NCBI RefSeq assembly: GCF_014252255.1
Contig: NZ_CP059213.1
Coordinates: 496,001 to 560,000, forward strand
Direction of reading: 5' to 3'
DNA from: Blattabacterium cuenoti
Lineage (GTDB): Bacteria; Bacteroidota; Bacteroidia; Flavobacteriales; Blattabacteriaceae
Length of the DNA: 64,000 bases
Shown: piece after piece, positions 1-64,000 of the stretch
Position numbering within the stretch: the first letter of the stretch is position 1
Layout: every line of letters starts with the position of its first letter
Program-made: the position numbers and the translations under genes
The notes under the pieces: model-generated
The model's database searches: none
What the model saw: the letters and a program-made list of their open reading frames with translations, nothing else
Told to the model about the DNA's origin: nothing

Positions 1-1
1 T

Positions 2-592
2 CGAAAACCATATACTAAAAATTTAGAATTAGAAAATATAGGAATTAAAAAAGATAAAAGGGGATTTATATTAGTAAATAGATCGTTACAAAGTAACGTA
101 AAAAATATATATGCAATTGGAGATGTTATAGGAGGAAAAATGTTAGCGCATAAAGCAGAAGAAGAAGGGTTATATGTAGTAGAACATATTGTTGGTCAAA
201 AACCAAATAAATTAAATTATAATTTAATACCATCAATAATATATACATATCCTGAAGTAGCTAGTGTTGGTTATACAGAAAATCAAATTCAAAAAGAAAA
301 AATAGAATATAATGTAGGAACTTGTCCTATGAAAATTTTGGGGAGGGCCCATACAAGTGGTTGTATAGAAGGTTTTTTAAAAATGATTTCTAATAAAAAA
401 ACAGATGAAATATTAGGAGTTCATATAATTGGAGATAATGCTGAAAATATAATAATGGAAGCATCTGTTGCTATGGAATTTCGTTCCTCTTCAGAGGATA
501 TATATAGAATTTGTCATCCGCATCCTACTTTTAGTGAATCTTTTAAAGAAGCAGCTTTATTATGTTTTGAAAATCGTTCTCTTCATATGTAA
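2..592 (+). CDS. lpd: dihydrolipoamide dehydrogenase (E3), 3' part
   Basis: C-terminal 196 residues of the FAD flavoprotein that reoxidises dihydrolipoamide in 2-oxoacid dehydrogenase complexes. The frame is open from base 2, so the start lies outside the window. Visible are the second FAD-binding motif IYAIGDV (about residues 36-42 of the fragment), the following GGKMLAHKAEEEG stretch, and the C-terminal dimerisation domain with the catalytic pair in HPHPTFSE (about residues 172-179). The redox-active CxxxxC lies upstream and is not seen. The likely partners PDH E1-alpha and E2 are encoded at 49.2-51.4 kb, so E3 is separated from them. The downstream neighbour is convergent. Confidence 0.95.
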   Translation, partial: RKPYTKNLELENIGIKKDKRGFILVNRSLQSNVKNIYAIGDVIGGKMLAHKAEEEGLYVVEHIVGQKPNKLNYNLIPSIIYTYPEVASVGYTENQIQKEKIEYNVGTCPMKILGRAHTSGCIEGFLKMISNKKTDEILGVHIIGDNAENIIMEASVAMEFRSSSEDIYRICHPHPTFSESFKEAALLCFENRSLHM

Positions 593-684
593 TTATTTAT
601 CATATTTACATAATATATACATATATATATATGCATATGGAGAATTTGGATAATTATATAATTTTATAATGTCAAATATATATT

Positions 685-1032
685 TTAATTAATACCATGC
701 AATAAATTTTTTTTTATAAAAAGTTCTTCTTTAGTTTCTATATTATCATTATCTGGAACACAACATTGAACGGGACATATTATAACACATTGTGGTTTAT
801 TATAAAATCCAACACATTCTGTACATTTTTCTGAAACAATAAAATATATATCTTTTTTTTTTGGTGGGTTTTCTATAATATCATTCATAAAAAAATGAGG
901 ATTTTTTTTATCATGTAAAGTAGTTCCGTCAGACATTCTCCATTTTTTTCCTCCTTCATAAATTGCATGATTAGGGCATTCAGGTTCACAAGCCCCACAA
1001 TTAATACATTCTTCTGTAATTTTTATGGACAT
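685..1032 (-). CDS. 8Fe ferredoxin (two 4Fe-4S clusters)
   Basis: A 115-residue electron carrier. Cluster-binding cysteines are Cys9, 12, 15, 19 (CxxCxxCxxxC) and Cys70, 73, 82, 86 (CxxCx8CxxxC); the long spacing in the second motif is the mark of Allochromatium-type 2[4Fe-4S] ferredoxins. Each fourth Cys is followed by Pro. The protein is acidic in the middle and has no signal peptide, so it is cytosolic. It is divergent from the acyl-CoA reductase at 1059, with only 26 bases between the two starts; my recollection is that this pairing also occurs in free-living flavobacteria. The redox partner cannot be told from the sequence. Confidence 0.9.
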
Positions 1033-1058
1033 TGTAATTTTATAATTAAAAAAAAATT

Positions 1059-2105
1059 ATGATTAAAACTTTTAATGAAATTGGTTTCTTTCTAAGAAAA
1101 TTTAAAAAATATTATAAATATAATAAAAATAAATATATTCCTAAATATTATAAAAATTGTTTTTTAGATTTAAAAAAAATTTTTCAAAAAATAACTATTA
1201 AAAATAGTTGGTTCAGAGAAGAAGATTTATTAATAAGTATTGATCAATGGGGAAATTCTCTCAAAGAAGAAAAATTAGAATCTTGGATTAATAAATATTC
1301 TTTAAAAAAAAAAAATTCAAAAACAGTTCTTGTTATTATGCCTGGAAATATACCAATAGTAGGATTTCATGATTTTTTATGTGTTTTATTATCAGGACAT
1401 AATATTATTATTAAATTATCTGAAGAAGACAATTTATTATTTCCTTTTTTATGCAAAATTATAATAAATAAAAAATATATTTTAAAACATAAAATAAAAT
1501 TTACAAAAAATATTTTTTCTGAAAAATTTGATTATGTTATAGCTAGTGGAAATAATAATACTGCACGTTATTTTGAATATTACTTTAGTAAATACCCTTT
1601 ATTACTTAGAAAAAGTAAAATTTCTATTGCAATATTACAAGGAAATGAGAAAAAAGAAGAACTAATTAATCTAAATAAAGATATACTTACTTATTCTGGA
1701 AGGGGATGCAGAAATGTAGGAAAAATATTTATTCCTTATAATTATGATATTAATTTGATTTTAGAAAAATCATTTATATATGAATATGTAACAAAAAATT
1801 CTAAATATATAGATAATTATAAATATTTTCTTTCTATTTATACTATGAATAATATAATTTTTCAAAAAAATCATTTTCTTATTTTCAAAGAAGAACATAA
1901 TTTTTTTAGTCCAATATCTGTTGTTTATTATGAATTTTATAATAATTTAAATCAATTAAAAAAAATTATTACAAATAATAATCAATATATACAATGTATT
2001 GTATCAAAAAATTTCTTAAAAAAAGAAATTCATTTTGGAAAAACACAATATCCAAAATTAGAAGATTATGCAGATGGAATTGATACAATTTTATTTTTAA
2101 ATTAA
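1059..2105 (+). CDS. LuxC-like acyl-CoA reductase
   Basis: A 348-residue protein of the aldehyde-dehydrogenase superfamily, LuxC/acyl-CoA reductase branch, which reduces acyl-CoA or acyl thioesters to aldehydes with NADPH. Evidence is the MPGNIPIVGFHDF segment (about 94-106, N-terminal half of the nucleotide fold), IASGNNNTARYFEYYF (about 161-176) and the putative catalytic cysteine in YSGRGCRNVGK (Cys217). Its physiological substrate in Bacteroidota is not established as far as I know. An uninterrupted A12 run at 1304-1315 lies inside the gene. The last four bases are shared with the end of ribD on the other strand. Confidence 0.8.
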   Translation: MIKTFNEIGFFLRKFKKYYKYNKNKYIPKYYKNCFLDLKKIFQKITIKNSWFREEDLLISIDQWGNSLKEEKLESWINKYSLKKKNSKTVLVIMPGNIPIVGFHDFLCVLLSGHNIIIKLSEEDNLLFPFLCKIIINKKYILKHKIKFTKNIFSEKFDYVIASGNNNTARYFEYYFSKYPLLLRKSKISIAILQGNEKKEELINLNKDILTYSGRGCRNVGKIFIPYNYDINLILEKSFIYEYVTKNSKYIDNYKYFLSIYTMNNIIFQKNHFLIFKEEHNFFSPISVVYYEFYNNLNQLKKIITNNNQYIQCIVSKNFLKKEIHFGKTQYPKLEDYADGIDTILFLN

Positions 2106-3136
2106 AAAATTTTAATAAAAAGTTTATCTTTTCCAAGATTCATTTTTTTTAAAATTTTACCACCTATTTTCGGTGCTATTAAACCATTTTTTAATATTGT
2201 ATCACATATAAAAATTCTACATTCATCCCATATGTTTTCTTTTATAAAACTTTCTAATGTTTTTTTTCCTCCTTCTACTATTAAGGATAGTATGTTTTTT
2301 TTATATAAAAAATTTAATATATTATTTATTATTTTTTTATCAAAAAAAATTTGAACATACTCTATATTTTTTTTATTTTTTTTATTTATTTCTGTAAAAA
2401 TAATTGTTTTTTGTGTTCCATCTAAAATAAAATAAGAATTAGATATTCTTAATTTTTTATCCATAAAAATTCTAATAGGATTTTTACCAAACCATTTTCT
2501 AACATTTAATTTTGGATTATCATTTAATACTGTTTTTCTTCCTACTAAAATACTATCTTCTTCAGATCTCCATTTATGATTTAATTGTCTAGCATATATG
2601 TTACTAATCCAAGTTTTTTTTTTATTTATAGAATAAGAATCTATAAATCCATCGTAACTTTGAGCCCATTTTAAAATAACATAAGGACGATTTTTTTCAT
2701 GAAAAGTAAAAAAACGTTTATTTAAAATACGACATTTATCTTTTAAAAAATTTTCTATAACTTCTATTCCAAATTCTTTTAATTTTTTTATTCCTAATCC
2801 ACTAACCTTATCACAAGGATCTTGTACTCCAATTACAACTCTTGGTATATTATTTTTAATTATTAAATCAACACATGGAGGTGTTATTCCAAAATGAACA
2901 CATGGTTCTAATGTAACATAAAGAGTGGAATTTAAAAATAAATCTTTATTTTTTATTTGTTGAATAGCATTTACTTCAGCATGATTCATTCCTTTTTTAT
3001 AATGCCAACCTTCTGAAAGAATAAATCCATTTCTTTCTATAACACAACCAACCATAGGATTAGGAGATGTCATTCCAAATCCATTTTTAGCTAATTGAAT
3101 AGCTCTCATCATAAAAAATTCTTCATGATTCATCAA
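2102..3136 (-). CDS. ribD: riboflavin biosynthesis deaminase/reductase RibD
   Basis: Bifunctional enzyme for steps two and three of riboflavin synthesis: deamination of the pyrimidine and reduction of the ribosyl side chain. The N-terminal zinc deaminase domain has HAEVNAI (His52, Glu54) and the two zinc cysteines in PCVHFGITPPC (Cys79, Cys88); Ile84 replaces the more usual Arg. The C-terminal reductase domain begins around residue 150 (RPYVILKWAQSYDG) and contains LVGRKTVLNDNPKLNVR. Length 344 is normal. It overlaps aroE by 14 bases, implying translational coupling in a tRNA-Val-rpsU-aroE-ribD transcript. Confidence 0.95.
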   Translation of the reverse strand: MMNHEEFFMMRAIQLAKNGFGMTSPNPMVGCVIERNGFILSEGWHYKKGMNHAEVNAIQQIKNKDLFLNSTLYVTLEPCVHFGITPPCVDLIIKNNIPRVVIGVQDPCDKVSGLGIKKLKEFGIEVIENFLKDKCRILNKRFFTFHEKNRPYVILKWAQSYDGFIDSYSINKKKTWISNIYARQLNHKWRSEEDSILVGRKTVLNDNPKLNVRKWFGKNPIRIFMDKKLRISNSYFILDGTQKTIIFTEINKKNKKNIEYVQIFFDKKIINNILNFLYKKNILSLIVEGGKKTLESFIKENIWDECRIFICDTILKNGLIAPKIGGKILKKMNLGKDKLFIKIF

Positions 3137-3899
3137 TTTTTGAATTCCATATTTTCCAAGATTCTTCCGCTTGAAGATATAACATTTCTAATCCATTTTT
3201 AATAAAAGCTCCTTTTTCCTCGGCTTTTTTTAAAAATAAAGTTTTACTTGGATTATAAATTAAATCATAAAAATAATGTTCTGAAGAAACATATTGATAA
3301 GGTAAAGAAGGACAAAAATTAATATTAGGAAATGTTCCTAAAGGAGTACAATTAATAATAATTTTATATTTTTCTAATAAATTTTTATTTATTTCTTCAT
3401 AAACTAAAAAATCTTTTTTTCTAGTTCTAGAAATACATAAATATGGAATTTTTAATTTATTTAAAACAAATAAAATTGTTTTTGATACTCCACCAGTCCC
3501 TAAAACTAATGCTTTTAAGTTTTTTTTATAAGGTAATTTATTAATTCCCATTTTAAAGGATAATTCAAAACCTAAAACATCTGTATTATATCCAATTGTA
3601 TGTCTATTTTTATCAATTTTAATAACATTAACAGATCCTATAATTTTTGCTTCTGTAACAATTTTATTTAAAAAAGGAATAATACTTATTTTATAAGGAG
3701 TAGTAACATTACATCCTTTTATAAGGTTATTTTTAAATATTAATAATACATTTTCTACTTTAGGTATATCAAAAATTTTATAATCTGTATAATAAATAGA
3801 TTCTTTTTTAAATTTTTCTAAAAAAAATTTTCTTGAAAAAGAATAACTAATATTTTTTCCAATTAATCCAAAAATAAATTTTAAATTTTTTATTTTCAT
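3123..3899 (-). CDS. aroE: shikimate dehydrogenase
   Basis: NADPH-dependent reduction of 3-dehydroshikimate to shikimate in chorismate synthesis. The 258-residue protein has the N-terminal substrate region GLIGKNISYSFS, the catalytic Lys in NVTTPYK (Lys70), the catalytic Asp in GYNTDVLGF (Asp108) and the NADP-binding loop LGTGGVSK (about 134-141). All key residues are present. It lies 34 bases downstream of rpsU and overlaps ribD by 14 bases. Retention fits aromatic amino-acid provisioning to an insect host, which is an inference. Confidence 0.93.
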   Translation of the reverse strand: MKIKNLKFIFGLIGKNISYSFSRKFFLEKFKKESIYYTDYKIFDIPKVENVLLIFKNNLIKGCNVTTPYKISIIPFLNKIVTEAKIIGSVNVIKIDKNRHTIGYNTDVLGFELSFKMGINKLPYKKNLKALVLGTGGVSKTILFVLNKLKIPYLCISRTRKKDFLVYEEINKNLLEKYKIIINCTPLGTFPNINFCPSLPYQYVSSEHYFYDLIYNPSKTLFLKKAEEKGAFIKNGLEMLYLQAEESWKIWNSKIDES

Positions 3900-3933
3900 A
3901 AATAAAAAATGTTATTTAATATTTATTAAATTT

Positions 3934-4131
3934 TTATTCTTCTTTTTTAAGTTTCATACGTTCTCTATATATTGCTCTTAATATTTCATTTCTTCTTCCT
4001 TCAGAAGGTTTTATATATTGTTGTTTTTCTCTAAATTCTTTTAAAATACGAGTTTTATCAAATTTTTTTTTACATTTTTTTAAAGCCTTATCAATAGCTT
4101 CTCCTTCTCTAACTGTAGTAATTAAAACCAT
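3934..4131 (-). CDS. rpsU: 30S ribosomal protein S21
   Basis: A 65-residue basic protein starting MVLITTVREGEAIDKALKKC, the standard S21 N-terminus, followed by the Arg/Lys-rich helix with KPSEGRRNEILRAI. S21 binds near the 3' end of 16S rRNA and helps early initiation. It follows the leftward tRNA-Val by about 30 bases and precedes aroE, so it is probably transcribed from the promoter box found upstream of the tRNA. Confidence 0.95.
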   Translation of the reverse strand: MVLITTVREGEAIDKALKKCKKKFDKTRILKEFREKQQYIKPSEGRRNEILRAIYRERMKLKKEE

Positions 4132-4162
4132 AAATTATTTAATTGAAAATTTTTTATTTATA

Positions 4163-4237
4163 TGGACACTATCGGATTTGAACCGACGTCCTCTACTCTG
4201 TCAAAGTAGCGCTCTAAACCAACTGAGCTAAATGTCC
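4163..4237 (-). tRNA. tRNA-Val (GAC)
   Basis: Complete cloverleaf on the minus strand: acceptor GGACATT pairing with AGTGTCC (one T-G pair), D arm GCTC/GAGC, anticodon stem CTACT/AGTAG around loop TTGACAG giving anticodon GAC, five-base variable loop, and T arm GTCGG-TTCAAAT-CCGAT. The discriminator A is at 4163. The 3' CCA is not encoded, so a CCA-adding enzyme is needed. Confidence 0.97.
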
Positions 4238-4249
4238 TTTTAAAATCAA

Positions 4250-4257
4250 CAAAATTA
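4250..4257 (-). promoter_or_regulatory. putative -7 box of tRNA-Val/rpsU transcript
   Basis: TAATTTTG on the minus strand matches the Bacteroidota -7 consensus TAnnTTTG and ends 12 bases before the tRNA 5' end. No clear TTG/TTTG -33 box is seen at the expected distance, so the call rests on the -7 match and position. Confidence 0.35.
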
Positions 4258-4304
4258 AGTATTTTTTAAAAATATAACGGATAATAATCTATTTTATTTC
4301 AAAT

Positions 4305-6365
4305 ATGTCCTGCAATATTTTTCAAAAATCTATAGAACATTTAAAAGGATTAAGTTTAAAAAAAGCTTATTTATTTAATAATGAATTAAATCTTTATACA
4401 TACGAAGATTTGTTATTTTTTTATCCTAAAGGATATATACATTTATATACATTAAAAAATATATCAGAATTATCAAATAATAATAATAATAATTTTGTAC
4501 AAATATTAGGAAATATAACGGATTTAAAAGAAATAAATTACAAAAAAGGAACAATATGGATTGCTCGTTTAGAAGATAAAACAGGTTTTATCGAATTAGT
4601 ATGGTTTCAAAAAAATAATATATTAAAAAATATAAAAAAAAATACAAAAATAATAGTTTTTGGAAAAATTCAATTTTTTCAAAAAAAAATTCAAATTATT
4701 CATCCAAATATACAATTTTCAGAAAAAAAATATTCTATATATCCAGTTTATTCTATCCCTTATCATTTAAAAAAACAAGGAATTAATAATTTTTTTATGA
4801 TTAATTTATTAAAAAACTTAATAGAAGAATCGAAAAATTATATAGAAAAATTTTTTTTTCAAAAATATATTAAAAAAAAATTAATGTCCAGAAAAAATGC
4901 TTTAATTCAAATTCATTTTCCAGAATCTTTAGAAAACTTATTTCAAGCGAAATATTCTTTAAAATTTGAAGAATTATTTTTATTAAAATTATTTTTTTTA
5001 TCAAAAAAAAAAGTAATATATAGCAAACCATTTCCAAAAATAGGAAAAAATTTCCATAATTTTTATAAACATTTTTTACCTTTTACTTTAACAGAAGAAC
5101 AAAAAAAAGTACTTAAAGAAATATGGAATGATTTAAAAAAACCTATTCAAATGAATAGATTATTACAGGGTGAAGTAGGTAGTGGTAAAACTATAATAGC
5201 TATATTATCAATGTTAATTGCTTTAGATAATGGATTTCAATCTTGTTTAATGGCTCCTACTGAAGTTCTAGCTATACAACATTATTCTTCTATCAAAGAA
5301 ATGCTTTCAAAAATTGGAATTAAAATAGCTTTATTAACAAGTTCTACATCTGATTCTATACGAAAATGTCTTTATAATGAAACATTAACAGGAAAAATTT
5401 CAATTTTAATAGGAACTCATTCTCTAATTCAAGAAAAAGTTCAATTTAAAAATTTAGGATTAGCAATTATAGATGAAGAACAAAGATTTGGAGTAGAACA
5501 AAGAGATAAAATTTGGAAAAAAGAAAATAAGTTTCCTCATATTTTAATTATGACAGCTACACCTATTCCTAGAACATTAGCCAAGATTATTTATCATGAT
5601 TTAAATATTTCCATTATTAAAAAATTGCCTTTAGGAAGAAAACCTATTAAAACTATTCATTTTTGGAATAAAAATAGAGAAAAAGCTTTTGAAATAGTAA
5701 AAAATCAAATTATAAAAGGAAGACAAATATATATTATATATCCTACTATAAATACTTCTTTAAAAAAAAAAAATATGAATTTAATGAAAGGATATCAAGA
5801 AATTCAAGAAAAATTTCAAAAAATAAAAAATAAAATTGGAATTTTACATGGAAAAATGAATTTTCAAGAAAAAAACATGCAAATGAACAAATTTTTACGT
5901 GGAGAAACTCAAATTTTAATAGCAACTACAGTTATAGAAGTAGGAGTGAATGTTCCAAACGCATCAGTTATTTTAATAGAAAATGCAGATTTTTTTGGAT
6001 TATCTCAATTACATCAATTAAGAGGAAGAGTAGGAAGAGGTATACATCAAAGTTATTGTATACTTATTACTAATCCAAAAATAAGTATAGAAGGTTTTTT
6101 ACGAATAAAAAAAATGTGTAAAACAAATGAAGGATTAGAAATTGCAAAAGAAGATTTAAAATTACGTGGAGAAGGAAATTTAATAGGGACGAAACAAAGC
6201 GGTAAAAATTATTTTCGTATTGTAAATCTTATAAAAGATTATAAATTAATCAAAGATGTTTTTCCAATTGCTACAAATTTTTTTCGAAAAAATCCTGATT
6301 TTTTTCAAAAAAGAAAAAATATTTTTCATAAAATCATAAGAAATAAAATTGGTATATGCTTTTGA
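4305..6365 (+). CDS. recG: ATP-dependent DNA helicase RecG
   Basis: Branch-migration helicase that remodels stalled forks and Holliday junctions. The N-terminal wedge/OB region spans roughly residues 60-150; the motor has Walker A GEVGSGKT (289-296), motif II DEEQRFG (390-396), TATPIPRTLA (417-426) and motif VI QLRGRVGRG near residue 570. Length 686 is normal. Motif II reads DEEQ rather than the usual RecG DEQH. An A12 run lies at 5762-5773. The gene overlaps uvrD by 10 bases, so the two helicases are probably co-translated. Confidence 0.95.
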   Translation: MSCNIFQKSIEHLKGLSLKKAYLFNNELNLYTYEDLLFFYPKGYIHLYTLKNISELSNNNNNNFVQILGNITDLKEINYKKGTIWIARLEDKTGFIELVWFQKNNILKNIKKNTKIIVFGKIQFFQKKIQIIHPNIQFSEKKYSIYPVYSIPYHLKKQGINNFFMINLLKNLIEESKNYIEKFFFQKYIKKKLMSRKNALIQIHFPESLENLFQAKYSLKFEELFLLKLFFLSKKKVIYSKPFPKIGKNFHNFYKHFLPFTLTEEQKKVLKEIWNDLKKPIQMNRLLQGEVGSGKTIIAILSMLIALDNGFQSCLMAPTEVLAIQHYSSIKEMLSKIGIKIALLTSSTSDSIRKCLYNETLTGKISILIGTHSLIQEKVQFKNLGLAIIDEEQRFGVEQRDKIWKKENKFPHILIMTATPIPRTLAKIIYHDLNISIIKKLPLGRKPIKTIHFWNKNREKAFEIVKNQIIKGRQIYIIYPTINTSLKKKNMNLMKGYQEIQEKFQKIKNKIGILHGKMNFQEKNMQMNKFLRGETQILIATTVIEVGVNVPNASVILIENADFFGLSQLHQLRGRVGRGIHQSYCILITNPKISIEGFLRIKKMCKTNEGLEIAKEDLKLRGEGNLIGTKQSGKNYFRIVNLIKDYKLIKDVFPIATNFFRKNPDFFQKRKNIFHKIIRNKIGICF

Positions 6366-8485
6366 ATAGTTCTCAAAAAAAAATTATAGAAACTATCAAT
6401 GGACCTATTCTTGTTATCGCTGGAGCAGGATCTGGAAAAACTCGTGTTATTACATATCGTATTGTTCATATGATTCAAAATATAGGAATTAATCCTTCTA
6501 ATATTTTAGCTTTAACTTTTACTAAAAAAGCAGCTAAAGAAATGAAGAATAGAATTTCTAATATGATAGATAAAAAAAATCTTGAACAGATTACATTAGG
6601 AACTTTTCATTCTATATTTTCTCTTCTTTTAAGAAAAGAATCTCATTGGTTAGGATATAAATCAAATTATACAATTTATGATCAAAAAGATTCAGAAAAT
6701 GTAATAAAAAAAATATTAGAGGATGTTAATTTAGATATTTCCTTAACTCCTAAAGAAATAAGAAGAATAATATCTGAATATAAAAACAACTTATATATAA
6801 TAAATAATAAAAGTAATAAAAAATTAGAATGTTTATCTAAAATATATAAATTTTATATTAAACGATGTTTACAATCAGAAGCATTAGATTTTGATGATAT
6901 TTTGTTACATACTAATCATTTATTTTATAAATTTCCAAATATTCTAAAAAAATATCAAAATAAATTTCAATATATATTAATTGACGAATATCAAGACACT
7001 AATTTATCTCAAAATAGAATTATAAAAAATTTAGCTTTTAAACATAAAAATCTTTTTGTTGTAGGAGATGATGCTCAAAGTATTTATGCTTTTCGGGGGG
7101 CAAATATTTCTAATATTTTAAATTTTCATATTGATTATAAAAATGCTAAAATTTTTCGTCTTGAACAAAATTATCGTTCTACTCATCATATAGTTCAAGC
7201 TTCTAATAATATTATTTCTTTTAATAAAAATCAAATTTTAAAAAAAATATGGACAAATAATGAAAAAGGAGAAAAAGTTAAAATATATTGTGCTTTTTCT
7301 GAAAAAGAAGAAGCACAATATATTGCTTCTTCTATTCTTTCAATCAAAAAAAAAACAAAATATCATTATGATAATTTTGCTATTCTTTATAGAGCAAATA
7401 TGCAATCTAACATTATAGAATATGCATTAAAAGAAAAAAATATACCTTATGAAATTTATGGATCTATTTCTTTTGAAAAGAAAAAAGAAATAAGAGATTT
7501 TTTAGCCTATTTAAAAATTATTTCTAATTCAAATGATGAAGAATCTTTATTACGTATTCTAAAAAAAGAAAATAAAAAAACTATTAAAATTATATTAGAA
7601 TTATCTAAAAAAACAAAAATTTCAGTTTATAAAATAATAAAATATATAGAAAATTATCAATATTTATTAAATATAAATATAAAAATAAAAAATAAACTTA
7701 AAAAATTAATTTTTGTAATAGAAAAATTACGTTTAAAAATAAAACAAAAAGATGCATGGATAATAGCAAAAGATATTGTAGATTTTTTATTAGAAAAAGA
7801 TCCAAAAAATTATAAAAATGAAGATTTTCAATCTATACTTGATAATATATTTTATTATGTAAATGAACAAAAAAAATTACAAAAGAATGGAGATACTAGT
7901 TTATCAGGATTTTTACAATATTTTTATTTAGAAAGTAATATAAATCATGATAAAGATGAAAAAAATAAGGTTTCATTAATGACTATTCATTTATCAAAAG
8001 GATTAGAATTTTCTATTGTTTTTATTGCAGGATTAGAAGAAAATTTATTTCCTTCTAAATCCAGTTTTAATAATCAATTAAAATTAGAAGAAGAACGTCG
8101 TTTATTTTATGTAGCCTTAACTAGGGCTCAAAAAAAGGCCATATTAACTTATACAAAATATAGATTTTTATGGGGAGAAAGAAAAAAAAATATTCCTAGT
8201 CGTTTTATTTATGAATTGGATAAAAATTTTATTGATATAGAAAATAAAAATTCAACATCTTTTTTTATAGAAAAATTAGAAAAAAAAGAAATAAATTTTA
8301 TAAAAAATAATAATAATTATCAAAAAAAAAATTTTCAAATAGGAGTGAAAGTTTTTCATAAAAATTTTGGAATAGGTACAATTGTAGATTTACAAAATGA
8401 AAATAAAATAGCTTTAATTAAATTTATAAAATCAGGAAAAAAAAGAATACTACTGAAATTAGAAAAACTGGTTATTTATTCATAA
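6356..8485 (+). CDS. uvrD: UvrD/PcrA-type DNA helicase
   Basis: Superfamily 1A 3'-5' helicase for repair and replication restart. Motifs in order: Walker A AGAGSGKT (22-29), motif Ia LTFTKKAAKEM, motif II DEYQDTN, motif III VVGDDAQSIYAFRGA, motif IV LEQNYRST, motif V MTIHLSKGLEF, and motif VI EERRLFYVALTRA. A C-terminal segment (GVKVFHKNFGIGTIVDL) resembles the Tudor-like tail of PcrA. At 709 residues it is slightly short, with the reduction in the Lys-rich 2B region. It overlaps recG by 10 bases and precedes the CDF gene by 10. Confidence 0.93.
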   Translation: MLLNSSQKKIIETINGPILVIAGAGSGKTRVITYRIVHMIQNIGINPSNILALTFTKKAAKEMKNRISNMIDKKNLEQITLGTFHSIFSLLLRKESHWLGYKSNYTIYDQKDSENVIKKILEDVNLDISLTPKEIRRIISEYKNNLYIINNKSNKKLECLSKIYKFYIKRCLQSEALDFDDILLHTNHLFYKFPNILKKYQNKFQYILIDEYQDTNLSQNRIIKNLAFKHKNLFVVGDDAQSIYAFRGANISNILNFHIDYKNAKIFRLEQNYRSTHHIVQASNNIISFNKNQILKKIWTNNEKGEKVKIYCAFSEKEEAQYIASSILSIKKKTKYHYDNFAILYRANMQSNIIEYALKEKNIPYEIYGSISFEKKKEIRDFLAYLKIISNSNDEESLLRILKKENKKTIKIILELSKKTKISVYKIIKYIENYQYLLNINIKIKNKLKKLIFVIEKLRLKIKQKDAWIIAKDIVDFLLEKDPKNYKNEDFQSILDNIFYYVNEQKKLQKNGDTSLSGFLQYFYLESNINHDKDEKNKVSLMTIHLSKGLEFSIVFIAGLEENLFPSKSSFNNQLKLEEERRLFYVALTRAQKKAILTYTKYRFLWGERKKNIPSRFIYELDKNFIDIENKNSTSFFIEKLEKKEINFIKNNNNYQKKNFQIGVKVFHKNFGIGTIVDLQNENKIALIKFIKSGKKRILLKLEKLVIYS

Positions 8486-8495
8486 AAATTTAATT

Positions 8496-9488
8496 ATGGA
8501 TGATTTAAAAAAAGTTAAAATAAGTATTCATTTACAGAAAATTATTTTTTTTGTAGCTATTATTTTCTTTTTGATAAAATTAATTATTTCATATATTACT
8601 TCTTCACTTTCCATATTTAGTGACGCAATGGAAAGTTTAATAAATATAATTAGTGGATTTATTGGATTATGTAGTCTTTATATATCTTATTTACCTAAAG
8701 ATCAAAATCATCCATATGGACATGGAAAAATAGAGTTTGTATCCACTGCAATTGAAGGTATTTTAATTTTTATTGTAGGAATAACTATTTTAATAAATAC
8801 TTTAATACGTATTAAAAATCATATAAATGGAGTTGTTTTATCTCGATTAGATTATGGAATAATTTTAATGTTTTTTATTGCTATTATTAATTATTTATTA
8901 GGATTTTTAGCATGTAAAATAGGACAAAAAAATGGAACTTTAACATTAATAGCTAGTGGAAAACATCTTCAAATTGATACATATTCTACTTTTGGAATTG
9001 TTATTGGGTTAATTTTATTAAATATTACAAAATGTATATGGATAGATCCTATTATTTCTATTATTTTTTCATCCGTAATTTTATATACTGGATTAAAATT
9101 ATTAAGAAATGCTGCAGCCGGAATAATGGATGAATCTGATAAAAAACTTTTAAAAAAATTGTCTTTTTATCTTAATAAAAAAAGAGATGTTCATTGGATA
9201 GATCTCCATCATTTAAAAGTTATTAAATACGGAAGTGCTTTACATGTAGATTGTCATTTAACGGTTCCATGGTTTTTTAATATAAAAGAGGCTAATAAAG
9301 AAGTTTATTTATTAACTCAATTAACAAAAAATAAATTTGGATCTAAAGTAGAATTATCTGTTTATGTTGAAGCTTGTACTAATAATCATTGTATATTTTG
9401 TTTTAATCATTCATGTAAAGTAAGAAAGAATTTTTTTCAAAAAAAAATTCTTTGGACTTTAAATAAAACATCGTATTATAATAAATAA
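8496..9488 (+). CDS. cation diffusion facilitator (CDF) transporter
   Basis: Inner-membrane divalent-metal/proton antiporter of the CDF family. The N-terminal part has about six membrane segments; the metal site residues lie in SDAMESLINIISG (segment 2) and in HPYGHGKIEF, with a second site around SGKHLQIDTYST (segment 5). The C-terminal cytoplasmic domain carries HLKVIKYGSALHVDCHL and ends in a Cys/His-rich tail (HCIFCFNHSCKVRK) that could bind metal. Zn or Fe specificity cannot be assigned. It is probably the last gene of a recG-uvrD-CDF transcript. Confidence 0.88.
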   Translation: MDDLKKVKISIHLQKIIFFVAIIFFLIKLIISYITSSLSIFSDAMESLINIISGFIGLCSLYISYLPKDQNHPYGHGKIEFVSTAIEGILIFIVGITILINTLIRIKNHINGVVLSRLDYGIILMFFIAIINYLLGFLACKIGQKNGTLTLIASGKHLQIDTYSTFGIVIGLILLNITKCIWIDPIISIIFSSVILYTGLKLLRNAAAGIMDESDKKLLKKLSFYLNKKRDVHWIDLHHLKVIKYGSALHVDCHLTVPWFFNIKEANKEVYLLTQLTKNKFGSKVELSVYVEACTNNHCIFCFNHSCKVRKNFFQKKILWTLNKTSYYNK

Positions 9489-9543
9489 ATATAAAAATTT
9501 TTAGCTAATATTCTTAGATTTAGATCACATAAATATAAAAAAT

Positions 9544-10152
9544 ATGGAATATAATACTAATAGGTTAAAATTAGTGAGACCAGAATATGGTAGAAATATT
9601 CATAAAATGATAAATTATGCAATACAAATAAAAAATAGAAAAAAAAGAAATCGTTGTGCATGGGTAATTATAAAATTAATGACAGACTCTATTCATCCTA
9701 GATTAAAAAAATCAATTCCTTATTTTCAACATAAATTATGGAATCAATTATTTATTATGTCTAATTATAAATTAGATATAGATACACCTTTTCCTAAACC
9801 AAAACCAAAAAAAATAAAAGAATTATCTTATAAAAAAGTAGTATATCCTAAATATTTAAATGATTTTAAATATTATGGAAAAATAATTAGAAATATGATA
9901 CATGTAGCAGTACATTGTAAAAATGTACAAAAAAAAGAAGGATTATTTTATGCAATAGCTAATACTATGAAAAAAAATTATTTAAGATGGAATAAAAATA
10001 TAGTGGAAGATAATATTATTTTTAAAGATTTAAAAGAAATTTCAAAAGGAAAAATATGTTTAATAAATACAGATCCATTATTACAATGTTCTCATATTTT
10101 AAAATATAAAAGAAAAAAAATTTTAAAAAGAAAAAAAGAAAAAGTTATATAA
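9544..10152 (+). CDS. DUF4290 family protein
   Basis: A 202-residue protein beginning MEYNTNRLKLVRPEYGRNI, which is the characteristic start of the DUF4290 family, a Bacteroidota-restricted group of unknown function. It is basic, especially at the C-terminus, and has no signal peptide or membrane segment. It stands 14 bases before murA. Family recognition is by memory of the N-terminal motif; no function is assigned. Confidence 0.8.
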   Translation: MEYNTNRLKLVRPEYGRNIHKMINYAIQIKNRKKRNRCAWVIIKLMTDSIHPRLKKSIPYFQHKLWNQLFIMSNYKLDIDTPFPKPKPKKIKELSYKKVVYPKYLNDFKYYGKIIRNMIHVAVHCKNVQKKEGLFYAIANTMKKNYLRWNKNIVEDNIIFKDLKEISKGKICLINTDPLLQCSHILKYKRKKILKRKKEKVI

Positions 10153-10166
10153 TTTATTAAAAATAA

Positions 10167-11483
10167 ATGGGAATTTTTAAAATAAAAGGTGGATTCCCTT
10201 TAAAAGGAGAAATAAAACCGCAAGGAGCAAAAAATGAATCATTACAAGTTTTATGTGCTGTATTATTAACTTCAGATGAATTAAGAATTAAAAATATTCC
10301 CGAAATAGGAGATGTTAAATGTTTAATGAAAATACTTGAAAACTTAGGAGTTATAATAAAAAAAAATAATATTGGAGATTATACTTTTCAAGCAAAAAAT
10401 ATAAATCTTGAATATTTAAATACAAAAAAATTTTTAGAATATGGAAAATTAATTAGAGGATCTATTATGATAGCAGGTCCTTTACTTACTAGATTTGGTA
10501 AAGTTTGTATTCCTATACCTGGAGGAGATAGAATAGGAAGAAGAAGATTAGATCCTCATTTAACAGGATTAAAATTATTAGGCAGCCATATATCTTATAA
10601 TCATGAATATAAATATTTTCATTTGCATACAAATAATAAAAATTTAAATGGAAATTATATTCTTATGGAAGAAGCTTCCGTAACTGGAACAGCAAATATT
10701 ATAATGGCGGCAACTTTAGCTAAAGGAGAAACAACTATTTATAATGCTGCTTGTGAACCATATATTCAACAATTATGCAAATTGTTAAATAAAATGGGAT
10801 CTAAAATAATAGGAATAGGATCTAATTTAATTCATATCATAGGAGTCAAAAAATTAGTAGGAGATTGTATTCATACTATATTGCCTGATATGGTAGAAAT
10901 AGGAAGTTGGATAGGATTATCTGCTATTACTTGTTCTGAAATAAGAATTAAAAATGTTAGTTGGAATAATTTAGGAATTATTCCAATAACATTTCAAAAA
11001 ATGGGTATTAAATTAGAAAAAGAAAAAGATGATATATACATACCATCACAAAAATCTTATAAAATTAAAAAGTTATTAAATAATGCAATATTAACAATAT
11101 CTGATTCTCCATGGCCTGGATTAACTCCAGATTTATTAAGTATTTTAACAGTAGTAGCTACTCAAGCACAAGGAAGTGTTTTAATACACCAAAAAATGTT
11201 TGAAAGTAGATTATTTTTTGTAGATAAACTTATTGAAATGGGAGCGCAAATTATATTATGTGATCCTCATAGAGCAACTATCATTGGATTAAATCATAAA
11301 TCTTATTTAAGAGGTTCTATATTAAATTCTCCAGATATAAGAGCAGGAATATCTCTTTTAATAGCAGCTCTTTCTGCTAAAGGAACTAGTATTATTAAAA
11401 ATATAGAACAAATAGATAGAGGATATGAAAATATAGATCAAAGATTACGATTTTTAGGAGCAAATATTTTAAGAATAGAATAG
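10167..11483 (+). CDS. murA: UDP-GlcNAc 1-carboxyvinyltransferase MurA
   Basis: First committed step of peptidoglycan synthesis: enolpyruvyl transfer from PEP to UDP-GlcNAc in the cytosol. The 438-residue sequence shows the EPSP-synthase fold signatures KGEIKPQGAKNESL (N-terminus), IPIPGGDRIGRRRLDPH (116-131), EEASVTGTANIIMAA, and SDSPWPGLTPDLLS. The residue usually Cys115 in Escherichia coli is Asp121 here, the variant known to give intrinsic fosfomycin insensitivity in other bacteria. It follows the DUF4290 gene. Together with ddl, murF and uppS it indicates that a cell wall is still made. Confidence 0.96.
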   Translation: MGIFKIKGGFPLKGEIKPQGAKNESLQVLCAVLLTSDELRIKNIPEIGDVKCLMKILENLGVIIKKNNIGDYTFQAKNINLEYLNTKKFLEYGKLIRGSIMIAGPLLTRFGKVCIPIPGGDRIGRRRLDPHLTGLKLLGSHISYNHEYKYFHLHTNNKNLNGNYILMEEASVTGTANIIMAATLAKGETTIYNAACEPYIQQLCKLLNKMGSKIIGIGSNLIHIIGVKKLVGDCIHTILPDMVEIGSWIGLSAITCSEIRIKNVSWNNLGIIPITFQKMGIKLEKEKDDIYIPSQKSYKIKKLLNNAILTISDSPWPGLTPDLLSILTVVATQAQGSVLIHQKMFESRLFFVDKLIEMGAQIILCDPHRATIIGLNHKSYLRGSILNSPDIRAGISLLIAALSAKGTSIIKNIEQIDRGYENIDQRLRFLGANILRIE

Positions 11484-11742
11484 TTAATAATACAATTTTA
11501 TTTCTATTAAAAATATTTTCATAAAAATTAAAAATAAAAAAAAATAAAAGAAAAACACAAAAATTCGTAATTTTAGAATATAAAAATATGAACATGCAAT
11601 AATCAAAATAAATATTATTATATTTTGTTTTATGCATTTGTATATCAAAAATAATTTTTTTTTATAAAAAAATATAATTTCATGACACTATATAAAAATA
11701 AATAAATGAAAAAAAATCCAGAAAAAATAATAATGAAAAATT

Positions 11743-12225
11743 ATGGAAAAATTTGAATATATAACTAAAGAAGGATTAATAAAATTGCAAAAAGAAATAG
11801 AAAGACTAGAAAATATAGAACGTCCAAAAATATCTATGCAAATAGCAGAAGCAAGAGATAAAGGAGATATTTCAGAAAATGCAGAATATGATGCAATCAA
11901 AGAAGCACAAGGATTCTTAGAAATGAATATAGCTAAGTTAAAAAAAAAATTATCTAACGCACGTATTATAGATGGATCACAAATAAATAAAAATAGAGTA
12001 TCTATTCTTTCTACAGTAAGAGTAAAAAATTTAACTTATGGAGGAGAACAAATATATACTTTAGTTCCAGAAGGAGAAGCTGATTTAAAATCAGGAAAAA
12101 TATCTATTAATACTCCTATATCTACAGGATTATTAGGAAAACAAGTAGGACAAATTGCTCATGTTAAATTACCTAATAAAATGATATTGGATTATGAAAT
12201 TTTAGAAATAGCATTTAGTGAATAA
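11743..12225 (+). CDS. greA: transcript cleavage factor GreA
   Basis: Rescues backtracked RNA polymerase by stimulating transcript cleavage. The 160-residue protein has the N-terminal coiled coil with tip residues in ARDKGDISENAEYDAIKEAQ (about residues 37-56, conserved acidic Asp and Glu) and the C-terminal FKBP-like domain (GLLGKQVGQIAHVKLPN). Length is standard. The 3' end overlaps the HIT gene by eight bases. The 259-base region upstream is the longest gap of this part and shows no convincing promoter or gene. Confidence 0.96.
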   Translation: MEKFEYITKEGLIKLQKEIERLENIERPKISMQIAEARDKGDISENAEYDAIKEAQGFLEMNIAKLKKKLSNARIIDGSQINKNRVSILSTVRVKNLTYGGEQIYTLVPEGEADLKSGKISINTPISTGLLGKQVGQIAHVKLPNKMILDYEILEIAFSE

Positions 12226-12622
12226 AAATATTTTTCAAAAAATAATTAATCATGAAATTTCTTCTTATAAAGTAGCAGAAGATTATGATCATTTAGCTTT
12301 TTTAGATATTTATCCTATAAAAATAGGACATACTTTAGTTATCCCAAAAAAAAGTGATAAAGATAAAATTTTTTCTCTTTCTGAAAAAGAATTTCTTTCT
12401 ATTATGTCTTTTACTAGAAAAGTATCTTTAGGTATAGAAAAAATAATTCCGTGTAATCGTGTAGGTATATTCGTTATGGGATTCGAAATTTCTCATATAC
12501 ATATTCATCTTATTCCTATGGATAAAGAAAGTGATGGAAATTTTTCAAAAAAAAGAATTCCTTTATCTGAAAAAAAATTTCAAATTTTATCACAAAAAAT
12601 AAAAAAATATATTAAAATATAA
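12218..12622 (+). CDS. hinT: HIT family nucleotide hydrolase
   Basis: Histidine-triad protein of the Hint branch, hydrolysing AMP-linked phosphoramidates. The triad is HIHIHLIPM near residue 92. The start is GTG at 12218, inside the end of greA; this start is preferred because it restores the family N-terminus NIFQKIINHEISSYKVAED, and no ATG lies upstream in frame. The greA-hinT order and the overlap suggest coupled translation. Whether it acts as a nucleotidase or has another role is unknown. Confidence 0.88.
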   Translation: MNKNIFQKIINHEISSYKVAEDYDHLAFLDIYPIKIGHTLVIPKKSDKDKIFSLSEKEFLSIMSFTRKVSLGIEKIIPCNRVGIFVMGFEISHIHIHLIPMDKESDGNFSKKRIPLSEKKFQILSQKIKKYIKI

Positions 12623-12627
12623 TTTTA

Positions 12628-13404
12628 TCAATTATTATAATCAAATAAAATTTTTAAACCTTTTATTGTATGTAATTTATCTTTAATATGAATTTTTTTT
12701 GTTAAAGGTGTATATATATGGGAAAGTCCCCCAGTAGCAATAACAAAACAATTTGTTTTCAATTCTTCATTCACTCTATTAATTAATCCTTCTACCATGC
12801 TTAAATAACCATAAATAATTCCACTTTGAATACATGTCTCTGTATATAATCCTAATATACTAGGAGGTTTTTTTAGTTCTATTTGTGATAATTGAGCGGT
12901 ATTTCCAATTAATGCCGTTAAAGAACTATTTACTCCTGGAGCAATAATAATACCTTTAAGTATTCCATTTGTATCAATACAAGTTAAACTTAATGCAGTT
13001 CCAAAATCAACTACTAAAGTTGTATTTTTATTATTATTATATAATGTATATGCAGCTATAGCATTTGCATATAAATCTGATCCTAATTGATGAGAATAAT
13101 GTTTTATAGGAGAAGATGAATATCTATCTACTATTAAAGGTTTAATTTTGTGTATTTCATATAAAGATTGTTCTACAATGTTTGTAAGTGGAGGAACTAC
13201 TGATCCAATTACAATATTTTGTATTAATTGAGATAAAATACCATATTGGTGATATATATTTCTAAATAATAAAATATATTCATCTAATGATCTATATGGT
13301 GTACTATTAATAATCCATGATCGATTACATTTTAAATTATAATGATTATTATTAAATAATCCAAAACGAATACTAGAATTTCCAATATTTATTGTTAATA
13401 ACAT
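12628..13404 (-). CDS. coaX: type III pantothenate kinase
   Basis: Phosphorylates pantothenate, the first step of coenzyme A synthesis; type III enzymes have the ASKHA fold. The 258-residue protein shows INIGNS at 5-10 (phosphate 1), LGSDLYANA around residue 107 (catalytic Asp110) and VVDFGTALS around 131-139 (phosphate 2). Two positions deviate: the first-motif Asp is Asn6, and the Arg that usually follows the catalytic Asp is Leu111. The N-terminal sequence looks unlike the common Bacteroidota form as I remember it. It is a lone leftward gene five bases from the end of hinT. Confidence 0.9.
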   Translation of the reverse strand: MLLTINIGNSSIRFGLFNNNHYNLKCNRSWIINSTPYRSLDEYILLFRNIYHQYGILSQLIQNIVIGSVVPPLTNIVEQSLYEIHKIKPLIVDRYSSSPIKHYSHQLGSDLYANAIAAYTLYNNNKNTTLVVDFGTALSLTCIDTNGILKGIIIAPGVNSSLTALIGNTAQLSQIELKKPPSILGLYTETCIQSGIIYGYLSMVEGLINRVNEELKTNCFVIATGGLSHIYTPLTKKIHIKDKLHTIKGLKILFDYNN

Positions 13405-13547
13405 GATTCATTATTAAATAATAAAAACGTATTTTGAATCAATTAATTATTTAATCTATTTTTTTCACTTATATAAAAACTTTAATTTATATCATAATAA
13501 TATTGTATTTAATAATTTAATATTTGCAATTTTTTCATATTCATTAT

Positions 13548-14348
13548 ATGTTTATAAATAATAATATCTACAAAAAAATAAATTTTAAAATAAAAGGTAA
13601 AGGAATTCCAATTGTTTTATTACATGGATTTATGGAAAGTTTAGAAGTATGGAATGATATATATTTAGATATTTCTAATGAATATAAGGTTATTTTAATT
13701 GATCTTCCAGGTCATGGTAAAAGTTTTTCATTAAAAAATGATACTATTTTTAGTATGGAAAAAGCAGCAGAATTTGTAAAAATAATTATAGAAAAAGAAA
13801 ATATAAAAAAAGCATTTTTTATTGGTCATTCTATGGGAGGATATATTGCTTTAGCTTTATCAGAAAAATATCCAGAAATATTTTTGGGATTATGTTTACT
13901 TCATTCTACAGCAGAATCAGATTCTGATATAAAAAAAAAAATACGTATGCAGTCTATAAAATTAGCAATTAATAATTATTCTATGTTTATAGATAGAAGT
14001 ATAAATAAATTATTTAATCCTAATGAATTATTTTCTTTAAAAGAAAAGATTTTTTTTATAAAAAAAATAGCTTTATCTACAAAAATAAATAGTGTAATTT
14101 CTTTTTTAAAAGGAATGTCTATTCGAATAGATAGAAAATTTTTATTAAAAAAAACAAAATTTCCAAAATTATATATAATTGGTTTATATGATTTAATTCT
14201 TGATGTACGAAAAATATGTCAAGAAGCTAAAAATGGAAATAAAACTTATTTTATTAAAATTCCTACAGGTCATATGGGACATATAGAAAAACCTAAAGAA
14301 ATAATAAAAATATTAAAAAAATTTATAAATAATATAATTTTTCAATAA
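13548..14348 (+). CDS. alpha/beta hydrolase
   Basis: A 266-residue serine hydrolase with oxyanion region LLHGFMES (about 24-31), nucleophile elbow GHSMGGY (Ser95) and a plausible catalytic His in GHMGHIEKP near the C-terminus. ATG at 13548 is chosen over a TTG 24 bases upstream because the extra residues do not resemble the family. Substrate is unknown; MenH-like and esterase branches share these motifs. No signal peptide. The MTHFS gene follows after 18 bases. Confidence 0.85.
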   Translation: MFINNNIYKKINFKIKGKGIPIVLLHGFMESLEVWNDIYLDISNEYKVILIDLPGHGKSFSLKNDTIFSMEKAAEFVKIIIEKENIKKAFFIGHSMGGYIALALSEKYPEIFLGLCLLHSTAESDSDIKKKIRMQSIKLAINNYSMFIDRSINKLFNPNELFSLKEKIFFIKKIALSTKINSVISFLKGMSIRIDRKFLLKKTKFPKLYIIGLYDLILDVRKICQEAKNGNKTYFIKIPTGHMGHIEKPKEIIKILKKFINNIIFQ

Positions 14349-14366
14349 TTATATTATTTGATAATA

Positions 14367-14954
14367 ATGAATAAAAAAAAATTACGTGAAAAATATTTTC
14401 TTTATAGACAGTCATTATCTAAAAAAGAAGTTTTTAAAAAAAGTTTTGAAATCTTTTTAAGATGTAAAAAAATATTATTTATTTGGGTAAAAAAATATTA
14501 TCATATTTTTTTACCTATACAAAAATATAAAGAAGTAAATACATTTATAATTATCAATTTTTTATTAAAAAAAGGAAAATATATAACTATACCTTATTCT
14601 AATTTTCATCATCTTTCGATAGAAAATTGTTTTTTTAATAAAAATATTTTATTAAAAAAAAATAATTATGGAATTTTTGAACCTATTCCTTCACATAAAT
14701 ATATAGTTTCACCTTATTTAATTGAAGTTATATTTATTCCATTATTAATTTTTGATTTAAAAGGGTATAGAATAGGCTATGGAAAAGGTTTTTATGATAG
14801 ATTTATTTTTTTATGTAAAAAAAATGTTTTAAAAATAGGTTTAAGTTTTTTTTATCCTGTAAAAAAAATTACGGATATTCATAAATATGATTTATCAATA
14901 GATATAGGTATAACACCAGATCATATTTTTTTTTTAAAAAAAATTAATAAATAA
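14367..14954 (+). CDS. 5-formyltetrahydrofolate cyclo-ligase
   Basis: ATP-dependent conversion of 5-formyl-THF to 5,10-methenyl-THF (MTHFS/YgfA family). The diagnostic C-terminal motif is GYRIGYGKGFYDRF (about 136-149), and the N-terminus KKKLREKYFLYRQSLS carries the ATP-binding Lys/Arg. The 195-residue form starting at ATG 14367 is preferred over a TTG nine bases upstream. The last 11 bases overlap the end of rseP on the other strand. Confidence 0.9.
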   Translation: MNKKKLREKYFLYRQSLSKKEVFKKSFEIFLRCKKILFIWVKKYYHIFLPIQKYKEVNTFIIINFLLKKGKYITIPYSNFHHLSIENCFFNKNILLKKNNYGIFEPIPSHKYIVSPYLIEVIFIPLLIFDLKGYRIGYGKGFYDRFIFLCKKNVLKIGLSFFYPVKKITDIHKYDLSIDIGITPDHIFFLKKINK

Positions 14955-16278
14955 AAACTTTAAATATATCCCAAATAATAATCATTATCATAATTAAACT
15001 AATTATTATAAATCCAAAAATAGTACTACGTTCAATAATTTCTTCATTAATTTTCTTTTTTGTGATTATTTCTATTAAAATGAAAAATATATAACCTCCA
15101 TCTAATGATGGAATAGGAAATAAATTTAAAAAAGCTAACCAAATAGATAAAGTAGCAGTTAAAGTCCAAAAAATATCCCAATTCCATTTAGAAGGAAATT
15201 CTTTTGCCATAGAAAAAAAACTTCCTATTTGTTTATAGGCTTTAGTTTCTATATGAAAAACATTTTTAAAAAAAAATATTTGATTTTTTAAAACATCTAA
15301 AGATTTTATAATTCCATGAGGAATACTTTCAAAAAAAGAATAATTCTTTTTTTGAAATGAAAAAATTTTATCTAAATCCATAAAATTTTTTAAATAAATT
15401 CCCAAAATTCCTTTTGAATCTAAAAAAATTTTTTTTTGAATAAAATTTCCATCTCTATTAATTGAGATTATTATATTATTATTCTTATATTTTAATAATA
15501 AATCCTTTAATTGATCAGAAAACGAAACAAATTCCGAATTAATAGATAATATTTCATCATTATTTTTTAATCCATATTTTTCTGCTTTTGAATTTTTAAT
15601 AATACAATTTATAATAGGAGGAACACGAGGTTTAATAAAAAAACTAATTTCTTTTCTATCAAAAATAAATTTTTTTTTATTATTATTTAATGATAATTTT
15701 ATTATTTTTCCCATACGATCTATAGTAATAGAATTTCCTAAAATAATTTCTTTAGGAATTTCATTGAAATATGGAACATATTTATCATTTACAAATAAAA
15801 TTGTATCTCCATTTTTTAATCCTATTTTTTCTCCTAAAGAATCGACTTCTATTCCATATTTAACATTTTTTGTAGGAAGATATGTTTCTCCATATTTAAA
15901 TAATAAACAAGAAAAAATAAAAATAGATAATAATATATTAGAAATAATTCCTCCAGAAATAATTAATAATCTTTTAATTGCTGATTTTGAATAAAATTTC
16001 CAATTTTTATCAATTTCATTTTTTGATGAAATATTTTTTTTATCTTTCATCATTCCAGATATTTTTATATATCCACCTAAAGGCAACCACCCAATACCAT
16101 AAATAGTATGTCCTATCTTTTTTTTAAAAATAGAAAACCAAGGATCAAAAAATAAAAAAAATTTTTCAACTCTTACTTTAAAAATTTTAGCTATAAGAAA
16201 ATGACCTAATTCATGAATAAAAATTAGTATAGAAATACTAAGAAGTAATTGTATAGATTTAACCAAAATAGATATCAT
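14944..16278 (-). CDS. rseP: RIP zinc metalloprotease RseP (site-2 protease)
   Basis: Intramembrane protease of the inner membrane. The active-site HELGH is at residues 22-26 in the first membrane segment, and the third ligand is in SLDGGYIFF near the C-terminus. Between them lie two degenerate PDZ-like regions (about 130-215 and 215-290). Length 444 matches the family. No anti-sigma substrate is seen in this window, so its target is unknown; cleavage of leftover signal peptides is another known activity of the family. Confidence 0.93.
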   Translation of the reverse strand: MISILVKSIQLLLSISILIFIHELGHFLIAKIFKVRVEKFFLFFDPWFSIFKKKIGHTIYGIGWLPLGGYIKISGMMKDKKNISSKNEIDKNWKFYSKSAIKRLLIISGGIISNILLSIFIFSCLLFKYGETYLPTKNVKYGIEVDSLGEKIGLKNGDTILFVNDKYVPYFNEIPKEIILGNSITIDRMGKIIKLSLNNNKKKFIFDRKEISFFIKPRVPPIINCIIKNSKAEKYGLKNNDEILSINSEFVSFSDQLKDLLLKYKNNNIIISINRDGNFIQKKIFLDSKGILGIYLKNFMDLDKIFSFQKKNYSFFESIPHGIIKSLDVLKNQIFFFKNVFHIETKAYKQIGSFFSMAKEFPSKWNWDIFWTLTATLSIWLAFLNLFPIPSLDGGYIFFILIEIITKKKINEEIIERSTIFGFIIISLIMIMIIIWDIFKVFIY

Positions 16279-16380
16279 TTATAAATAATAAAAAATAAAT
16301 TTAAACCTTTATTTTATTTTTTTTTATTACTAAAAATTTATTTTCTATTTTTCTTTTTTAAAAAATAAAATATATAAACT

Positions 16381-16623
16381 TTGAATTTATCTAATCTTAA
16401 AAAAGGAGAAAAAGGAATTATTAAGGGTTATAAATATAAAAATGAAGATTTTCCTATTAAATTGTTAGAATTAGGTGTTTTGCCTGGAGTAAAATTTGAA
16501 ATACTTTTTGTTTCTATTTTTTATGATCCATTATGCATAATTTATAATCAATCTTGTTTGATTTTACGTAGAAAAGAAGCTGAGAATATAATAATAGAAC
16601 CTTTAAAAAAATGCAAAAAATAA
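16381..16623 (+). CDS. feoA: ferrous iron transport protein A
   Basis: An 80-residue SH3-like cytosolic protein, partner of FeoB. The sequence LSNLKKGEKGIIKGY at the start and LLELGVLPGVKFEIL in the middle are typical. The start is TTG at 16381, chosen because it gives the family N-terminus and no ATG is available upstream in frame. It overlaps feoB by 13 bases. Confidence 0.9.
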   Translation: MNLSNLKKGEKGIIKGYKYKNEDFPIKLLELGVLPGVKFEILFVSIFYDPLCIIYNQSCLILRRKEAENIIIEPLKKCKK

Positions 16624-18677
16624 AATTAGCACTGATTGGAAATCCAAATGTAGGAAAAACTTCTTTATTTAATCAATTAACTGGACTTAATCAAAAAGTT
16701 GGAAATTATTTAGGAGTTACAGTCGATAAAAAAATTGGACATTTTTATTATGAAAATATACATTATAAAATTATCGATCTTCCTGGAACTTATAGTATAT
16801 ATCCTTCATCTGAAGATGAAGAAGTAGTTAGTAAACTACTTAATAATATTGATGATTTAGACTATCCAGATAAAATTATGGTTATAGCAGATTCTTCCAA
16901 TCTAAAAAAAAGTCTTCTTTTATTTAGACAAATACAAGATTTAGGATTTCCTGTTTTATTTATACTAAATATGCTAGATGAGGCAAAAAAAAAAGGAATA
17001 TTTATTAATATAGATAAATTAAAAAAAATTCTTACAACAGAAATTGTTTTAATTAATGCAAGAAAAGGAATAGGATTGGAACAAATGAAAAAAAAAATCA
17101 AAAATTTATATAAAAAAGAAACAAAAAAATATTATTTTTTTAATCCAGGATTACGTTATTCTATTGCTATTAATGATGTAAAAAATAGTTACAATAATTG
17201 TAAAATTAATACTTATAAAGCTTGGTATTATTTAGTATATAATGGAAAATCATTACAAAAAGATGATTTATTAAAATTAAATAAAATAAAAAAAAAACAT
17301 AATATTATATCTAAAAGATTGCAAATAAAAGAAACATTAGACAGATATGAAGAAATAGAAAAAATTTTATCTAAAACAGTTTCTAAATTAGTTTTAGATA
17401 AAAAACAAAATTATTTAGAATTTTCAAAAAAAATAGATAATGATTTAATTCTTCATCCTTTTTGGGGGTATTTTATTTTTTTCTTTTTTTTATTTTTCAT
17501 TTTTCAATGTGTTTTTTTCTGGTCCGAAATACCTAAAAAATTTATAGAATTTTTTTTTTCTTTTATTCAAAAAAAATTAGAAAATATTTATCCAGGGCCT
17601 TTAAATAACTTTCTATTACAAGGAATAATACCTGGTATTAGTACTATTATTACTTTTATTCCACAAATTTTTATATTACTATTTTTTCTTCTTCTTATGG
17701 AAGAAAGTGGATACATAAGTAGAGTAATTTTTTTAATGGATAGAATTATGCGTCCTTTTGGATTAAATGGAAAGAGTGTTGTTCCTCTTTTATCTAGTAT
17801 ATCTTGTGCTATTCCAGCTATAATGTCATCTAGACATATTGAAAATTCAAGAGATCGTTTAATTACTATTTTAGCTATTCCTTTTATGACTTGTTCTGCA
17901 AGATTACCTGTTTATACTTTAATTATATCTTTAATTATACCGGATTATAGATGGTATTTTATTCAATTAAGAGGAATAGCTCTTATGTCTATGTATTTAT
18001 TAGGTATTATATCTGCTTTAGGTGTATCAATGATTTTACATAAATGTTTAAAAAACAATTATAAAAGTCATCTTATTATGGAAATACCTACTTATAAATT
18101 TCCTGTATTTAAAAATATATTAATTACTTTATGGATAAATATTAAATCATTTATTATAAATGCAGGTAAAATGATTTTATTAATAAATATATTAATTTGG
18201 GTTTTAGGAAATTTTGGACCTTCAGATAATTTTTCAAATAAAAAATCAATTATATTGAAATATATACAAAAAAAAGAATTATCTCATTCATATTTAGGTC
18301 TTATTGGAAAAAAAATAGAACCAATTATTCATCCATTAGGATATGATTGGAAAATTGGAATAGGATTATTATCATCTTTTGTTGCAAGAGAAGTTTTTGT
18401 TAGTACTATGTCTTCTGTCTATAAAATAGAAAAAAAAGAAAATTTTTTAAAAGAAAAAATGAAAAAAGAAATTTTGTATAATACAAAAAAACCTATTTAT
18501 AATTTAGCAACAGGAATTTCTTTATTATTTTTTTATGCATTTTCTATGCAATGTATGAGTACTTTATCTGTAATAAAAAAAGAAACAAAATCTTGGAAGT
18601 GGCCAATAATACAATTTATTTTTATGACTATATTATCTTATATAACTTCATTTATGACATATCAAATTTTAAAATAA
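16611..18677 (+). CDS. feoB: ferrous iron transporter FeoB
   Basis: Inner-membrane Fe(II) uptake protein with an N-terminal GTPase. G1 is GNPNVGKTS (10-18), G3 is DLPGTYS, G4 is NMLD. A linker of about 100 Lys-rich residues leads to the membrane part, which begins near residue 283 and has the two Gate domains with GIIPGISTIITFIPQI and SCAIPAIMSSR (conserved Cys for iron passage). Length 688 is normal. It sits between feoA and a 41-residue Cys-rich protein, a complete Feo operon. Confidence 0.95.
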   Translation: MQKIKLALIGNPNVGKTSLFNQLTGLNQKVGNYLGVTVDKKIGHFYYENIHYKIIDLPGTYSIYPSSEDEEVVSKLLNNIDDLDYPDKIMVIADSSNLKKSLLLFRQIQDLGFPVLFILNMLDEAKKKGIFINIDKLKKILTTEIVLINARKGIGLEQMKKKIKNLYKKETKKYYFFNPGLRYSIAINDVKNSYNNCKINTYKAWYYLVYNGKSLQKDDLLKLNKIKKKHNIISKRLQIKETLDRYEEIEKILSKTVSKLVLDKKQNYLEFSKKIDNDLILHPFWGYFIFFFFLFFIFQCVFFWSEIPKKFIEFFFSFIQKKLENIYPGPLNNFLLQGIIPGISTIITFIPQIFILLFFLLLMEESGYISRVIFLMDRIMRPFGLNGKSVVPLLSSISCAIPAIMSSRHIENSRDRLITILAIPFMTCSARLPVYTLIISLIIPDYRWYFIQLRGIALMSMYLLGIISALGVSMILHKCLKNNYKSHLIMEIPTYKFPVFKNILITLWINIKSFIINAGKMILLINILIWVLGNFGPSDNFSNKKSIILKYIQKKELSHSYLGLIGKKIEPIIHPLGYDWKIGIGLLSSFVAREVFVSTMSSVYKIEKKENFLKEKMKKEILYNTKKPIYNLATGISLLFFYAFSMQCMSTLSVIKKETKSWKWPIIQFIFMTILSYITSFMTYQILK

Positions 18678-18683
18678 AATAAT

Positions 18684-18809
18684 ATGTATCAATACATAAT
18701 AATAGGAATATTATTTTTATATTCAATTATTTTTTTGATAAAAAAAATTATAAATTATTTTTTTGATAAAAAAAATTTATGTCAAAAAAAATGCAATTGT
18801 AAATTATAA
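18684..18809 (+). CDS. FeoB-associated Cys-rich mini membrane protein
   Basis: A 41-residue reading frame six bases after feoB, starting ATG and ending TAA. It has one membrane segment (about residues 5-19, YIIIGILFLYS and on), a basic stretch KKIINYFFDKKN, and a terminal cluster CQKKCNCKL with Cys33, Cys37 and Cys39. This layout matches the FeoB-associated Cys-rich family that follows feoB in many Bacteroidota. Its role in iron uptake is only presumed from position. It is too short for standard gene callers and may be missing from annotations. Confidence 0.75.
   Translation: MYQYIIIGILFLYSIIFLIKKIINYFFDKKNLCQKKCNCKL
18725..18777 (+). repeat. 25-bp direct repeat, period 28
   Basis: Bases 18725-18749 and 18753-18777 are identical 25-mers (an A/T block around a central TTGATA) separated by three bases. 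They lie inside the small Cys-rich gene; the period is not a multiple of three, so the two copies are read in different frames and the duplication is not a protein repeat. Confidence 0.85.
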
Positions 18810-18819
18810 AAAAATTATA

Positions 18820-19803
18820 TTATTTATTCATTTTTTTAATAGAAAAATTAATACAATCTTTAAAAAAATCAGATAAAGATATTCCAGCTATTTTTAATTG
18901 TTGTGGAAAAATACTTTCTTTTGAAAGACCTGGAACTGTATTAAGTTCTAAAAAAAAAGGTTCTCCATTTACAATAATATATTCAGATCTAGATATTCCC
19001 GATAAATTTAAATAATTATATACTTTTTTTGCAACTTTTTTTATTTTATTTTGAATATTTGGAAGAAATTTAGCTGGTGTGATTTCTTGAGATTTCCCAG
19101 AATATTTAGATTCAAAATCAAAAAAATCATTATGACTAATTATTTCTGTGATAGGTAAAACAAAAGTTTCATTTTTGAATGAAAAAACACCTACTGACAC
19201 TTCTCTTCCTTTAAGAAAGGATTCAATAATAATTTCTTCATCTTCTATAAATGCTTTCTCTATTGCATTAGATAAATCTTTTTCTTCATAAACTTTACTA
19301 ATTCCTATACTTGATCCAGATCGATTAGGTTTAACAAAACAAGGAAGTCCTACTTTTTTTAAAATTTTATTTTGACAAATAGTTTGATTTTTATTTAAAA
19401 AAATAGATATAGCAGTATTAATACCAAAATGTTTTAATAGAGTTAAACAATATTTTTTATTAAAAGTCATATTAGCATGATGAAAGTTACATCCTGTATA
19501 AGGAATTTTTAATAATTCAAAATAAGCTTGTAATATTCCATCTTCACCTGGAGTTCCATGAATAGCATTAAATACACAATCAAAATGTATTTTATTTTCT
19601 ACTACAGAAAAAGAAAAATCATATTTATCAATAGGATATTCTTTATTTTTTTCATCTTTAACAAACCATTTATCTTTAAATATATATACTTTATAGGGTA
19701 TAAATTCTTTTCTGCATAAATTTTCATAAACTACTTTTCCACTTTTTATCGAAATTGCAGATTCTTTTGTATATCCACCCATTATAACAGCAATTTTTTT
19801 CAT
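18820..19803 (-). CDS. ddl: D-alanine--D-alanine ligase
   Basis: ATP-grasp ligase making D-Ala-D-Ala for peptidoglycan. The N-terminus KKIAVIMGGYTKESAIS holds the first D-Ala site; HGTPGEDG (near residue 84) is the family signature; the ATP site shows PCFVKPNRSGSSIG, and the Mg site is in FFLELNTVPGLS near the C-terminus. Length 327 is standard. Ends ten bases from the end of the Feo gene cluster. It is divergent from the PASTA gene. Confidence 0.96.
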   Translation of the reverse strand: MKKIAVIMGGYTKESAISIKSGKVVYENLCRKEFIPYKVYIFKDKWFVKDEKNKEYPIDKYDFSFSVVENKIHFDCVFNAIHGTPGEDGILQAYFELLKIPYTGCNFHHANMTFNKKYCLTLLKHFGINTAISIFLNKNQTICQNKILKKVGLPCFVKPNRSGSSIGISKVYEEKDLSNAIEKAFIEDEEIIIESFLKGREVSVGVFSFKNETFVLPITEIISHNDFFDFESKYSGKSQEITPAKFLPNIQNKIKKVAKKVYNYLNLSGISRSEYIIVNGEPFFLELNTVPGLSKESIFPQQLKIAGISLSDFFKDCINFSIKKMNK

Positions 19804-19878
19804 GATTTACTTTTCTTATTTTTCAATTTTTATTGAATATAAAAATGATTTTTTATATTTAAATAAATATTTTTTTGT

Positions 19879-20964
19879 ATGAATTATTCAAAATATTTTG
19901 TAATATTCATTATTAATTTATTAATATCCATATTTTTTTTATACAAAATTACTAGACTTGCATTAAAGTGGGTTGATATTTATACTAAACATGGTTCTTA
20001 TGTTGTTGTTCCTAATTTGCGTTATTTGACTTTATCTCAATCTATATCTATTTTAAAAAAATTAGGATTAAAATATGATCTAGATGGATTACGTTATAAT
20101 TCTAATTTGATGAATAATAAAATAATATCCTTTTCTCCAGAAGCTGGTGATCATGTAAAAGAAGGGAGACATATATATTTACAAGTATATTCTAAATCAA
20201 AATATCCTACTATTATTTTACCAAAAATCATAAATAAAAACAAATATATTGCAATAAAATTACTTCATGATAACCATATTCCAATTAAAGAAATTAAATA
20301 TATTAATGATTTTTCTAAAGATATTGTTATTAAAATTGTTTATGAAAATAAATTAATCCAATATGGATACATTTTTCCTTATAATAAAAATCAAAAAGGA
20401 ATCACTTTAATTATTGGAAAAGGATATGAAAAAAATAATTTAATAGTTCCAAATGTAATTGGAATGTCATTACAATCTGCAAATTTGATTTTAAAAGAAA
20501 AATTTTTTCATATTATTAATTTTTATTATGACAAATCAATAATATCCCCTGATCAAAATGCAAAAGTATATCGTCAAAAACCATATCCTGGAGAAATTCA
20601 AAATAAAAACAAATCTGTTGATCTATGGTTAACTTCAAAGGAAATATTTGATAATCTAAAAATAGAAAAAAAGAAAGAAGAAGAGAAGAAAGAAGAAGAG
20701 AAGAAAGGAGAAGAGAAGAAAGGAGAAGAGAAGAAAGGAGAAGAGAAGAAAGGAGAAGAGAAGAAAGGAGAAGAGAAGAAAGGAGAAGAGAAGAAAGGAG
20801 AAGAAAAGAAAGGAGAAGAAAAGAAAGGAGAAAAAAAGAAAGGAGAAGAAAAGAAAGGAGAAAAAAAGAAAGGAGAAAAAAAGAAAGGAGAAAAAAAGAA
20901 AGGAGAAGAAAAGAAAGGAGAAAAAAAGAAAGGAGAAAAAATATTATACTTACGAAGTAAATGA
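19879..20964 (+). CDS. PASTA-domain membrane protein with repetitive Lys/Glu tail
   Basis: A 361-residue protein: short cytosolic start, one membrane segment (about residues 7-25), then three PASTA domains outside (VVPNLRYLTLSQSISIL; TIILPKIINKNKYIAIKLL; LIVPNVIGMSLQSANLIL), which in other proteins bind muropeptides or peptidoglycan. No kinase domain is present. From about residue 265 to 354 the sequence is 18 repeats of a five-residue Lys/Lys/Gly/Glu/Glu-or-Lys unit, then ILYLRSK. The tail looks like a DNA expansion, not a domain. It overlaps rluD by four bases (ATGA) and follows ddl divergently, a grouping that suits a wall function. Confidence 0.85.
   Translation: MNYSKYFVIFIINLLISIFFLYKITRLALKWVDIYTKHGSYVVVPNLRYLTLSQSISILKKLGLKYDLDGLRYNSNLMNNKIISFSPEAGDHVKEGRHIYLQVYSKSKYPTIILPKIINKNKYIAIKLLHDNHIPIKEIKYINDFSKDIVIKIVYENKLIQYGYIFPYNKNQKGITLIIGKGYEKNNLIVPNVIGMSLQSANLILKEKFFHIINFYYDKSIISPDQNAKVYRQKPYPGEIQNKNKSVDLWLTSKEIFDNLKIEKKKEEEKKEEEKKGEEKKGEEKKGEEKKGEEKKGEEKKGEEKKGEEKKGEEKKGEKKKGEEKKGEKKKGEKKKGEKKKGEEKKGEKKKGEKILYLRSK
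20671..20940 (+). repeat. 15-bp coding minisatellite, 18 units
   Basis: Eighteen uninterrupted 15-base units of the type AAGAAAGGAGAAGAG. The first two have GAA for GGA (KKEEE); then eight units encode KKGEE, six of them ending GAG and two GAA; the last eight mix KKGEK (ending AAA) with KKGEE. The variants are ordered along the array, which points to repeated local duplication. Every unit keeps the reading frame. Confidence 0.97.
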
Positions 20965-21977
20965 ATAAATCAACACTAATTAAAATTATTGTAAATAAAA
21001 ACCAAAAAGAAATCCGTATTGATAAATTTTTAAAAAAAAAAATAAAAAATATTAGTAGAAATCAAATTCAAAAATATGCAACATTAGGAAACATTATAGT
21101 AAATAAAAAAATTATAAAAAAAAACTATAAAATAAAGCCTTTGGATTTTATTGAAATAAAAATTTCAACACCTACTACTACTATTTTAGATTATTTAGAA
21201 TATAAAAATATTAATGCAGAAAAAATCAATCTAAATATTATTCATGAAGACGAAGATATTATTGTTATAAATAAACCTGCAGGAATGGTAGTACATCCTG
21301 GATTTGGAAATGAAACAGGAACATTAATTCATGGAATTAAATATTATTTGAATCATTCAAATTTAAATAATTTTAATTTATATAGATGTGGATTAGTTCA
21401 TAGATTAGACAAAGATACATCAGGTTTATTAGTTTTAGCTAAAAATGAATATTCTCAAAATCATTTATTGCAACAATTTTATTATAAAACAATTCAAAGA
21501 AAATACATAGCTTTAATATGGGGTAATTTAATTCAAGAAAAAGGAACTATTACTGGTTTTATTGGAAGAGATCCTAAAAATAGAAAAAAAATGACAATCT
21601 TTAAAGAAGATCATAAAAATAGAGGAAAATATTCTATTACACATTATAAAGTATTAGAAAGATTTAAATATTTAACATATATTATTTGTAATATAAAAAC
21701 GGGAAAAACACATCAAATAAGAGCTCATTTTAAATATTTAGGACATCCATTATTTCATGATTCTATTTATGGAGGAAATAAAATTTTTATGAAAAAACAA
21801 TGTTCAAATAAAAAGATAAAATTTTTAAACAACTGTTTAAAAATTTTAAAAAGACAAGCATTACATGCTATTTCTCTTTCTTTTATTCATCCTAAAAATG
21901 GAAAATGTCATTTTTTTTGTCCAATACCTAAAGATTTCAAAACAGTTTTAGAAAATTGTAGAAATATACTTTTATAA
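20961..21977 (+). CDS. rluD: 23S rRNA pseudouridine synthase, RluD type
   Basis: RluA-family pseudouridine synthase. An S4 RNA-binding domain occupies about residues 15-75; the catalytic Asp is in HRLDKDTSGLLVLAKN (about 140-155); TGKTHQIRAHFKYLGHP marks the C-terminal part. Length 338 suits RluD, which modifies helix 69 of 23S rRNA, though the exact target is inferred. Starts inside the stop of the PASTA gene and overlaps the end of mgtE by six bases. Confidence 0.92.
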   Translation: MNKSTLIKIIVNKNQKEIRIDKFLKKKIKNISRNQIQKYATLGNIIVNKKIIKKNYKIKPLDFIEIKISTPTTTILDYLEYKNINAEKINLNIIHEDEDIIVINKPAGMVVHPGFGNETGTLIHGIKYYLNHSNLNNFNLYRCGLVHRLDKDTSGLLVLAKNEYSQNHLLQQFYYKTIQRKYIALIWGNLIQEKGTITGFIGRDPKNRKKMTIFKEDHKNRGKYSITHYKVLERFKYLTYIICNIKTGKTHQIRAHFKYLGHPLFHDSIYGGNKIFMKKQCSNKKIKFLNNCLKILKRQALHAISLSFIHPKNGKCHFFCPIPKDFKTVLENCRNILL

Positions 21978-23333
21978 CAAAGTTCCACGTAAAAGAATAT
22001 AAGATATAGAAAAGTATATTATTAATCCAATAACATCAACTAATGTTGCAACAAAAGGTGCAGAAGAACTAGCAGGATCTCCTATAAATTTTTTAATTAT
22101 AAAAGGTAACATAGCTCCACTCAAAGTCCCCCATAAAACTACTCCAATTAAAGATAAAAAAACAGTTAATCCAACTAACATCCAATGATGTCCATAATTA
22201 AAAAAATGAATTTTATGCCAAGCAATTATACGAATAAATCCAGTCAATCCTAAAATACTACCTAAAAAAAAACCACAAATAATTTCTCTTCGCATAACAA
22301 TCCACCAATCTTTTATTTTTACCTCTCCTAAAGCCATTGCTTGAATAATTATGCTAGCTGCTTGAGATCCACTATTTCCTCCACTTGAAACAACTAAAGG
22401 AATAAATAAAGCAAGTACTACTGCTTTTTCAATAAAACTTGAAAATTTTTGCATAACTGTTGTTGTTAACATTTCTCCAATAAACAATAAAATTAACCAT
22501 CCTGCTCTTTTTTTAATTAATCTATATAAAGGTTCATTTAAATATGATGAATTTAATAATGTTTTTTTTTCTATTTCTCCTATTTTTTTAATATTTTCTC
22601 TATAATTTTCATTTAATACCCATAAAATATCATCTATTGTTACTATTCCTAATAAAAAATTATGATCATCAATAACTGGAATAGAAAGTCTATTATTTCT
22701 AGAAAATATTTTACAAGCTTCTTCTTCTGTATCTGTAAGATTAAAAGAAGTATAAAATCGATTATTTTCCATTAAATTATATACTTTTTTATTTGGATCT
22801 ATTAATAAAAATTCTTTAATTTTTATATCATATATTAATTTTCCTTTTTTATCAATAATATAAATAATTTCTATTATATTACTATTTTTTACTTCTTTTC
22901 GTATATAATCTAAAACTTTTTGGATTTTCCAAGTTTTTGGAATAGCAATATAATATGGGCCCATTAAACGTCCTATACTATTTTTAGGATATCCTAGTGA
23001 TATTAATATTTTACATTTTTCTTCTATACTTAAATATTTAATTAAATTTTTTAATAAATTTTTAGGAATTTTTTCTAAAAAAGAAATACGATCATTTACT
23101 GATAAATTATTTAATATTTCCATTTTTTTAATAGAAGGTAACTCTTGTATAATTTTTTTTTTTATAGAAAAATCCAATTGTTTAAAAACAGAAATAGATT
23201 TATATAATTTTAATAAATTAAATATTTTAATAACATCATTTGGATAATGATGAATAATTTTTATTAAACTACTAATAGTTTGATTATTTAAAAATTCATC
23301 ATTATTTAAATAATATTGATACTTATTAAACAT
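21972..23333 (-). CDS. mgtE: magnesium transporter MgtE
   Basis: Dimeric Mg2+ channel of the inner membrane. An N-terminal MgtE_N superhelical domain (about 1-120) is followed by two CBS domains (about 125-250) that sense Mg2+ and by five membrane segments from about residue 275. Conserved pore-region features include SSGGNSGSQAASIIIQAMALG and the final segments around PLVVS and GDPASSSAPFVATLVD. Length 453 is normal. It is divergent from leuS across 133 bases. Confidence 0.95.
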   Translation of the reverse strand: MFNKYQYYLNNDEFLNNQTISSLIKIIHHYPNDVIKIFNLLKLYKSISVFKQLDFSIKKKIIQELPSIKKMEILNNLSVNDRISFLEKIPKNLLKNLIKYLSIEEKCKILISLGYPKNSIGRLMGPYYIAIPKTWKIQKVLDYIRKEVKNSNIIEIIYIIDKKGKLIYDIKIKEFLLIDPNKKVYNLMENNRFYTSFNLTDTEEEACKIFSRNNRLSIPVIDDHNFLLGIVTIDDILWVLNENYRENIKKIGEIEKKTLLNSSYLNEPLYRLIKKRAGWLILLFIGEMLTTTVMQKFSSFIEKAVVLALFIPLVVSSGGNSGSQAASIIIQAMALGEVKIKDWWIVMRREIICGFFLGSILGLTGFIRIIAWHKIHFFNYGHHWMLVGLTVFLSLIGVVLWGTLSGAMLPFIIKKFIGDPASSSAPFVATLVDVIGLIIYFSISYILLRGTLL

Positions 23334-23466
23334 TTTTTTCTTTTTTTATAGAAATTTTTTTCTGAATATTTATATGTTATATATTCGATATATTCATTAT
23401 ATGAAGTTTACTGTATAAAAGTTAAAATTACGTAATCATTGCAATTTTTATATAAAAAAATTTAAA

Positions 23467-26247
23467 ATGGAATATAATTTTAAAGAAATAGAAAAACGTT
23501 GGCAAATATATTGGAAAAAATATAATATTTTTTTTACTAAAGAAAATGAAAAAAATAAAAAATATTATATTTTAAATATGTTTCCTTATCCTTCTGGAGC
23601 AGGACTACATATTGGTCATTGTTTAGGTTATATTGCGTCAGATATTTATGCAAGATATAAACGTGCAAGAGGATATAATGTTTTAATGCCCATAGGATTT
23701 GATTCTTTTGGATTACCAGCAGAACAATATGCAATACAAACAGGAAAACATCCTTATAATACCACGATTCAAAATTCAAAAAAATATAAAAATCAAATGG
23801 ATCAAATAGGTATTTCTTTTGATTGGAATCGTAAATTTTTCACTAGTGATCCAAATTATTATCGTTGGACTCAATGGATGTTTATTCAAATTTTTAATTC
23901 TTGGTATGATAAAAATTGTGAAAAAGCTAAACCTATAAATCTTTTAATTGAAGAATTTTATAAAAATGGAAATAATTTTATTAATGCAAGTACTTCTTAT
24001 AAGTATAAATTTAATTCAAAAATATGGAAAAAATTAAATTTTTACGAAAAAGAATCTATTCTTTTAAACTATAGGTTAGCTTTTTTATGTAAAAATATTG
24101 TTAATTGGTGTCCAGGATTAGGAACTGTTTTAGCTAATGATGAAATTAAAAATGGAAAAAGTCAAAGAGGGGGATATCCAGTTTATAAAAAAAAAATGTT
24201 ACAATGGCATATAAGAATTAGTGCATATGCAGAAAGGCTTATAAAAGGATTAAATTTAATTAACTCTTCTCTATCTCTTAAAAAATTACAATTAAATTGG
24301 ATAGGAAAATCAAAAGAAATTTCTTTACAATTAAAAATTGTATACACTATTAATAATATTGATAAAATTGAATTATTTATTTCATTTCCAGAAATGATAT
24401 TTGGAATGACTTTTATTATTTTATCTCCAGATCATCCACTTGTAACTAAAATTAGTGTTCCTTTTCATAAGGAAAAGGTTTTAACATATTTAATGCAAAA
24501 ACTTGATTCTGATGAATATATAAAAAAACCTTCTGGAATTTTTACAGGAAATTATGTTTTTCATCCCATTATTAAAAATAAAAAAATTCCTATTTATATT
24601 AGTAGTTTTTTTTCTATCAATAAAAAAATAAAATCTATGATAGGAATTCCTGTATATGAAGAAAAATGTAATATTTTTGCTAAAAAATTTAAATTAGAAA
24701 TTATTCAAGTTTTTGAAAAAAATGATATATGTATTAATTCTGATTTATTAAATGGATTAAATAAAAAACAAGCAAGAGAAAAAATTATAAAAATATTAAT
24801 AGAAAAAAAAATAGGTAAACAAAATATTACGTATAAAATACGTGATGCTATTTTTTCTAGACAAAGATATTGGGGAGAACCAATTCCTATTTATTTTAAA
24901 AATAAAATTCCAAAAACAATTCCTGTAGATAAATTACCAATTATTTTACCAAAAATAAATAATTATCATCCAAAAAACGGAAAATCTTCATTAATTAGAG
25001 CAAAAAATTGGGCATGGGATGAAAAAAATATGAAAATAGTTTCAAATACATTAATTGATTATAAAAATATATTTCCAATAGAAACAAATACAATGCCAAG
25101 TTGGGCCGGATCTAGTTGGTATTTTTTAAGATATATGGATGTTCATAATAACAAATTTTTTCTTGATAAAAAAAAAGAAAATTATTGGAAAAATATTGAT
25201 TTATATATTGGAGGATCAGAACATAGTACTGGACATTTAATTTATGCAAGATTTTGGCATAAATTTTTAAAGGATAGAGGATGGGTTACAACTGAAGAAC
25301 CTTTTAAAAAGGTATTAAATCAAGGAATGATTCTAAATTATTCTGCTTTTATACTCAAAATTATAGGAGAAAATACTTTTATTTCTTATGGATTAAGAAA
25401 AAAGAAAAAAAATGTTTTATTTCAAGAAATTTATGTAGATATTTCCTTAATAAGGAATAATAAAGAATTAGATATAGAAAAATTTAAAAAAAATAAACCA
25501 GAATTTCGTTTTTCAACTTTCCTTTTAGAAGGAGAAATTTTTCTTTGTAAAAGAAAATTAGAAAAAATGTCTAAATCTAAATATAATGTAATTAATCCTG
25601 ATGATATTTGTAATAAATATGGATCAGATATATTTAGAATGTATGAAATGTTTTTAGGTCCTATTACTCAATCTAAACCTTGGAATGATGAAAAAATAAA
25701 TGGAATTAAAAATTTTATAAATAAATTTTGGCGTTTATTTCATAATAATAATAAATTTCAAGTTAGTGAAATAAATCCAACATTTAAAGAATTACAAATT
25801 TTACATCATAATATTAAAAATATACAGGATAAAATAGAATCTTTTTCTTTCAATACATCAATTAGTTCATTGATGATTTTTGTAAATGAATTAACCATAT
25901 TAAAATGTAATAAAAGAAAAATATTGGAACCTTTAGTTCAATTAATAGCACCTTTTTCTCCTCATATAGCTGAAGAATTATGGTTTAAATTAGGAAAAAA
26001 TAAATCTATTATTCATTATTTAATTCCTAATTTTCATCCAAAATATCTAATAATAGATAAAATTATCTATCCTATTATGTTTAATGGAAAATTAAAGTTT
26101 ACAGAAAAATTTAATTCTAATATTTCAATAAAAGAAATAAAAAATCAAATTTTAAATCATTATAAAATAAAATCTTTTTTACAAGAAAAAAAAATAAAAA
26201 AAATAATTATAATTCCTAAAAAAATAATAAATATTTTACATGATTAA
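23467..26247 (+). CDS. leuS: leucyl-tRNA synthetase
   Basis: Class I synthetase charging tRNA-Leu. HIGH is intact (48-51), and KMSKS is intact (700-704), so aminoacylation should work. Length 926 with a Bacteroidota-type insertion between the catalytic halves. The CP1 editing domain (about 285-415) is present but its active site is altered: the Thr-rich TTRPDT motif reads ISFPEM (305-310), and the segment holding the universal editing Asp reads MIGIPVYEEKC (391-401), with Cys401 where RD is expected. The enzyme may therefore be unable to clear mischarged tRNA-Leu. It stands alone, with 122 bases before gdhA. Confidence 0.96.
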   Translation: MEYNFKEIEKRWQIYWKKYNIFFTKENEKNKKYYILNMFPYPSGAGLHIGHCLGYIASDIYARYKRARGYNVLMPIGFDSFGLPAEQYAIQTGKHPYNTTIQNSKKYKNQMDQIGISFDWNRKFFTSDPNYYRWTQWMFIQIFNSWYDKNCEKAKPINLLIEEFYKNGNNFINASTSYKYKFNSKIWKKLNFYEKESILLNYRLAFLCKNIVNWCPGLGTVLANDEIKNGKSQRGGYPVYKKKMLQWHIRISAYAERLIKGLNLINSSLSLKKLQLNWIGKSKEISLQLKIVYTINNIDKIELFISFPEMIFGMTFIILSPDHPLVTKISVPFHKEKVLTYLMQKLDSDEYIKKPSGIFTGNYVFHPIIKNKKIPIYISSFFSINKKIKSMIGIPVYEEKCNIFAKKFKLEIIQVFEKNDICINSDLLNGLNKKQAREKIIKILIEKKIGKQNITYKIRDAIFSRQRYWGEPIPIYFKNKIPKTIPVDKLPIILPKINNYHPKNGKSSLIRAKNWAWDEKNMKIVSNTLIDYKNIFPIETNTMPSWAGSSWYFLRYMDVHNNKFFLDKKKENYWKNIDLYIGGSEHSTGHLIYARFWHKFLKDRGWVTTEEPFKKVLNQGMILNYSAFILKIIGENTFISYGLRKKKKNVLFQEIYVDISLIRNNKELDIEKFKKNKPEFRFSTFLLEGEIFLCKRKLEKMSKSKYNVINPDDICNKYGSDIFRMYEMFLGPITQSKPWNDEKINGIKNFINKFWRLFHNNNKFQVSEINPTFKELQILHHNIKNIQDKIESFSFNTSISSLMIFVNELTILKCNKRKILEPLVQLIAPFSPHIAEELWFKLGKNKSIIHYLIPNFHPKYLIIDKIIYPIMFNGKLKFTEKFNSNISIKEIKNQILNHYKIKSFLQEKKIKKIIIIPKKIINILHD

Positions 26248-26300
26248 ATCATCGATATGATATATATTATAAAGTATTATAAAGTTTTATATTAAAATTT

Positions 26301-26321
26301 TCTACATAAAATGTAGATTTG
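26301..26321 (+). promoter_or_regulatory. gdhA upstream inverted repeat with -7 box
   Basis: TCTACAT-AAA-ATGTAGA (26301-26317) is a perfect seven-base inverted repeat. Its right arm runs into TAGATTTG (26314-26321), a match to the Bacteroidota -7 consensus TAnnTTTG, 48 bases before the gdhA ATG. No clear -33 TTG is seen. An operator overlapping the promoter is possible; a terminator is unlikely because no T-run follows. Confidence 0.35.
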
Positions 26322-26369
26322 TATTATGTATTTAGAACATTTTTATATTTTATTTTAAAAAAATAAAAA

Positions 26370-27815
26370 ATGTGTAAAAACTTTTATGTCAAAAAAAAAC
26401 AAATTAAAACTGGTACATACAGTTTTTTTAATTGTATAGAAAAAAATTTTGATAAAGCTACACGATTTATTTCTATTGAAAAAGGTCTTTTAGAACATAT
26501 TAAAGCTTGTAATTCTGTATATCATATGAATTTTCCTGTAAAAATAGGAAAAAAAATAAAAGTTATTGAAGCTTATAGAGTTCAACATTCTCATCATAAA
26601 TTACCATGTAAAGGAGGAATTAGATACAGCATAAAAGTTAATCAAGATGAAATTATGACTTTAGCAGCTTTAATGAGCTATAAATGTGCTATAGTAGATG
26701 TCCCTTTTGGAGGAGCTAAAGGTGGTATTAAAATTGATCCACAAATTATATCATATGAGAATATAGAAAAAATAACTCGTCGTTATACTTCTGAATTAAT
26801 TAAAAAAAATTTTATTGGTCCAGGAATAGATGTTCCAGCTCCTGATTATGGAACTGGAGAAAGAGAAATGAGTTGGATTTTTGATACTTATTTATCTATA
26901 CGTCCGGGAGATGTAGATGCATTAGCATGTGTAACAGGAAAACCTGTATCCCAGGGAGGGGTTAGAGGAAGAAAAGAAGCAACAGGATTAGGTGTTTTTT
27001 ATGGTATTAGAGAATTATGTTCTATCAAAGAAGATATGAAATCTATAGGACTTGATGTAGGATTAATAGATAAAAAAATTATAATACAAGGATTAGGAAA
27101 TGTTGGTTATCATGCTGCTACTTTTTTTCATGAATCAGGAGCTATTATTATTGCTTTAGCAGAAAGAGAAGGAGCTATTTATAATAAAAAAGGATTAAAT
27201 ATTTCCGAAGTTATTTTACATTTAAAAAATACTGGATCTATATTAAATTTTCCAGAAGCAAAAAATATTGAAAATACAGAACATGCTCTAGAATTAGAAT
27301 GTGATATTTTAATTCCTGCAGCATTAGAAAATGTTATTCATAAAAATAATGCAAATCGTATTAAAGCTAAAATTATTGGAGAAGCTGCAAATGGTCCTAT
27401 TACTCCAGAAGCTGATGAAATATTGGAAAAAAAAGGAATTATTATAGTTCCAGATATTTATTTAAATGCAGGTGGAGTAACTGTTTCTTATTTTGAATGG
27501 TTAAAAAATTTAAGTCATGTTCGTTATGGACGAATGGAAAAAAGATTTAGTGAAAATATGAATGCAGAATTATTACAAATTGTTGAAACTATTTGCAAAA
27601 AAAAAATTTCAAAAGAAGAAAAAAAAATAATATTAAGAGGACCAAGAGAAATAGATTTAGTTAGAAGTGGATTAGAAGATACAATGATTAGTGGATTTCA
27701 TAAAATTCGTGATTTACAAAAATCATTAAAAATAGAAAATATGCGTACTGCAGCATTTGTTTTTGCTATAAATAAAATTGTAGATTCTTATGAAAAATTA
27801 GGAATTTTTCCATAA
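26370..27815 (+). CDS. gdhA: glutamate dehydrogenase
   Basis: Interconverts 2-oxoglutarate plus ammonia and glutamate. The 481-residue protein belongs to the Glu/Leu/Phe/Val dehydrogenase family: substrate lysines in KLPCKGGIRY and the catalytic Lys in PFGGAKGG (Lys117), PAPDYGTGEREM, then the dinucleotide fold with IQGLGNVGYHAA. Cofactor preference cannot be set by eye. In Blattabacterium this enzyme is thought to capture ammonia from host waste nitrogen; no urease gene lies in this window to show the other half. A possible promoter lies in the gap upstream, and pyrH follows after 45 bases. Confidence 0.95.
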   Translation: MCKNFYVKKKQIKTGTYSFFNCIEKNFDKATRFISIEKGLLEHIKACNSVYHMNFPVKIGKKIKVIEAYRVQHSHHKLPCKGGIRYSIKVNQDEIMTLAALMSYKCAIVDVPFGGAKGGIKIDPQIISYENIEKITRRYTSELIKKNFIGPGIDVPAPDYGTGEREMSWIFDTYLSIRPGDVDALACVTGKPVSQGGVRGRKEATGLGVFYGIRELCSIKEDMKSIGLDVGLIDKKIIIQGLGNVGYHAATFFHESGAIIIALAEREGAIYNKKGLNISEVILHLKNTGSILNFPEAKNIENTEHALELECDILIPAALENVIHKNNANRIKAKIIGEAANGPITPEADEILEKKGIIIVPDIYLNAGGVTVSYFEWLKNLSHVRYGRMEKRFSENMNAELLQIVETICKKKISKEEKKIILRGPREIDLVRSGLEDTMISGFHKIRDLQKSLKIENMRTAAFVFAINKIVDSYEKLGIFP

Positions 27816-27860
27816 AATCCTTTTTCTTAAAAAATATATTTTTATGTAAATATCTTTTTC

Positions 27861-28586
27861 ATGAAGTACAAAAGATCATTATTGAAATTAAGCGGAGAAG
27901 CTTTAATGGGAAACAACGAATTTGGACTTCATTCTACTCGTCTTCAACAATATGCTGAAGAAGTTAAAAAAGTAGTAGATATGGGAGCTCAAGTAGCTAT
28001 AGTCATTGGAGGAGGAAATATATTTAGAGGATTTTCTAGAATAAAGGAAAAGACTATAAATCGTATAGAAGGAGATTATATGGGTATGTTAGCTACCGTT
28101 ATTAACGGTATAGCTTTTCAATCATATTTAGAAAATATAGGAATATGTGCTTATATTCAAACAGCTATTAAAATGGATCAAATAGCAGAACCTTTTGGTA
28201 AAGATAGAGCTATTCATCATCTTGAAAAAGGAAGAGTTGTAATATTTGTCGCAGGATTAGGAAATCCTTATTTTACTACAGATACAGCTGCTGTTTTACG
28301 TGCTATAGAAATTAAAGCCGATATTTTATTAAAAGGAACTAGAGTTGATGGAATTTATACTACAGATCCTGAAAAAGATAAATATGCAAAAAAAATTAAA
28401 AATATATCTTTTGATATGGTATACCAAATGGGAATTAAAGTTATGGATCAAACTGCATTTATTTTAGGAAATGAAAATAATTTACCAATTATAATTTTTG
28501 ATATTAATAGAAAAGGAAATTTTAAAAAAGTAATTTCTGGAGAAGAAATAGGAACTTTAGTTTCTAAAAAAAAATATAATATATGA
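27861..28586 (+). CDS. pyrH: UMP kinase
   Basis: Phosphorylates UMP to UDP; hexameric amino-acid-kinase fold. Signatures are KRSLLKLSGEAL at the start, VIGGGNIFRG (about 48-57), DYMGMLATVING, and LLKGTRVDGIYTTDP. The 241-residue length is standard. Followed four bases later by frr, the conserved pyrH-frr pair, then asnS and rpoN on the same strand. Confidence 0.97.
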   Translation: MKYKRSLLKLSGEALMGNNEFGLHSTRLQQYAEEVKKVVDMGAQVAIVIGGGNIFRGFSRIKEKTINRIEGDYMGMLATVINGIAFQSYLENIGICAYIQTAIKMDQIAEPFGKDRAIHHLEKGRVVIFVAGLGNPYFTTDTAAVLRAIEIKADILLKGTRVDGIYTTDPEKDKYAKKIKNISFDMVYQMGIKVMDQTAFILGNENNLPIIIFDINRKGNFKKVISGEEIGTLVSKKKYNI

Positions 28587-28589
28587 ATT

Positions 28590-29144
28590 ATGGATGAATT
28601 AAACAATATTTTTTTTTCTTGTAAAAAAGATATGGAAAAAATTTTAAAAAAATTAAAAGAAGAAATTCATCGTATTCGATTAGGTAGTAAATCTATATCT
28701 TCTTTTTTAGGAAAAATAAAAATAAAATGTTATGGAAGTTATTTCCTACTTATAGAAGTAGCAAATATTACTGTTTTAGACAGTATGAATATAACGATTC
28801 ATCCTTGGGATCGTTCTATTATAACACATATAGATAAAGCTATAATAGATGCTAATTTAGGATTTATGCCAACTAATAAAGGAGAATTTATTCATATACA
28901 TTTACCAATTATTACAGAAGAAGGAAGAAAAAATTTAATAAAAAAAATTAAATTACAAACAGAACATACAAAAATTCTTATAAGAAATGTACGAAAAAAA
29001 AATAAACAATATATAAGAAAATTAAAAATATCTAAAGATTTTTTAAAAGTAGGAGAAAATAAAATACAAAAAATAACAAGTGAATATATACAAAAAATAG
29101 AAGATTTATTTCTTTATAAAGAACAAGAAATATTGATAATATAA
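28590..29144 (+). CDS. frr: ribosome recycling factor
   Basis: Splits post-termination ribosomes with EF-G. The 184-residue protein has the typical core with HRIRLGSKSISSFL, the hinge and second domain around ITIHPWDRSIITHIDKAI, and the closing three-helix bundle. The usual RxGRA motif is weakened to RLGSK. Start MDELNN at 28590 is four bases after pyrH. Confidence 0.95.
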   Translation: MDELNNIFFSCKKDMEKILKKLKEEIHRIRLGSKSISSFLGKIKIKCYGSYFLLIEVANITVLDSMNITIHPWDRSIITHIDKAIIDANLGFMPTNKGEFIHIHLPIITEEGRKNLIKKIKLQTEHTKILIRNVRKKNKQYIRKLKISKDFLKVGENKIQKITSEYIQKIEDLFLYKEQEILII

Positions 29145-29150
29145 TGTATA

Positions 29151-30560
29151 ATGATAAAAAAATATTCAATTAAAGAATTATTAAATAAAGGAAAAGATGT
29201 TATAAATAAAAAAGTCTTAGTTGAAGGATGGATTCGTTCTTTTCGTTATTCTATTTTTATTATTTTAAATGATGGATCTACAATTAAAAATTTGCAAATT
29301 ATTTTATCCAAAAAATTGGAAAAAAAAATTTATAAAAAAATAACAATTGGAACTTCCATTCAAGTTATAGGAACTGTAATAAAAAGTATCGGAAAAAAAC
29401 AATACATAGAATTACTATCTTCAGATATTACTATATATGAATCTGTAAATTCATCAATTCTTCAAAAATCTATTTTACAACCTAAAAAACATAGTTTTGA
29501 AAAAATTCGTGAACAAGCTCATTTACGTTTTAGAACAAATATTTTTAGTTGTGTTATGCGAATTCGTCATCATATAGCTTTTTGTATTCATAAATATTTT
29601 CATATTAATGATTTTTTTTATATTCATACTCCAATAATCACTACTTTAAATTGTGAAGGTAGTGGAAAAATGTTTCAAATTACTACTATGGATTTTAAAA
29701 AAAATCCAATAGATTTTACAAAAGATTTTTTTAAATGTAAAACTTATTTAAGTGTATCTGGACAATTAGAAGCAGAAACAGCCGCTTTAGGATTAGGAAA
29801 AGTTTATACATTTGGACCTGTATTTCGTGCAGAAAATTCTAACACTTCACGACATTTATCCGAATTTTGGATGATAGAACCAGAAATTGCTTTTTATAAT
29901 CTAGAAGAAAATATAAATTTAGCTGAAGATTTTTTAAAATTTATTATTAAATATATTCTTAATAAGAATATAGAAGATTTATTTTTTTTAAATGAATATT
30001 TTAAAAAATGGAACAAAAATGATAAAAAATATCTTTTAGATAAATTATATCTCATTTTAAAATTTCCATTTAAAAGAATTTCTTATACAGAAGCTATAAA
30101 AATTCTTCTTAAAGAAGAAAAAAATAAAAATATAAAATTTTTTCATCCAATTATTTGGGGTATGGATTTACAATCAGAACATGAACAATATTTAGTTAAT
30201 AAATATTTTAAAATACCTGTTATTATATTTGATTATCCTTCTTGTATTAAAGCTTTTTATATGCGTATTAATAATGATGGAAAAACAGTTAGAGCTATGG
30301 ATATCTTATTTCCAGAAATAGGAGAAATTATTGGAGGATCTCAAAGAGAAGAACGTTATGAAATATTATTACAACGCATAAAAGATACAAATACGGATAA
30401 AAATAAACTTTGGTGGTATTTAGATACACGTCGTTTTGGTTCTGTCCCTCATAGTGGATTTGGGTTAGGATTTGATCGTTTAGTTCAATTTATCACAGGA
30501 ATGAATAATATTCGTGATGTTATTCCATTCCCAAGAACTCCAAATAATGCAGAATTTTAA
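29151..30560 (+). CDS. asnS: asparaginyl-tRNA synthetase
   Basis: Class IIb synthetase. An N-terminal OB-fold anticodon domain (about 15-105) precedes the catalytic core with motif 2 FRAENSNTSRHLSEFWMIEPE and motif 3 GFGLGFDRLVQF. Presence of AsnRS suggests direct Asn-tRNA formation. Length 469 is normal. Six bases separate it from frr and eight from rpoN. Confidence 0.96.
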   Translation: MIKKYSIKELLNKGKDVINKKVLVEGWIRSFRYSIFIILNDGSTIKNLQIILSKKLEKKIYKKITIGTSIQVIGTVIKSIGKKQYIELLSSDITIYESVNSSILQKSILQPKKHSFEKIREQAHLRFRTNIFSCVMRIRHHIAFCIHKYFHINDFFYIHTPIITTLNCEGSGKMFQITTMDFKKNPIDFTKDFFKCKTYLSVSGQLEAETAALGLGKVYTFGPVFRAENSNTSRHLSEFWMIEPEIAFYNLEENINLAEDFLKFIIKYILNKNIEDLFFLNEYFKKWNKNDKKYLLDKLYLILKFPFKRISYTEAIKILLKEEKNKNIKFFHPIIWGMDLQSEHEQYLVNKYFKIPVIIFDYPSCIKAFYMRINNDGKTVRAMDILFPEIGEIIGGSQREERYEILLQRIKDTNTDKNKLWWYLDTRRFGSVPHSGFGLGFDRLVQFITGMNNIRDVIPFPRTPNNAEF

Positions 30561-30568
30561 AACATATT

Positions 30569-32047
30569 ATGTTAAAACATCAATTATCCCAAAGAGGACT
30601 ACATAAACTTTCTCCATTACAAATTAAATTAATGAAATTAGTTCAATTATCTACTTTAGATTTTGAACAAAGAGTTCAAAAAGAATTAGAAGAAAATCCT
30701 GCTTTAGAAGAAGAATATTTTTCTGATTTAGAAGAAAAACATTCAGAATCAGAAATATTAGAATTAGAAGAAAAAAATTATGATTCTGATATTATAGAAA
30801 ATCAAAATCAATCTATAAATATTTCTGATATTGATGAATATTTCAGTTATGATGAAATGGAAGATTTTCAAGTTAATCATAAAAATTACGGAATAGAAAA
30901 AAATATTTCTATTATTTCTGGAATTTCTTTTCAAGAATATTTAAAAAATCAATTACATACTTTTTTTTTGACGGAAAAAGATTTATTGATAGCAGATTTT
31001 ATATTAGGAAATATAGATGATAATGGTTATATAAGAAGAAAAATTACATCTATAGTAGATGATATTTTATTAACACTTGGAATATTAGTTACTAAAAATA
31101 AAGTAGAACAATTAATTATAAATTATATACAAAAATTAGATCCTGTCGGAGTAGGAGCTAGAAATTTACAAGAATGTTTACTTATTCAATTAGGTAAAAA
31201 AAAAATAACTAAAAAAATTATTTTAGCTAAAAAAATTATACAATCAAATTTTGAATTTTTTATAAAAAAAAATTATCAAAAATTGCAAAAAAAGTTAGGA
31301 ATAACAAAAAAAAAATTACGAGAATCGATGCTTCAAATAGAAAAATTAAATCCAAAACCAGGAAGAATTTATTCTGATAATACAAAAAATTTTGATTATA
31401 TTATTCCTGATTTTACTATTTGTATAGTAGATAATAAATTAGAACTTTCTTTAAATCAAAAAAATATTCCAGAATTAAAAGTTTCATCTATTTATTTAAA
31501 AATGTTAAATTCTTATAAATCTTCAAAAGAAAAAAGTTTTAAAAAAAATGAAGAAACTATTGTTTTTTTAAAACAAAAAATAGATTCAGCTAAATGGTTT
31601 GTAGATGCAATTAAAAAACGTAAAAATACATTAATGTTAACAATGAATGCTATTATGGATTATCAAAAAGAATATTTTTTAACTGGAGATATAATTAAAA
31701 TAAAACCTATGATTTTAAAAAATATTTCACAAAAAATTGGTTTAGGTATTTCTACAGTTTCTCGTGTTGCTAATAGTAAATATGTTAATACACCATATGG
31801 AACTTTTTTAATAAAAAGTTTTTTTTCCGAAAAAATGAAAAATAAAGAAGGAGAAGAAATTTCTTCTATTGAAATTAAAAAACTTTTATTAGAATCTATT
31901 GCAAAGGAAAATAAAAAAAAACCTTTTACTGATGAAAAGTTATCTAAAATACTCAAAAAAAAAGGTTATTTAATAGCTAGAAGAACAGTAGCTAAATATA
32001 GAGATCAAATGCATATTCCTGTTGCAAGAATGCGAAAAAATTTATAA
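30569..32047 (+). CDS. rpoN: RNA polymerase sigma-54 factor
   Basis: Alternative sigma factor that needs an AAA+ activator. Region I is Gln/Leu-rich (LSPLQIKLMKLVQLSTLDFEQ), an acidic region II follows (about 45-115), then the core-binding and DNA-binding parts with a helix-turn-helix near residue 390 (ISQKIGLGISTVSRVANSKY) and the RpoN box ARRTVAKYRDQM near the C-terminus. All regions appear intact at 492 residues. No activator gene and no GG-N10-GC promoter was found by eye in this window. The last six bases overlap the end of the aldehyde dehydrogenase. Confidence 0.95.
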   Translation: MLKHQLSQRGLHKLSPLQIKLMKLVQLSTLDFEQRVQKELEENPALEEEYFSDLEEKHSESEILELEEKNYDSDIIENQNQSINISDIDEYFSYDEMEDFQVNHKNYGIEKNISIISGISFQEYLKNQLHTFFLTEKDLLIADFILGNIDDNGYIRRKITSIVDDILLTLGILVTKNKVEQLIINYIQKLDPVGVGARNLQECLLIQLGKKKITKKIILAKKIIQSNFEFFIKKNYQKLQKKLGITKKKLRESMLQIEKLNPKPGRIYSDNTKNFDYIIPDFTICIVDNKLELSLNQKNIPELKVSSIYLKMLNSYKSSKEKSFKKNEETIVFLKQKIDSAKWFVDAIKKRKNTLMLTMNAIMDYQKEYFLTGDIIKIKPMILKNISQKIGLGISTVSRVANSKYVNTPYGTFLIKSFFSEKMKNKEGEEISSIEIKKLLLESIAKENKKKPFTDEKLSKILKKKGYLIARRTVAKYRDQMHIPVARMRKNL

Positions 32048-33400
32048 TTTTTTTATAATTATTGTTTTCCAATTGGAAAATTCTTTTATAGATAAAAAAG
32101 ATAATTCTCTACCATATCCAGATTTTTTTACTCCTCCAAAAGGAAATCTAACATCTGATTTTACAATTTCATTAATAAATACCATACCAGTTTCTATTTT
32201 TTTAGAAAAATTTTCAGCTTTTTCTAAATCTTTTGTCCAAATAGATGCCCCTAATCCATAACATGTATTATTAACTATATCAGGAATTTCTTCTTCTATA
32301 GAAAAAGAATAAATAATTCCTATTGGCCCAAATATTTCTTCTTTTTTTATTATAAAATTATCTTTTTCTACCATCAATAAAGATGGGGAAAAAAAATTCC
32401 CATCTTTATGAGTATCTAAACATATTTTTCCTCCATTTGATATTATATTCTTATATTGTTGATATAATTTTTTTGATAAATCAGAACGGGAAATATAACC
32501 AATTTTAGTATATTCATCATATAAATCACCTCTTTTATATTTTTTCATTTCTTGAATAACTATATCTATAAAATCATCAATAATCAATTTATCTACAATA
32601 AATCTTTTTGCAGAAATACATGTTTGTCCAGTATTATTTAATCTTGATTCTGTAGCTATTTTTGCTATTTTTTTAATATTTTCAACATCTTTCATAATCA
32701 CAAAAGCATCATTTCCTCCTAATTCTAAAATAGATTTTTTAGTATATTTTCCAGATAATGATCCTATAATACTTCCAGATAAAGAACTTCCTGTAAATGT
32801 TACTCCTTGTATTATTGGATTTGCTATAACTAATTCTATTTTAGAAACATCTATTAATAAAACTTGAAAAATTCCTTTTGGAAAACCAGATTTTATAAAC
32901 ATTTTTTCCAAAGTTATACAACTTTCTGATGTATTTAAAGCTGGTTTAATAAGAATTACATTTCCTAATACTAAATTAGGAATAGTAGACCTTATAGTTT
33001 GCCAAATCGGATAATTCCAAGGCATAATTCCTAATATAGCACCTATTGATTCAAATAATACATAAGATTTTTCATATTCAGTATATATTTTTTGAAAAAA
33101 AATAGATTCTTTTAATTGGCAATAATATTTACATAAGTGTATGCTTTTATTTACTTCTAAACGAGATTGAGTAATAGGTTTTCCCATTTCTTGGGTTATT
33201 AAATAGGATATAATATCTATATTTTTTTGCATACAAAAATATAATTCCGTTATATATTTAATTCTAGTATTAAAGGAAAAATTTTTCCATTTTTTATATG
33301 CATTATGAGCTATAGATAATTTTTTTTTAATATTTTTTTCAGATAAAAAATAATAATTATTTAAAATTTTATTATTTACAGGATTAATAGTTTGAAACAT
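32042..33400 (-). CDS. NAD(P)-dependent aldehyde dehydrogenase, succinate-semialdehyde type
   Basis: A 452-residue ALDH-superfamily enzyme oxidising an aldehyde to the acid. The general base is in ELGGNDAFVIM (Glu near 222), the nucleophile Cys in NTGQTCISAKRF (near residue 257), and the NAD fold shows IMPWNYPIWQ. It resembles the short succinate-semialdehyde dehydrogenases (Sad/GabD branch), but the substrate cannot be proven. Five bases separate it from sufE, which suggests one leftward transcript metE-sufE-ALDH. Confidence 0.9.
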   Translation of the reverse strand: MFQTINPVNNKILNNYYFLSEKNIKKKLSIAHNAYKKWKNFSFNTRIKYITELYFCMQKNIDIISYLITQEMGKPITQSRLEVNKSIHLCKYYCQLKESIFFQKIYTEYEKSYVLFESIGAILGIMPWNYPIWQTIRSTIPNLVLGNVILIKPALNTSESCITLEKMFIKSGFPKGIFQVLLIDVSKIELVIANPIIQGVTFTGSSLSGSIIGSLSGKYTKKSILELGGNDAFVIMKDVENIKKIAKIATESRLNNTGQTCISAKRFIVDKLIIDDFIDIVIQEMKKYKRGDLYDEYTKIGYISRSDLSKKLYQQYKNIISNGGKICLDTHKDGNFFSPSLLMVEKDNFIIKKEEIFGPIGIIYSFSIEEEIPDIVNNTCYGLGASIWTKDLEKAENFSKKIETGMVFINEIVKSDVRFPFGGVKKSGYGRELSFLSIKEFSNWKTIIIKKL

Positions 33401-33405
33401 TTTTT

Positions 33406-33855
33406 TTAAATTTTACTTTTACCATTCAATCCAATAGAAATTTTTGCATTAAAAGCTATAGCATATAATTTTATTTTTTTTAAAAATAAAAGCATTCCAT
33501 TTGCTCGAATAGGAGATAAAAAAGTTTGAAATCCTATTTCATAAATAAAATTCGTATTTGAATAAATAATTTCAAAAGGAAATAAACCTGAATAAACACG
33601 AATCATAAGAGCTGCCATACCTCTAGGTAATAATGCATCACCGTCAGCAGAAAAAAAAATACGAGATTCTTTTAATTTAGCATCTAGCCAAATTTTTGAT
33701 TGACAACCTTGAATTAATTTTTCATTTGATCTAAAATTATCTGATTTTTTTGGTAATTTTTTTCCTAAATCTATCAAATATTCATATTTTTCTTCCCAAC
33801 TATTTAGAATATGAAACTCTTTTTTTATTATTTCTTCTTTTTTATGTAAAGTCAT
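33406..33855 (-). CDS. sufE: SufE-family sulfur acceptor
   Basis: Takes persulfide sulfur from the cysteine desulfurase SufS for Fe-S assembly. The 149-residue protein shows the family start WEEKYEYLIDLGKKLP and the active Cys in LIQGCQSKIWL (about Cys51). No other suf gene is next to it. It lies between metE and the aldehyde dehydrogenase on the minus strand. Confidence 0.92.
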   Translation of the reverse strand: MTLHKKEEIIKKEFHILNSWEEKYEYLIDLGKKLPKKSDNFRSNEKLIQGCQSKIWLDAKLKESRIFFSADGDALLPRGMAALMIRVYSGLFPFEIIYSNTNFIYEIGFQTFLSPIRANGMLLFLKKIKLYAIAFNAKISIGLNGKSKI

Positions 33856-33896
33856 TTCTAAATTTTTATATAAATAAAATAAAAAAATTAAGAATA

Positions 33897-36200
33897 TTAA
33901 TTAGAAAGTTTTATTCTTGCTAGTTTCGCCGCTTCTGTCATATTTTTTAAAGATTTTAATACTTCCTCCCATTTTCTAGTTTTTAATCCACAATCGGGAT
34001 TTACCCAAATATTTTTAATTGGTAATGTTTTAGAAGCTTTTTTTATTAAATCAAAAATTTCTTCTACAGAAGGAATTCTAGGTGAATGAATATCATATAC
34101 CCCTGGTCCTATTTCATTAGGATAAGAAAAAACAGAAAAAGCTTTTAATAATTCCATTTTTGATCTAGAAGTTTCCATAGTAATGACATCAGCATCAAGA
34201 TGTGAAATATGCTTTAATATATCATTAAATTCACTATAACACATATGTGTATGAATTTGAGTTTCATCTTTTACACCACTTGAAGAAATACGAAATGATT
34301 TAATAGCCCAATCAAAATAAAAATTCCAATTCTTTTTTTTCAAAGGTAATCCTTCTCTCAGAGCAGGTTCGTCAATTTGAATAATTTTAATTCCTAATTT
34401 TTCTAAAGATAAAACTTCTTCTCTAATAGCCCAAGCTATTTGATAAGCAGTATAATAAATAGGTTGATCATCTCTAACAAAAGACCATTGTAAAATGGTA
34501 ACTGGACCAGTTAACATTCCTTTCATTAATTTTTTTGTTTTCGATTGAGCAAAACATATCCAATCAATAGTCATATTACCAATACGATTAACATCTCCAT
34601 AAATAATAGGAGGTTTTACACATCGACTTCCATAACTTTGAACCCATCCATTATTAGTAGAAAGTATTCCTTTTAATTTGTCAGAAAAATATTCTACCAT
34701 ATCAGTTCGTTCAAATTCACCATGAACTAAAACATCTAAATCTATTTCTTCTTGTTTTTTAATAACATTTATAATATAATGTTGTATTTTTTTATCATAT
34801 TCTTCTTTATTTAATTCGTTTTTACGAAATTTATTTCGTAAACTACGTATTTCTTTCGTTTGAGGAAAAGATCCTATAGTAGTAGTTGGAAATAAAGGAA
34901 GATTAAATTTTTCTTTTTGTATTCTTTGTCGAATAGAAAAAGGATTTTTTCTTTGTATATCTTTATCTTTTATTTTTTTTACTCTTTCTTTTATTTTTTT
35001 ATCATGAAAAATAGAAGAATTTTTATTTTTTTCAAAAAAAGAAAAATTATTTAATAAAATATTTTTATCTCCTTTTATAATACATTCTAAATCATTTAAT
35101 TCATAAATTTTTTGTTTAGCAAAAGACATTCTATTTTTGATGTCTTTATGAATAAAATTTTCATATTCTATATTTATAGGAATATGTAAAAGAGAACAGT
35201 TTGGTGCTATCATTACACGATTTTCTCCTATATATTTTATTGTTTTTTTAATTTTATTGATTGAATGAGTATAATTATTTTTCCATATATTTCTTCCATC
35301 AATGATACCTAATGATAAAATAATTTTTGATTCTTTGAAAAAGAAAAGTATTTTTTCTAATTGTTCTGAGTCTTCTACTAAATCTATATGCAAAGCTTTT
35401 ATAAAAATATCTTTCAAAAGATAAAGATTTTCCGAAATTCCATCAAAGTAAGAAGTCAATAAAATATTAATTTCTGAACAAAATTGAGATATTTTTTTAT
35501 AAGCATATTGAAATGCTTCTTTTTCTTTTTCAGACATATCTAAAACTAAAATAGGTTCATCTAATTGAATCCATTTTACTCCTTTATTTTTTAAATCATT
35601 GATAATTTTTATATAAACAGGAACAAGATTTTCAATTAAATCCATCCTATGAAAGGATTTATCTTTTTCTTTTTTTTCTTTTCCCAAAAAAAGGTAAGAT
35701 ATTGGTCCTATTAATACAGGCTTTATTTTTTTTACTGACTTGAATAAGTTTTTTGATTCTTCTAATTCATCGAAAATTTTTTTTGAAAAAATATAAAATT
35801 TTTGATTTTTATAAAATTCTGGAACTATGTAATGATAATTTGTATTAAACCATTTCGTCATTTCCATTGCTTTTATATCCCATCCATCCTTTTGAAAACC
35901 CCTTGCCATAGCAAAATATAAATCAATATTATTTTCAATAGTTTTTATAGAAAGATAAGATTCTGGTATATTTCCTAATAAAAAGGACATATCTAAAACA
36001 TGATCGTAAAAACTAAAATCGTTGCATGGAATTAAATCTAAATTTGCTATTTCCTGCATTATCCAATTTTCTTTCCTTATTTTTCTACCTACTTCAAATA
36101 AAGCATTTAAATCAATTTTTTGAGACCAATAAGCTTCACAAGCTTTTTTTAATTCTCTTTTTATTCCTATACGAGGATAACCCAAATTATGTTTCAGCAT
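33897..36200 (-). CDS. metE: cobalamin-independent methionine synthase
   Basis: Transfers a methyl group from 5-methyl-THF polyglutamate to homocysteine. The 767-residue two-barrel protein starts LKHNLGYPRIGIKRELKKA; the C-terminal zinc site has HTHMCYSEF and NPDCGLKTRKW, and TTTIGSFPQT marks the second barrel. All zinc ligands are present. Keeping MetE means methionine can be made without vitamin B12. A 43-base gap upstream follows the GlmU-like gene. Confidence 0.96.
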   Translation of the reverse strand: MLKHNLGYPRIGIKRELKKACEAYWSQKIDLNALFEVGRKIRKENWIMQEIANLDLIPCNDFSFYDHVLDMSFLLGNIPESYLSIKTIENNIDLYFAMARGFQKDGWDIKAMEMTKWFNTNYHYIVPEFYKNQKFYIFSKKIFDELEESKNLFKSVKKIKPVLIGPISYLFLGKEKKEKDKSFHRMDLIENLVPVYIKIINDLKNKGVKWIQLDEPILVLDMSEKEKEAFQYAYKKISQFCSEINILLTSYFDGISENLYLLKDIFIKALHIDLVEDSEQLEKILFFFKESKIILSLGIIDGRNIWKNNYTHSINKIKKTIKYIGENRVMIAPNCSLLHIPINIEYENFIHKDIKNRMSFAKQKIYELNDLECIIKGDKNILLNNFSFFEKNKNSSIFHDKKIKERVKKIKDKDIQRKNPFSIRQRIQKEKFNLPLFPTTTIGSFPQTKEIRSLRNKFRKNELNKEEYDKKIQHYIINVIKKQEEIDLDVLVHGEFERTDMVEYFSDKLKGILSTNNGWVQSYGSRCVKPPIIYGDVNRIGNMTIDWICFAQSKTKKLMKGMLTGPVTILQWSFVRDDQPIYYTAYQIAWAIREEVLSLEKLGIKIIQIDEPALREGLPLKKKNWNFYFDWAIKSFRISSSGVKDETQIHTHMCYSEFNDILKHISHLDADVITMETSRSKMELLKAFSVFSYPNEIGPGVYDIHSPRIPSVEEIFDLIKKASKTLPIKNIWVNPDCGLKTRKWEEVLKSLKNMTEAAKLARIKLSN

Positions 36201-36242
36201 ATTTTATTAATTAAATCTATCTATTTTTTTGAATTTTTTTTT

Positions 36243-37433
36243 CTAAATATCTAATATTTGATATAAATATTCTAAAATTTTTTTATCTAAAATAGAAAAA
36301 TAAATATTTCTTCTTATCATCATCATATGAGCTGTTTCACAAACTTGATAAAAAGGTATTTTTTTTCTATATTGTATTCCACCAAAAGAAAAAGAAGGAA
36401 TATATCTAGGTGGAAATCCATATCCAAAAATATTAGAACTAACTCCTACTATTGTAGCTGTATTAAATTGGGTATTTATTCCAGATTTAGAGTGATCTCC
36501 CATAATAATACCAAAAAATTGTAAATCAATAGGAATGAAATCTTTTTTTTCATAATTCCAAACTGTTACTTTATGATAATCATTTCTTAAATTAGAAACA
36601 TTAGTTCCAGCTCCTAAATTACACCATTCTCCTAAAATAGTATTTCCTAAAAATCCATCATGAGCTTTATTAGAATAAGAAAAAATTACAGAATTTATAA
36701 TTTCTCCACCTATTTTACAAGAATGACCAATAGTTGTTCCTCCATATATTTTTGAACCAATATTTAATATTGAGTTTTTTCCAATACATACTGGTCCTCT
36801 TATTACAGATCCTTCCATTATTTCAACTCCTTTTTCAATATATATTGGACCAAAATGAGCATTTAATACAACATTATTTGCTTTTATATTTTCTTCTAAA
36901 AAAATTTCTTTTTTATTAAGAATATAATTTTTTCCTAATAAAGAAAAAGATTTTTTTCCTTTTGTTAAAAATATAAAATCTTTTTTTAATATAATTTTAT
37001 TATTTATAAATATATCCCATGGATATTGTATATGAATAATTTTTTTAATATCATATTTTTTATGAAAAGAAATTAAATTTTCTTTTTTATCATAAGAAGA
37101 AAAATTTTTTTTTACAGCTACAATTTTTTTTTTAAAAAAAATAGCTTCATTTTCTTTTAAAGAAAAAATCATTTGAATTAATTCTTCATTTGGTAAATAA
37201 GAAGAATTTATTAATAATATATTTTTAAAAAAAAAATCATTATTTATTAATGAATATTTTTTTGAAAGAAATGGTTGTGTAATAATACCATAAGCTTTTT
37301 TACCAATATATTTTTCCCATCTTTCTTTTATAGTAAATAATCCTAAACGTATTTCTGATATAGGACGAGTAAATGTTATAGGAAATAAACTTTTCCATTC
37401 TATACCATCATATAATATAAAATTAACATTCAT
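36243..37433 (-). CDS. GlmU-like sugar nucleotidyltransferase
   Basis: A 396-residue protein with an N-terminal nucleotidyltransferase-like domain (NFILYDGIEWKSLFPITFTR, and RPISEIRLGLFTIKERW) and a C-terminal left-handed beta-helix of hexapeptide repeats (about 185-340, for example GPVCIGKNSILNIGSKIYGG). It is a Bacteroidota family annotated as GlmU-like or putative sugar nucleotidyltransferase. The classical Rossmann-type LAAGxGTRM loop is not seen at the start, so true GlmU activity is doubtful. It follows rpmE2 by 16 bases. Confidence 0.8.
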   Translation of the reverse strand: MNVNFILYDGIEWKSLFPITFTRPISEIRLGLFTIKERWEKYIGKKAYGIITQPFLSKKYSLINNDFFFKNILLINSSYLPNEELIQMIFSLKENEAIFFKKKIVAVKKNFSSYDKKENLISFHKKYDIKKIIHIQYPWDIFINNKIILKKDFIFLTKGKKSFSLLGKNYILNKKEIFLEENIKANNVVLNAHFGPIYIEKGVEIMEGSVIRGPVCIGKNSILNIGSKIYGGTTIGHSCKIGGEIINSVIFSYSNKAHDGFLGNTILGEWCNLGAGTNVSNLRNDYHKVTVWNYEKKDFIPIDLQFFGIIMGDHSKSGINTQFNTATIVGVSSNIFGYGFPPRYIPSFSFGGIQYRKKIPFYQVCETAHMMMIRRNIYFSILDKKILEYLYQILDI

Positions 37434-37449
37434 AATTAATACTTAAATA

Positions 37450-37704
37450 TTAAATTTTTTTATATTTTTCATATTTTTTCTTAAACTTTTCTGCTGGGCC
37501 TGTTTTTCCTAAAAATTTTTTTTCTCCAGTAAAAAATGGATGGGAATAACTAGATATTTCCATTTTATATAATGGATAATTACATCCATTAAGTTGAATA
37601 AATTCTTTTGTTTTTACTGTTGATCGGCAAATTAAAATTTTTTCATTATTAATATCTTTAAAAACAACAGATCTATAATTTTTAGGATGTATTTCTTTTT
37701 TCAT
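37450..37704 (-). CDS. rpmE2: 50S ribosomal protein L31, type B
   Basis: An 84-residue protein with the type-B start MKKEIHPKNYRSVVFKDI and SYSHPFFTGEKKFLGKTGPAEKF. The CxxC zinc motif of type-A L31 is absent, as expected for the zinc-independent paralogue. Located between the KAS III gene (16 bases) and the GlmU-like gene. Confidence 0.95.
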   Translation of the reverse strand: MKKEIHPKNYRSVVFKDINNEKILICRSTVKTKEFIQLNGCNYPLYKMEISSYSHPFFTGEKKFLGKTGPAEKFKKKYEKYKKI

Positions 37705-37720
37705 ATTTTTTATTTTATTT

Positions 37721-38827
37721 CTATATTATATTTTTTTTTGGAAAACGGTAAATCATTCCATTAATATTCATTCCTGCTCCTAAAGACGCCATTAATATAA
37801 TATCTCCAGGTCTTATTTCATGAGATGGCATTTTTCCTTGTAAAATTAAATCTAATAAAGTAGGAACAGTAGCTACAGAAGAATTTCCAAATTTTTTGAT
37901 AGTCATCGGCATTATTTTTGATAAATTAAAATTTTTAAAAGAAGTATAATTATATAATTTTAATAATCTTTTTAAAATTGCATAATCCATTTTTGCATTA
38001 GCTTGATGAATAAGAATTTTTTTAACATCTTTTAGATGTAAATTAGCATGATCAAGAAGATTTTTTAACATATTTGGGACTTCTGTTAATGCATATTCAT
38101 ATATTCTTCTTCCATTCATTCTAATGTTCAGTAAAGACTTTTTATAATTGGTATTTAAAGAAGGACCATTAGTTAAATAATATAATTCTTCATTATTATT
38201 ACATTGAGTCTCATAATAAATAATTCCATTTTTTTCATTTTCTATATTTTCTATTCCTGATAAAACAGCAGCTCCCGCCCCATCAGAAAAGATCATAGAA
38301 TTTCTATCATGTGGATCTATAACTTTAGATAAAGTTTCGGAACTAGTAATTAATATATTTTTAGCATATTTAGATTTTAAAAGTTGATCAGCAAGAATCA
38401 TTCCTTCAATCCAGCCTGGACAACCAAAAATCATATCATATGGTCTACATTTTTTATTTTTAATTTGAAGTTTATTTTTTACTCTAGAAGATATAGAAGG
38501 CATTAAATCAGATTGATAAGAAATAGGATGAATGTCCCCATAATTATGAGCTGATATAATATAATCTATTTTTTCTTTATAAATTTTAGAATTCATTAAA
38601 GCTCTTTTTGCTGCAATCGTTGCAATATCAGAATTCAATAATCCTTTATTTATATATCTTCTTTCTTCTATTTCCGTTATTTTTTGAAATTTATTAATAA
38701 TTTCTTCATTAGATTTATCAATTTTTAATCCTTTTTTATCGTAAAATTTATGTTTTAAAAAATAATCACTTTTTATAATTTTTTTTGGTAAATAATGACC
38801 AGTTCCTGTAATGATTGATTGAATCAT
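37721..38827 (-). CDS. 3-oxoacyl-ACP synthase III family protein
   Basis: A 368-residue thiolase-fold condensing enzyme of the FabH type. The triad is visible: Cys in IFGCPGWIEGMILAD (near residue 137), His in ILIHQANAKMD, and Asn in KKFGNSSVATVPT. It is longer than classical FabH (about 320-330 residues) and fits the flavobacterial KAS III-like family, so whether it initiates fatty-acid synthesis or makes another acyl product is uncertain. It is divergent from ubiE over 107 bases. Confidence 0.85.
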   Translation of the reverse strand: MIQSIITGTGHYLPKKIIKSDYFLKHKFYDKKGLKIDKSNEEIINKFQKITEIEERRYINKGLLNSDIATIAAKRALMNSKIYKEKIDYIISAHNYGDIHPISYQSDLMPSISSRVKNKLQIKNKKCRPYDMIFGCPGWIEGMILADQLLKSKYAKNILITSSETLSKVIDPHDRNSMIFSDGAGAAVLSGIENIENEKNGIIYYETQCNNNEELYYLTNGPSLNTNYKKSLLNIRMNGRRIYEYALTEVPNMLKNLLDHANLHLKDVKKILIHQANAKMDYAILKRLLKLYNYTSFKNFNLSKIMPMTIKKFGNSSVATVPTLLDLILQGKMPSHEIRPGDIILMASLGAGMNINGMIYRFPKKNII

Positions 38828-38840
38828 TTGTTTTTAAAAT

Positions 38841-38848
38841 CAAAATTA
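38841..38848 (-). promoter_or_regulatory. putative -7 box of KAS III-rpmE2 transcript
   Basis: TAATTTTG on the minus strand matches TAnnTTTG, 13 bases before the start codon. No -33 box is clear, so this is weak and would give a very short leader. Confidence 0.25.
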
Positions 38849-38934
38849 ATGGATAAAGTAAAAAAATAAAATTTTTTAAATAATAAAATACCCATTTTTT
38901 ATTCAAAATTTAAAGTATATTATATAATATTTTT

Positions 38935-39666
38935 ATGAAAAAAAACTCTCTAAAAGAAAAAAAAATAAAAAATATGTTTAATCATATTTATAAAAAATAT
39001 GATTTAATTAATCATATATTATCATTTGGAATGGATTTTTTTTGGAGAAAAAAAATAATTTATTTATTATATCAATTTAATAAAAATCAAGGAATAAAAA
39101 TTCAAAATATATTAGATTTAGCAACTGGAACTGGTGATTTAGCTATTTTATTAGCAAAAAAATTTGATAATTCTTCTTGTATTATTGGATTAGATCCATC
39201 CGATAAAATGTTACAAATAGCTCATAATAAAATACAAAAAAATTCTTTAGAAAACAGAATAAAATTAATTCAAGGATATTCACAACATATTCCATTTAAA
39301 AATGAAACATTTGATGCAGTAACTATTGCTTTCGGAATAAGAAATTTTCAATTTCTTCATCTTTCATTAAAAGAAATATATAGAATTTTAAAACCTTTAG
39401 GGATATTAGGAATATTAGAATTTTCTCAACCATCTAATTATTGGATAAATAAAATTTATTATTTTTATACTCATTTTATTATGAATAAAATAGGAAATTT
39501 TATATCAAATAATTATTTTGCATATAATTATTTAAAAGAATCTATTCAATCATTTTCTTTTTATGGTAAAAAAATGAATAAACTTTTAAAATATCATAAA
39601 TTTAATACAGTTTATACAAAAAAATTAACTTTTGAAGTTACCTCTATTTATTTATCAATAAAATGA
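38935..39666 (+). CDS. ubiE: demethylmenaquinone methyltransferase
   Basis: SAM-dependent methylation in the last step of menaquinone synthesis. The 243-residue protein has the family start MFNHIYKKYDLINHILSFG, the SAM motif LDLATGTGDLAILL (about 59-72) and the signature FGIRNFQFLHLSLKEIYRIL. In Bacteroidota the quinone is menaquinone, so MenG activity is expected. First gene of a rightward run; the GH3-like gene follows after 43 bases. Confidence 0.93.
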   Translation: MKKNSLKEKKIKNMFNHIYKKYDLINHILSFGMDFFWRKKIIYLLYQFNKNQGIKIQNILDLATGTGDLAILLAKKFDNSSCIIGLDPSDKMLQIAHNKIQKNSLENRIKLIQGYSQHIPFKNETFDAVTIAFGIRNFQFLHLSLKEIYRILKPLGILGILEFSQPSNYWINKIYYFYTHFIMNKIGNFISNNYFAYNYLKESIQSFSFYGKKMNKLLKYHKFNTVYTKKLTFEVTSIYLSIK

Positions 39667-39709
39667 ATTTTATTTTTTTATTCTGAATTTTAATTAAATT
39701 TTTTTTATC

Positions 39710-41218
39710 ATGATAAAATATTTATCTGAATATTTAACATCTACTTTTCTAAAAAAAAGAATTAAAAATATAGAATTTTTCATGCGTTATCCAATAGAAA
39801 TACAAAATCAATTGATGAATCAATTGATTTTGTATGCAAAAAATACTGAATTTGGAAAAAAATATGGATTTTGTGATATTAAAAAATATCAGCAATTCTC
39901 TGAAAGAATCCCTATATGTAAATATTCAGATTTAGAATATACCATAAAAAAAATTCGTAGAGGAGAAAAAAATATATTATGGCCAGGAAAAATAAAATGG
40001 TTTGCTAAATCTTCTGGAACTACAAATACAAAAAGTAAATATATTCCTGTAACAAATATATCTATGAATGAATGTCATTATAAAGCAGGAAAAGATATGT
40101 TATCTATTTATATTCATAATCATCCAAAAACAAAAATTTTTTTAGGAAAAGCTGTTCGGTTAGGAGGTAGTCATGAGTTATATAAAAATTATAATACATT
40201 TTATGGAGATTTATCTTCTATTTTAATTCAAAATACTCCTTTTTGGGCAGAAAATATTTGTATTCCTAAAAAAAAAATAGCTTTAATGAGTGAATGGGAA
40301 ACAAAATTAGAAAAAATAGTAAAAGAAACAGGGCATAAAGATGTTCGTATTTTATTAGGTGTTTGTTCTTGGTTATTAATTTTTTTAAAAAAATTATTAA
40401 AAAAATTTAATAAAAAAAAAATTAACGAAATATGGTCTAATATTGAAGTAATATTTCATGGAGGAGTAAGTTTACAACCTTATATTATTCAATATAATAA
40501 TTTATTTGAAAAATCTATTAATTATTATAATATATATAGTGCTTCAGAAGGATTTTTTGCAATTCAAGATCAAAAAAATGTTGAAGATCTTTTGCTTTTA
40601 TTAAATCATGGAATTTTTTATGAATTTATTCCTTTGGAAGATATTAAAAAAAATAATCCTAAAATTATATCTATTAAAAATGTAGAATTAAATAAAAATT
40701 ATGCATTAGTTATTTCTACTAATTCTGGATTATGGAGATATATAGTTGGAGATACTGTTAAATTTACTAATTTATCACCATATCGCATTTTAATTTCAGG
40801 AAGAACAACTCATTACATTAATTCTTTTGGAGAAGAATTAATTATTGAAAATGCAGAAAAAGCTTTAAATTTTACTTGTTTAAAAACAAATTCTATTATT
40901 CATGAATATACAGCAGGACCATTTTATATGGGAGAAAAAAATTCTGGAGCTCATGAATGGATTATAGAATTTAAAAAATTACCACAAGATTTAAATATTT
41001 TTAGTAAAATTTTAGATAAAGAATTAAAATCTCTCAATTCCGATTATGAAATTAAACGATATAAAAATATTATTCTTAATCCACCTATTATACATGTAGC
41101 TAGAAAAGGTTTATTTTATGATTGGTTAAAAAAAAATAAAAAATTAGGAGGACAAAATAAAATTCCTCGTTTATCTAATGATAGGAAATATATAGATTCT
41201 ATTCTGAAAATAGAATAA
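39710..41218 (+). CDS. GH3-like acyl-amide synthetase family protein
   Basis: A 502-residue protein of the GH3 superfamily, whose plant members adenylate acyl acids and join them to amino acids. The ATP loop is SSGTTNTKSKYIPVT (about residues 102-116); YSASEGFFAIQ and NSGLWRYIVGDTVKF are the adenylation core motifs of the family. Members are widespread in Bacteroidota, but I know of no proven substrate. No biosynthetic partner is adjacent; neighbours are ubiE and rpsO. Confidence 0.85.
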   Translation: MIKYLSEYLTSTFLKKRIKNIEFFMRYPIEIQNQLMNQLILYAKNTEFGKKYGFCDIKKYQQFSERIPICKYSDLEYTIKKIRRGEKNILWPGKIKWFAKSSGTTNTKSKYIPVTNISMNECHYKAGKDMLSIYIHNHPKTKIFLGKAVRLGGSHELYKNYNTFYGDLSSILIQNTPFWAENICIPKKKIALMSEWETKLEKIVKETGHKDVRILLGVCSWLLIFLKKLLKKFNKKKINEIWSNIEVIFHGGVSLQPYIIQYNNLFEKSINYYNIYSASEGFFAIQDQKNVEDLLLLLNHGIFYEFIPLEDIKKNNPKIISIKNVELNKNYALVISTNSGLWRYIVGDTVKFTNLSPYRILISGRTTHYINSFGEELIIENAEKALNFTCLKTNSIIHEYTAGPFYMGEKNSGAHEWIIEFKKLPQDLNIFSKILDKELKSLNSDYEIKRYKNIILNPPIIHVARKGLFYDWLKKNKKLGGQNKIPRLSNDRKYIDSILKIE

Positions 41219-41282
41219 AAATTTTAATAGAAATATTTTTAACTTTATATCATCTTAATTATTTTAAACTCATTATTATTGT

Positions 41283-41546
41283 ATGACTGAAGAAAAAAGA
41301 AAAGAAATATTCAAAAATTATGGAAAATCTATTTATAATACAGGTTCTTCAAAAGTACAAGTTGTTTTATTTACTTACAGAATTAATCATTTAAGTAATC
41401 ATTTAAAAAAAAATAAAAAAGATTTTAATACAGAAAGAGCTTTGGTTAAATTAGTAGGAAAAAGAAAAAAATTATTAAAATATATAGAAAAACGTGATAT
41501 AAATAGTTATAAAAACATAATTAAAAATTTAGGATTAAGAAAATAA
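41283..41546 (+). CDS. rpsO: 30S ribosomal protein S15
   Basis: An 87-residue four-helix protein binding the 16S central domain, with TGSSKVQVVLFTYRINHLSNHL and a C-terminal KRKKLLKYIEKRDINSY. Precedes pnp by 39 bases, the conserved rpsO-pnp arrangement. Confidence 0.96.
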   Translation: MTEEKRKEIFKNYGKSIYNTGSSKVQVVLFTYRINHLSNHLKKNKKDFNTERALVKLVGKRKKLLKYIEKRDINSYKNIIKNLGLRK

Positions 41547-41585
41547 TTAAAACATATAGTAGAAAAAAAAGAATAAAAATAAAAT

Positions 41586-43724
41586 ATGCCAGATATAGTC
41601 AAAGAAACCATCACTCTTAAAGATGGTCGTGCTATTACTATTGAAACAGGAGAATTAGCTAGACAAGCTGATGGATCTGCAACAGTACGTATAGGTAATA
41701 CTATGTTATTAGCTACTGTAGTAGTTTCCAAAGAAATAAAAAATGAAATAAATTTTTTGCCTTTAACAGTAGATTATAGAGAAAAATATTATGCAGGTGG
41801 AAAAATTCCTGGAGGTTTTATAAAAAGAGAGGGGAGACCTTCTGATGAAGAAATATTAACGATGAGATTAGTTGATCGTGTTTTAAGACCTACATTTCCA
41901 GAATATTTTAAAAGAGAAATACAAATTATGATTTCTTTACTATCGTATGATAAAAATGTTTTACCAGATGGATTAGCAGGATTAGCAGCATCAACAGCTT
42001 TATCTGTTGCTGGAGTTCCTTTTAATGGACCTATATCTGAAATACGTATTATACGTTTAAAAAAAAAATTTATTATTAATCCAAGTTTAGATCAATTAAA
42101 AGAAGCAGATATAGATTTAATAGTAGGAGGTTCTATTAATTCTATTCTTATGATAGAAGGAGAAATGAAAGAAATAAAAGAAAATGAACTTTTAAATATT
42201 TTAATTAAAGCTCATGAAGCGATTAAACCTCAAATAGAAGCTCAAATACGTTTATCTAAAAAATTATCAAAAAAGAATTTTTTTTTCTTTGAAGATGAAG
42301 AAAAAAAATCAGAAAAAGAAAAAATAGAAAATGAATTTTTAAAAAAAGAATTAATTTCTTTTGCTTATAAAGAAATAGAAAAAATTTATAATAATTTTTT
42401 ATCTAAAAAAAATAGATATAATCAAGAACAAATTATTTTAAAAAATTTTAAAAAAAAATTTTTAATAGAAGAAAAAAAAGAAATTTTTATTGATCAATTT
42501 TATGAAGAAATTAAAAAAAAAATAATCAGAAATTTAATTTTAAAAAAAGGAATTAGATTAGATGGAAGAACAAATACACAAATTCGTTCAATATCTAGTG
42601 TTGTTGATTATTTACCTGGTGTACATGGTTCTGCTTTATTTTCTAGAGGAGAAACTCAATCTCTCACTACAGTTACTTTAGGATCATCTTTAGATGCTAA
42701 TAAAATAAATAATGTTATTATGGAAAATCAGGAAAAATTTTATTTACATTATAATTTTCCACCTTTTTCTACAGGAGAAATACGTCCAATAAGAGGTGTT
42801 TCTAGACGTGAAATTGGTCATGGTAATTTAGCTCAACGTGCATTAAAAAATATTATACCTAAGAATCCCTATACAATACGTATTGTTTCAGATATTTTAG
42901 AATCTAATGGATCTTCTTCTATGGCTACAGTTTGCGCTGCGAGTTTAGCTTTAATGGATTCTGGAATTTCTATTGAAAATCCAGTTTCTGGAATCGCAAT
43001 GGGATTATTTATAGATAATGAGAAAAAAATTATTATATCTGATATAATAGGAGAAGAAGATTATTTTGGAGATTTAGATTTTAAAATAACGGGAACTAAA
43101 AATGGAATTACAGCTTGTCAAATGGATGTTAAAAACATACAAGGTATTACATATGATATTTTAAATAAAATTTTGATACAAGCTTGGGAAGGTCGAATTT
43201 ATATTTTACAGAAAATGTTAGAAGTATTGCCTCAATATAGAAAAAAAATGAAAAATAATGCACCAAAAATATATACTTTTAATATTCCTAAAGATTTTAT
43301 TGGTTCTGTTATAGGTCCAGGAGGAAAAGTTATTCAAGAAATACAGTCATGTACAAATACAAATATATTAATTGAAGACAAAAAAGATTTTGGTTATATT
43401 GAAATTATTGGAAAAGATTATGAAAAAATAGAAAAAGCTATTGATAGAATTAAACAAATTACTTTTATTCCTGAATTAGGAAAAGTATATAAAGCAAAAG
43501 TAAAATCAATAAAAGATTTTGGAGCTTTTGTTGAAATAGCTAAAGGTGTAGAAGGATTACTTCATATTTCAGAAATAGGATGGAAAAGATTGAATCATAT
43601 AGAAGAAGAATTACATATTGGAGACATTATTGATGTTAAATTTTTGGGAATAGATGAAAAAAATAAAAAAATGAAACTTTCTAGAAAAGTTCTGCTTCCT
43701 CGTCCAGGAAAAAAAAATGATTAA
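41586..43724 (+). CDS. pnp: polynucleotide phosphorylase
   Basis: 3'-5' phosphorolytic exoribonuclease. Two RNase PH domains (about 10-230 and 325-545) flank a helical domain; the second has the catalytic Asp region IGEEDYFGDLDFKITGT. A KH domain (FNIPKDFIGSVIGPGGKVI) and an S1 domain (GKVYKAKVKSIKDFGAFVE) close the 712-residue protein. The rpsO-pnp-rpoD order on the plus strand suggests one transcript. Confidence 0.97.
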   Translation: MPDIVKETITLKDGRAITIETGELARQADGSATVRIGNTMLLATVVVSKEIKNEINFLPLTVDYREKYYAGGKIPGGFIKREGRPSDEEILTMRLVDRVLRPTFPEYFKREIQIMISLLSYDKNVLPDGLAGLAASTALSVAGVPFNGPISEIRIIRLKKKFIINPSLDQLKEADIDLIVGGSINSILMIEGEMKEIKENELLNILIKAHEAIKPQIEAQIRLSKKLSKKNFFFFEDEEKKSEKEKIENEFLKKELISFAYKEIEKIYNNFLSKKNRYNQEQIILKNFKKKFLIEEKKEIFIDQFYEEIKKKIIRNLILKKGIRLDGRTNTQIRSISSVVDYLPGVHGSALFSRGETQSLTTVTLGSSLDANKINNVIMENQEKFYLHYNFPPFSTGEIRPIRGVSRREIGHGNLAQRALKNIIPKNPYTIRIVSDILESNGSSSMATVCAASLALMDSGISIENPVSGIAMGLFIDNEKKIIISDIIGEEDYFGDLDFKITGTKNGITACQMDVKNIQGITYDILNKILIQAWEGRIYILQKMLEVLPQYRKKMKNNAPKIYTFNIPKDFIGSVIGPGGKVIQEIQSCTNTNILIEDKKDFGYIEIIGKDYEKIEKAIDRIKQITFIPELGKVYKAKVKSIKDFGAFVEIAKGVEGLLHISEIGWKRLNHIEEELHIGDIIDVKFLGIDEKNKKMKLSRKVLLPRPGKKND

Positions 43725-43735
43725 AAATAAGAATA

Positions 43736-44599
43736 ATGAGACAACTTAAAATAACTAAACAAGTAACAAATCGTGAATCTGAATCATTAGATAAATATCT
43801 TCATGAAATAGGAAAAATTCCATTATTAACTCCAGAAGAAGAAGTAGAATATGCACGTAGAGCAAGGGAAGGAGATACTTTAGCTATAAATAAACTTGTA
43901 AATGCAAATTTACGTTTTGTAGTTTCTGTAGCAAAACAATATCAAAATCAAGGTTTAAGTTTATGTGATTTAATTAATGAAGGAAATTTAGGATTAATAA
44001 AAGGAATACTACGTTTTGATGAGACAAGAGGATTTAAATGTATATCTTATGTTGTTTGGTGGATAAGACAAGCTATTTTACAAGCTATTGCAGAACAATC
44101 ACGTTCCATTCGACAACCTACAAATAAATTAGCTTTACTTAATAAAATATTAAAAACTCTTGCTCAATTAGAGCAAGAATTGCAAAGAACTCCTTCTGCT
44201 AGAGAAATAGCAGAATATCTTAATATGAATGAAAAAGATGTAGAAGATTCTATTAAAAATTCGGGTAGACATGTTTCTATGGATGCACCATTGATAGAGG
44301 GAGAAGATTCTAATTTATATGATTTAGTTAGATCTGATGAATCTCCTCGTCCAGATGAACATTTAGAAAAAGAATCTTTAAGAAAAGATATTAAAAGAAT
44401 TTTAGAAACTTTAAGTGAAAGAGAACGTCGTGTTATTATTTTACATTTTGGATTAAATGGATCTCCTCCAATGACTTTAGAAGAAGTTGGTCAATCTTGC
44501 GATTTAACAAGAGAAAGAGTAAGACAAATAGAAAGTATAGCATTAAAAAGATTAAAACATTCTTCTAGAAGTAAAATTCTTAAACCTTATTTAGGTTAA
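43736..44599 (+). CDS. rpoD: primary sigma factor RpoD/SigA, short Bacteroidota form
   Basis: A 287-residue sigma-70 family factor without region 1.1, beginning with region 1.2 (SLDKYLHEIGKIPLLTPEEE). Region 2 has the core-binding and -10-binding stretch GNLGLIKGILRFDETRGFK and YVVWWIRQAILQ; region 4 ends with the helix-turn-helix EVGQSCDLTRERVRQIESIAL. The short length is the norm for this phylum, whose housekeeping sigma reads TAnnTTTG -7 boxes, and such boxes occur in this window. Confidence 0.95.
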   Translation: MRQLKITKQVTNRESESLDKYLHEIGKIPLLTPEEEVEYARRAREGDTLAINKLVNANLRFVVSVAKQYQNQGLSLCDLINEGNLGLIKGILRFDETRGFKCISYVVWWIRQAILQAIAEQSRSIRQPTNKLALLNKILKTLAQLEQELQRTPSAREIAEYLNMNEKDVEDSIKNSGRHVSMDAPLIEGEDSNLYDLVRSDESPRPDEHLEKESLRKDIKRILETLSERERRVIILHFGLNGSPPMTLEEVGQSCDLTRERVRQIESIALKRLKHSSRSKILKPYLG

Positions 44600-44653
44600 C
44601 TCAATTAAGTTCATTTATATATATTTTGATTTCTATCAAATAGAAATAAAATG

Positions 44654-44727
44654 CGACCTCGAAGGGATTCGAACCCATAACCTTCTGATCCGTAGTCAGA
44701 TGCTCTATCCAATTAAGCTACGAGGCC
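44654..44727 (-). tRNA. tRNA-Arg (ACG)
   Basis: Minus-strand cloverleaf: acceptor GGCCTCG/CGAGGTC with one G-T pair, D arm region GCTTAATTGGATAGAGC, anticodon stem TCTGA/TCAGA around loop CTACGGA giving anticodon ACG (A34 normally deaminated to inosine, so a TadA enzyme is needed), and T stem GTTATGGGTTCGAATCCC region. Discriminator G at 44654; CCA not encoded. Confidence 0.97.
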
Positions 44728-44737
44728 TATAAAATAA

Positions 44738-44745
44738 CAAATATA
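44738..44745 (-). promoter_or_regulatory. putative -7 box of tRNA-Arg
   Basis: TATATTTG on the minus strand fits TAnnTTTG and ends ten bases before the tRNA 5' end. It sits between tRNA-Arg and the tpiA stop codon. No -33 box is obvious inside the end of tpiA. Confidence 0.35.
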
Positions 44746-44747
44746 TA

Positions 44748-45506
44748 TCAAGAATAAATAATTTTTAAAAAATTTTCTAAATTTAATGAAAAATTTCCTA
44801 TAAGACCTCCATCTATATCTTTTTGTAAAAAAAAATCTTTTGCATTAAAATTATTAATACTTCCTCCATATAAAATAGATATTTTATTTGAAATATTTTC
44901 TCCATATTTTTTTAAAAATAAAGAACGAATAAATTCATGCATTTTTTGAGCTTGTTGATATGTTGCACTTTTTCCTGTTCCAATAGCCCAAATAGGTTCA
45001 TATGCTATATGAAAAAATTTTATTTCATTTTCTGAAAAATGAAAAACAGTATGTTTTAATTGATCTTTTATAACATTAAATTGTTGATTTTTATTTCTTT
45101 CAAAATATGTTTCCCCTATACAAAAAATAATATTAAATCCATATTTTAATGCTATTTTTATTTTTTCTAATAAAATATTATTTTTTTCACAAAAAAATTT
45201 TCTACGTTCACTATGTCCTAATATAACTTTAGAAATTCCTATAGATTTTAACATAGAAGCGGATACTTCTCCTGTATATGAACCTTTATCCATTTGATGA
45301 ATATTTTGAGCAGCAATTTTTAAAGGACTTCCTTGTAGAATATGATTTGAAATATGTAAGAAAGGAAAAGAAGGAGCAATAATAATTTCTTTATTATGAT
45401 TTATTTTTTGTTCAAAAATTTTTTTTAAAAGATTTCTAAGAAAAGAAGTTGTTTCATGAAAATCATGATTCATTTTCCAATTTGCTATGACAATCTTTTT
45501 CTTCAT
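44748..45506 (-). CDS. tpiA: triosephosphate isomerase
   Basis: Interconverts dihydroxyacetone phosphate and glyceraldehyde 3-phosphate. All catalytic parts are seen: IANWKMN (Lys), LGHSERR (His, near residue 96), AYEPIWAIGTGK (Glu, near residue 168) and the phosphate loop GGSINNFNAKDF. Length 252 is normal. It is followed by the leftward tRNA-Arg and preceded by the DUF1599 gene. Confidence 0.97.
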   Translation of the reverse strand: MKKKIVIANWKMNHDFHETTSFLRNLLKKIFEQKINHNKEIIIAPSFPFLHISNHILQGSPLKIAAQNIHQMDKGSYTGEVSASMLKSIGISKVILGHSERRKFFCEKNNILLEKIKIALKYGFNIIFCIGETYFERNKNQQFNVIKDQLKHTVFHFSENEIKFFHIAYEPIWAIGTGKSATYQQAQKMHEFIRSLFLKKYGENISNKISILYGGSINNFNAKDFFLQKDIDGGLIGNFSLNLENFLKIIYS

Positions 45507-45557
45507 TTTTTTTTTTTAATTTAAAATATATAAACAATAAATATTTTTATATTAAAA

Positions 45558-46052
45558 TCAAAAATTTTTTTTTAATATAAAAATAGTTTCAAATAACATT
45601 TTCCAATAAAATTTTTCTAATTTTTTAAATGATATTTTTTCTTTATTTTTTTTCAAGTATAAAATATTTTTTATAATATTATTAATAGAAAATATTTTAT
45701 ACTTGAAATTTTCATGAAAAGAATTTTGTATTTTTTCAAATTTTTTATTATAAAGAAAAATAACATCATTATATGATATTTTATTAAAATTTAAAATAAA
45801 AAAAATATCTATTTTAATTAAAATAATTATAAGATAATTTATAATATCTATATATGTATCAGTTATTTTTTCTTCTTGTATTTTTTGATATCCTTTTGAT
45901 TGAATATTTTTTATACGAATTATTTTAATAAAAATTTGATCTATTATAGAAGAATTTTTTAAAATTTTCCATGATAAACCATAATCTTTTAATTTATTAA
46001 AAAATAATTTTCTACATTTTTTAATAATAAAATCAATAGAATAATAATTCAT
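45558..46052 (-). CDS. DUF1599-like protein
   Basis: A 164-residue protein I assign tentatively to the DUF1599 family of Bacteroidota, from its N-terminus (FFNKLKDYGLSWKILKNSS and the following IIDQIFIKIIRI) and from its place between tpiA and folP, which I recall from flavobacteria. The sequence is strongly A+T-driven (Ile, Lys, Asn, Phe) and poorly conserved, so erosion is possible. No signal peptide. Function unknown. Confidence 0.6.
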   Translation of the reverse strand: MNYYSIDFIIKKCRKLFFNKLKDYGLSWKILKNSSIIDQIFIKIIRIKNIQSKGYQKIQEEKITDTYIDIINYLIIILIKIDIFFILNFNKISYNDVIFLYNKKFEKIQNSFHENFKYKIFSINNIIKNILYLKKNKEKISFKKLEKFYWKMLFETIFILKKNF

Positions 46053-46132
46053 GTCATATAATTTTATTATATGTTTATTATTTGTGTAATTATATATATG
46101 AAAAATAAAATTTACAAATAAATAATTTTTAA

Positions 46133-46966
46133 ATGATAATTAATTGTGCCGGATCTTTATTATCTTTAAAAGAACCAAAAATTATGGGAATAGTTAATTT
46201 AACACCTGATTCTTTTTATGATGGTGGACAATTAGATTCTAAAAATAAAATATTAAAGCATGTAGAAAATTTATTAAACGAAGGTTCTGATTTTATAGAT
46301 ATCGGAGGTTGTTCTACTCGTCCAAAATCAAAATTTATACCAGAAAAAGAAGAAATAAAAAGAGTTATAAAACCTATTCGGTATATCATAAAAAATTTTC
46401 CTAAAATTAGAATATCTATAGATACTTTTCGTAGTGAAGTAGCAAGAATAGCTGTTGAAGAAGGTGCTGTAATAATAAATGATATATCAGGAGGAAATTT
46501 AGATAAAAATATGTTTCCTTTACTTGGGAAACTTAAAATTCCATATATATTAAATCATATAAAAGGAATTCCTAAAAATATGCAAAAAAATATATATTAT
46601 AAAAATAATATAATTATAGAAATAAATAATTTTTTTTCAAAAAAAATTTTTTATTTAAAAAAAAATGGAATTCAAGACATTATTTTAGATCCTGGATTTG
46701 GTTTTGGAAAAACATTAAAACAAAATTTTCAAATATTAAAATATTTATCTTTATTAGGATTTCAAGACCATTTAATTTTAATAGGAATTTCTAGAAAATC
46801 TATGATTCAACACATACTAAAAATTTCTCATAAAAAATCATTAAATGCTACTTCAATAATTCATACTATTGCACTATTAAATGGATCAAAATTATTACGT
46901 GTACATGATGTCAAAGAAGCTATTGAATGTATTAAATTAGTACAATATTACAAAAATATTTACTAA
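46133..46966 (+). CDS. folP: dihydropteroate synthase
   Basis: Condenses p-aminobenzoate with the pterin pyrophosphate in folate synthesis. TIM-barrel signatures: IMGIVNLTPDSFYDGG (about 18-33), DIGGCSTRPKSK (about 57-68), ISIDTFRSEVA, LDPGFGFGKT and GISRKSMI. Length 277 is normal; the loop after STRP lacks the usual Gly-Ala. It is divergent from the DUF1599 gene and 14 bases before cdaA. Confidence 0.95.
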   Translation: MIINCAGSLLSLKEPKIMGIVNLTPDSFYDGGQLDSKNKILKHVENLLNEGSDFIDIGGCSTRPKSKFIPEKEEIKRVIKPIRYIIKNFPKIRISIDTFRSEVARIAVEEGAVIINDISGGNLDKNMFPLLGKLKIPYILNHIKGIPKNMQKNIYYKNNIIIEINNFFSKKIFYLKKNGIQDIILDPGFGFGKTLKQNFQILKYLSLLGFQDHLILIGISRKSMIQHILKISHKKSLNATSIIHTIALLNGSKLLRVHDVKEAIECIKLVQYYKNIY

Positions 46967-46980
46967 TTCATTAATTAATT

Positions 46981-47796
46981 TTGTATTATTTTTTGTATAA
47001 ATCCTTTTTTTTATTATTATCATTATTATTTTCTTTGAAGATCTCTTTCATTGATATTTTAGATATATTTTTAGTATTTATTATTTTATTTCAAGTCTAT
47101 AGATTAGTTTATAGTACCCCTGCTTTAAACATTTTTTATGGAATCATTGCAACTTTTATTTTCTGGAAAATAGTAGAAATTTATGAAATGAAACTCCTAA
47201 GCATAGTTATAAGTGCTTTTTTTAAAGGGGGATTCCTTGCATTAATTATTGTATTTCAACCAGAAATAAGAAAATTTCTTCTCATAGTAGGAAGTAAAAA
47301 TTTTTTTAAAAAATTTATATTTTCTCTTTTTTTTAAAAAATCAAATGTATCTATAAAAACTGAAACTATAGATAGTATAGTAAAATCTTGCGCCATTTTT
47401 TCAGGAGATAAAACAGGTATTTTAATCGTAATTCAATTACATCAAGATTTAAAAGAATTTATTCAAAATGGAGATGAAATGGACGCTAAAGTAAATATTT
47501 CTATATTAGAAAGTATTTTTTATAAAAATAGTCCATTACATGATGGAGCTGTAATTATTATAGGAAATAAAATAGTGAGAACAAGAGCAATACTTCCTGT
47601 ATCTTATGATAAAGAAATTCCATCACGTTTAGGACTACGTCATAGAGCCGCTATTGGTATATCTGAAAAAACAGATGCTATTTGTCTTGTTATTTCAGAA
47701 GAAACAGGTTATATATCTTATATTAAAGATCAAAAAAGAACTATTATAACTAATATAAATAATTTAAAAATGAAACTTGAAGAAGATTTACTTTAA
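46981..47796 (+). CDS. cdaA: diadenylate cyclase CdaA
   Basis: Makes cyclic di-AMP from two ATP. Three membrane segments occupy about residues 8-95; the DAC domain follows, with DGA at 188-190 and RHR at 220-222, the two catalytic motifs, both intact. The start is TTG at 46981, with no better ATG nearby. It overlaps nothing upstream but ends four bases before the murF ATG; a link between c-di-AMP and wall synthesis genes is common in other phyla. No phosphodiesterase or c-di-AMP receptor is recognised in the window. Confidence 0.92.
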   Translation: MYYFLYKSFFLLLSLLFSLKISFIDILDIFLVFIILFQVYRLVYSTPALNIFYGIIATFIFWKIVEIYEMKLLSIVISAFFKGGFLALIIVFQPEIRKFLLIVGSKNFFKKFIFSLFFKKSNVSIKTETIDSIVKSCAIFSGDKTGILIVIQLHQDLKEFIQNGDEMDAKVNISILESIFYKNSPLHDGAVIIIGNKIVRTRAILPVSYDKEIPSRLGLRHRAAIGISEKTDAICLVISEETGYISYIKDQKRTIITNINNLKMKLEEDLL

Positions 47797-47800
47797 AATA

Positions 47801-49126
47801 ATGAAAAAAATGAATATAAAAAATATATATAAATTATATATGATCTCTTCAGGAATAGAAATAAATAGTAAAAAAGTTCGAAAAGGATCTATTTTTATAG
47901 CTTTAAAAGGAAAAAATTTTGATGGGAATCAATTTTCTAAAGAAGCCATTTTAAACGGAGCTATATTATCCATAATAGATAATAAAAATTTTATTTCTTA
48001 TAATAATAAGAACAAAATTATTTTTGTAGATAATACTTTGCATTTTTTACAAAAATTAGCAATGTATCATAGATACCAATTACGTCATATTCCTATTATA
48101 GCTATTACAGGAAGTAATGGAAAAACTACTACAAAAGAACTTACTCAAGTTATTTTATCTCAGAAATATAAAAAAGTTCATTTTACTAAAAATAATTTTA
48201 ATAATCATATAGGAATTCCATTAACTATATTATCTATGTCTAGAAATACAGAAATTTCTGTTATCGAAATTGGAGCTAATCATGAAAAAGAAATTGAAAA
48301 AATGTGTTCTATCATAAAACCAGATTATGGATATATAACTAATTTTGGAAAAGCTCATTTGGAAGGATTTCAAAGTATAGAAGGAATTATACGTGGTAAA
48401 TTAGAATTATATAATTTTTTAAAAAAAAATAAAAAAATAGTATTTGTTAATGGAGATGATCCTATTCAATTAAAAGAAAGTATAGGAATTAAAAGATTTA
48501 TTTTTTCTGAAAAAGAAAAATCAGATATAAAAATTAAATATTTATGGAAAGAATCTTATTTACAATCAATTTTATATATTGATAATATAAAAATTAGTTC
48601 TGATTTAATAGGAAATTACAATTTATATAATATAGCTTCGGCTATATCTATTGGAAAATATTTTAAAGTTTCTTTAAAAAAAATAAAAAATGCTGTAGAA
48701 AAATATATTCCAAAAAATTATCGTTCTCAAATTATACATAAAAAAAATATAAAAATTTTTATAGATTGTTATAATGCAAATCCTACTAGCATGATTTATG
48801 CTTTAAAATTTTTTAATAATAATAATATAAAAGGTAATAAAATTGCTATATTAGGAGATATGTTAGAATTAGGACTTTATTCTAATTATGAACATAAAAA
48901 AATAATTTTTTTTTTAGAAAAAAGTCACATAAATATAACATTTTTAATTGGAAAAAATTTTTTTAATACTGATTTAAAAATTTCTCAAAAAATAAAAAAA
49001 TTTATAAATAAAAAAAAATTTATTGAATGGATAAAAAAAAATTCTATTCAAAAACAAAAAATTGATTATATACTTATTAAAGGTTCTAGAAAATACTCAT
49101 TAGAAAACCTTATTGATTTCATTTAA
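47801..49126 (+). CDS. murF: UDP-MurNAc-tripeptide D-Ala-D-Ala ligase MurF
   Basis: Adds D-Ala-D-Ala to the UDP-MurNAc tripeptide. The ATP loop is ITGSNGKTTTKEL (about residues 100-112), with NNFNNHIGIPLTIL and EIGANHEKEI behind it and the C-terminal ILGDMLELG. The ATG at 47801 gives 441 residues and is preferred to a TTG 24 bases upstream that lies within cdaA. Works downstream of Ddl (18.8 kb). Confidence 0.94.
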   Translation: MKKMNIKNIYKLYMISSGIEINSKKVRKGSIFIALKGKNFDGNQFSKEAILNGAILSIIDNKNFISYNNKNKIIFVDNTLHFLQKLAMYHRYQLRHIPIIAITGSNGKTTTKELTQVILSQKYKKVHFTKNNFNNHIGIPLTILSMSRNTEISVIEIGANHEKEIEKMCSIIKPDYGYITNFGKAHLEGFQSIEGIIRGKLELYNFLKKNKKIVFVNGDDPIQLKESIGIKRFIFSEKEKSDIKIKYLWKESYLQSILYIDNIKISSDLIGNYNLYNIASAISIGKYFKVSLKKIKNAVEKYIPKNYRSQIIHKKNIKIFIDCYNANPTSMIYALKFFNNNNIKGNKIAILGDMLELGLYSNYEHKKIIFFLEKSHINITFLIGKNFFNTDLKISQKIKKFINKKKFIEWIKKNSIQKQKIDYILIKGSRKYSLENLIDFI

Positions 49127-49132
49127 TTATTC

Positions 49133-49164
49133 TTTGCAAATTTAATTTTATTAAATTACATTTG
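49133..49164 (+). promoter_or_regulatory. promoter of pdhA-pdhC
   Basis: TTTG at 49133-49136 and TACATTTG at 49157-49164 are separated by 20 bases, matching the Bacteroidota layout of a -33 TTG/TTTG and a -7 TAnnTTTG. Transcription would start near 49171, leaving a leader of about 38 bases before the pdhA ATG. This is the best two-part promoter seen in the window. Confidence 0.55.
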
Positions 49165-49208
49165 TATATATATAAATAAAATAATCTAATTTTGTAAAAT
49201 TTTTTCTT

Positions 49209-50204
49209 ATGAAAGAAATTACCACAAAAACCTATATTAAGTGGTTTAAAGATATGTCTTTTTGGAGAAAATTTGAGGATAAATGTCGTTCCTTATACTT
49301 AAAACAGAAAATTAGAGGATTTTTACATTTATATAATGGACAAGAAGCTTTACCTGCAGGATTAACTCATGCAATGGATATGTCTAAAGATAAAATTATA
49401 ACTGCTTATAGATGTCATATATTTCCATTATCTATGGGAGTTGATCCAAAAAAAATTATGGCAGAACTTTTGGGAAAAAAAACAGGAACATCTCGTGGAA
49501 TGGGTGGTTCTATGCATATTTTTAGCAAAAAACATCGTTTTTATGGAGGACACGGTATTGTAGGTGGACAAATTCCATTAGGAGCTGGTATTGCCTTTGC
49601 TGATAAATATTTCAATAGAGATGCAGTTACTTTAACTATTATGGGAGATGGAGCTGTAAGACAGGGATCTTTACATGAAACATTTAATATGTCTATGATA
49701 TGGAAACTTCCTGTTGTATTTATATGTGAAAATAATGGATATGCTATGGGTACTTCTGTAAAAAGAAGCACAAATATGAAAGAAATATATAAAATAGGTT
49801 TATCATATGGAATGCCATCTTATCCTGTAGATGGAATGAATCCTGAAAAAATAGCAAAAATAGCTTCTATTGCAATAGAAAAAGCGAGAAAAGGAGAAGG
49901 AGCTACTTTTTTAGATATTAAAACATATAGATATAGGGGGCATTCTATGTCAGATGCTGAATCATATCGTAATAAAGAGGAAGTGATTTTATATAAAAAA
50001 AAAGATCCTATTTTAAAATTAAAAAATATTATTGTACAAAATAAATGGGAAACTATAGATAATTTAAATACTATAGAAAATGAAGTAAAAAGGAAAGTAG
50101 AATATTGTGTAGAATTTGCAGAAAACTCAGATACACCTTCTTTAGAAGAAATGTATAATGTTGTTTATAATGAGAAAGATTATCCTTTTTTAGATTTTAT
50201 ATAA
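49209..50204 (+). CDS. pdhA: pyruvate dehydrogenase E1 component, alpha subunit
   Basis: Thiamine-diphosphate-dependent decarboxylation of pyruvate, with a beta subunit not found in this window. The ThDP motif is GDGAVRQGSLHETFNMSMIW (about residues 155-174), followed by the ENNGYAMGT loop; HIFSKKHRFYGGHGIVGGQ and YRYRGHSMSDAE (phosphorylation-loop region) are typical. Length 331. It is 48 bases upstream of the E2 gene. Confidence 0.95.
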   Translation: MKEITTKTYIKWFKDMSFWRKFEDKCRSLYLKQKIRGFLHLYNGQEALPAGLTHAMDMSKDKIITAYRCHIFPLSMGVDPKKIMAELLGKKTGTSRGMGGSMHIFSKKHRFYGGHGIVGGQIPLGAGIAFADKYFNRDAVTLTIMGDGAVRQGSLHETFNMSMIWKLPVVFICENNGYAMGTSVKRSTNMKEIYKIGLSYGMPSYPVDGMNPEKIAKIASIAIEKARKGEGATFLDIKTYRYRGHSMSDAESYRNKEEVILYKKKDPILKLKNIIVQNKWETIDNLNTIENEVKRKVEYCVEFAENSDTPSLEEMYNVVYNEKDYPFLDFI

Positions 50205-50252
50205 ATAAAAAAATATAAAATTATACCTTTTTTATAATTAAAAAATACAATA

Positions 50253-51401
50253 ATGGCAGAAATAATATCTATGCCCCAATTAAGTGATACAATGGAAGAG
50301 GGCACTGTAATTAAATGGAATAAAAAAATAGGAGATAAAGTTTATGAAGGAGATATTTTAGCGGAAATAGAAACAGATAAAGCTACTCAAGATTTTGAAA
50401 TAGATGTTAGTGGTATTCTTCTTTTTATTGGTGTAAAAGAAGGAGAAAAAACACGTGTTAATGATATATTAGCGATTATAGGAGAGGAAGGAGAAGATAT
50501 CAATCATTTAATTTCAAAATCAAAAAAAATACAAAAAGAAAAAAAGGATAAAATCAATAAAGAAGATAGAATATTTATTTCTCCTTTAGCAAAAAAAATG
50601 GCTAAAAAAATAGGAATATCTTTAAGTGATATTAATAAAGGTAGTGGAGATTATGGAAGAATTATTAAAAAAGATATTGATAAATATTATAAAAAAACAA
50701 AATTAAAGGAAAATAAATTTCATAAAAAAATATCTCATTCTTCTATGAGAAAAAAAATAGCAAAACATTTAACTTTTTCTAAATTTTCTGCTCCACATTA
50801 TTACTTATTTAATGAAATTCATGTAGATAAATTAATTGAATTTAGAAAAAAATTAAATGATAAACTTTCTTTAGAAGAAAAAATATCATTTAATGATATT
50901 ATTATAAAAGCAGTCGCTCAATCTTTAAAGAAAAATCCAAATATGAATGTTTCTTGGAATGAAGAAGAAATTTTATTTCATTCACATATTCATATTGGAA
51001 TAGCTGTAGCAATAAAAGATGGATTAATAGTCCCAGTTATTAAAAATTCTGACCAAAAATCATTATTACAAATTTCCAAAGAAATTAAAGATAAAGTATT
51101 TCGTTCAAAATCAAAAAAAATACAACCAGAAGAAATAGAAAATAGTACTTTTACAGTGTCTAATTTAGGAATGTATGGAATAGAATCTTTTACTTCCATT
51201 ATTAATGTTCCAAATTCTTCTATTTTATCTATAGGATCTATTATGAAAAGACCAATTATTAAAAATTCTAAAATAGAAATAGGAAACATAATGAAAATTA
51301 CTTTATCTTGTGATCATAGAATTATAGATGGAGCTATAGCAAGTAATTATATTTATTCTTTAAAAAATTATTTAGAAGATCCTATTACTATATTATTTTA
51401 A
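50253..51401 (+). CDS. pdhC: dihydrolipoamide acetyltransferase (PDH E2)
   Basis: Core of the pyruvate dehydrogenase complex. One lipoyl domain (1-80) with the lipoyl-Lys in EIETDKATQDFEI (Lys43), a subunit-binding domain (about 108-148, ISPLAKKMAKKIGISLSDI), and the catalytic domain with SCDHRIIDGAIAS near the C-terminus. At 382 residues with a single lipoyl domain it is short; flavobacterial E2 often has two, so one domain may have been lost. The last four bases overlap the end of the TerC gene. Confidence 0.93.
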   Translation: MAEIISMPQLSDTMEEGTVIKWNKKIGDKVYEGDILAEIETDKATQDFEIDVSGILLFIGVKEGEKTRVNDILAIIGEEGEDINHLISKSKKIQKEKKDKINKEDRIFISPLAKKMAKKIGISLSDINKGSGDYGRIIKKDIDKYYKKTKLKENKFHKKISHSSMRKKIAKHLTFSKFSAPHYYLFNEIHVDKLIEFRKKLNDKLSLEEKISFNDIIIKAVAQSLKKNPNMNVSWNEEEILFHSHIHIGIAVAIKDGLIVPVIKNSDQKSLLQISKEIKDKVFRSKSKKIQPEEIENSTFTVSNLGMYGIESFTSIINVPNSSILSIGSIMKRPIIKNSKIEIGNIMKITLSCDHRIIDGAIASNYIYSLKNYLEDPITILF

Positions 51402-52096
51402 TTTTTATACAATTTTTTTTTTATTAATGAAATAAAAATAGAAAAAATAAATATGAAAAGAGTTAATAATGAAAAAATTTCTTCTGGAAAATTATAATTT
51501 ATAAAAGAAGAAAAAATAAGTTTTATTCCGAGAATAATAATTATGAAAAAAGTAGAATTTTTCAATTCTGGAAATTTATTTATTAATTGAATAAAAAATT
51601 GAGAAATTAATCTCATAGAAAAAATTCCTATAAATACACCTAAAAAAATTAATATAAAATTTTTTGATAAAGCAACGGAAGCAAAAATATTATCAATAGA
51701 AAAAAATAAATCCATAATTTCTATTAAAAAAATAATTCTCCAAAAAGAATCTTTTTTTTTCAAATTATTTGAATTTTTTGATAAAAAAAATTTTTTTTTC
51801 AAAAAATGATTTAATCCTATAAAAATTAAATATCCTCCTCCTAATGGTTTTAACCACCATATTTTTATTAATGTAGAAGCAAATAATAAACATAATCCTC
51901 TAAAAAAATAAGCTCCGATAATTCCATACTTTATAGCTTTTTTTCTATCTTCTTTTTTTAAATTAACAATCATGGAAGCTAACATAGCTGCATTATCTAT
52001 AGATAAAATACTTTCTATTAAAAATAAATTTCCTATAATAGTTATAGATAAGATAGGATGATTAATAATTTCTATAAAATATTTTACAAAATTCAT
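51398..52096 (-). CDS. TerC-family membrane protein
   Basis: A 232-residue integral membrane protein with about seven segments. Paired acidic motifs SIDNAAMLASMIV (about residue 33) and FFSIDNIFASVAL (about residue 131) are the hallmark of TerC proteins, implicated in metal (Mn) efflux or membrane-protein metalation. The exact substrate is unknown here. It is divergent from secDF, with the tandem repeats at 52.2 kb between them. Confidence 0.85.
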   Translation of the reverse strand: MNFVKYFIEIINHPILSITIIGNLFLIESILSIDNAAMLASMIVNLKKEDRKKAIKYGIIGAYFFRGLCLLFASTLIKIWWLKPLGGGYLIFIGLNHFLKKKFFLSKNSNNLKKKDSFWRIIFLIEIMDLFFSIDNIFASVALSKNFILIFLGVFIGIFSMRLISQFFIQLINKFPELKNSTFFIIIILGIKLIFSSFINYNFPEEIFSLLTLFIFIFSIFISLIKKKLYKN

Positions 52097-52201
52097 TTTT
52101 TTTTTAAAAAATTTTTTTATCCATTTTAAATAAATTAAATAATTAAAATCATTTTATATTTTATATTATAAAAGTTTATTATTTTATATTTATAATAATT
52201 T

Positions 52202-52281
52202 CACTAATTCACTAATTCACTAATTCACTGATTCACTGATTTACTGATTTACTGATTTACTGATTTACTGATTTACTGATT
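52202..52281 (+). repeat. 8-bp tandem repeat, 10 units
   Basis: Ten perfect-length octamers in a row: three CACTAATT, two CACTGATT, five TACTGATT. Intermediate units carry one change and the last five carry two, so the array records a stepwise spread of mutations by duplication. It lies in the 293-base gap between terC and secDF, upstream of both starts, and is not coding. Confidence 0.97.
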
Positions 52282-52295
52282 TAAATATATTATAA

Positions 52296-52317
52296 TAATA
52301 TATAGTTAATATATAGT
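52296..52317 (+). repeat. 11-bp direct tandem repeat, 2 units
   Basis: TAATATATAGT occurs twice back to back, 73 bases before the secDF start and 14 bases after the 8-bp array. Nothing else is recognised in the rest of the terC-secDF gap. Confidence 0.85.
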
Positions 52318-52389
52318 AATCAAAAAAAAAAATAATGATTATTAGAAATTTTATTAAATTAAATAATCCTATTTTTATAAACAAATAAA

Positions 52390-55113
52390 ATGCGTATAGG
52401 AAATTTTTTTACAATTTTTATAACTATAATATTGACTATAATTTGCTTATATTATATATGTTCTAGTACATTATTAAAAAATAATAAAAATACTCTAAAT
52501 CTTGGATTAGATTTAAAAGGAGGTATTAGCATAATTTTAGATGTATCGGAAAAGGATTTATTAAAAAAACTTTCTGAAAATTCTAAAAATTCTTTTTTTC
52601 TAAATGCATTAGAATATGCTGATAATAAAAAAAAAAATAATACAAATATAGATTATTTATCATTTTTTATTGATTTCTTCAATCAATTTAATATTAGTTT
52701 ATCTTCTCCCGATTTATTTGGAAATAGATATAATATAGGACAAATTGATTCTAATAGTTCAAATGTAGAAGTGAAAGCTTTTCTTAGAAAAAAAATAGAA
52801 TCATCTATTATTTCTATTCAAAATATATTAATATCCAGAATCAATCAATTTGGAATTTTACAACCAAATATACAACGTATTAAAAATACTAACAAAATAT
52901 TAATAGAATTATCTGGAATAACAGATATAAGTAGAATAAAAAATATTTTAGAGAGAAAAGCAGAATTACATTTTTTTGAAATTTATAATATTCAAGAAAT
53001 TTTTCCATTTTTTCAAAAAATAGATCCAATTTTTTATAAAAAATTTAAAAAATCTTTTATAAATATTTTGAATCTATCTAATATAAAATCGAATAATATA
53101 GTTGGATTAGTTCATAAAAAAAATAAAAAAATAATTTCTGATTTTTTTAATTTAATGAAATCTTCAGAAGTATTACCATATTATTTACAAAATGTTAAAT
53201 TTTTATGGGGAAATAAAAATTTTTTAAATAAAAATTTTTTTCAATTATTTGCTGTAAAAATCAATGAAATGGATTCTTCTTTAAATGGAGATATTGTAAC
53301 TAACGCTTATAAATCTTTTGGTCCATTTAATGAAATATCAATAAATATAAAAATGAATCAAGAAGGAACTAAAAAATGGAAAATATTTACTAAAAAAAAT
53401 ATAGGGAAAAATATAGCAATAGTACTTGATAATTTAGTTTATGCAACCCCATTAGTTCAATCAGTTATACCAAACGGTATGTCTCAAATATCTGGACATT
53501 TTTCTATACAAGAGTCTAATGATTTAATCAATGTATTAAATGCAGGAGAATATCCTATTTCAGTAAATATTGTACAAACTGATATTATAGGACCTTATTT
53601 AGGTATAGTTTCTATTCAAAAAGGAATAAAATCTTTTTTAATAGCCTTATTTTTTGTATTTTTTTGGATGATTTTTTATTATTCAATTCCAGGGTTATAT
53701 TCTAATATTATTTTAATTTTAAATATTATATTAATTTTTGGAATTATTATTTCAATCAATGCTGTATTAACTCTTCCTGGAATTGCAGGAATTATATTAA
53801 CATTAGCCATGTCTATGGATGCAAATATTTTAATTTATGAAAAAATTAAAGAAAATATAAACAATAAAATTTCTATTTTTGCATCTATTCAAAATAGTTA
53901 TACATTTCATGGAGCTTTATCTTCTATTATAGATGGACAAATTACAACTTTATTATGTGGAATTATTTTATTTTATTTTGGTACAGGTCCAATTAAAGGA
54001 TTTTCTACTACTTTAATTATTGGAATTATAATATCTGTATTTACTTCTACTTGTTTAGGAAGATTATTATTAGAATGGCATTTAAAAAAATATAATAAAA
54101 TTACTTTTATTAATAAAATGTTTATTAATTTTTTTTATAAAATTAAAAATATACAATGGGATTTTTTATCTAAAAGAAAATGGGCTTATATAATTTCTTC
54201 TATTCTTTTAACATTTAGTATATTTTCTTTAATTTTTCAAGGATTAAATCTAGGATTAGATTTTGTAGGAGGACGTTCTTATGTAATTCTTTTTGAAAAA
54301 AAAATCATTCCTGATAAAATTTCACAAATTTTATCAAAAACATTCCTAGAAAAAGGAAAACCTTCCTTTCCAAGGGTAATGACATTTGGAAAAGAAAATC
54401 AATTGAAAATAATAACTAAATATAAAATATGGGAAAAAAATTCTCAAATAGACGAAGAAATTTTAAAAAAAATGTTTTTATCTTTGAAAGATTATTTTCC
54501 TATTCATTTTCAATTTAATGATTTTAAAAGCATAGAAAAAGAAAAAAATAAACCTTTAGGAATTTTATCTTATGAAAAAGTAGAACCTATAATAGCTCAA
54601 GATATGAAAAAAAAATCTGTGATATCAATCACAGTTTCTTTAGTTGTAATATTTTTATATATTTTTATAAGGTTTAAAAAATGGCAATTTGGATTAGGAG
54701 CTATAATTTCTTTAATTCATGATTCAATTATTGTACTTGGAATATATTCTTTTTTTTACAAAAAATTTCCTATTCTAGAAATAGACCAATCTTTTATAGC
54801 AGCGTTATTAACTATAATTGGTTATTCTATTAATGATACTGTAATTATTTATGATCAAATAAGAAAAATTTCAAAAAAAACAATATTTTTAAACATGAGA
54901 AAAAATATTAACACTGGTATTATTAATTCTATAACAAGAACTATTCATACTTCATTAATTACTTTATTAGTAATTACTATTATTTTTTTATTTGGAGGAA
55001 CTACTCTTCGTAGTTTTACGTTAGCTTTATTTATTGGAATAAGTATTGGAACTTATTCTTCTTTATTTATTGCACCATCTATTGTGTACGATTTTTGTAA
55101 AAAAAAAATATAG
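52390..55113 (+). CDS. secDF: protein translocase SecDF fusion
   Basis: Proton-driven Sec accessory factor, with SecD and SecF fused as is usual in Bacteroidota. The SecD part has LGLDLKGGISIILDV near residue 38, a large periplasmic domain, and SMDANILIYEKIKE (near 475) with the conserved Asp of the proton path. The SecF part begins about residue 590, with LGLDFVGGRSYVI and YSINDTVIIYDQIR. Length 907 is near normal. tatA follows four bases after the stop. Confidence 0.96.
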   Translation: MRIGNFFTIFITIILTIICLYYICSSTLLKNNKNTLNLGLDLKGGISIILDVSEKDLLKKLSENSKNSFFLNALEYADNKKKNNTNIDYLSFFIDFFNQFNISLSSPDLFGNRYNIGQIDSNSSNVEVKAFLRKKIESSIISIQNILISRINQFGILQPNIQRIKNTNKILIELSGITDISRIKNILERKAELHFFEIYNIQEIFPFFQKIDPIFYKKFKKSFINILNLSNIKSNNIVGLVHKKNKKIISDFFNLMKSSEVLPYYLQNVKFLWGNKNFLNKNFFQLFAVKINEMDSSLNGDIVTNAYKSFGPFNEISINIKMNQEGTKKWKIFTKKNIGKNIAIVLDNLVYATPLVQSVIPNGMSQISGHFSIQESNDLINVLNAGEYPISVNIVQTDIIGPYLGIVSIQKGIKSFLIALFFVFFWMIFYYSIPGLYSNIILILNIILIFGIIISINAVLTLPGIAGIILTLAMSMDANILIYEKIKENINNKISIFASIQNSYTFHGALSSIIDGQITTLLCGIILFYFGTGPIKGFSTTLIIGIIISVFTSTCLGRLLLEWHLKKYNKITFINKMFINFFYKIKNIQWDFLSKRKWAYIISSILLTFSIFSLIFQGLNLGLDFVGGRSYVILFEKKIIPDKISQILSKTFLEKGKPSFPRVMTFGKENQLKIITKYKIWEKNSQIDEEILKKMFLSLKDYFPIHFQFNDFKSIEKEKNKPLGILSYEKVEPIIAQDMKKKSVISITVSLVVIFLYIFIRFKKWQFGLGAIISLIHDSIIVLGIYSFFYKKFPILEIDQSFIAALLTIIGYSINDTVIIYDQIRKISKKTIFLNMRKNINTGIINSITRTIHTSLITLLVITIIFLFGGTTLRSFTLALFIGISIGTYSSLFIAPSIVYDFCKKKI

Positions 55114-55117
55114 AAAT

Positions 55118-55288
55118 ATGACAAATTTTTTATTTATTAGTATTGAAGAAAGTTTTTTTATTATTTTTATAGCTATACTCATATTTGGACCAAAAAAAAT
55201 ACCAGATATAGCTCGTGGATTAGGAGAAGGAATACGATATTTAAAAAATGCTAAAGAAAAAATAAAAAATGATATCTTTAGATCATAA
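55118..55288 (+). CDS. tatA: TatA/E-type twin-arginine translocase subunit
   Basis: A 56-residue protein with one N-terminal membrane segment (about residues 9-23), the hinge FGPKKIPDIARGLGEG and an amphipathic helix ending in DIFRS. These are the marks of TatA. The ATG at 55118, four bases after secDF, is chosen; an upstream in-frame start lies within secDF and is not needed. No tatC is in the window, so whether the pathway is complete is unknown. Confidence 0.9.
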   Translation: MTNFLFISIEESFFIIFIAILIFGPKKIPDIARGLGEGIRYLKNAKEKIKNDIFRS

Positions 55289-55365
55289 AAAAAACCAATT
55301 TTACAAAAAAAAATATATATTTTATATTTTTATTATATAATATATTCTATTTAATTATTTATTTA

Positions 55366-57498
55366 TTAAATATCATCTTTTCTATAGTCTTTAATAATAG
55401 ATTTATCAATTAATACATCTCCTAATTGTTCTATAACATTTCTTCTTAAAAAAGAATTTAAAAATTCTATTTCAGAAGAAAAATAAGAATTATTTTTAGA
55501 AGTATTTTTAGATGTATTAAAACGTTTTAATGGTCTTACAAAAAAAATACCTTTTTCCCCTAAAATAGGAATAGAAGTTTTATATAATTTTGAAGAAAAA
55601 GCATATCCTACTACTTTAGGTTCTATGTATTGATCAATCATAGAATTATAAAAATTAATTAAACAAGATTTATTTATTTTTTTAGAAAAATGAACAGATA
55701 TTTGTTCTAAATTTTTAGAAGAAAATTTATTTAATAATAAATTTTTATAAATTTTATTTTTAATCAAAATAGGTATTATATTATTTTTTATTTCTTCAAT
55801 AGAATATCCTTTTGTTTGAATTTTAGATAAAAATACTATAATATAATCTCTATTTGATGTATAAAAAATTTTTTTATCTCCTTCTTTTCTATTTTTTTCA
55901 TAAGACCAATTTATAATTTCTTTATCTAATTCAGAGTTTAATCCATCAATATTCCATTGATTATTTTTTACTTTTTCTAAAAAAATAGTTTCATATCCTT
56001 TTTTTCTTGCATTATTAATAAATCTATTCAAACTAGAATTAGTATTATTTTTCATAAATTGAAAAACATTTTTATGAAGTAAATCTTCCGTTTTTTTTGA
56101 TGGAATAAGTGTTTTTACAAAAATAGAGAATTGATATACAGGCTGTATATCTTTTTGATCATCTATCCTTAAAATATGATAACCAAATCTAGTTTCATAA
56201 AAAATTATTATTCCTTTTTTATTTTTTAAAGAAAAAATATCTGATTTAAGAACATTATTTTGTTCTTCATATTTGATCCATCCTAAATTTCCTTTATTTT
56301 TCTTTATATTAATAAAATCATCAGATATTTTCATTACTAATGAATGAAATTTATAAGGATTATTTTTAACAATATTATATATTTTTTTAGCTATATGTTG
56401 AGCTTCTTTTTTAGATCTTTTATTATAAAAACGGATAGCTTCTTTATGAGAAATTAATATATGACTGGATAAAATAGAATTATATATCATTTTTTTTCCA
56501 GTTAATTTAGCCATAATATAAATATTATTATCTTTAATAGGACCGAATATAGTACCAATATCATTATTTTTTTCTACAAAATTTTGTAAAATAGGAGGAA
56601 GATTTTTTTTTAAATAAAAGTTTGGATCAAAAGGATTTTCAGATTGATTAGAAATAATCATAGATTTATGATTAGAATATTTAAATTGATTAAATAATTT
56701 ACTGATTTTCAGTTCCATATTTTTTTTATCATCTAAAGATGGATTAGAATGTAATATAACAAAACTAAGATTCCTTAAATTTTCTTTTTTATATAGAAAT
56801 TTATTTTTTTTAATATGATCATAAATCTCATAATTTTTTATTGATATATATTTTTTTTCTATTTCTGAATAAGGAACAAAAATATAATCAATAATTGAAA
56901 AATAATTTTTATCTCTATAATTTAATTTTGCTTCTATGAAAGAAGTATTTAATCCATACATTAACATTTCTACATATTTTCTTGCAATAATTCTTTTTAA
57001 AATATTATTTTTTTCATAAGACCAAATATTTTTTTCTTCCTCTATTTGAGGTGTTTTATTTTTTTTATATAATTTTTCTATATTTTTCAGATATAATCGA
57101 AATTTTTTTATATCCATATTACCTTTTTCATCTTGAAAATCAATAATATTACTATATATAGATTGTTTTTCTATAGCTTTCCAAAAATCTTTTTTTGTAC
57201 TTTGTATTCCTAATTTACCTGCTTGTTGTGTTAATACTTTTTCATGAACTAAAAACTTCCAAGCATCATTTTTTAAAGAAGAATCAGATTCTCCATCACG
57301 AAATCGTTTTAAAAATTGAAAATTATCAAAATACTCTTTAAAAGAAATATTATCTCCATTTACTTTACCTATAACGTTAGAATTTGAAGAAAAAAATTTT
57401 AATAAAATATTAGGATCTAATATAAAAAAAATTAAAGAAATTACTATAAATACAAAAATTAACCATGTATTTTTTCTAATTTTTTCTAAAAAACTCAT
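55366..57498 (-). CDS. ppiD: PpiD-like periplasmic peptidyl-prolyl isomerase/chaperone
   Basis: A 710-residue chaperone anchored by one N-terminal membrane segment (about residues 11-30), followed by a SurA/PpiD-type N-terminal region (IGKVNGDNISFKEYFDNF) and a parvulin domain (about 345-460: HILISHKEAIRFYNK, then GNLGWIKYEEQN and TRFGYHILRID). It probably helps outer-membrane proteins fold. The C-terminal part is divergent and Lys/Asn-rich. It follows the CNNM gene by three bases in a leftward envelope operon. Confidence 0.88.
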   Translation of the reverse strand: MSFLEKIRKNTWLIFVFIVISLIFFILDPNILLKFFSSNSNVIGKVNGDNISFKEYFDNFQFLKRFRDGESDSSLKNDAWKFLVHEKVLTQQAGKLGIQSTKKDFWKAIEKQSIYSNIIDFQDEKGNMDIKKFRLYLKNIEKLYKKNKTPQIEEEKNIWSYEKNNILKRIIARKYVEMLMYGLNTSFIEAKLNYRDKNYFSIIDYIFVPYSEIEKKYISIKNYEIYDHIKKNKFLYKKENLRNLSFVILHSNPSLDDKKNMELKISKLFNQFKYSNHKSMIISNQSENPFDPNFYLKKNLPPILQNFVEKNNDIGTIFGPIKDNNIYIMAKLTGKKMIYNSILSSHILISHKEAIRFYNKRSKKEAQHIAKKIYNIVKNNPYKFHSLVMKISDDFINIKKNKGNLGWIKYEEQNNVLKSDIFSLKNKKGIIIFYETRFGYHILRIDDQKDIQPVYQFSIFVKTLIPSKKTEDLLHKNVFQFMKNNTNSSLNRFINNARKKGYETIFLEKVKNNQWNIDGLNSELDKEIINWSYEKNRKEGDKKIFYTSNRDYIIVFLSKIQTKGYSIEEIKNNIIPILIKNKIYKNLLLNKFSSKNLEQISVHFSKKINKSCLINFYNSMIDQYIEPKVVGYAFSSKLYKTSIPILGEKGIFFVRPLKRFNTSKNTSKNNSYFSSEIEFLNSFLRRNVIEQLGDVLIDKSIIKDYRKDDI

Positions 57499-57501
57499 TT
57501 T

Positions 57502-58773
57502 TTAATTCAATATTTTTTTTTGAAGAAAAACTTCTTCTATTTTATTTTTAGATACTTTTTTAATTTCAATAAAAAAATTTTTATTAATAATAATTATTTC
57601 TCCATATTTAGGAATATTTCCTGTATAAGTAACTATCAAACCACCTAAAGTTTCATATTTTTCTGATTTTGGAAGATCTAAATCATATTTGGAATTAATA
57701 AAATCTATTTCTAAACGTGCAGAAAATAAAAATTCGTAATTATTCAATTTTTTATCTAATAAAAAATTTTCATCATGTTCATCTTTTATATCTCCAATAA
57801 ATTCTTCTAAAATATCTTCTATAGTTATCATTCCTGCCGTTCCTCCATATTCATCTAAAACTATAGCTATACTTCTTTTTTTTTTAATTAAAAGATCCAT
57901 AATTTCTCTCACAGGTGTAGTAATATAAACGAATTCCACAGATCTAATTACAGATTCAATATTTTTTGGCTTTTTTAAAAATTCTAAATAATGAATATAT
58001 CCTATAATATTGTCTATATTTTTTTTAAAAATAACAATTTTAGATAATCCACTTTCTGTAAAGATATTACGAATATTATCCATAGAAGAAAATGTAATAT
58101 TAGAAGAAACTATTTCTTTTCTAGGAACCATACATTCTCGTGCTTTTTTTTCAGAAAAATCCAAAGCTTTATGAAAAATCTCAATTTCAGATTCTATAAA
58201 TTCTTTTTCTTTAACACTATTTCTCATATTTTCTGATAAAAAATAAATTAAATCTTCTTTATCAAAGAATTTTTTTTTATCATTTTCTTTTTCTCCTAAT
58301 ATTTTCAAAAAAACATTAGAAATCCAAATAATAGAATTAGTGATAGGAGAAAATATTTTACATATAAAATATACAGGAATAATAAATAAATTCAATAATT
58401 CATTGGAATATACACTAAATATTATTTTAGGAATAAATTCTCCAATAATTAAAATAACAGTAGCGGAAAAAACTGTTTCTAAAAAAATTATCCATAAAGA
58501 ATTATTTAATAATTCTTTTGGTAAAATAGAAAAAAATAATTTACTCATATAAATACCATATATAACCAAAGAAATGGTATTGCCAATTAGCATTGTAGTT
58601 ATAAATTTTTTAGGTTTATTAATGCTTTTAGAAAGAATTTTAGAACGAAATGATCCTTTTTTTTTCTCTAATTCTATTTGAAATAAACTAGAAGAAATTA
58701 AAGCCATTTCCATTCCAGAAAAAAAAGCAGATATAAGTATAGTAATTAAAACTATACTAATATGAAAAATCAT
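57502..58773 (-). CDS. CNNM/CorC-family membrane protein (hemolysin-like)
   Basis: A 423-residue protein with an N-terminal DUF21/CNNM membrane domain of about four segments (SAFFSGMEMALISS at about 14-27), a CBS pair (about 205-330, with DEYGGTAGMITIEDILEEFIG) and a C-terminal CorC_HlyC domain (YETLGGLIVTYTGNIP). Such proteins are linked to Mg2+/Co2+ transport; flavobacterial relatives include GldE. Gliding is unlikely in an endosymbiont, so an ion role is preferred. The ATG overlaps the lptC stop by four bases. Confidence 0.88.
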   Translation of the reverse strand: MIFHISIVLITILISAFFSGMEMALISSSLFQIELEKKKGSFRSKILSKSINKPKKFITTMLIGNTISLVIYGIYMSKLFFSILPKELLNNSLWIIFLETVFSATVILIIGEFIPKIIFSVYSNELLNLFIIPVYFICKIFSPITNSIIWISNVFLKILGEKENDKKKFFDKEDLIYFLSENMRNSVKEKEFIESEIEIFHKALDFSEKKARECMVPRKEIVSSNITFSSMDNIRNIFTESGLSKIVIFKKNIDNIIGYIHYLEFLKKPKNIESVIRSVEFVYITTPVREIMDLLIKKKRSIAIVLDEYGGTAGMITIEDILEEFIGDIKDEHDENFLLDKKLNNYEFLFSARLEIDFINSKYDLDLPKSEKYETLGGLIVTYTGNIPKYGEIIIINKNFFIEIKKVSKNKIEEVFLQKKILN

Positions 58774-59335
58774 ATTATATATATCAAAGGTAAAGTTCCA
58801 CGAATATTTTTTAATTTAATTTTTTTTAAATCATCAGAAGCTTCTATTCCATTTATTGCATGTAATATAATTCCATCTAAATTAGATATCATTGTATATT
58901 TTTCATTAAAAATTTTTTTCTGTTGTTTATCCCAAAAAACTTCTTCAGTTTTAACAAAGTATCCATTAGAATTCATAATTTGAATATTTCCTTTAATATG
59001 ATAAATTATTTTTTTAACACCAATTGATTTTACCCAATTTGCTTTAATATAAGTATATTTATTAGTATTATTCTCGTAAATTAATAAATAAAAACCATTT
59101 GGAAATAAGGTATAATATGTATATTCTTTTATTATTGGTGAATAAAGAAAAATTTTTAATATTCCATTTTCTTTGTATAAAATACTTGTATTAATAAAAA
59201 TTCTTTGAGGAATTTTTTTTTTATAAAAAATTTTTTTTCTTTACAAGAAAAAAAAAATAAAATTAATAAAAAAAATATGATAATGGAATTTTTTGAATTA
59301 TTATTATTACTTATTATTGTATTTTTGTTTATCAT
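58770..59335 (-). pseudogene. lptC: lptC, split by a one-base frameshift
   Basis: LPS-export protein LptC. One frame runs from ATG 59335-59333 through a lipoprotein signal (MINKNTIIS..., hydrophobic run, lipobox LFFFSC with Cys at 59245-59243, then KEKK). The rest of the protein is in another frame, open from 59240 to the TGA at 58770 (KKIPQRIFINTS, NGFYLLIYENN, VFWDKQQKK, TMISNLDGIILH). The switch falls in 59213-59238, among A10, T6 and A8 runs (minus strand). One added base would join both parts into 188 residues, a normal LptC size. It may be a pseudogene, a slippage-rescued gene or an assembly error. Identity also rests on the CNNM and PpiD neighbours. Confidence 0.75.
59292..59327 (+). 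promoter_or_regulatory. putative promoter of tRNA-Phe inside lptC
   Basis: TTTG at 59292-59295 and TATTTTTG at 59320-59327 (TAnnTTTG) with 24 bases between, one over the usual range of about 17-23. The -7 box ends 19 bases before the tRNA. Both elements lie over the 5' part of lptC on the opposite strand. Confidence 0.4.
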
Positions 59336-59346
59336 TTTTTTTATTT

Positions 59347-59419
59347 GGTATCTTAGCTCAGTTGGTAGAGCAAAGGACTGAAAATCCTTGTGTCCCCGGT
59401 TCGATTCCGGGAGATACCA
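59347..59419 (+). tRNA. tRNA-Phe (GAA)
   Basis: Plus-strand cloverleaf: acceptor GGTATCT/AGATACC, D arm GCTC/GAGC, anticodon stem AAGGA/TCCTT around loop CTGAAAA giving anticodon GAA, T arm CCCGG-TTCGATT-CCGGG. Discriminator A at 59419; CCA not encoded. It starts 12 bases from the lptC start codon on the other strand. Confidence 0.97.
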
Positions 59420-59438
59420 CTATAAATATAATATATAA

Positions 59439-59939
59439 TTATATACCTAATTCTTTTTTAACTTCCTCTGTTATATCTGTTCCTTTATTAATTAAAACTC
59501 CTTTTCCAGGACTACAATCATCCACTCTTATAATATTTTTATCTTTTTCTATTACTTTATAAATAGCATTTTCTATTTTTTTATATATGGGATTTAATAA
59601 TTTATTTTGTTTTTTATTTAAATCATCAGATGCTTTTTTTTGATATGCATGAGCTCTTGCTTGTAAAATTTCTAATTCTTTTTTAAGAATTGGATTTTTA
59701 TTTTTTTTAAATTTTTCTACTTTTTTGTGAAATTCTTTTGCTAATTTATCAAGTATATTCTCATGCATTTTACTAATTTTAGTTAATTCTTTTTGAGCAT
59801 TAGAGAATTCTTTCATTTTTTCTATAAGTACTATACTATTAAGACAAACTATTTTTTGTTTACAATCTTTAGAAAAAGAAAATGAATATCCAAATAGTAA
59901 GAAAAATAATAAAAAATAAAAAATTGTATTTTTTTTCAT
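59439..59939 (-). CDS. ompH: OmpH/Skp-family periplasmic chaperone
   Basis: A 166-residue protein with a signal peptide (MKKNTIFYFLLFFLLFGYSFS, cleavage expected near residue 22) and a long Lys/Glu-rich helical body (about 45-120) forming the tentacle-like arms that hold unfolded outer-membrane proteins. The start KIVCLNSIVLIEKM and the end VLINKGTDITEEVKKELGI fit OmpH. Directly downstream of bamA (20 bases), as in many Bacteroidota. Confidence 0.9.
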   Translation of the reverse strand: MKKNTIFYFLLFFLLFGYSFSFSKDCKQKIVCLNSIVLIEKMKEFSNAQKELTKISKMHENILDKLAKEFHKKVEKFKKNKNPILKKELEILQARAHAYQKKASDDLNKKQNKLLNPIYKKIENAIYKVIEKDKNIIRVDDCSPGKGVLINKGTDITEEVKKELGI

Positions 59940-59959
59940 ATATATATTTTAATTGTTAA

Positions 59960-62506
59960 TTACAAATCTTTTCCTATAATAAAATGTTTTTTCCATTTTG
60001 ATTTATTACCTATATCTACATCATCTATAGGATATCCTATATCTATACCTAAAAATCCTATTGGACTCCAAAAAAAACGAATACCAAATCCAATAGATTT
60101 ATTCATTTTTAATGGATAAAATTTTTGATAAGAATCACTAACATTTCCTCCTTCCATAAAAAAAGTATTCCAAATTTTTAAATTTGAAAAATTTTTAATT
60201 AAATAACGTATTTCTAAAATAATTTTATTATAAATAACTCCTCCATTACTTGGAATTGGATATCTAAAATTATTTTTTATAAAAGAATATCCTCTTAATG
60301 GAATATGATCAAAATTTTCTAATTTTGATACAAATAAATTATTTTGTACTCCACCTATATAAAATTTTTGAAAAGGAAATAATTCTTTTGAATTATCATA
60401 TTGTCCTAAATATCCAAATTCATTTCCTATTTTTAATACCATTTTTTCTATAATTTTTTTATACCAAAAAAAATTTATTTTAAATTTAAAATATTCTATC
60501 CATTTTATTTCATTTTGATCATTATTATTTAAAATAATAGAATATGGAGGAGTAAATTTACTATTTAATTGGATTTGTGATCCTTTTAATGGAAATATGA
60601 CATCGGGTTCTGTAGAAATTCTTTGTAATGAAATCAAAAAATTAATATTATGTAATATTTTTTTTTGATAAAAATCAGAAGAAATTTCTTTTTTTAAAAA
60701 AAATTTATCGTAATCAATAGATGTTAAAATTTTTGAATAAGGATCTAAAAAAGATAAAAATTTATTTAAACTAATAGAAGTTCCTATTTTTTCTAAAAAT
60801 TGTTTTTCCTCAATTTTATCATTTTTATATATTTGAGATAATAAATAAAAATCTTCTTCTTTTTTTATTTTCTTTTTGGAATAATTCCCTATTAAAGTTA
60901 AAGATGTAGGATTTTTCTTTTCTATCCAAGGCTCTGTAAAAGAAAAACCATAAGATAAAAAATCTTTTCCTAATTGACTAAAAATAATTAATTTTTGACC
61001 GTCTCCTTGAGGAATAGGATTCCATAATTTCCATTTAAAAAAATTTTTAAAAGAAAAATTCCCAAAATTTAATTTAAAATTACCAATAATATTTTTCATA
61101 TTTTTTCCCCCAAATCCTCCATGAAATTGAAATTCATTTGTATTTTTTTCGATAATATGCCATTCTATATCTACAAAATTATTTTTTTTATTTGGAATAA
61201 TTTCAGAATGTACTTTTTCAAAAAGATTTAAATTTTCTAAGTTTAATAAACTATATCTGATATTTTTAGGATTAATAAGATCTCCTGGATAAGTTTTTAA
61301 TTCTCTTCTAATAACATGATCTTTTGTTATTAAATTTCCTAATATTTTAACTTTATTTATATATACTGGGTTATTTTCTTTTATTTGTATTTCTAAATCT
61401 ATTTGATGATTTATTACTCTTTTTTCTATTAAAATTATATTTACAAATAAATAACCTAAGTCTAGGTAAGTAGATAAAATACTTTTAGGAAAAGAAGCAT
61501 TTAAAATATTTCTTTCAATTTCAATTTTATTATAAATATTTCCTTTTTTATAAAATAAAATTTCTTTTAAAAAATTATTTTTCAATTTTATATTTCCTAA
61601 AAAATCTACATTTCCTAAATAATATCTATCTCCTTCAATAACCTTTATTTTTATTCCATAATTTCCAGATTTTTCTTTCCAAACAGAATCTAAAAATATT
61701 TGAATATCAAGAAATCCCATAGATTTATATTTATCTATAATATTTTTTAAATCTTTTTTTATATTTTCTTGAACAAATAAATAAATAGATTTTTCTATAA
61801 TTGGAATATAAAAATTTTTTCTAATTTTTATCATTAAACTTAGTAAGTCTTTATCATTAATGATATTATTTCCCTCAAAGAATATTTTTTCTATTTCAAT
61901 TTTTTTACCTTTATCAACAGATATATATAATATATTTTTATTATTTATTTTAGTTATTTCACTTTTTATCTTAATTTCATTATATCCTTTTTCTATATAA
62001 TATTCTTGAATATCGTTTTTTATAGTTTGAATTAAATCATCAGAAATTTTATCTCCATATTTTATTTTTTTTATATTAGGGAACTGTTCTTTTCTAATTC
62101 CTATTGTTTTAACTTCATGAATTTCTATTAAATCTTCTAATTCAAAAAATAAATCTATTTCATTTTTAGAAATATTTTTTTTATAAATAGATATATTTTT
62201 AAATAGATGACTGTTCCATAATTTTTTAATAGCAAAATCTATCTTAATTCCATAAAAATCAATTAAATCTCCATCATAAATACCAGATAATTTGGAAATA
62301 AATTGACTATTATATTTTGATTTTCCTATTATATGAATTGATTTTACAACTATATTTAAATTTTCATTTTTTTGAATATTAAAAATTTTCTTTTGATTAA
62401 AAGAGTATCCATGTTGGTTCTTTTGATTAAAAGAGTATCCATGTTGGATTTGTAGCATTATCATTAATAAATAAAAAATGCCTATTAGAAATATATTTTT
62501 TTTCAT
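59960..62506 (-). CDS. bamA: outer-membrane assembly factor BamA
   Basis: Omp85 protein inserting beta-barrels into the outer membrane. A signal peptide (about 1-25) is followed by a 10-residue tandem duplication (QHGYSFNQKN, QHGYSFNQKK), then five POTRA domains (about 50-440) and a C-terminal barrel with the lid-lock region PLRGYSFIKNNFRYPI and the final FGIRFFWSPIGFLGIDIGYP. Length 848. It sits between uppS and ompH on the minus strand. Confidence 0.95.
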   Translation of the reverse strand: MKKNIFLIGIFYLLMIMLQIQHGYSFNQKNQHGYSFNQKKIFNIQKNENLNIVVKSIHIIGKSKYNSQFISKLSGIYDGDLIDFYGIKIDFAIKKLWNSHLFKNISIYKKNISKNEIDLFFELEDLIEIHEVKTIGIRKEQFPNIKKIKYGDKISDDLIQTIKNDIQEYYIEKGYNEIKIKSEITKINNKNILYISVDKGKKIEIEKIFFEGNNIINDKDLLSLMIKIRKNFYIPIIEKSIYLFVQENIKKDLKNIIDKYKSMGFLDIQIFLDSVWKEKSGNYGIKIKVIEGDRYYLGNVDFLGNIKLKNNFLKEILFYKKGNIYNKIEIERNILNASFPKSILSTYLDLGYLFVNIILIEKRVINHQIDLEIQIKENNPVYINKVKILGNLITKDHVIRRELKTYPGDLINPKNIRYSLLNLENLNLFEKVHSEIIPNKKNNFVDIEWHIIEKNTNEFQFHGGFGGKNMKNIIGNFKLNFGNFSFKNFFKWKLWNPIPQGDGQKLIIFSQLGKDFLSYGFSFTEPWIEKKNPTSLTLIGNYSKKKIKKEEDFYLLSQIYKNDKIEEKQFLEKIGTSISLNKFLSFLDPYSKILTSIDYDKFFLKKEISSDFYQKKILHNINFLISLQRISTEPDVIFPLKGSQIQLNSKFTPPYSIILNNNDQNEIKWIEYFKFKINFFWYKKIIEKMVLKIGNEFGYLGQYDNSKELFPFQKFYIGGVQNNLFVSKLENFDHIPLRGYSFIKNNFRYPIPSNGGVIYNKIILEIRYLIKNFSNLKIWNTFFMEGGNVSDSYQKFYPLKMNKSIGFGIRFFWSPIGFLGIDIGYPIDDVDIGNKSKWKKHFIIGKDL
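62388..62447 (-). repeat. 30-bp tandem duplication in bamA
   Basis: Bases 62388-62417 and 62418-62447 are identical. In bamA they encode ten residues twice, in frame, just after the signal-peptide core. The perfect identity implies a recent event. Confidence 0.97.
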
Positions 62507-62517
62507 GAATAAAAAAG

Positions 62518-63249
62518 TTATTCAACGTTTCCAAAACGACGTTTTCTTTTTTGATAATTTATAATAGCTTCAAAAAAATCTTTTTTCCTAAAATCTGGCC
62601 ATAAAATATTTGTAAAATATAATTCTGCATAAGCAGATTGCCAAAGTAAAAAATTACTAATACGTTGTTCTCCACTAGTTCTTATAATTAAGTCTACATC
62701 TGGTAAATCTTTAGTATATAAATGATTTTGAAAAAAAGAATCATTTATATCTTGTAATGAAAAAAATCCATTAGAAACTTTTTTAGCAATATTTTTCGTT
62801 GCTCTTAATATCTCTTTTCTTGCACTATAACTTAATGCTAAAATCAAAGTTCCAGACGTATTATTTTCTGTTTTTTTCATAAAAAAAAATAATTCTTTTT
62901 GAATAATTTTTGAAAATTTTTCAATTTCTCCTATTATAATAATTTTTACATTCTTTTCATGAATTTCTTTTAAATGAATTTTTAAATTAGTATGAAATAA
63001 ACGCATTAAATCATTTATTTCTTTTTGTGGCCTATTCCAATTTTCAGAAGAAAAAACATATAAAGTAACATAAGGAATTCTTAATTCTTTACATCCATTT
63101 ATAGTATCTCTTACAGATTGCATTGCTTTTTCATGACCAAACGTTCTTAATTTTCCTCTTTTTTCCGCCCAACGTCCATTTCCATCCATAATAATAGCTA
63201 CATGATGAGGAATATTATTATAATCTATTTTTTCTAATAAATTTTTCAT
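62518..63249 (-). CDS. uppS: undecaprenyl diphosphate synthase
   Basis: cis-Prenyltransferase making the C55 lipid carrier for wall and LPS sugars. Signatures: VAIIMDGNGRWAEKRGK (about 18-34, catalytic Asp), LYVFSSENWNRP, and IRTSGEQRISNFLLWQSAYAE near residue 190. Length 243 is normal. Upstream of bamA and ompH by 11 bases, in the usual uppS-bamA-ompH order. Confidence 0.96.
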   Translation of the reverse strand: MKNLLEKIDYNNIPHHVAIIMDGNGRWAEKRGKLRTFGHEKAMQSVRDTINGCKELRIPYVTLYVFSSENWNRPQKEINDLMRLFHTNLKIHLKEIHEKNVKIIIIGEIEKFSKIIQKELFFFMKKTENNTSGTLILALSYSARKEILRATKNIAKKVSNGFFSLQDINDSFFQNHLYTKDLPDVDLIIRTSGEQRISNFLLWQSAYAELYFTNILWPDFRKKDFFEAIINYQKRKRRFGNVE

Positions 63250-63279
63250 GAGAAATATAAATCATAAATACATCTTTAA

Positions 63280-63306
63280 CAAAGATATAAATAAATAAAA
63301 AACAAA
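63280..63306 (-). promoter_or_regulatory. putative promoter of uppS-bamA-ompH
   Basis: On the minus strand TTTG (63306-63303) is followed after 15 bases by TATCTTTG (63287-63280), a TAnnTTTG match, 30 bases before the uppS start codon. The spacer is a little short for this promoter class. Confidence 0.35.
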
Positions 63307-63318
63307 TATTTTTCATTT

Positions 63319-64000
63319 TCAATTTCTTTGATCTATTCCCCATAAAAGTTTTTCTCGTAATGTTTTATAATAAGTATTTTTACCTTCTTGAAGAAGATAA
63401 ATATAAAAAGGAGCTTTTTGTATATATAATTCATTTTCTTTATTTAAAGAAGTTAATCTAGTATCCATAGATAAAGAATAATATTTTACACGGCTATGAA
63501 TTTTTAAATGAATTTTTTGATTATCTGATATAATTAGTGGACGTGAAAATAAATTATGAGGAGATATAGGTGTAATAACAAAATTATGATTATCAGGACT
63601 AATAATAGGACCACCACAACTCAAAGAATATCCAGTTGATCCAGTAGGAGTAGAAATGATTAATCCATCTGCCCAATAAGAAGTTAAAAATTCATTATCA
63701 ATATAAGCATCTATAGTAATCATAGATACTGTTTCTTTACGAAGAATAACAATTTCATTTAATGCAAAATTAAAAAATTTGTTATGATTAGTGTTAATAT
63801 TTGTAATTGAAGTTTTTAAATATAATAAACTTCTAGGCATTAAATGAAATTTTTTATTAAAAATTTGATCTATTTTTTGAATAAAAACATCTTTATTAAA
63901 AGTAGCTAAAAAACCAAGATTTCCTGTATTAACTCCAACTATAGGAATTCCAGAATCTCTTATTAATGTAATAGCTGATAAAATAGTTCCATCTCCTCCA
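63319..64000 (-). CDS. nadK: NAD kinase, 5' end outside window
   Basis: Phosphorylates NAD to NADP. The frame runs off the window end; the last complete codons read GGDGT, the family's nucleotide motif, followed by GVNTGNLGFLATF. Further on are LNEIVILRKETVSM, DGLIISTPTGSTGYSLS (the second conserved site) and ISPHNLFSRPLIISDNQKI. About 227 residues are visible; the usual length is near 290. It is the next gene upstream of uppS on the same strand, 69 bases away. Confidence 0.95.
   Translation of the reverse strand, partial: GGDGTILSAITLIRDSGIPIVGVNTGNLGFLATFNKDVFIQKIDQIFNKKFHLMPRSLLYLKTSITNINTNHNKFFNFALNEIVILRKETVSMITIDAYIDNEFLTSYWADGLIISTPTGSTGYSLSCGGPIISPDNHNFVITPISPHNLFSRPLIISDNQKIHLKIHSRVKYYSLSMDTRLTSLNKENELYIQKAPFYIYLLQEGKNTYYKTLREKLLWGIDQRN

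Follow-up and report, generated by a model that had tools for sequence, protein, structure and literature searches.

Erosion of the CP1 editing site in the leucyl-tRNA synthetase of Blattabacterium

The leucyl-tRNA synthetase (LeuS) of Blattabacterium cuenoti has lost nearly all of the substrate-contacting residues of its editing site together with the catalytic Asp, as have those of all 49 Blattabacterium genomes examined. Taken as a whole, LeuS is very probably an essential LeuRS in which post-transfer editing by the CP1 domain is dead and the domain is retained as a scaffold. Of the parts of this reading, the death of the editing chemistry is, judged from the sequences, almost certain, and the retention of CP1 as a scaffold is probable. 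The loss of editing is common to the whole genus as examined; it is neither unique to this symbiont nor restricted to LeuS.

Blattabacterium cuenoti are obligate symbionts of cockroaches (PMC6039017). The source genome is strongly reduced and is a single contig of 628,934 bp. Its LeuS passes the TIGR00396 model with 745 bits against a curated cut-off of 548, and CP1 is complete, scoring 92.8 bits against PF13603 (threshold 25). It is the sole LeuS of the genome, the remaining matches in a genome search being partial and to related class I synthetases. The features of the gene are given below as positions in the window, which is the whole stretch of 64,000 nucleotides that was analysed.

23467..26247, + strand: leuS, leucyl-tRNA synthetase, 926 aa (TIGR00396 equivalog; Pfam tRNA-synt_1, tRNA-synt_1_2 (editing) and Anticodon_1)
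23608..23619, + strand: HIGH, residues 48-51, intact (sequence; conserved across Blattabacterium)
24295..24822, + strand: CP1 editing domain, residues 277-452, fold kept and active site eroded (Pfam PF13603, AlphaFold2, Foldseek, conservation)
24379..24396, + strand: ISFPEM, residues 305-310, replacing TTRPDT (E. coli 247-252) (phmmer and multiple alignment)
24619..24651, + strand: NKKIKSMIGIP, residues 385-395, replacing GYGTGAVMAVP, with the Tyr330 and Met336 equivalents lost (alignment)
24646..24669, + strand: IPVYEEKC, residues 394-401, replacing VPxxDxRD (alignment)
24667..24669, + strand: codon 401, Cys where E. coli has the catalytic Asp D345 (alignment)
25564..25578, + strand: KMSKS, residues 700-704, intact (sequence; conserved across Blattabacterium)

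An earlier note on this DNA, made from the sequence, had described HIGH and KMSKS as intact and CP1 as largely kept, which the motifs themselves and the PF13603 match bear out. The interval in which it placed a dismantled editing site, 24379-24669, is exactly that of residues 305-401, and its readings of ISFPEM, NKKIKSMIGIP and IPVYEEKC agree with the sequence and the alignments. In a phmmer alignment to the LeuRS of T. thermophilus, ISFPEM is opposite TTRPDT and IPVYEEKC is opposite VPAHDQRD in a single register, and NKKIKSMIGIP stands opposite the Gly-rich loop. E. coli residue numbers were transferred through the T. thermophilus alignment, such that T248 corresponds to position 306 of this LeuS, Y330 to 386, M336 to 392, D342 to 398 and D345 to 401. 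The features tested for an editing-competent LeuRS, the catalytic Asp (D345) and TTRPDT, are both absent, and phmmer, profile and MAFFT alignments rule out an Asp or Thr at a shifted position as a substitute. The loss of the editing site, as first proposed, is well supported, and the shifted Asp and Thr that the note named as grounds for refutation are not there.

Conservation was assessed in a LeuS alignment of 70 sequences, of which 49 are from Blattabacterium, 12 from other members of the same family and 9 from genomes of the same order. These last are 1.8–5.3 Mb and the label 'free-living' used for them rests on this size. The nine, with G050 (1.3 Mb, same family), make up a reference set of 10 sequences, all of which keep T, T, R, P, D and T, a GYGTGA-type loop and D..RD. 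The equivalent of D345 is absent from 49/49 Blattabacterium, being replaced by Ser in 43 (AGT or AGC) and by Cys in 6 (TGT or TGC). Among the same 49, T247 is kept in 12, T248 in 1, R249 in 18, T252 in 5, Y330 in none, M336 in 1 and D342 in 8. Glu is present instead of D342 in 40, and an acidic residue (E or D) survives at 398, the D342 position, in 48/49. Entropy is lower at 398 (0.78) and 401 (0.54) than at the average CP1 site (1.41), and it is conceivable that the conserved acid at 398 and the Ser or Cys at 401 may have some unrecognised role.

Reference-invariant sites are kept by Blattabacterium LeuS at 90% in the catalytic N half, 91% before CP1, 88% in the catalytic C half and 85% in the anticodon and C-terminal part. 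Because the rest of the enzyme keeps 85–91% of these sites and CP1 keeps 50%, the loss in CP1 is not a product of chance or of a general AT effect. An enzyme-by-enzyme control compared 16 Blattabacterium genomes with 7 genomes of the same order. In this 16-genome subset the fraction kept in LeuS was 0.555 in CP1 and 0.855 in the rest, versus 0.763 in the editing domain and 0.819 in the rest for IleS, 0.878 and 0.824 for ValS, 0.810 and 0.845 for AlaS, and 0.598 and 0.720 for PheT. Within CP1, 14 active-site positions, which follow known motifs but were picked after the finding had been seen, are kept in a mean of 5.9/49 sequences, as against 32.3/49 for the 34 other invariant positions (Mann-Whitney p = 8e-5). 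AT bias alone was rejected as the cause, since the editing domains of IleS, ValS and AlaS are retained in these genomes and the change from Asp (GAT) to Ser (AGT) at 401 is GC-neutral.

Over 24 pooled pairs, CP1 has a pN/pS of 0.50 and the remainder of LeuS one of 0.30, and the median ratio of dN in CP1 to dN outside is 1.98 over all pairs, these being values from simple counting on pairs that are not fully independent. With dN/dS in CP1 at about 0.5 versus 0.3, selection on the domain is relaxed but not neutral. Structural modelling, which had been proposed as a check in the earlier note, gives CP1 a normal LeuRS editing fold in prediction. The AlphaFold2 model of CP1 from Blattabacterium sequences alone has a mean pLDDT of 83.4 and a pTM of 0.79, and Foldseek matches it to CP1 of the T. 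thermophilus LeuRS (1obh) with a TM of 0.84. A model of the full-length LeuS also predicts CP1 well. The domain has probably been retained because aminoacylation still relies on its fold as a scaffold.

In a LeuS tree built without CP1, the 49 Blattabacterium form one clade, with the Asp lost throughout, and Karelsulcia (G055 and G059) stands apart from it. When LeuS without CP1 was combined with IleS and ValS (2,751 columns), Karelsulcia was the sister of Blattabacterium, with an SH-aLRT of 99.7. Karelsulcia LeuS shares A390S, D398E and D401S, and Tyr330 and Met336 are still present. These states would fit an order of events in which the Asp was lost first, in the Blattabacterium ancestor and perhaps in one shared with Karelsulcia, and the rest of the pocket would have decayed afterwards. 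Outside CP1, 16 of 25 doubly derived sites likewise share their state between Karelsulcia and Blattabacterium and both lineages are AT-rich, so that the shared states could stem either from common ancestry or from parallel change. The loss is at least as old as the ancestor of Blattabacterium and possibly as old as the ancestor shared with Karelsulcia. Other members of the family, G049, G054 and G051, keep the Asp. CP1 is shredded or partly deleted in G053, G056 and G060, a sign of additional erosion that took place separately. In LeuS of G053, a 263-kb relative, the segment of CP1 holding the catalytic Asp is gone, apparently by deletion.

Other proofreading enzymes of Blattabacterium are also affected. 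ThrS is without the entire N-terminal TGS and editing (SAD) region in 49/49 genomes, and in each of them alignment to the thrS model starts at about position 146-172 of 565. The ThrS of the source genome (about 415 aa; G000:C1:188830-190065) consists of the class II core and anticodon domain only. One SAD domain is found per genome, in an AlaS-sized frame, which in the source genome is AlaS itself. In PheT the B3/4 domain is recognised. The editing Glu, which we take to be the equivalent of E. coli beta-E334, is Gly in 16/16 Blattabacterium and Glu in 7/7 free-living relatives. The 16 Blattabacterium sequences (L087:1187-3289 among them) also lack the GG of the G-x-x-GG loop. It is likely that PheT editing has been lost, although this is less certain than for LeuS. 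In 16/16 genomes, with small changes, IleS keeps WTTTPWT and HIAPTFG-ED, ValS keeps ATTRPET and TPAHD, and AlaS keeps HTxTHLLH and CIGTH. The proofreading set therefore appears to have been selectively pruned, with Leu, Thr and apparently Phe editing lost and Ile, Val and Ala editing kept. Rescue by trans-acting factors was rejected, DTD and YbaK-type domains being without a match in the 49 Blattabacterium genomes; to our knowledge, neither family acts on mischarged tRNA-Leu.

Several further differences were seen in these enzymes. PheT is about 100 aa shorter than that of the free-living relatives, apparently without the N-terminal tRNA-binding domain. The AlaS of Karelsulcia (G055 and G059) is about 510 aa and without an editing domain, so that a different set has been pruned there. 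The valS of one Blattabacterium (G002:C1:197348-200607) gives two matches that overlap on query positions 612-808, which might reflect a tandem duplication of part of the gene at the 3' end.

It is very unlikely that the editing site has been rebuilt, with the acid at 398 and the Ser or Cys at 401 taking over so that mischarged tRNA is still hydrolysed. The near-constancy of an acid at 398 (48/49) and the exclusive use of Ser or Cys at 401 (49/49) speak for such a site, and Karelsulcia likewise has E for D at the one position and S for D at the other. However, the equivalents of the Thr motif, Tyr330, Met336 and the Gly-rich loop are gone or freely varying, residue 401 sits near the start of a predicted helix (399-407), so that a small polar side chain there has an ordinary structural reason, and E. 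coli LeuRS with D345A is editing-deficient (PMC4932531). That leuS is decaying into a pseudogene or stems from a sequencing artefact, with another LeuRS charging tRNA-Leu, might be imagined in a genome that is AT-rich and reduced, but has next to no probability. Each of the 49 genomes has one full-length frame, the source genome has only this LeuS, the catalytic part is 85–91% conserved with a dN/dS of 0.30, and all strains carry the same substitution; together these observations refute it.

A dead CP1 could also be accompanied by fidelity kept through a choosier synthetic site or tRNA-dependent pre-transfer editing, which is unlikely. The synthetic site is intact and some LeuRS, such as that of yeast, edit pre-transfer, yet the E. 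coli LeuRS depends on post-transfer editing (PMC7373986). It is highly improbable that the loss is adaptive, the symbiont benefiting from a statistical proteome. Such a benefit has been suggested for Mycoplasma and other parasites (PMC7373986, PMC10057733), but immune escape is unsuited to a vertically inherited mutualist in bacteriocytes, a CP1 dN/dS below 1 indicates relaxation rather than positive selection, and editing is retained in IleS, ValS and AlaS.

With LeuS as an essential synthetase whose CP1 editing is dead, norvalyl- and other mischarged tRNA-Leu would not be cleared, and Leu codons would be somewhat ambiguous. In E. coli with D345A LeuRS, norvaline is found at 1.65% of Leu sites aerobically and at 8.8% microaerobically, Ile is not incorporated, and the cells survive with reduced fitness (PMC4932531). 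As the editing-dead E. coli took in norvaline and not Ile, Ile is unlikely to be the main intruder at Leu codons. By analogy with this strain, Blattabacterium should tolerate some norvaline at Leu, and the substitution of Leu is plausible given the precedents of E. coli D345A and Mycoplasma. Misincorporation at a measurable level is somewhat more likely than not.

The earlier note had offered low competition from Ile, Val or norvaline as one way in which the loss could be borne. Low norvaline is not the obvious explanation, since the source genome has leuA, leuC, leuD and leuB in a row (names by eye except leuA), and norvaline, a side product, could therefore be made. The leuA gene is present in 43/49 Blattabacterium genomes and missing in six, therefore low norvaline through a lost Leu pathway is ruled out for the source genome and for most of the genus. 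Nor is a link visible between loss of leuA and the extent of CP1 erosion, which is not visibly different in the six leuA-less genomes.

In all 43 genomes having leuA, the LeuA match ends at 378-400 of a 494-position model. The LeuA of the source genome (L236:1371-2591) is without LeuA_dimer, the C-terminal leucine-feedback domain, in Pfam; the short form could predate the symbiosis. In M. abscessus, a LeuA mutation that abolishes feedback leads to more leucine, which shields a LeuRS with dead editing against norvaline (PMC11057210). On the basis of the short LeuA and of this precedent, it is proposed that editing can be dispensed with partly thanks to the supply of leucine, and a high leucine supply would be a better candidate than low norvaline. 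Relaxed selection, through small population, slow growth and chaperones, would be the most likely reason that the loss is tolerated. Leucine from the leuACDB operon, with its feedback-less LeuA, would outcompete norvaline and aid this tolerance; that it is a main reason for it is possible but doubtful. An account in which Leu, Phe and Thr proofreading were lost together early in an ancient lineage of insect symbionts and stayed lost, the Leu part possibly from an ancestor shared with Karelsulcia, and in which a mutualist has long had a proteome ambiguous at Leu, Phe and Thr codons and offsets this by making the cognate amino acids in excess, is on balance unlikely.

The LeuRS editing domain of Mycoplasma, including M. 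mobile, is mutated or missing (Li et al. 2011, as related in PMC10057733, PMC11415595 and PMC7373986). Like Blattabacterium, these are small-genome, host-bound bacteria with a naturally editing-deficient LeuRS, and the Leu, Phe and Thr enzymes are hit within the genus. Natural editing-deficient LeuRS, PheRS and ThrRS occur in Mycoplasma, and according to a review no case of three or more losses is known (PMC7373986). In Blattabacterium all three are apparently hit together in one genome, a combination unknown in Mycoplasma according to that review. As summarised in PMC11020763, PMC10057733 and PMC7373986, aaRS editing sites are usually degenerate in host-restricted bacteria (Melnikov et al. 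2018, PNAS), and the Blattabacterium case fits the pattern so summarised, being host-restricted with a degenerate site and having relatives in which it is intact. Beyond what is related of that survey, the present analysis adds fixation across the genus, a possible origin with Karelsulcia, and the keeping of IleS, ValS and AlaS proofreading. No papers on editing in Blattabacterium aaRS were found in the literature searched.

Structure 3ziu (637 residues), which we take to be the M. mobile LeuRS, differs in that CP1 is wholly absent and only the catalytic parts match, whereas Blattabacterium keeps the fold and loses the site. The E. coli laboratory mutant D345A has the same Asp replaced and retains aminoacylation, but this is a lone change in an otherwise sound site and in Blattabacterium the whole pocket is eroded. 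M. abscessus with LeuRS D436H and feedback-resistant LeuA (PMC11057210) resembles Blattabacterium in combining editing loss with LeuA without feedback; these are, however, drug-selected point mutations and not an ancient natural state, and the link between LeuRS and LeuA in Blattabacterium is a putative one.

Blattabacterium LeuS is a clear further example of a known phenomenon and not a new type of system. As an ancient case with many strains it can reveal what proofreading can be dispensed with and for what reasons, and the genus-wide selective pattern over six editing enzymes makes it a useful test case. Misincorporation, if measured, would run counter to the suggestion, drawn from Mycoplasma, that a genome loses two editing enzymes at most (PMC7373986). 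The case also offers the testable idea that a nutrient-provisioning symbiont, by supplying the cognate amino acid, frees itself from the need to proofread.

Three repeats were seen elsewhere in the window. A 15-bp repeat at 20664-20941 (18.5 copies, 96% matches) encodes KGEEK repeats at the C-terminal end of a protein of 361 aa (19879-20964), which is PASTA-like by eye. An 8-bp repeat, ATTTACTG, is present in 10.6 copies at 52198-52283, between a TerC-like gene and secDF (names by eye). A perfect 30-bp tandem duplication at 62388-62447 falls early in a BamA-like protein (HGYSFNQKNQ HGYSFNQKK).
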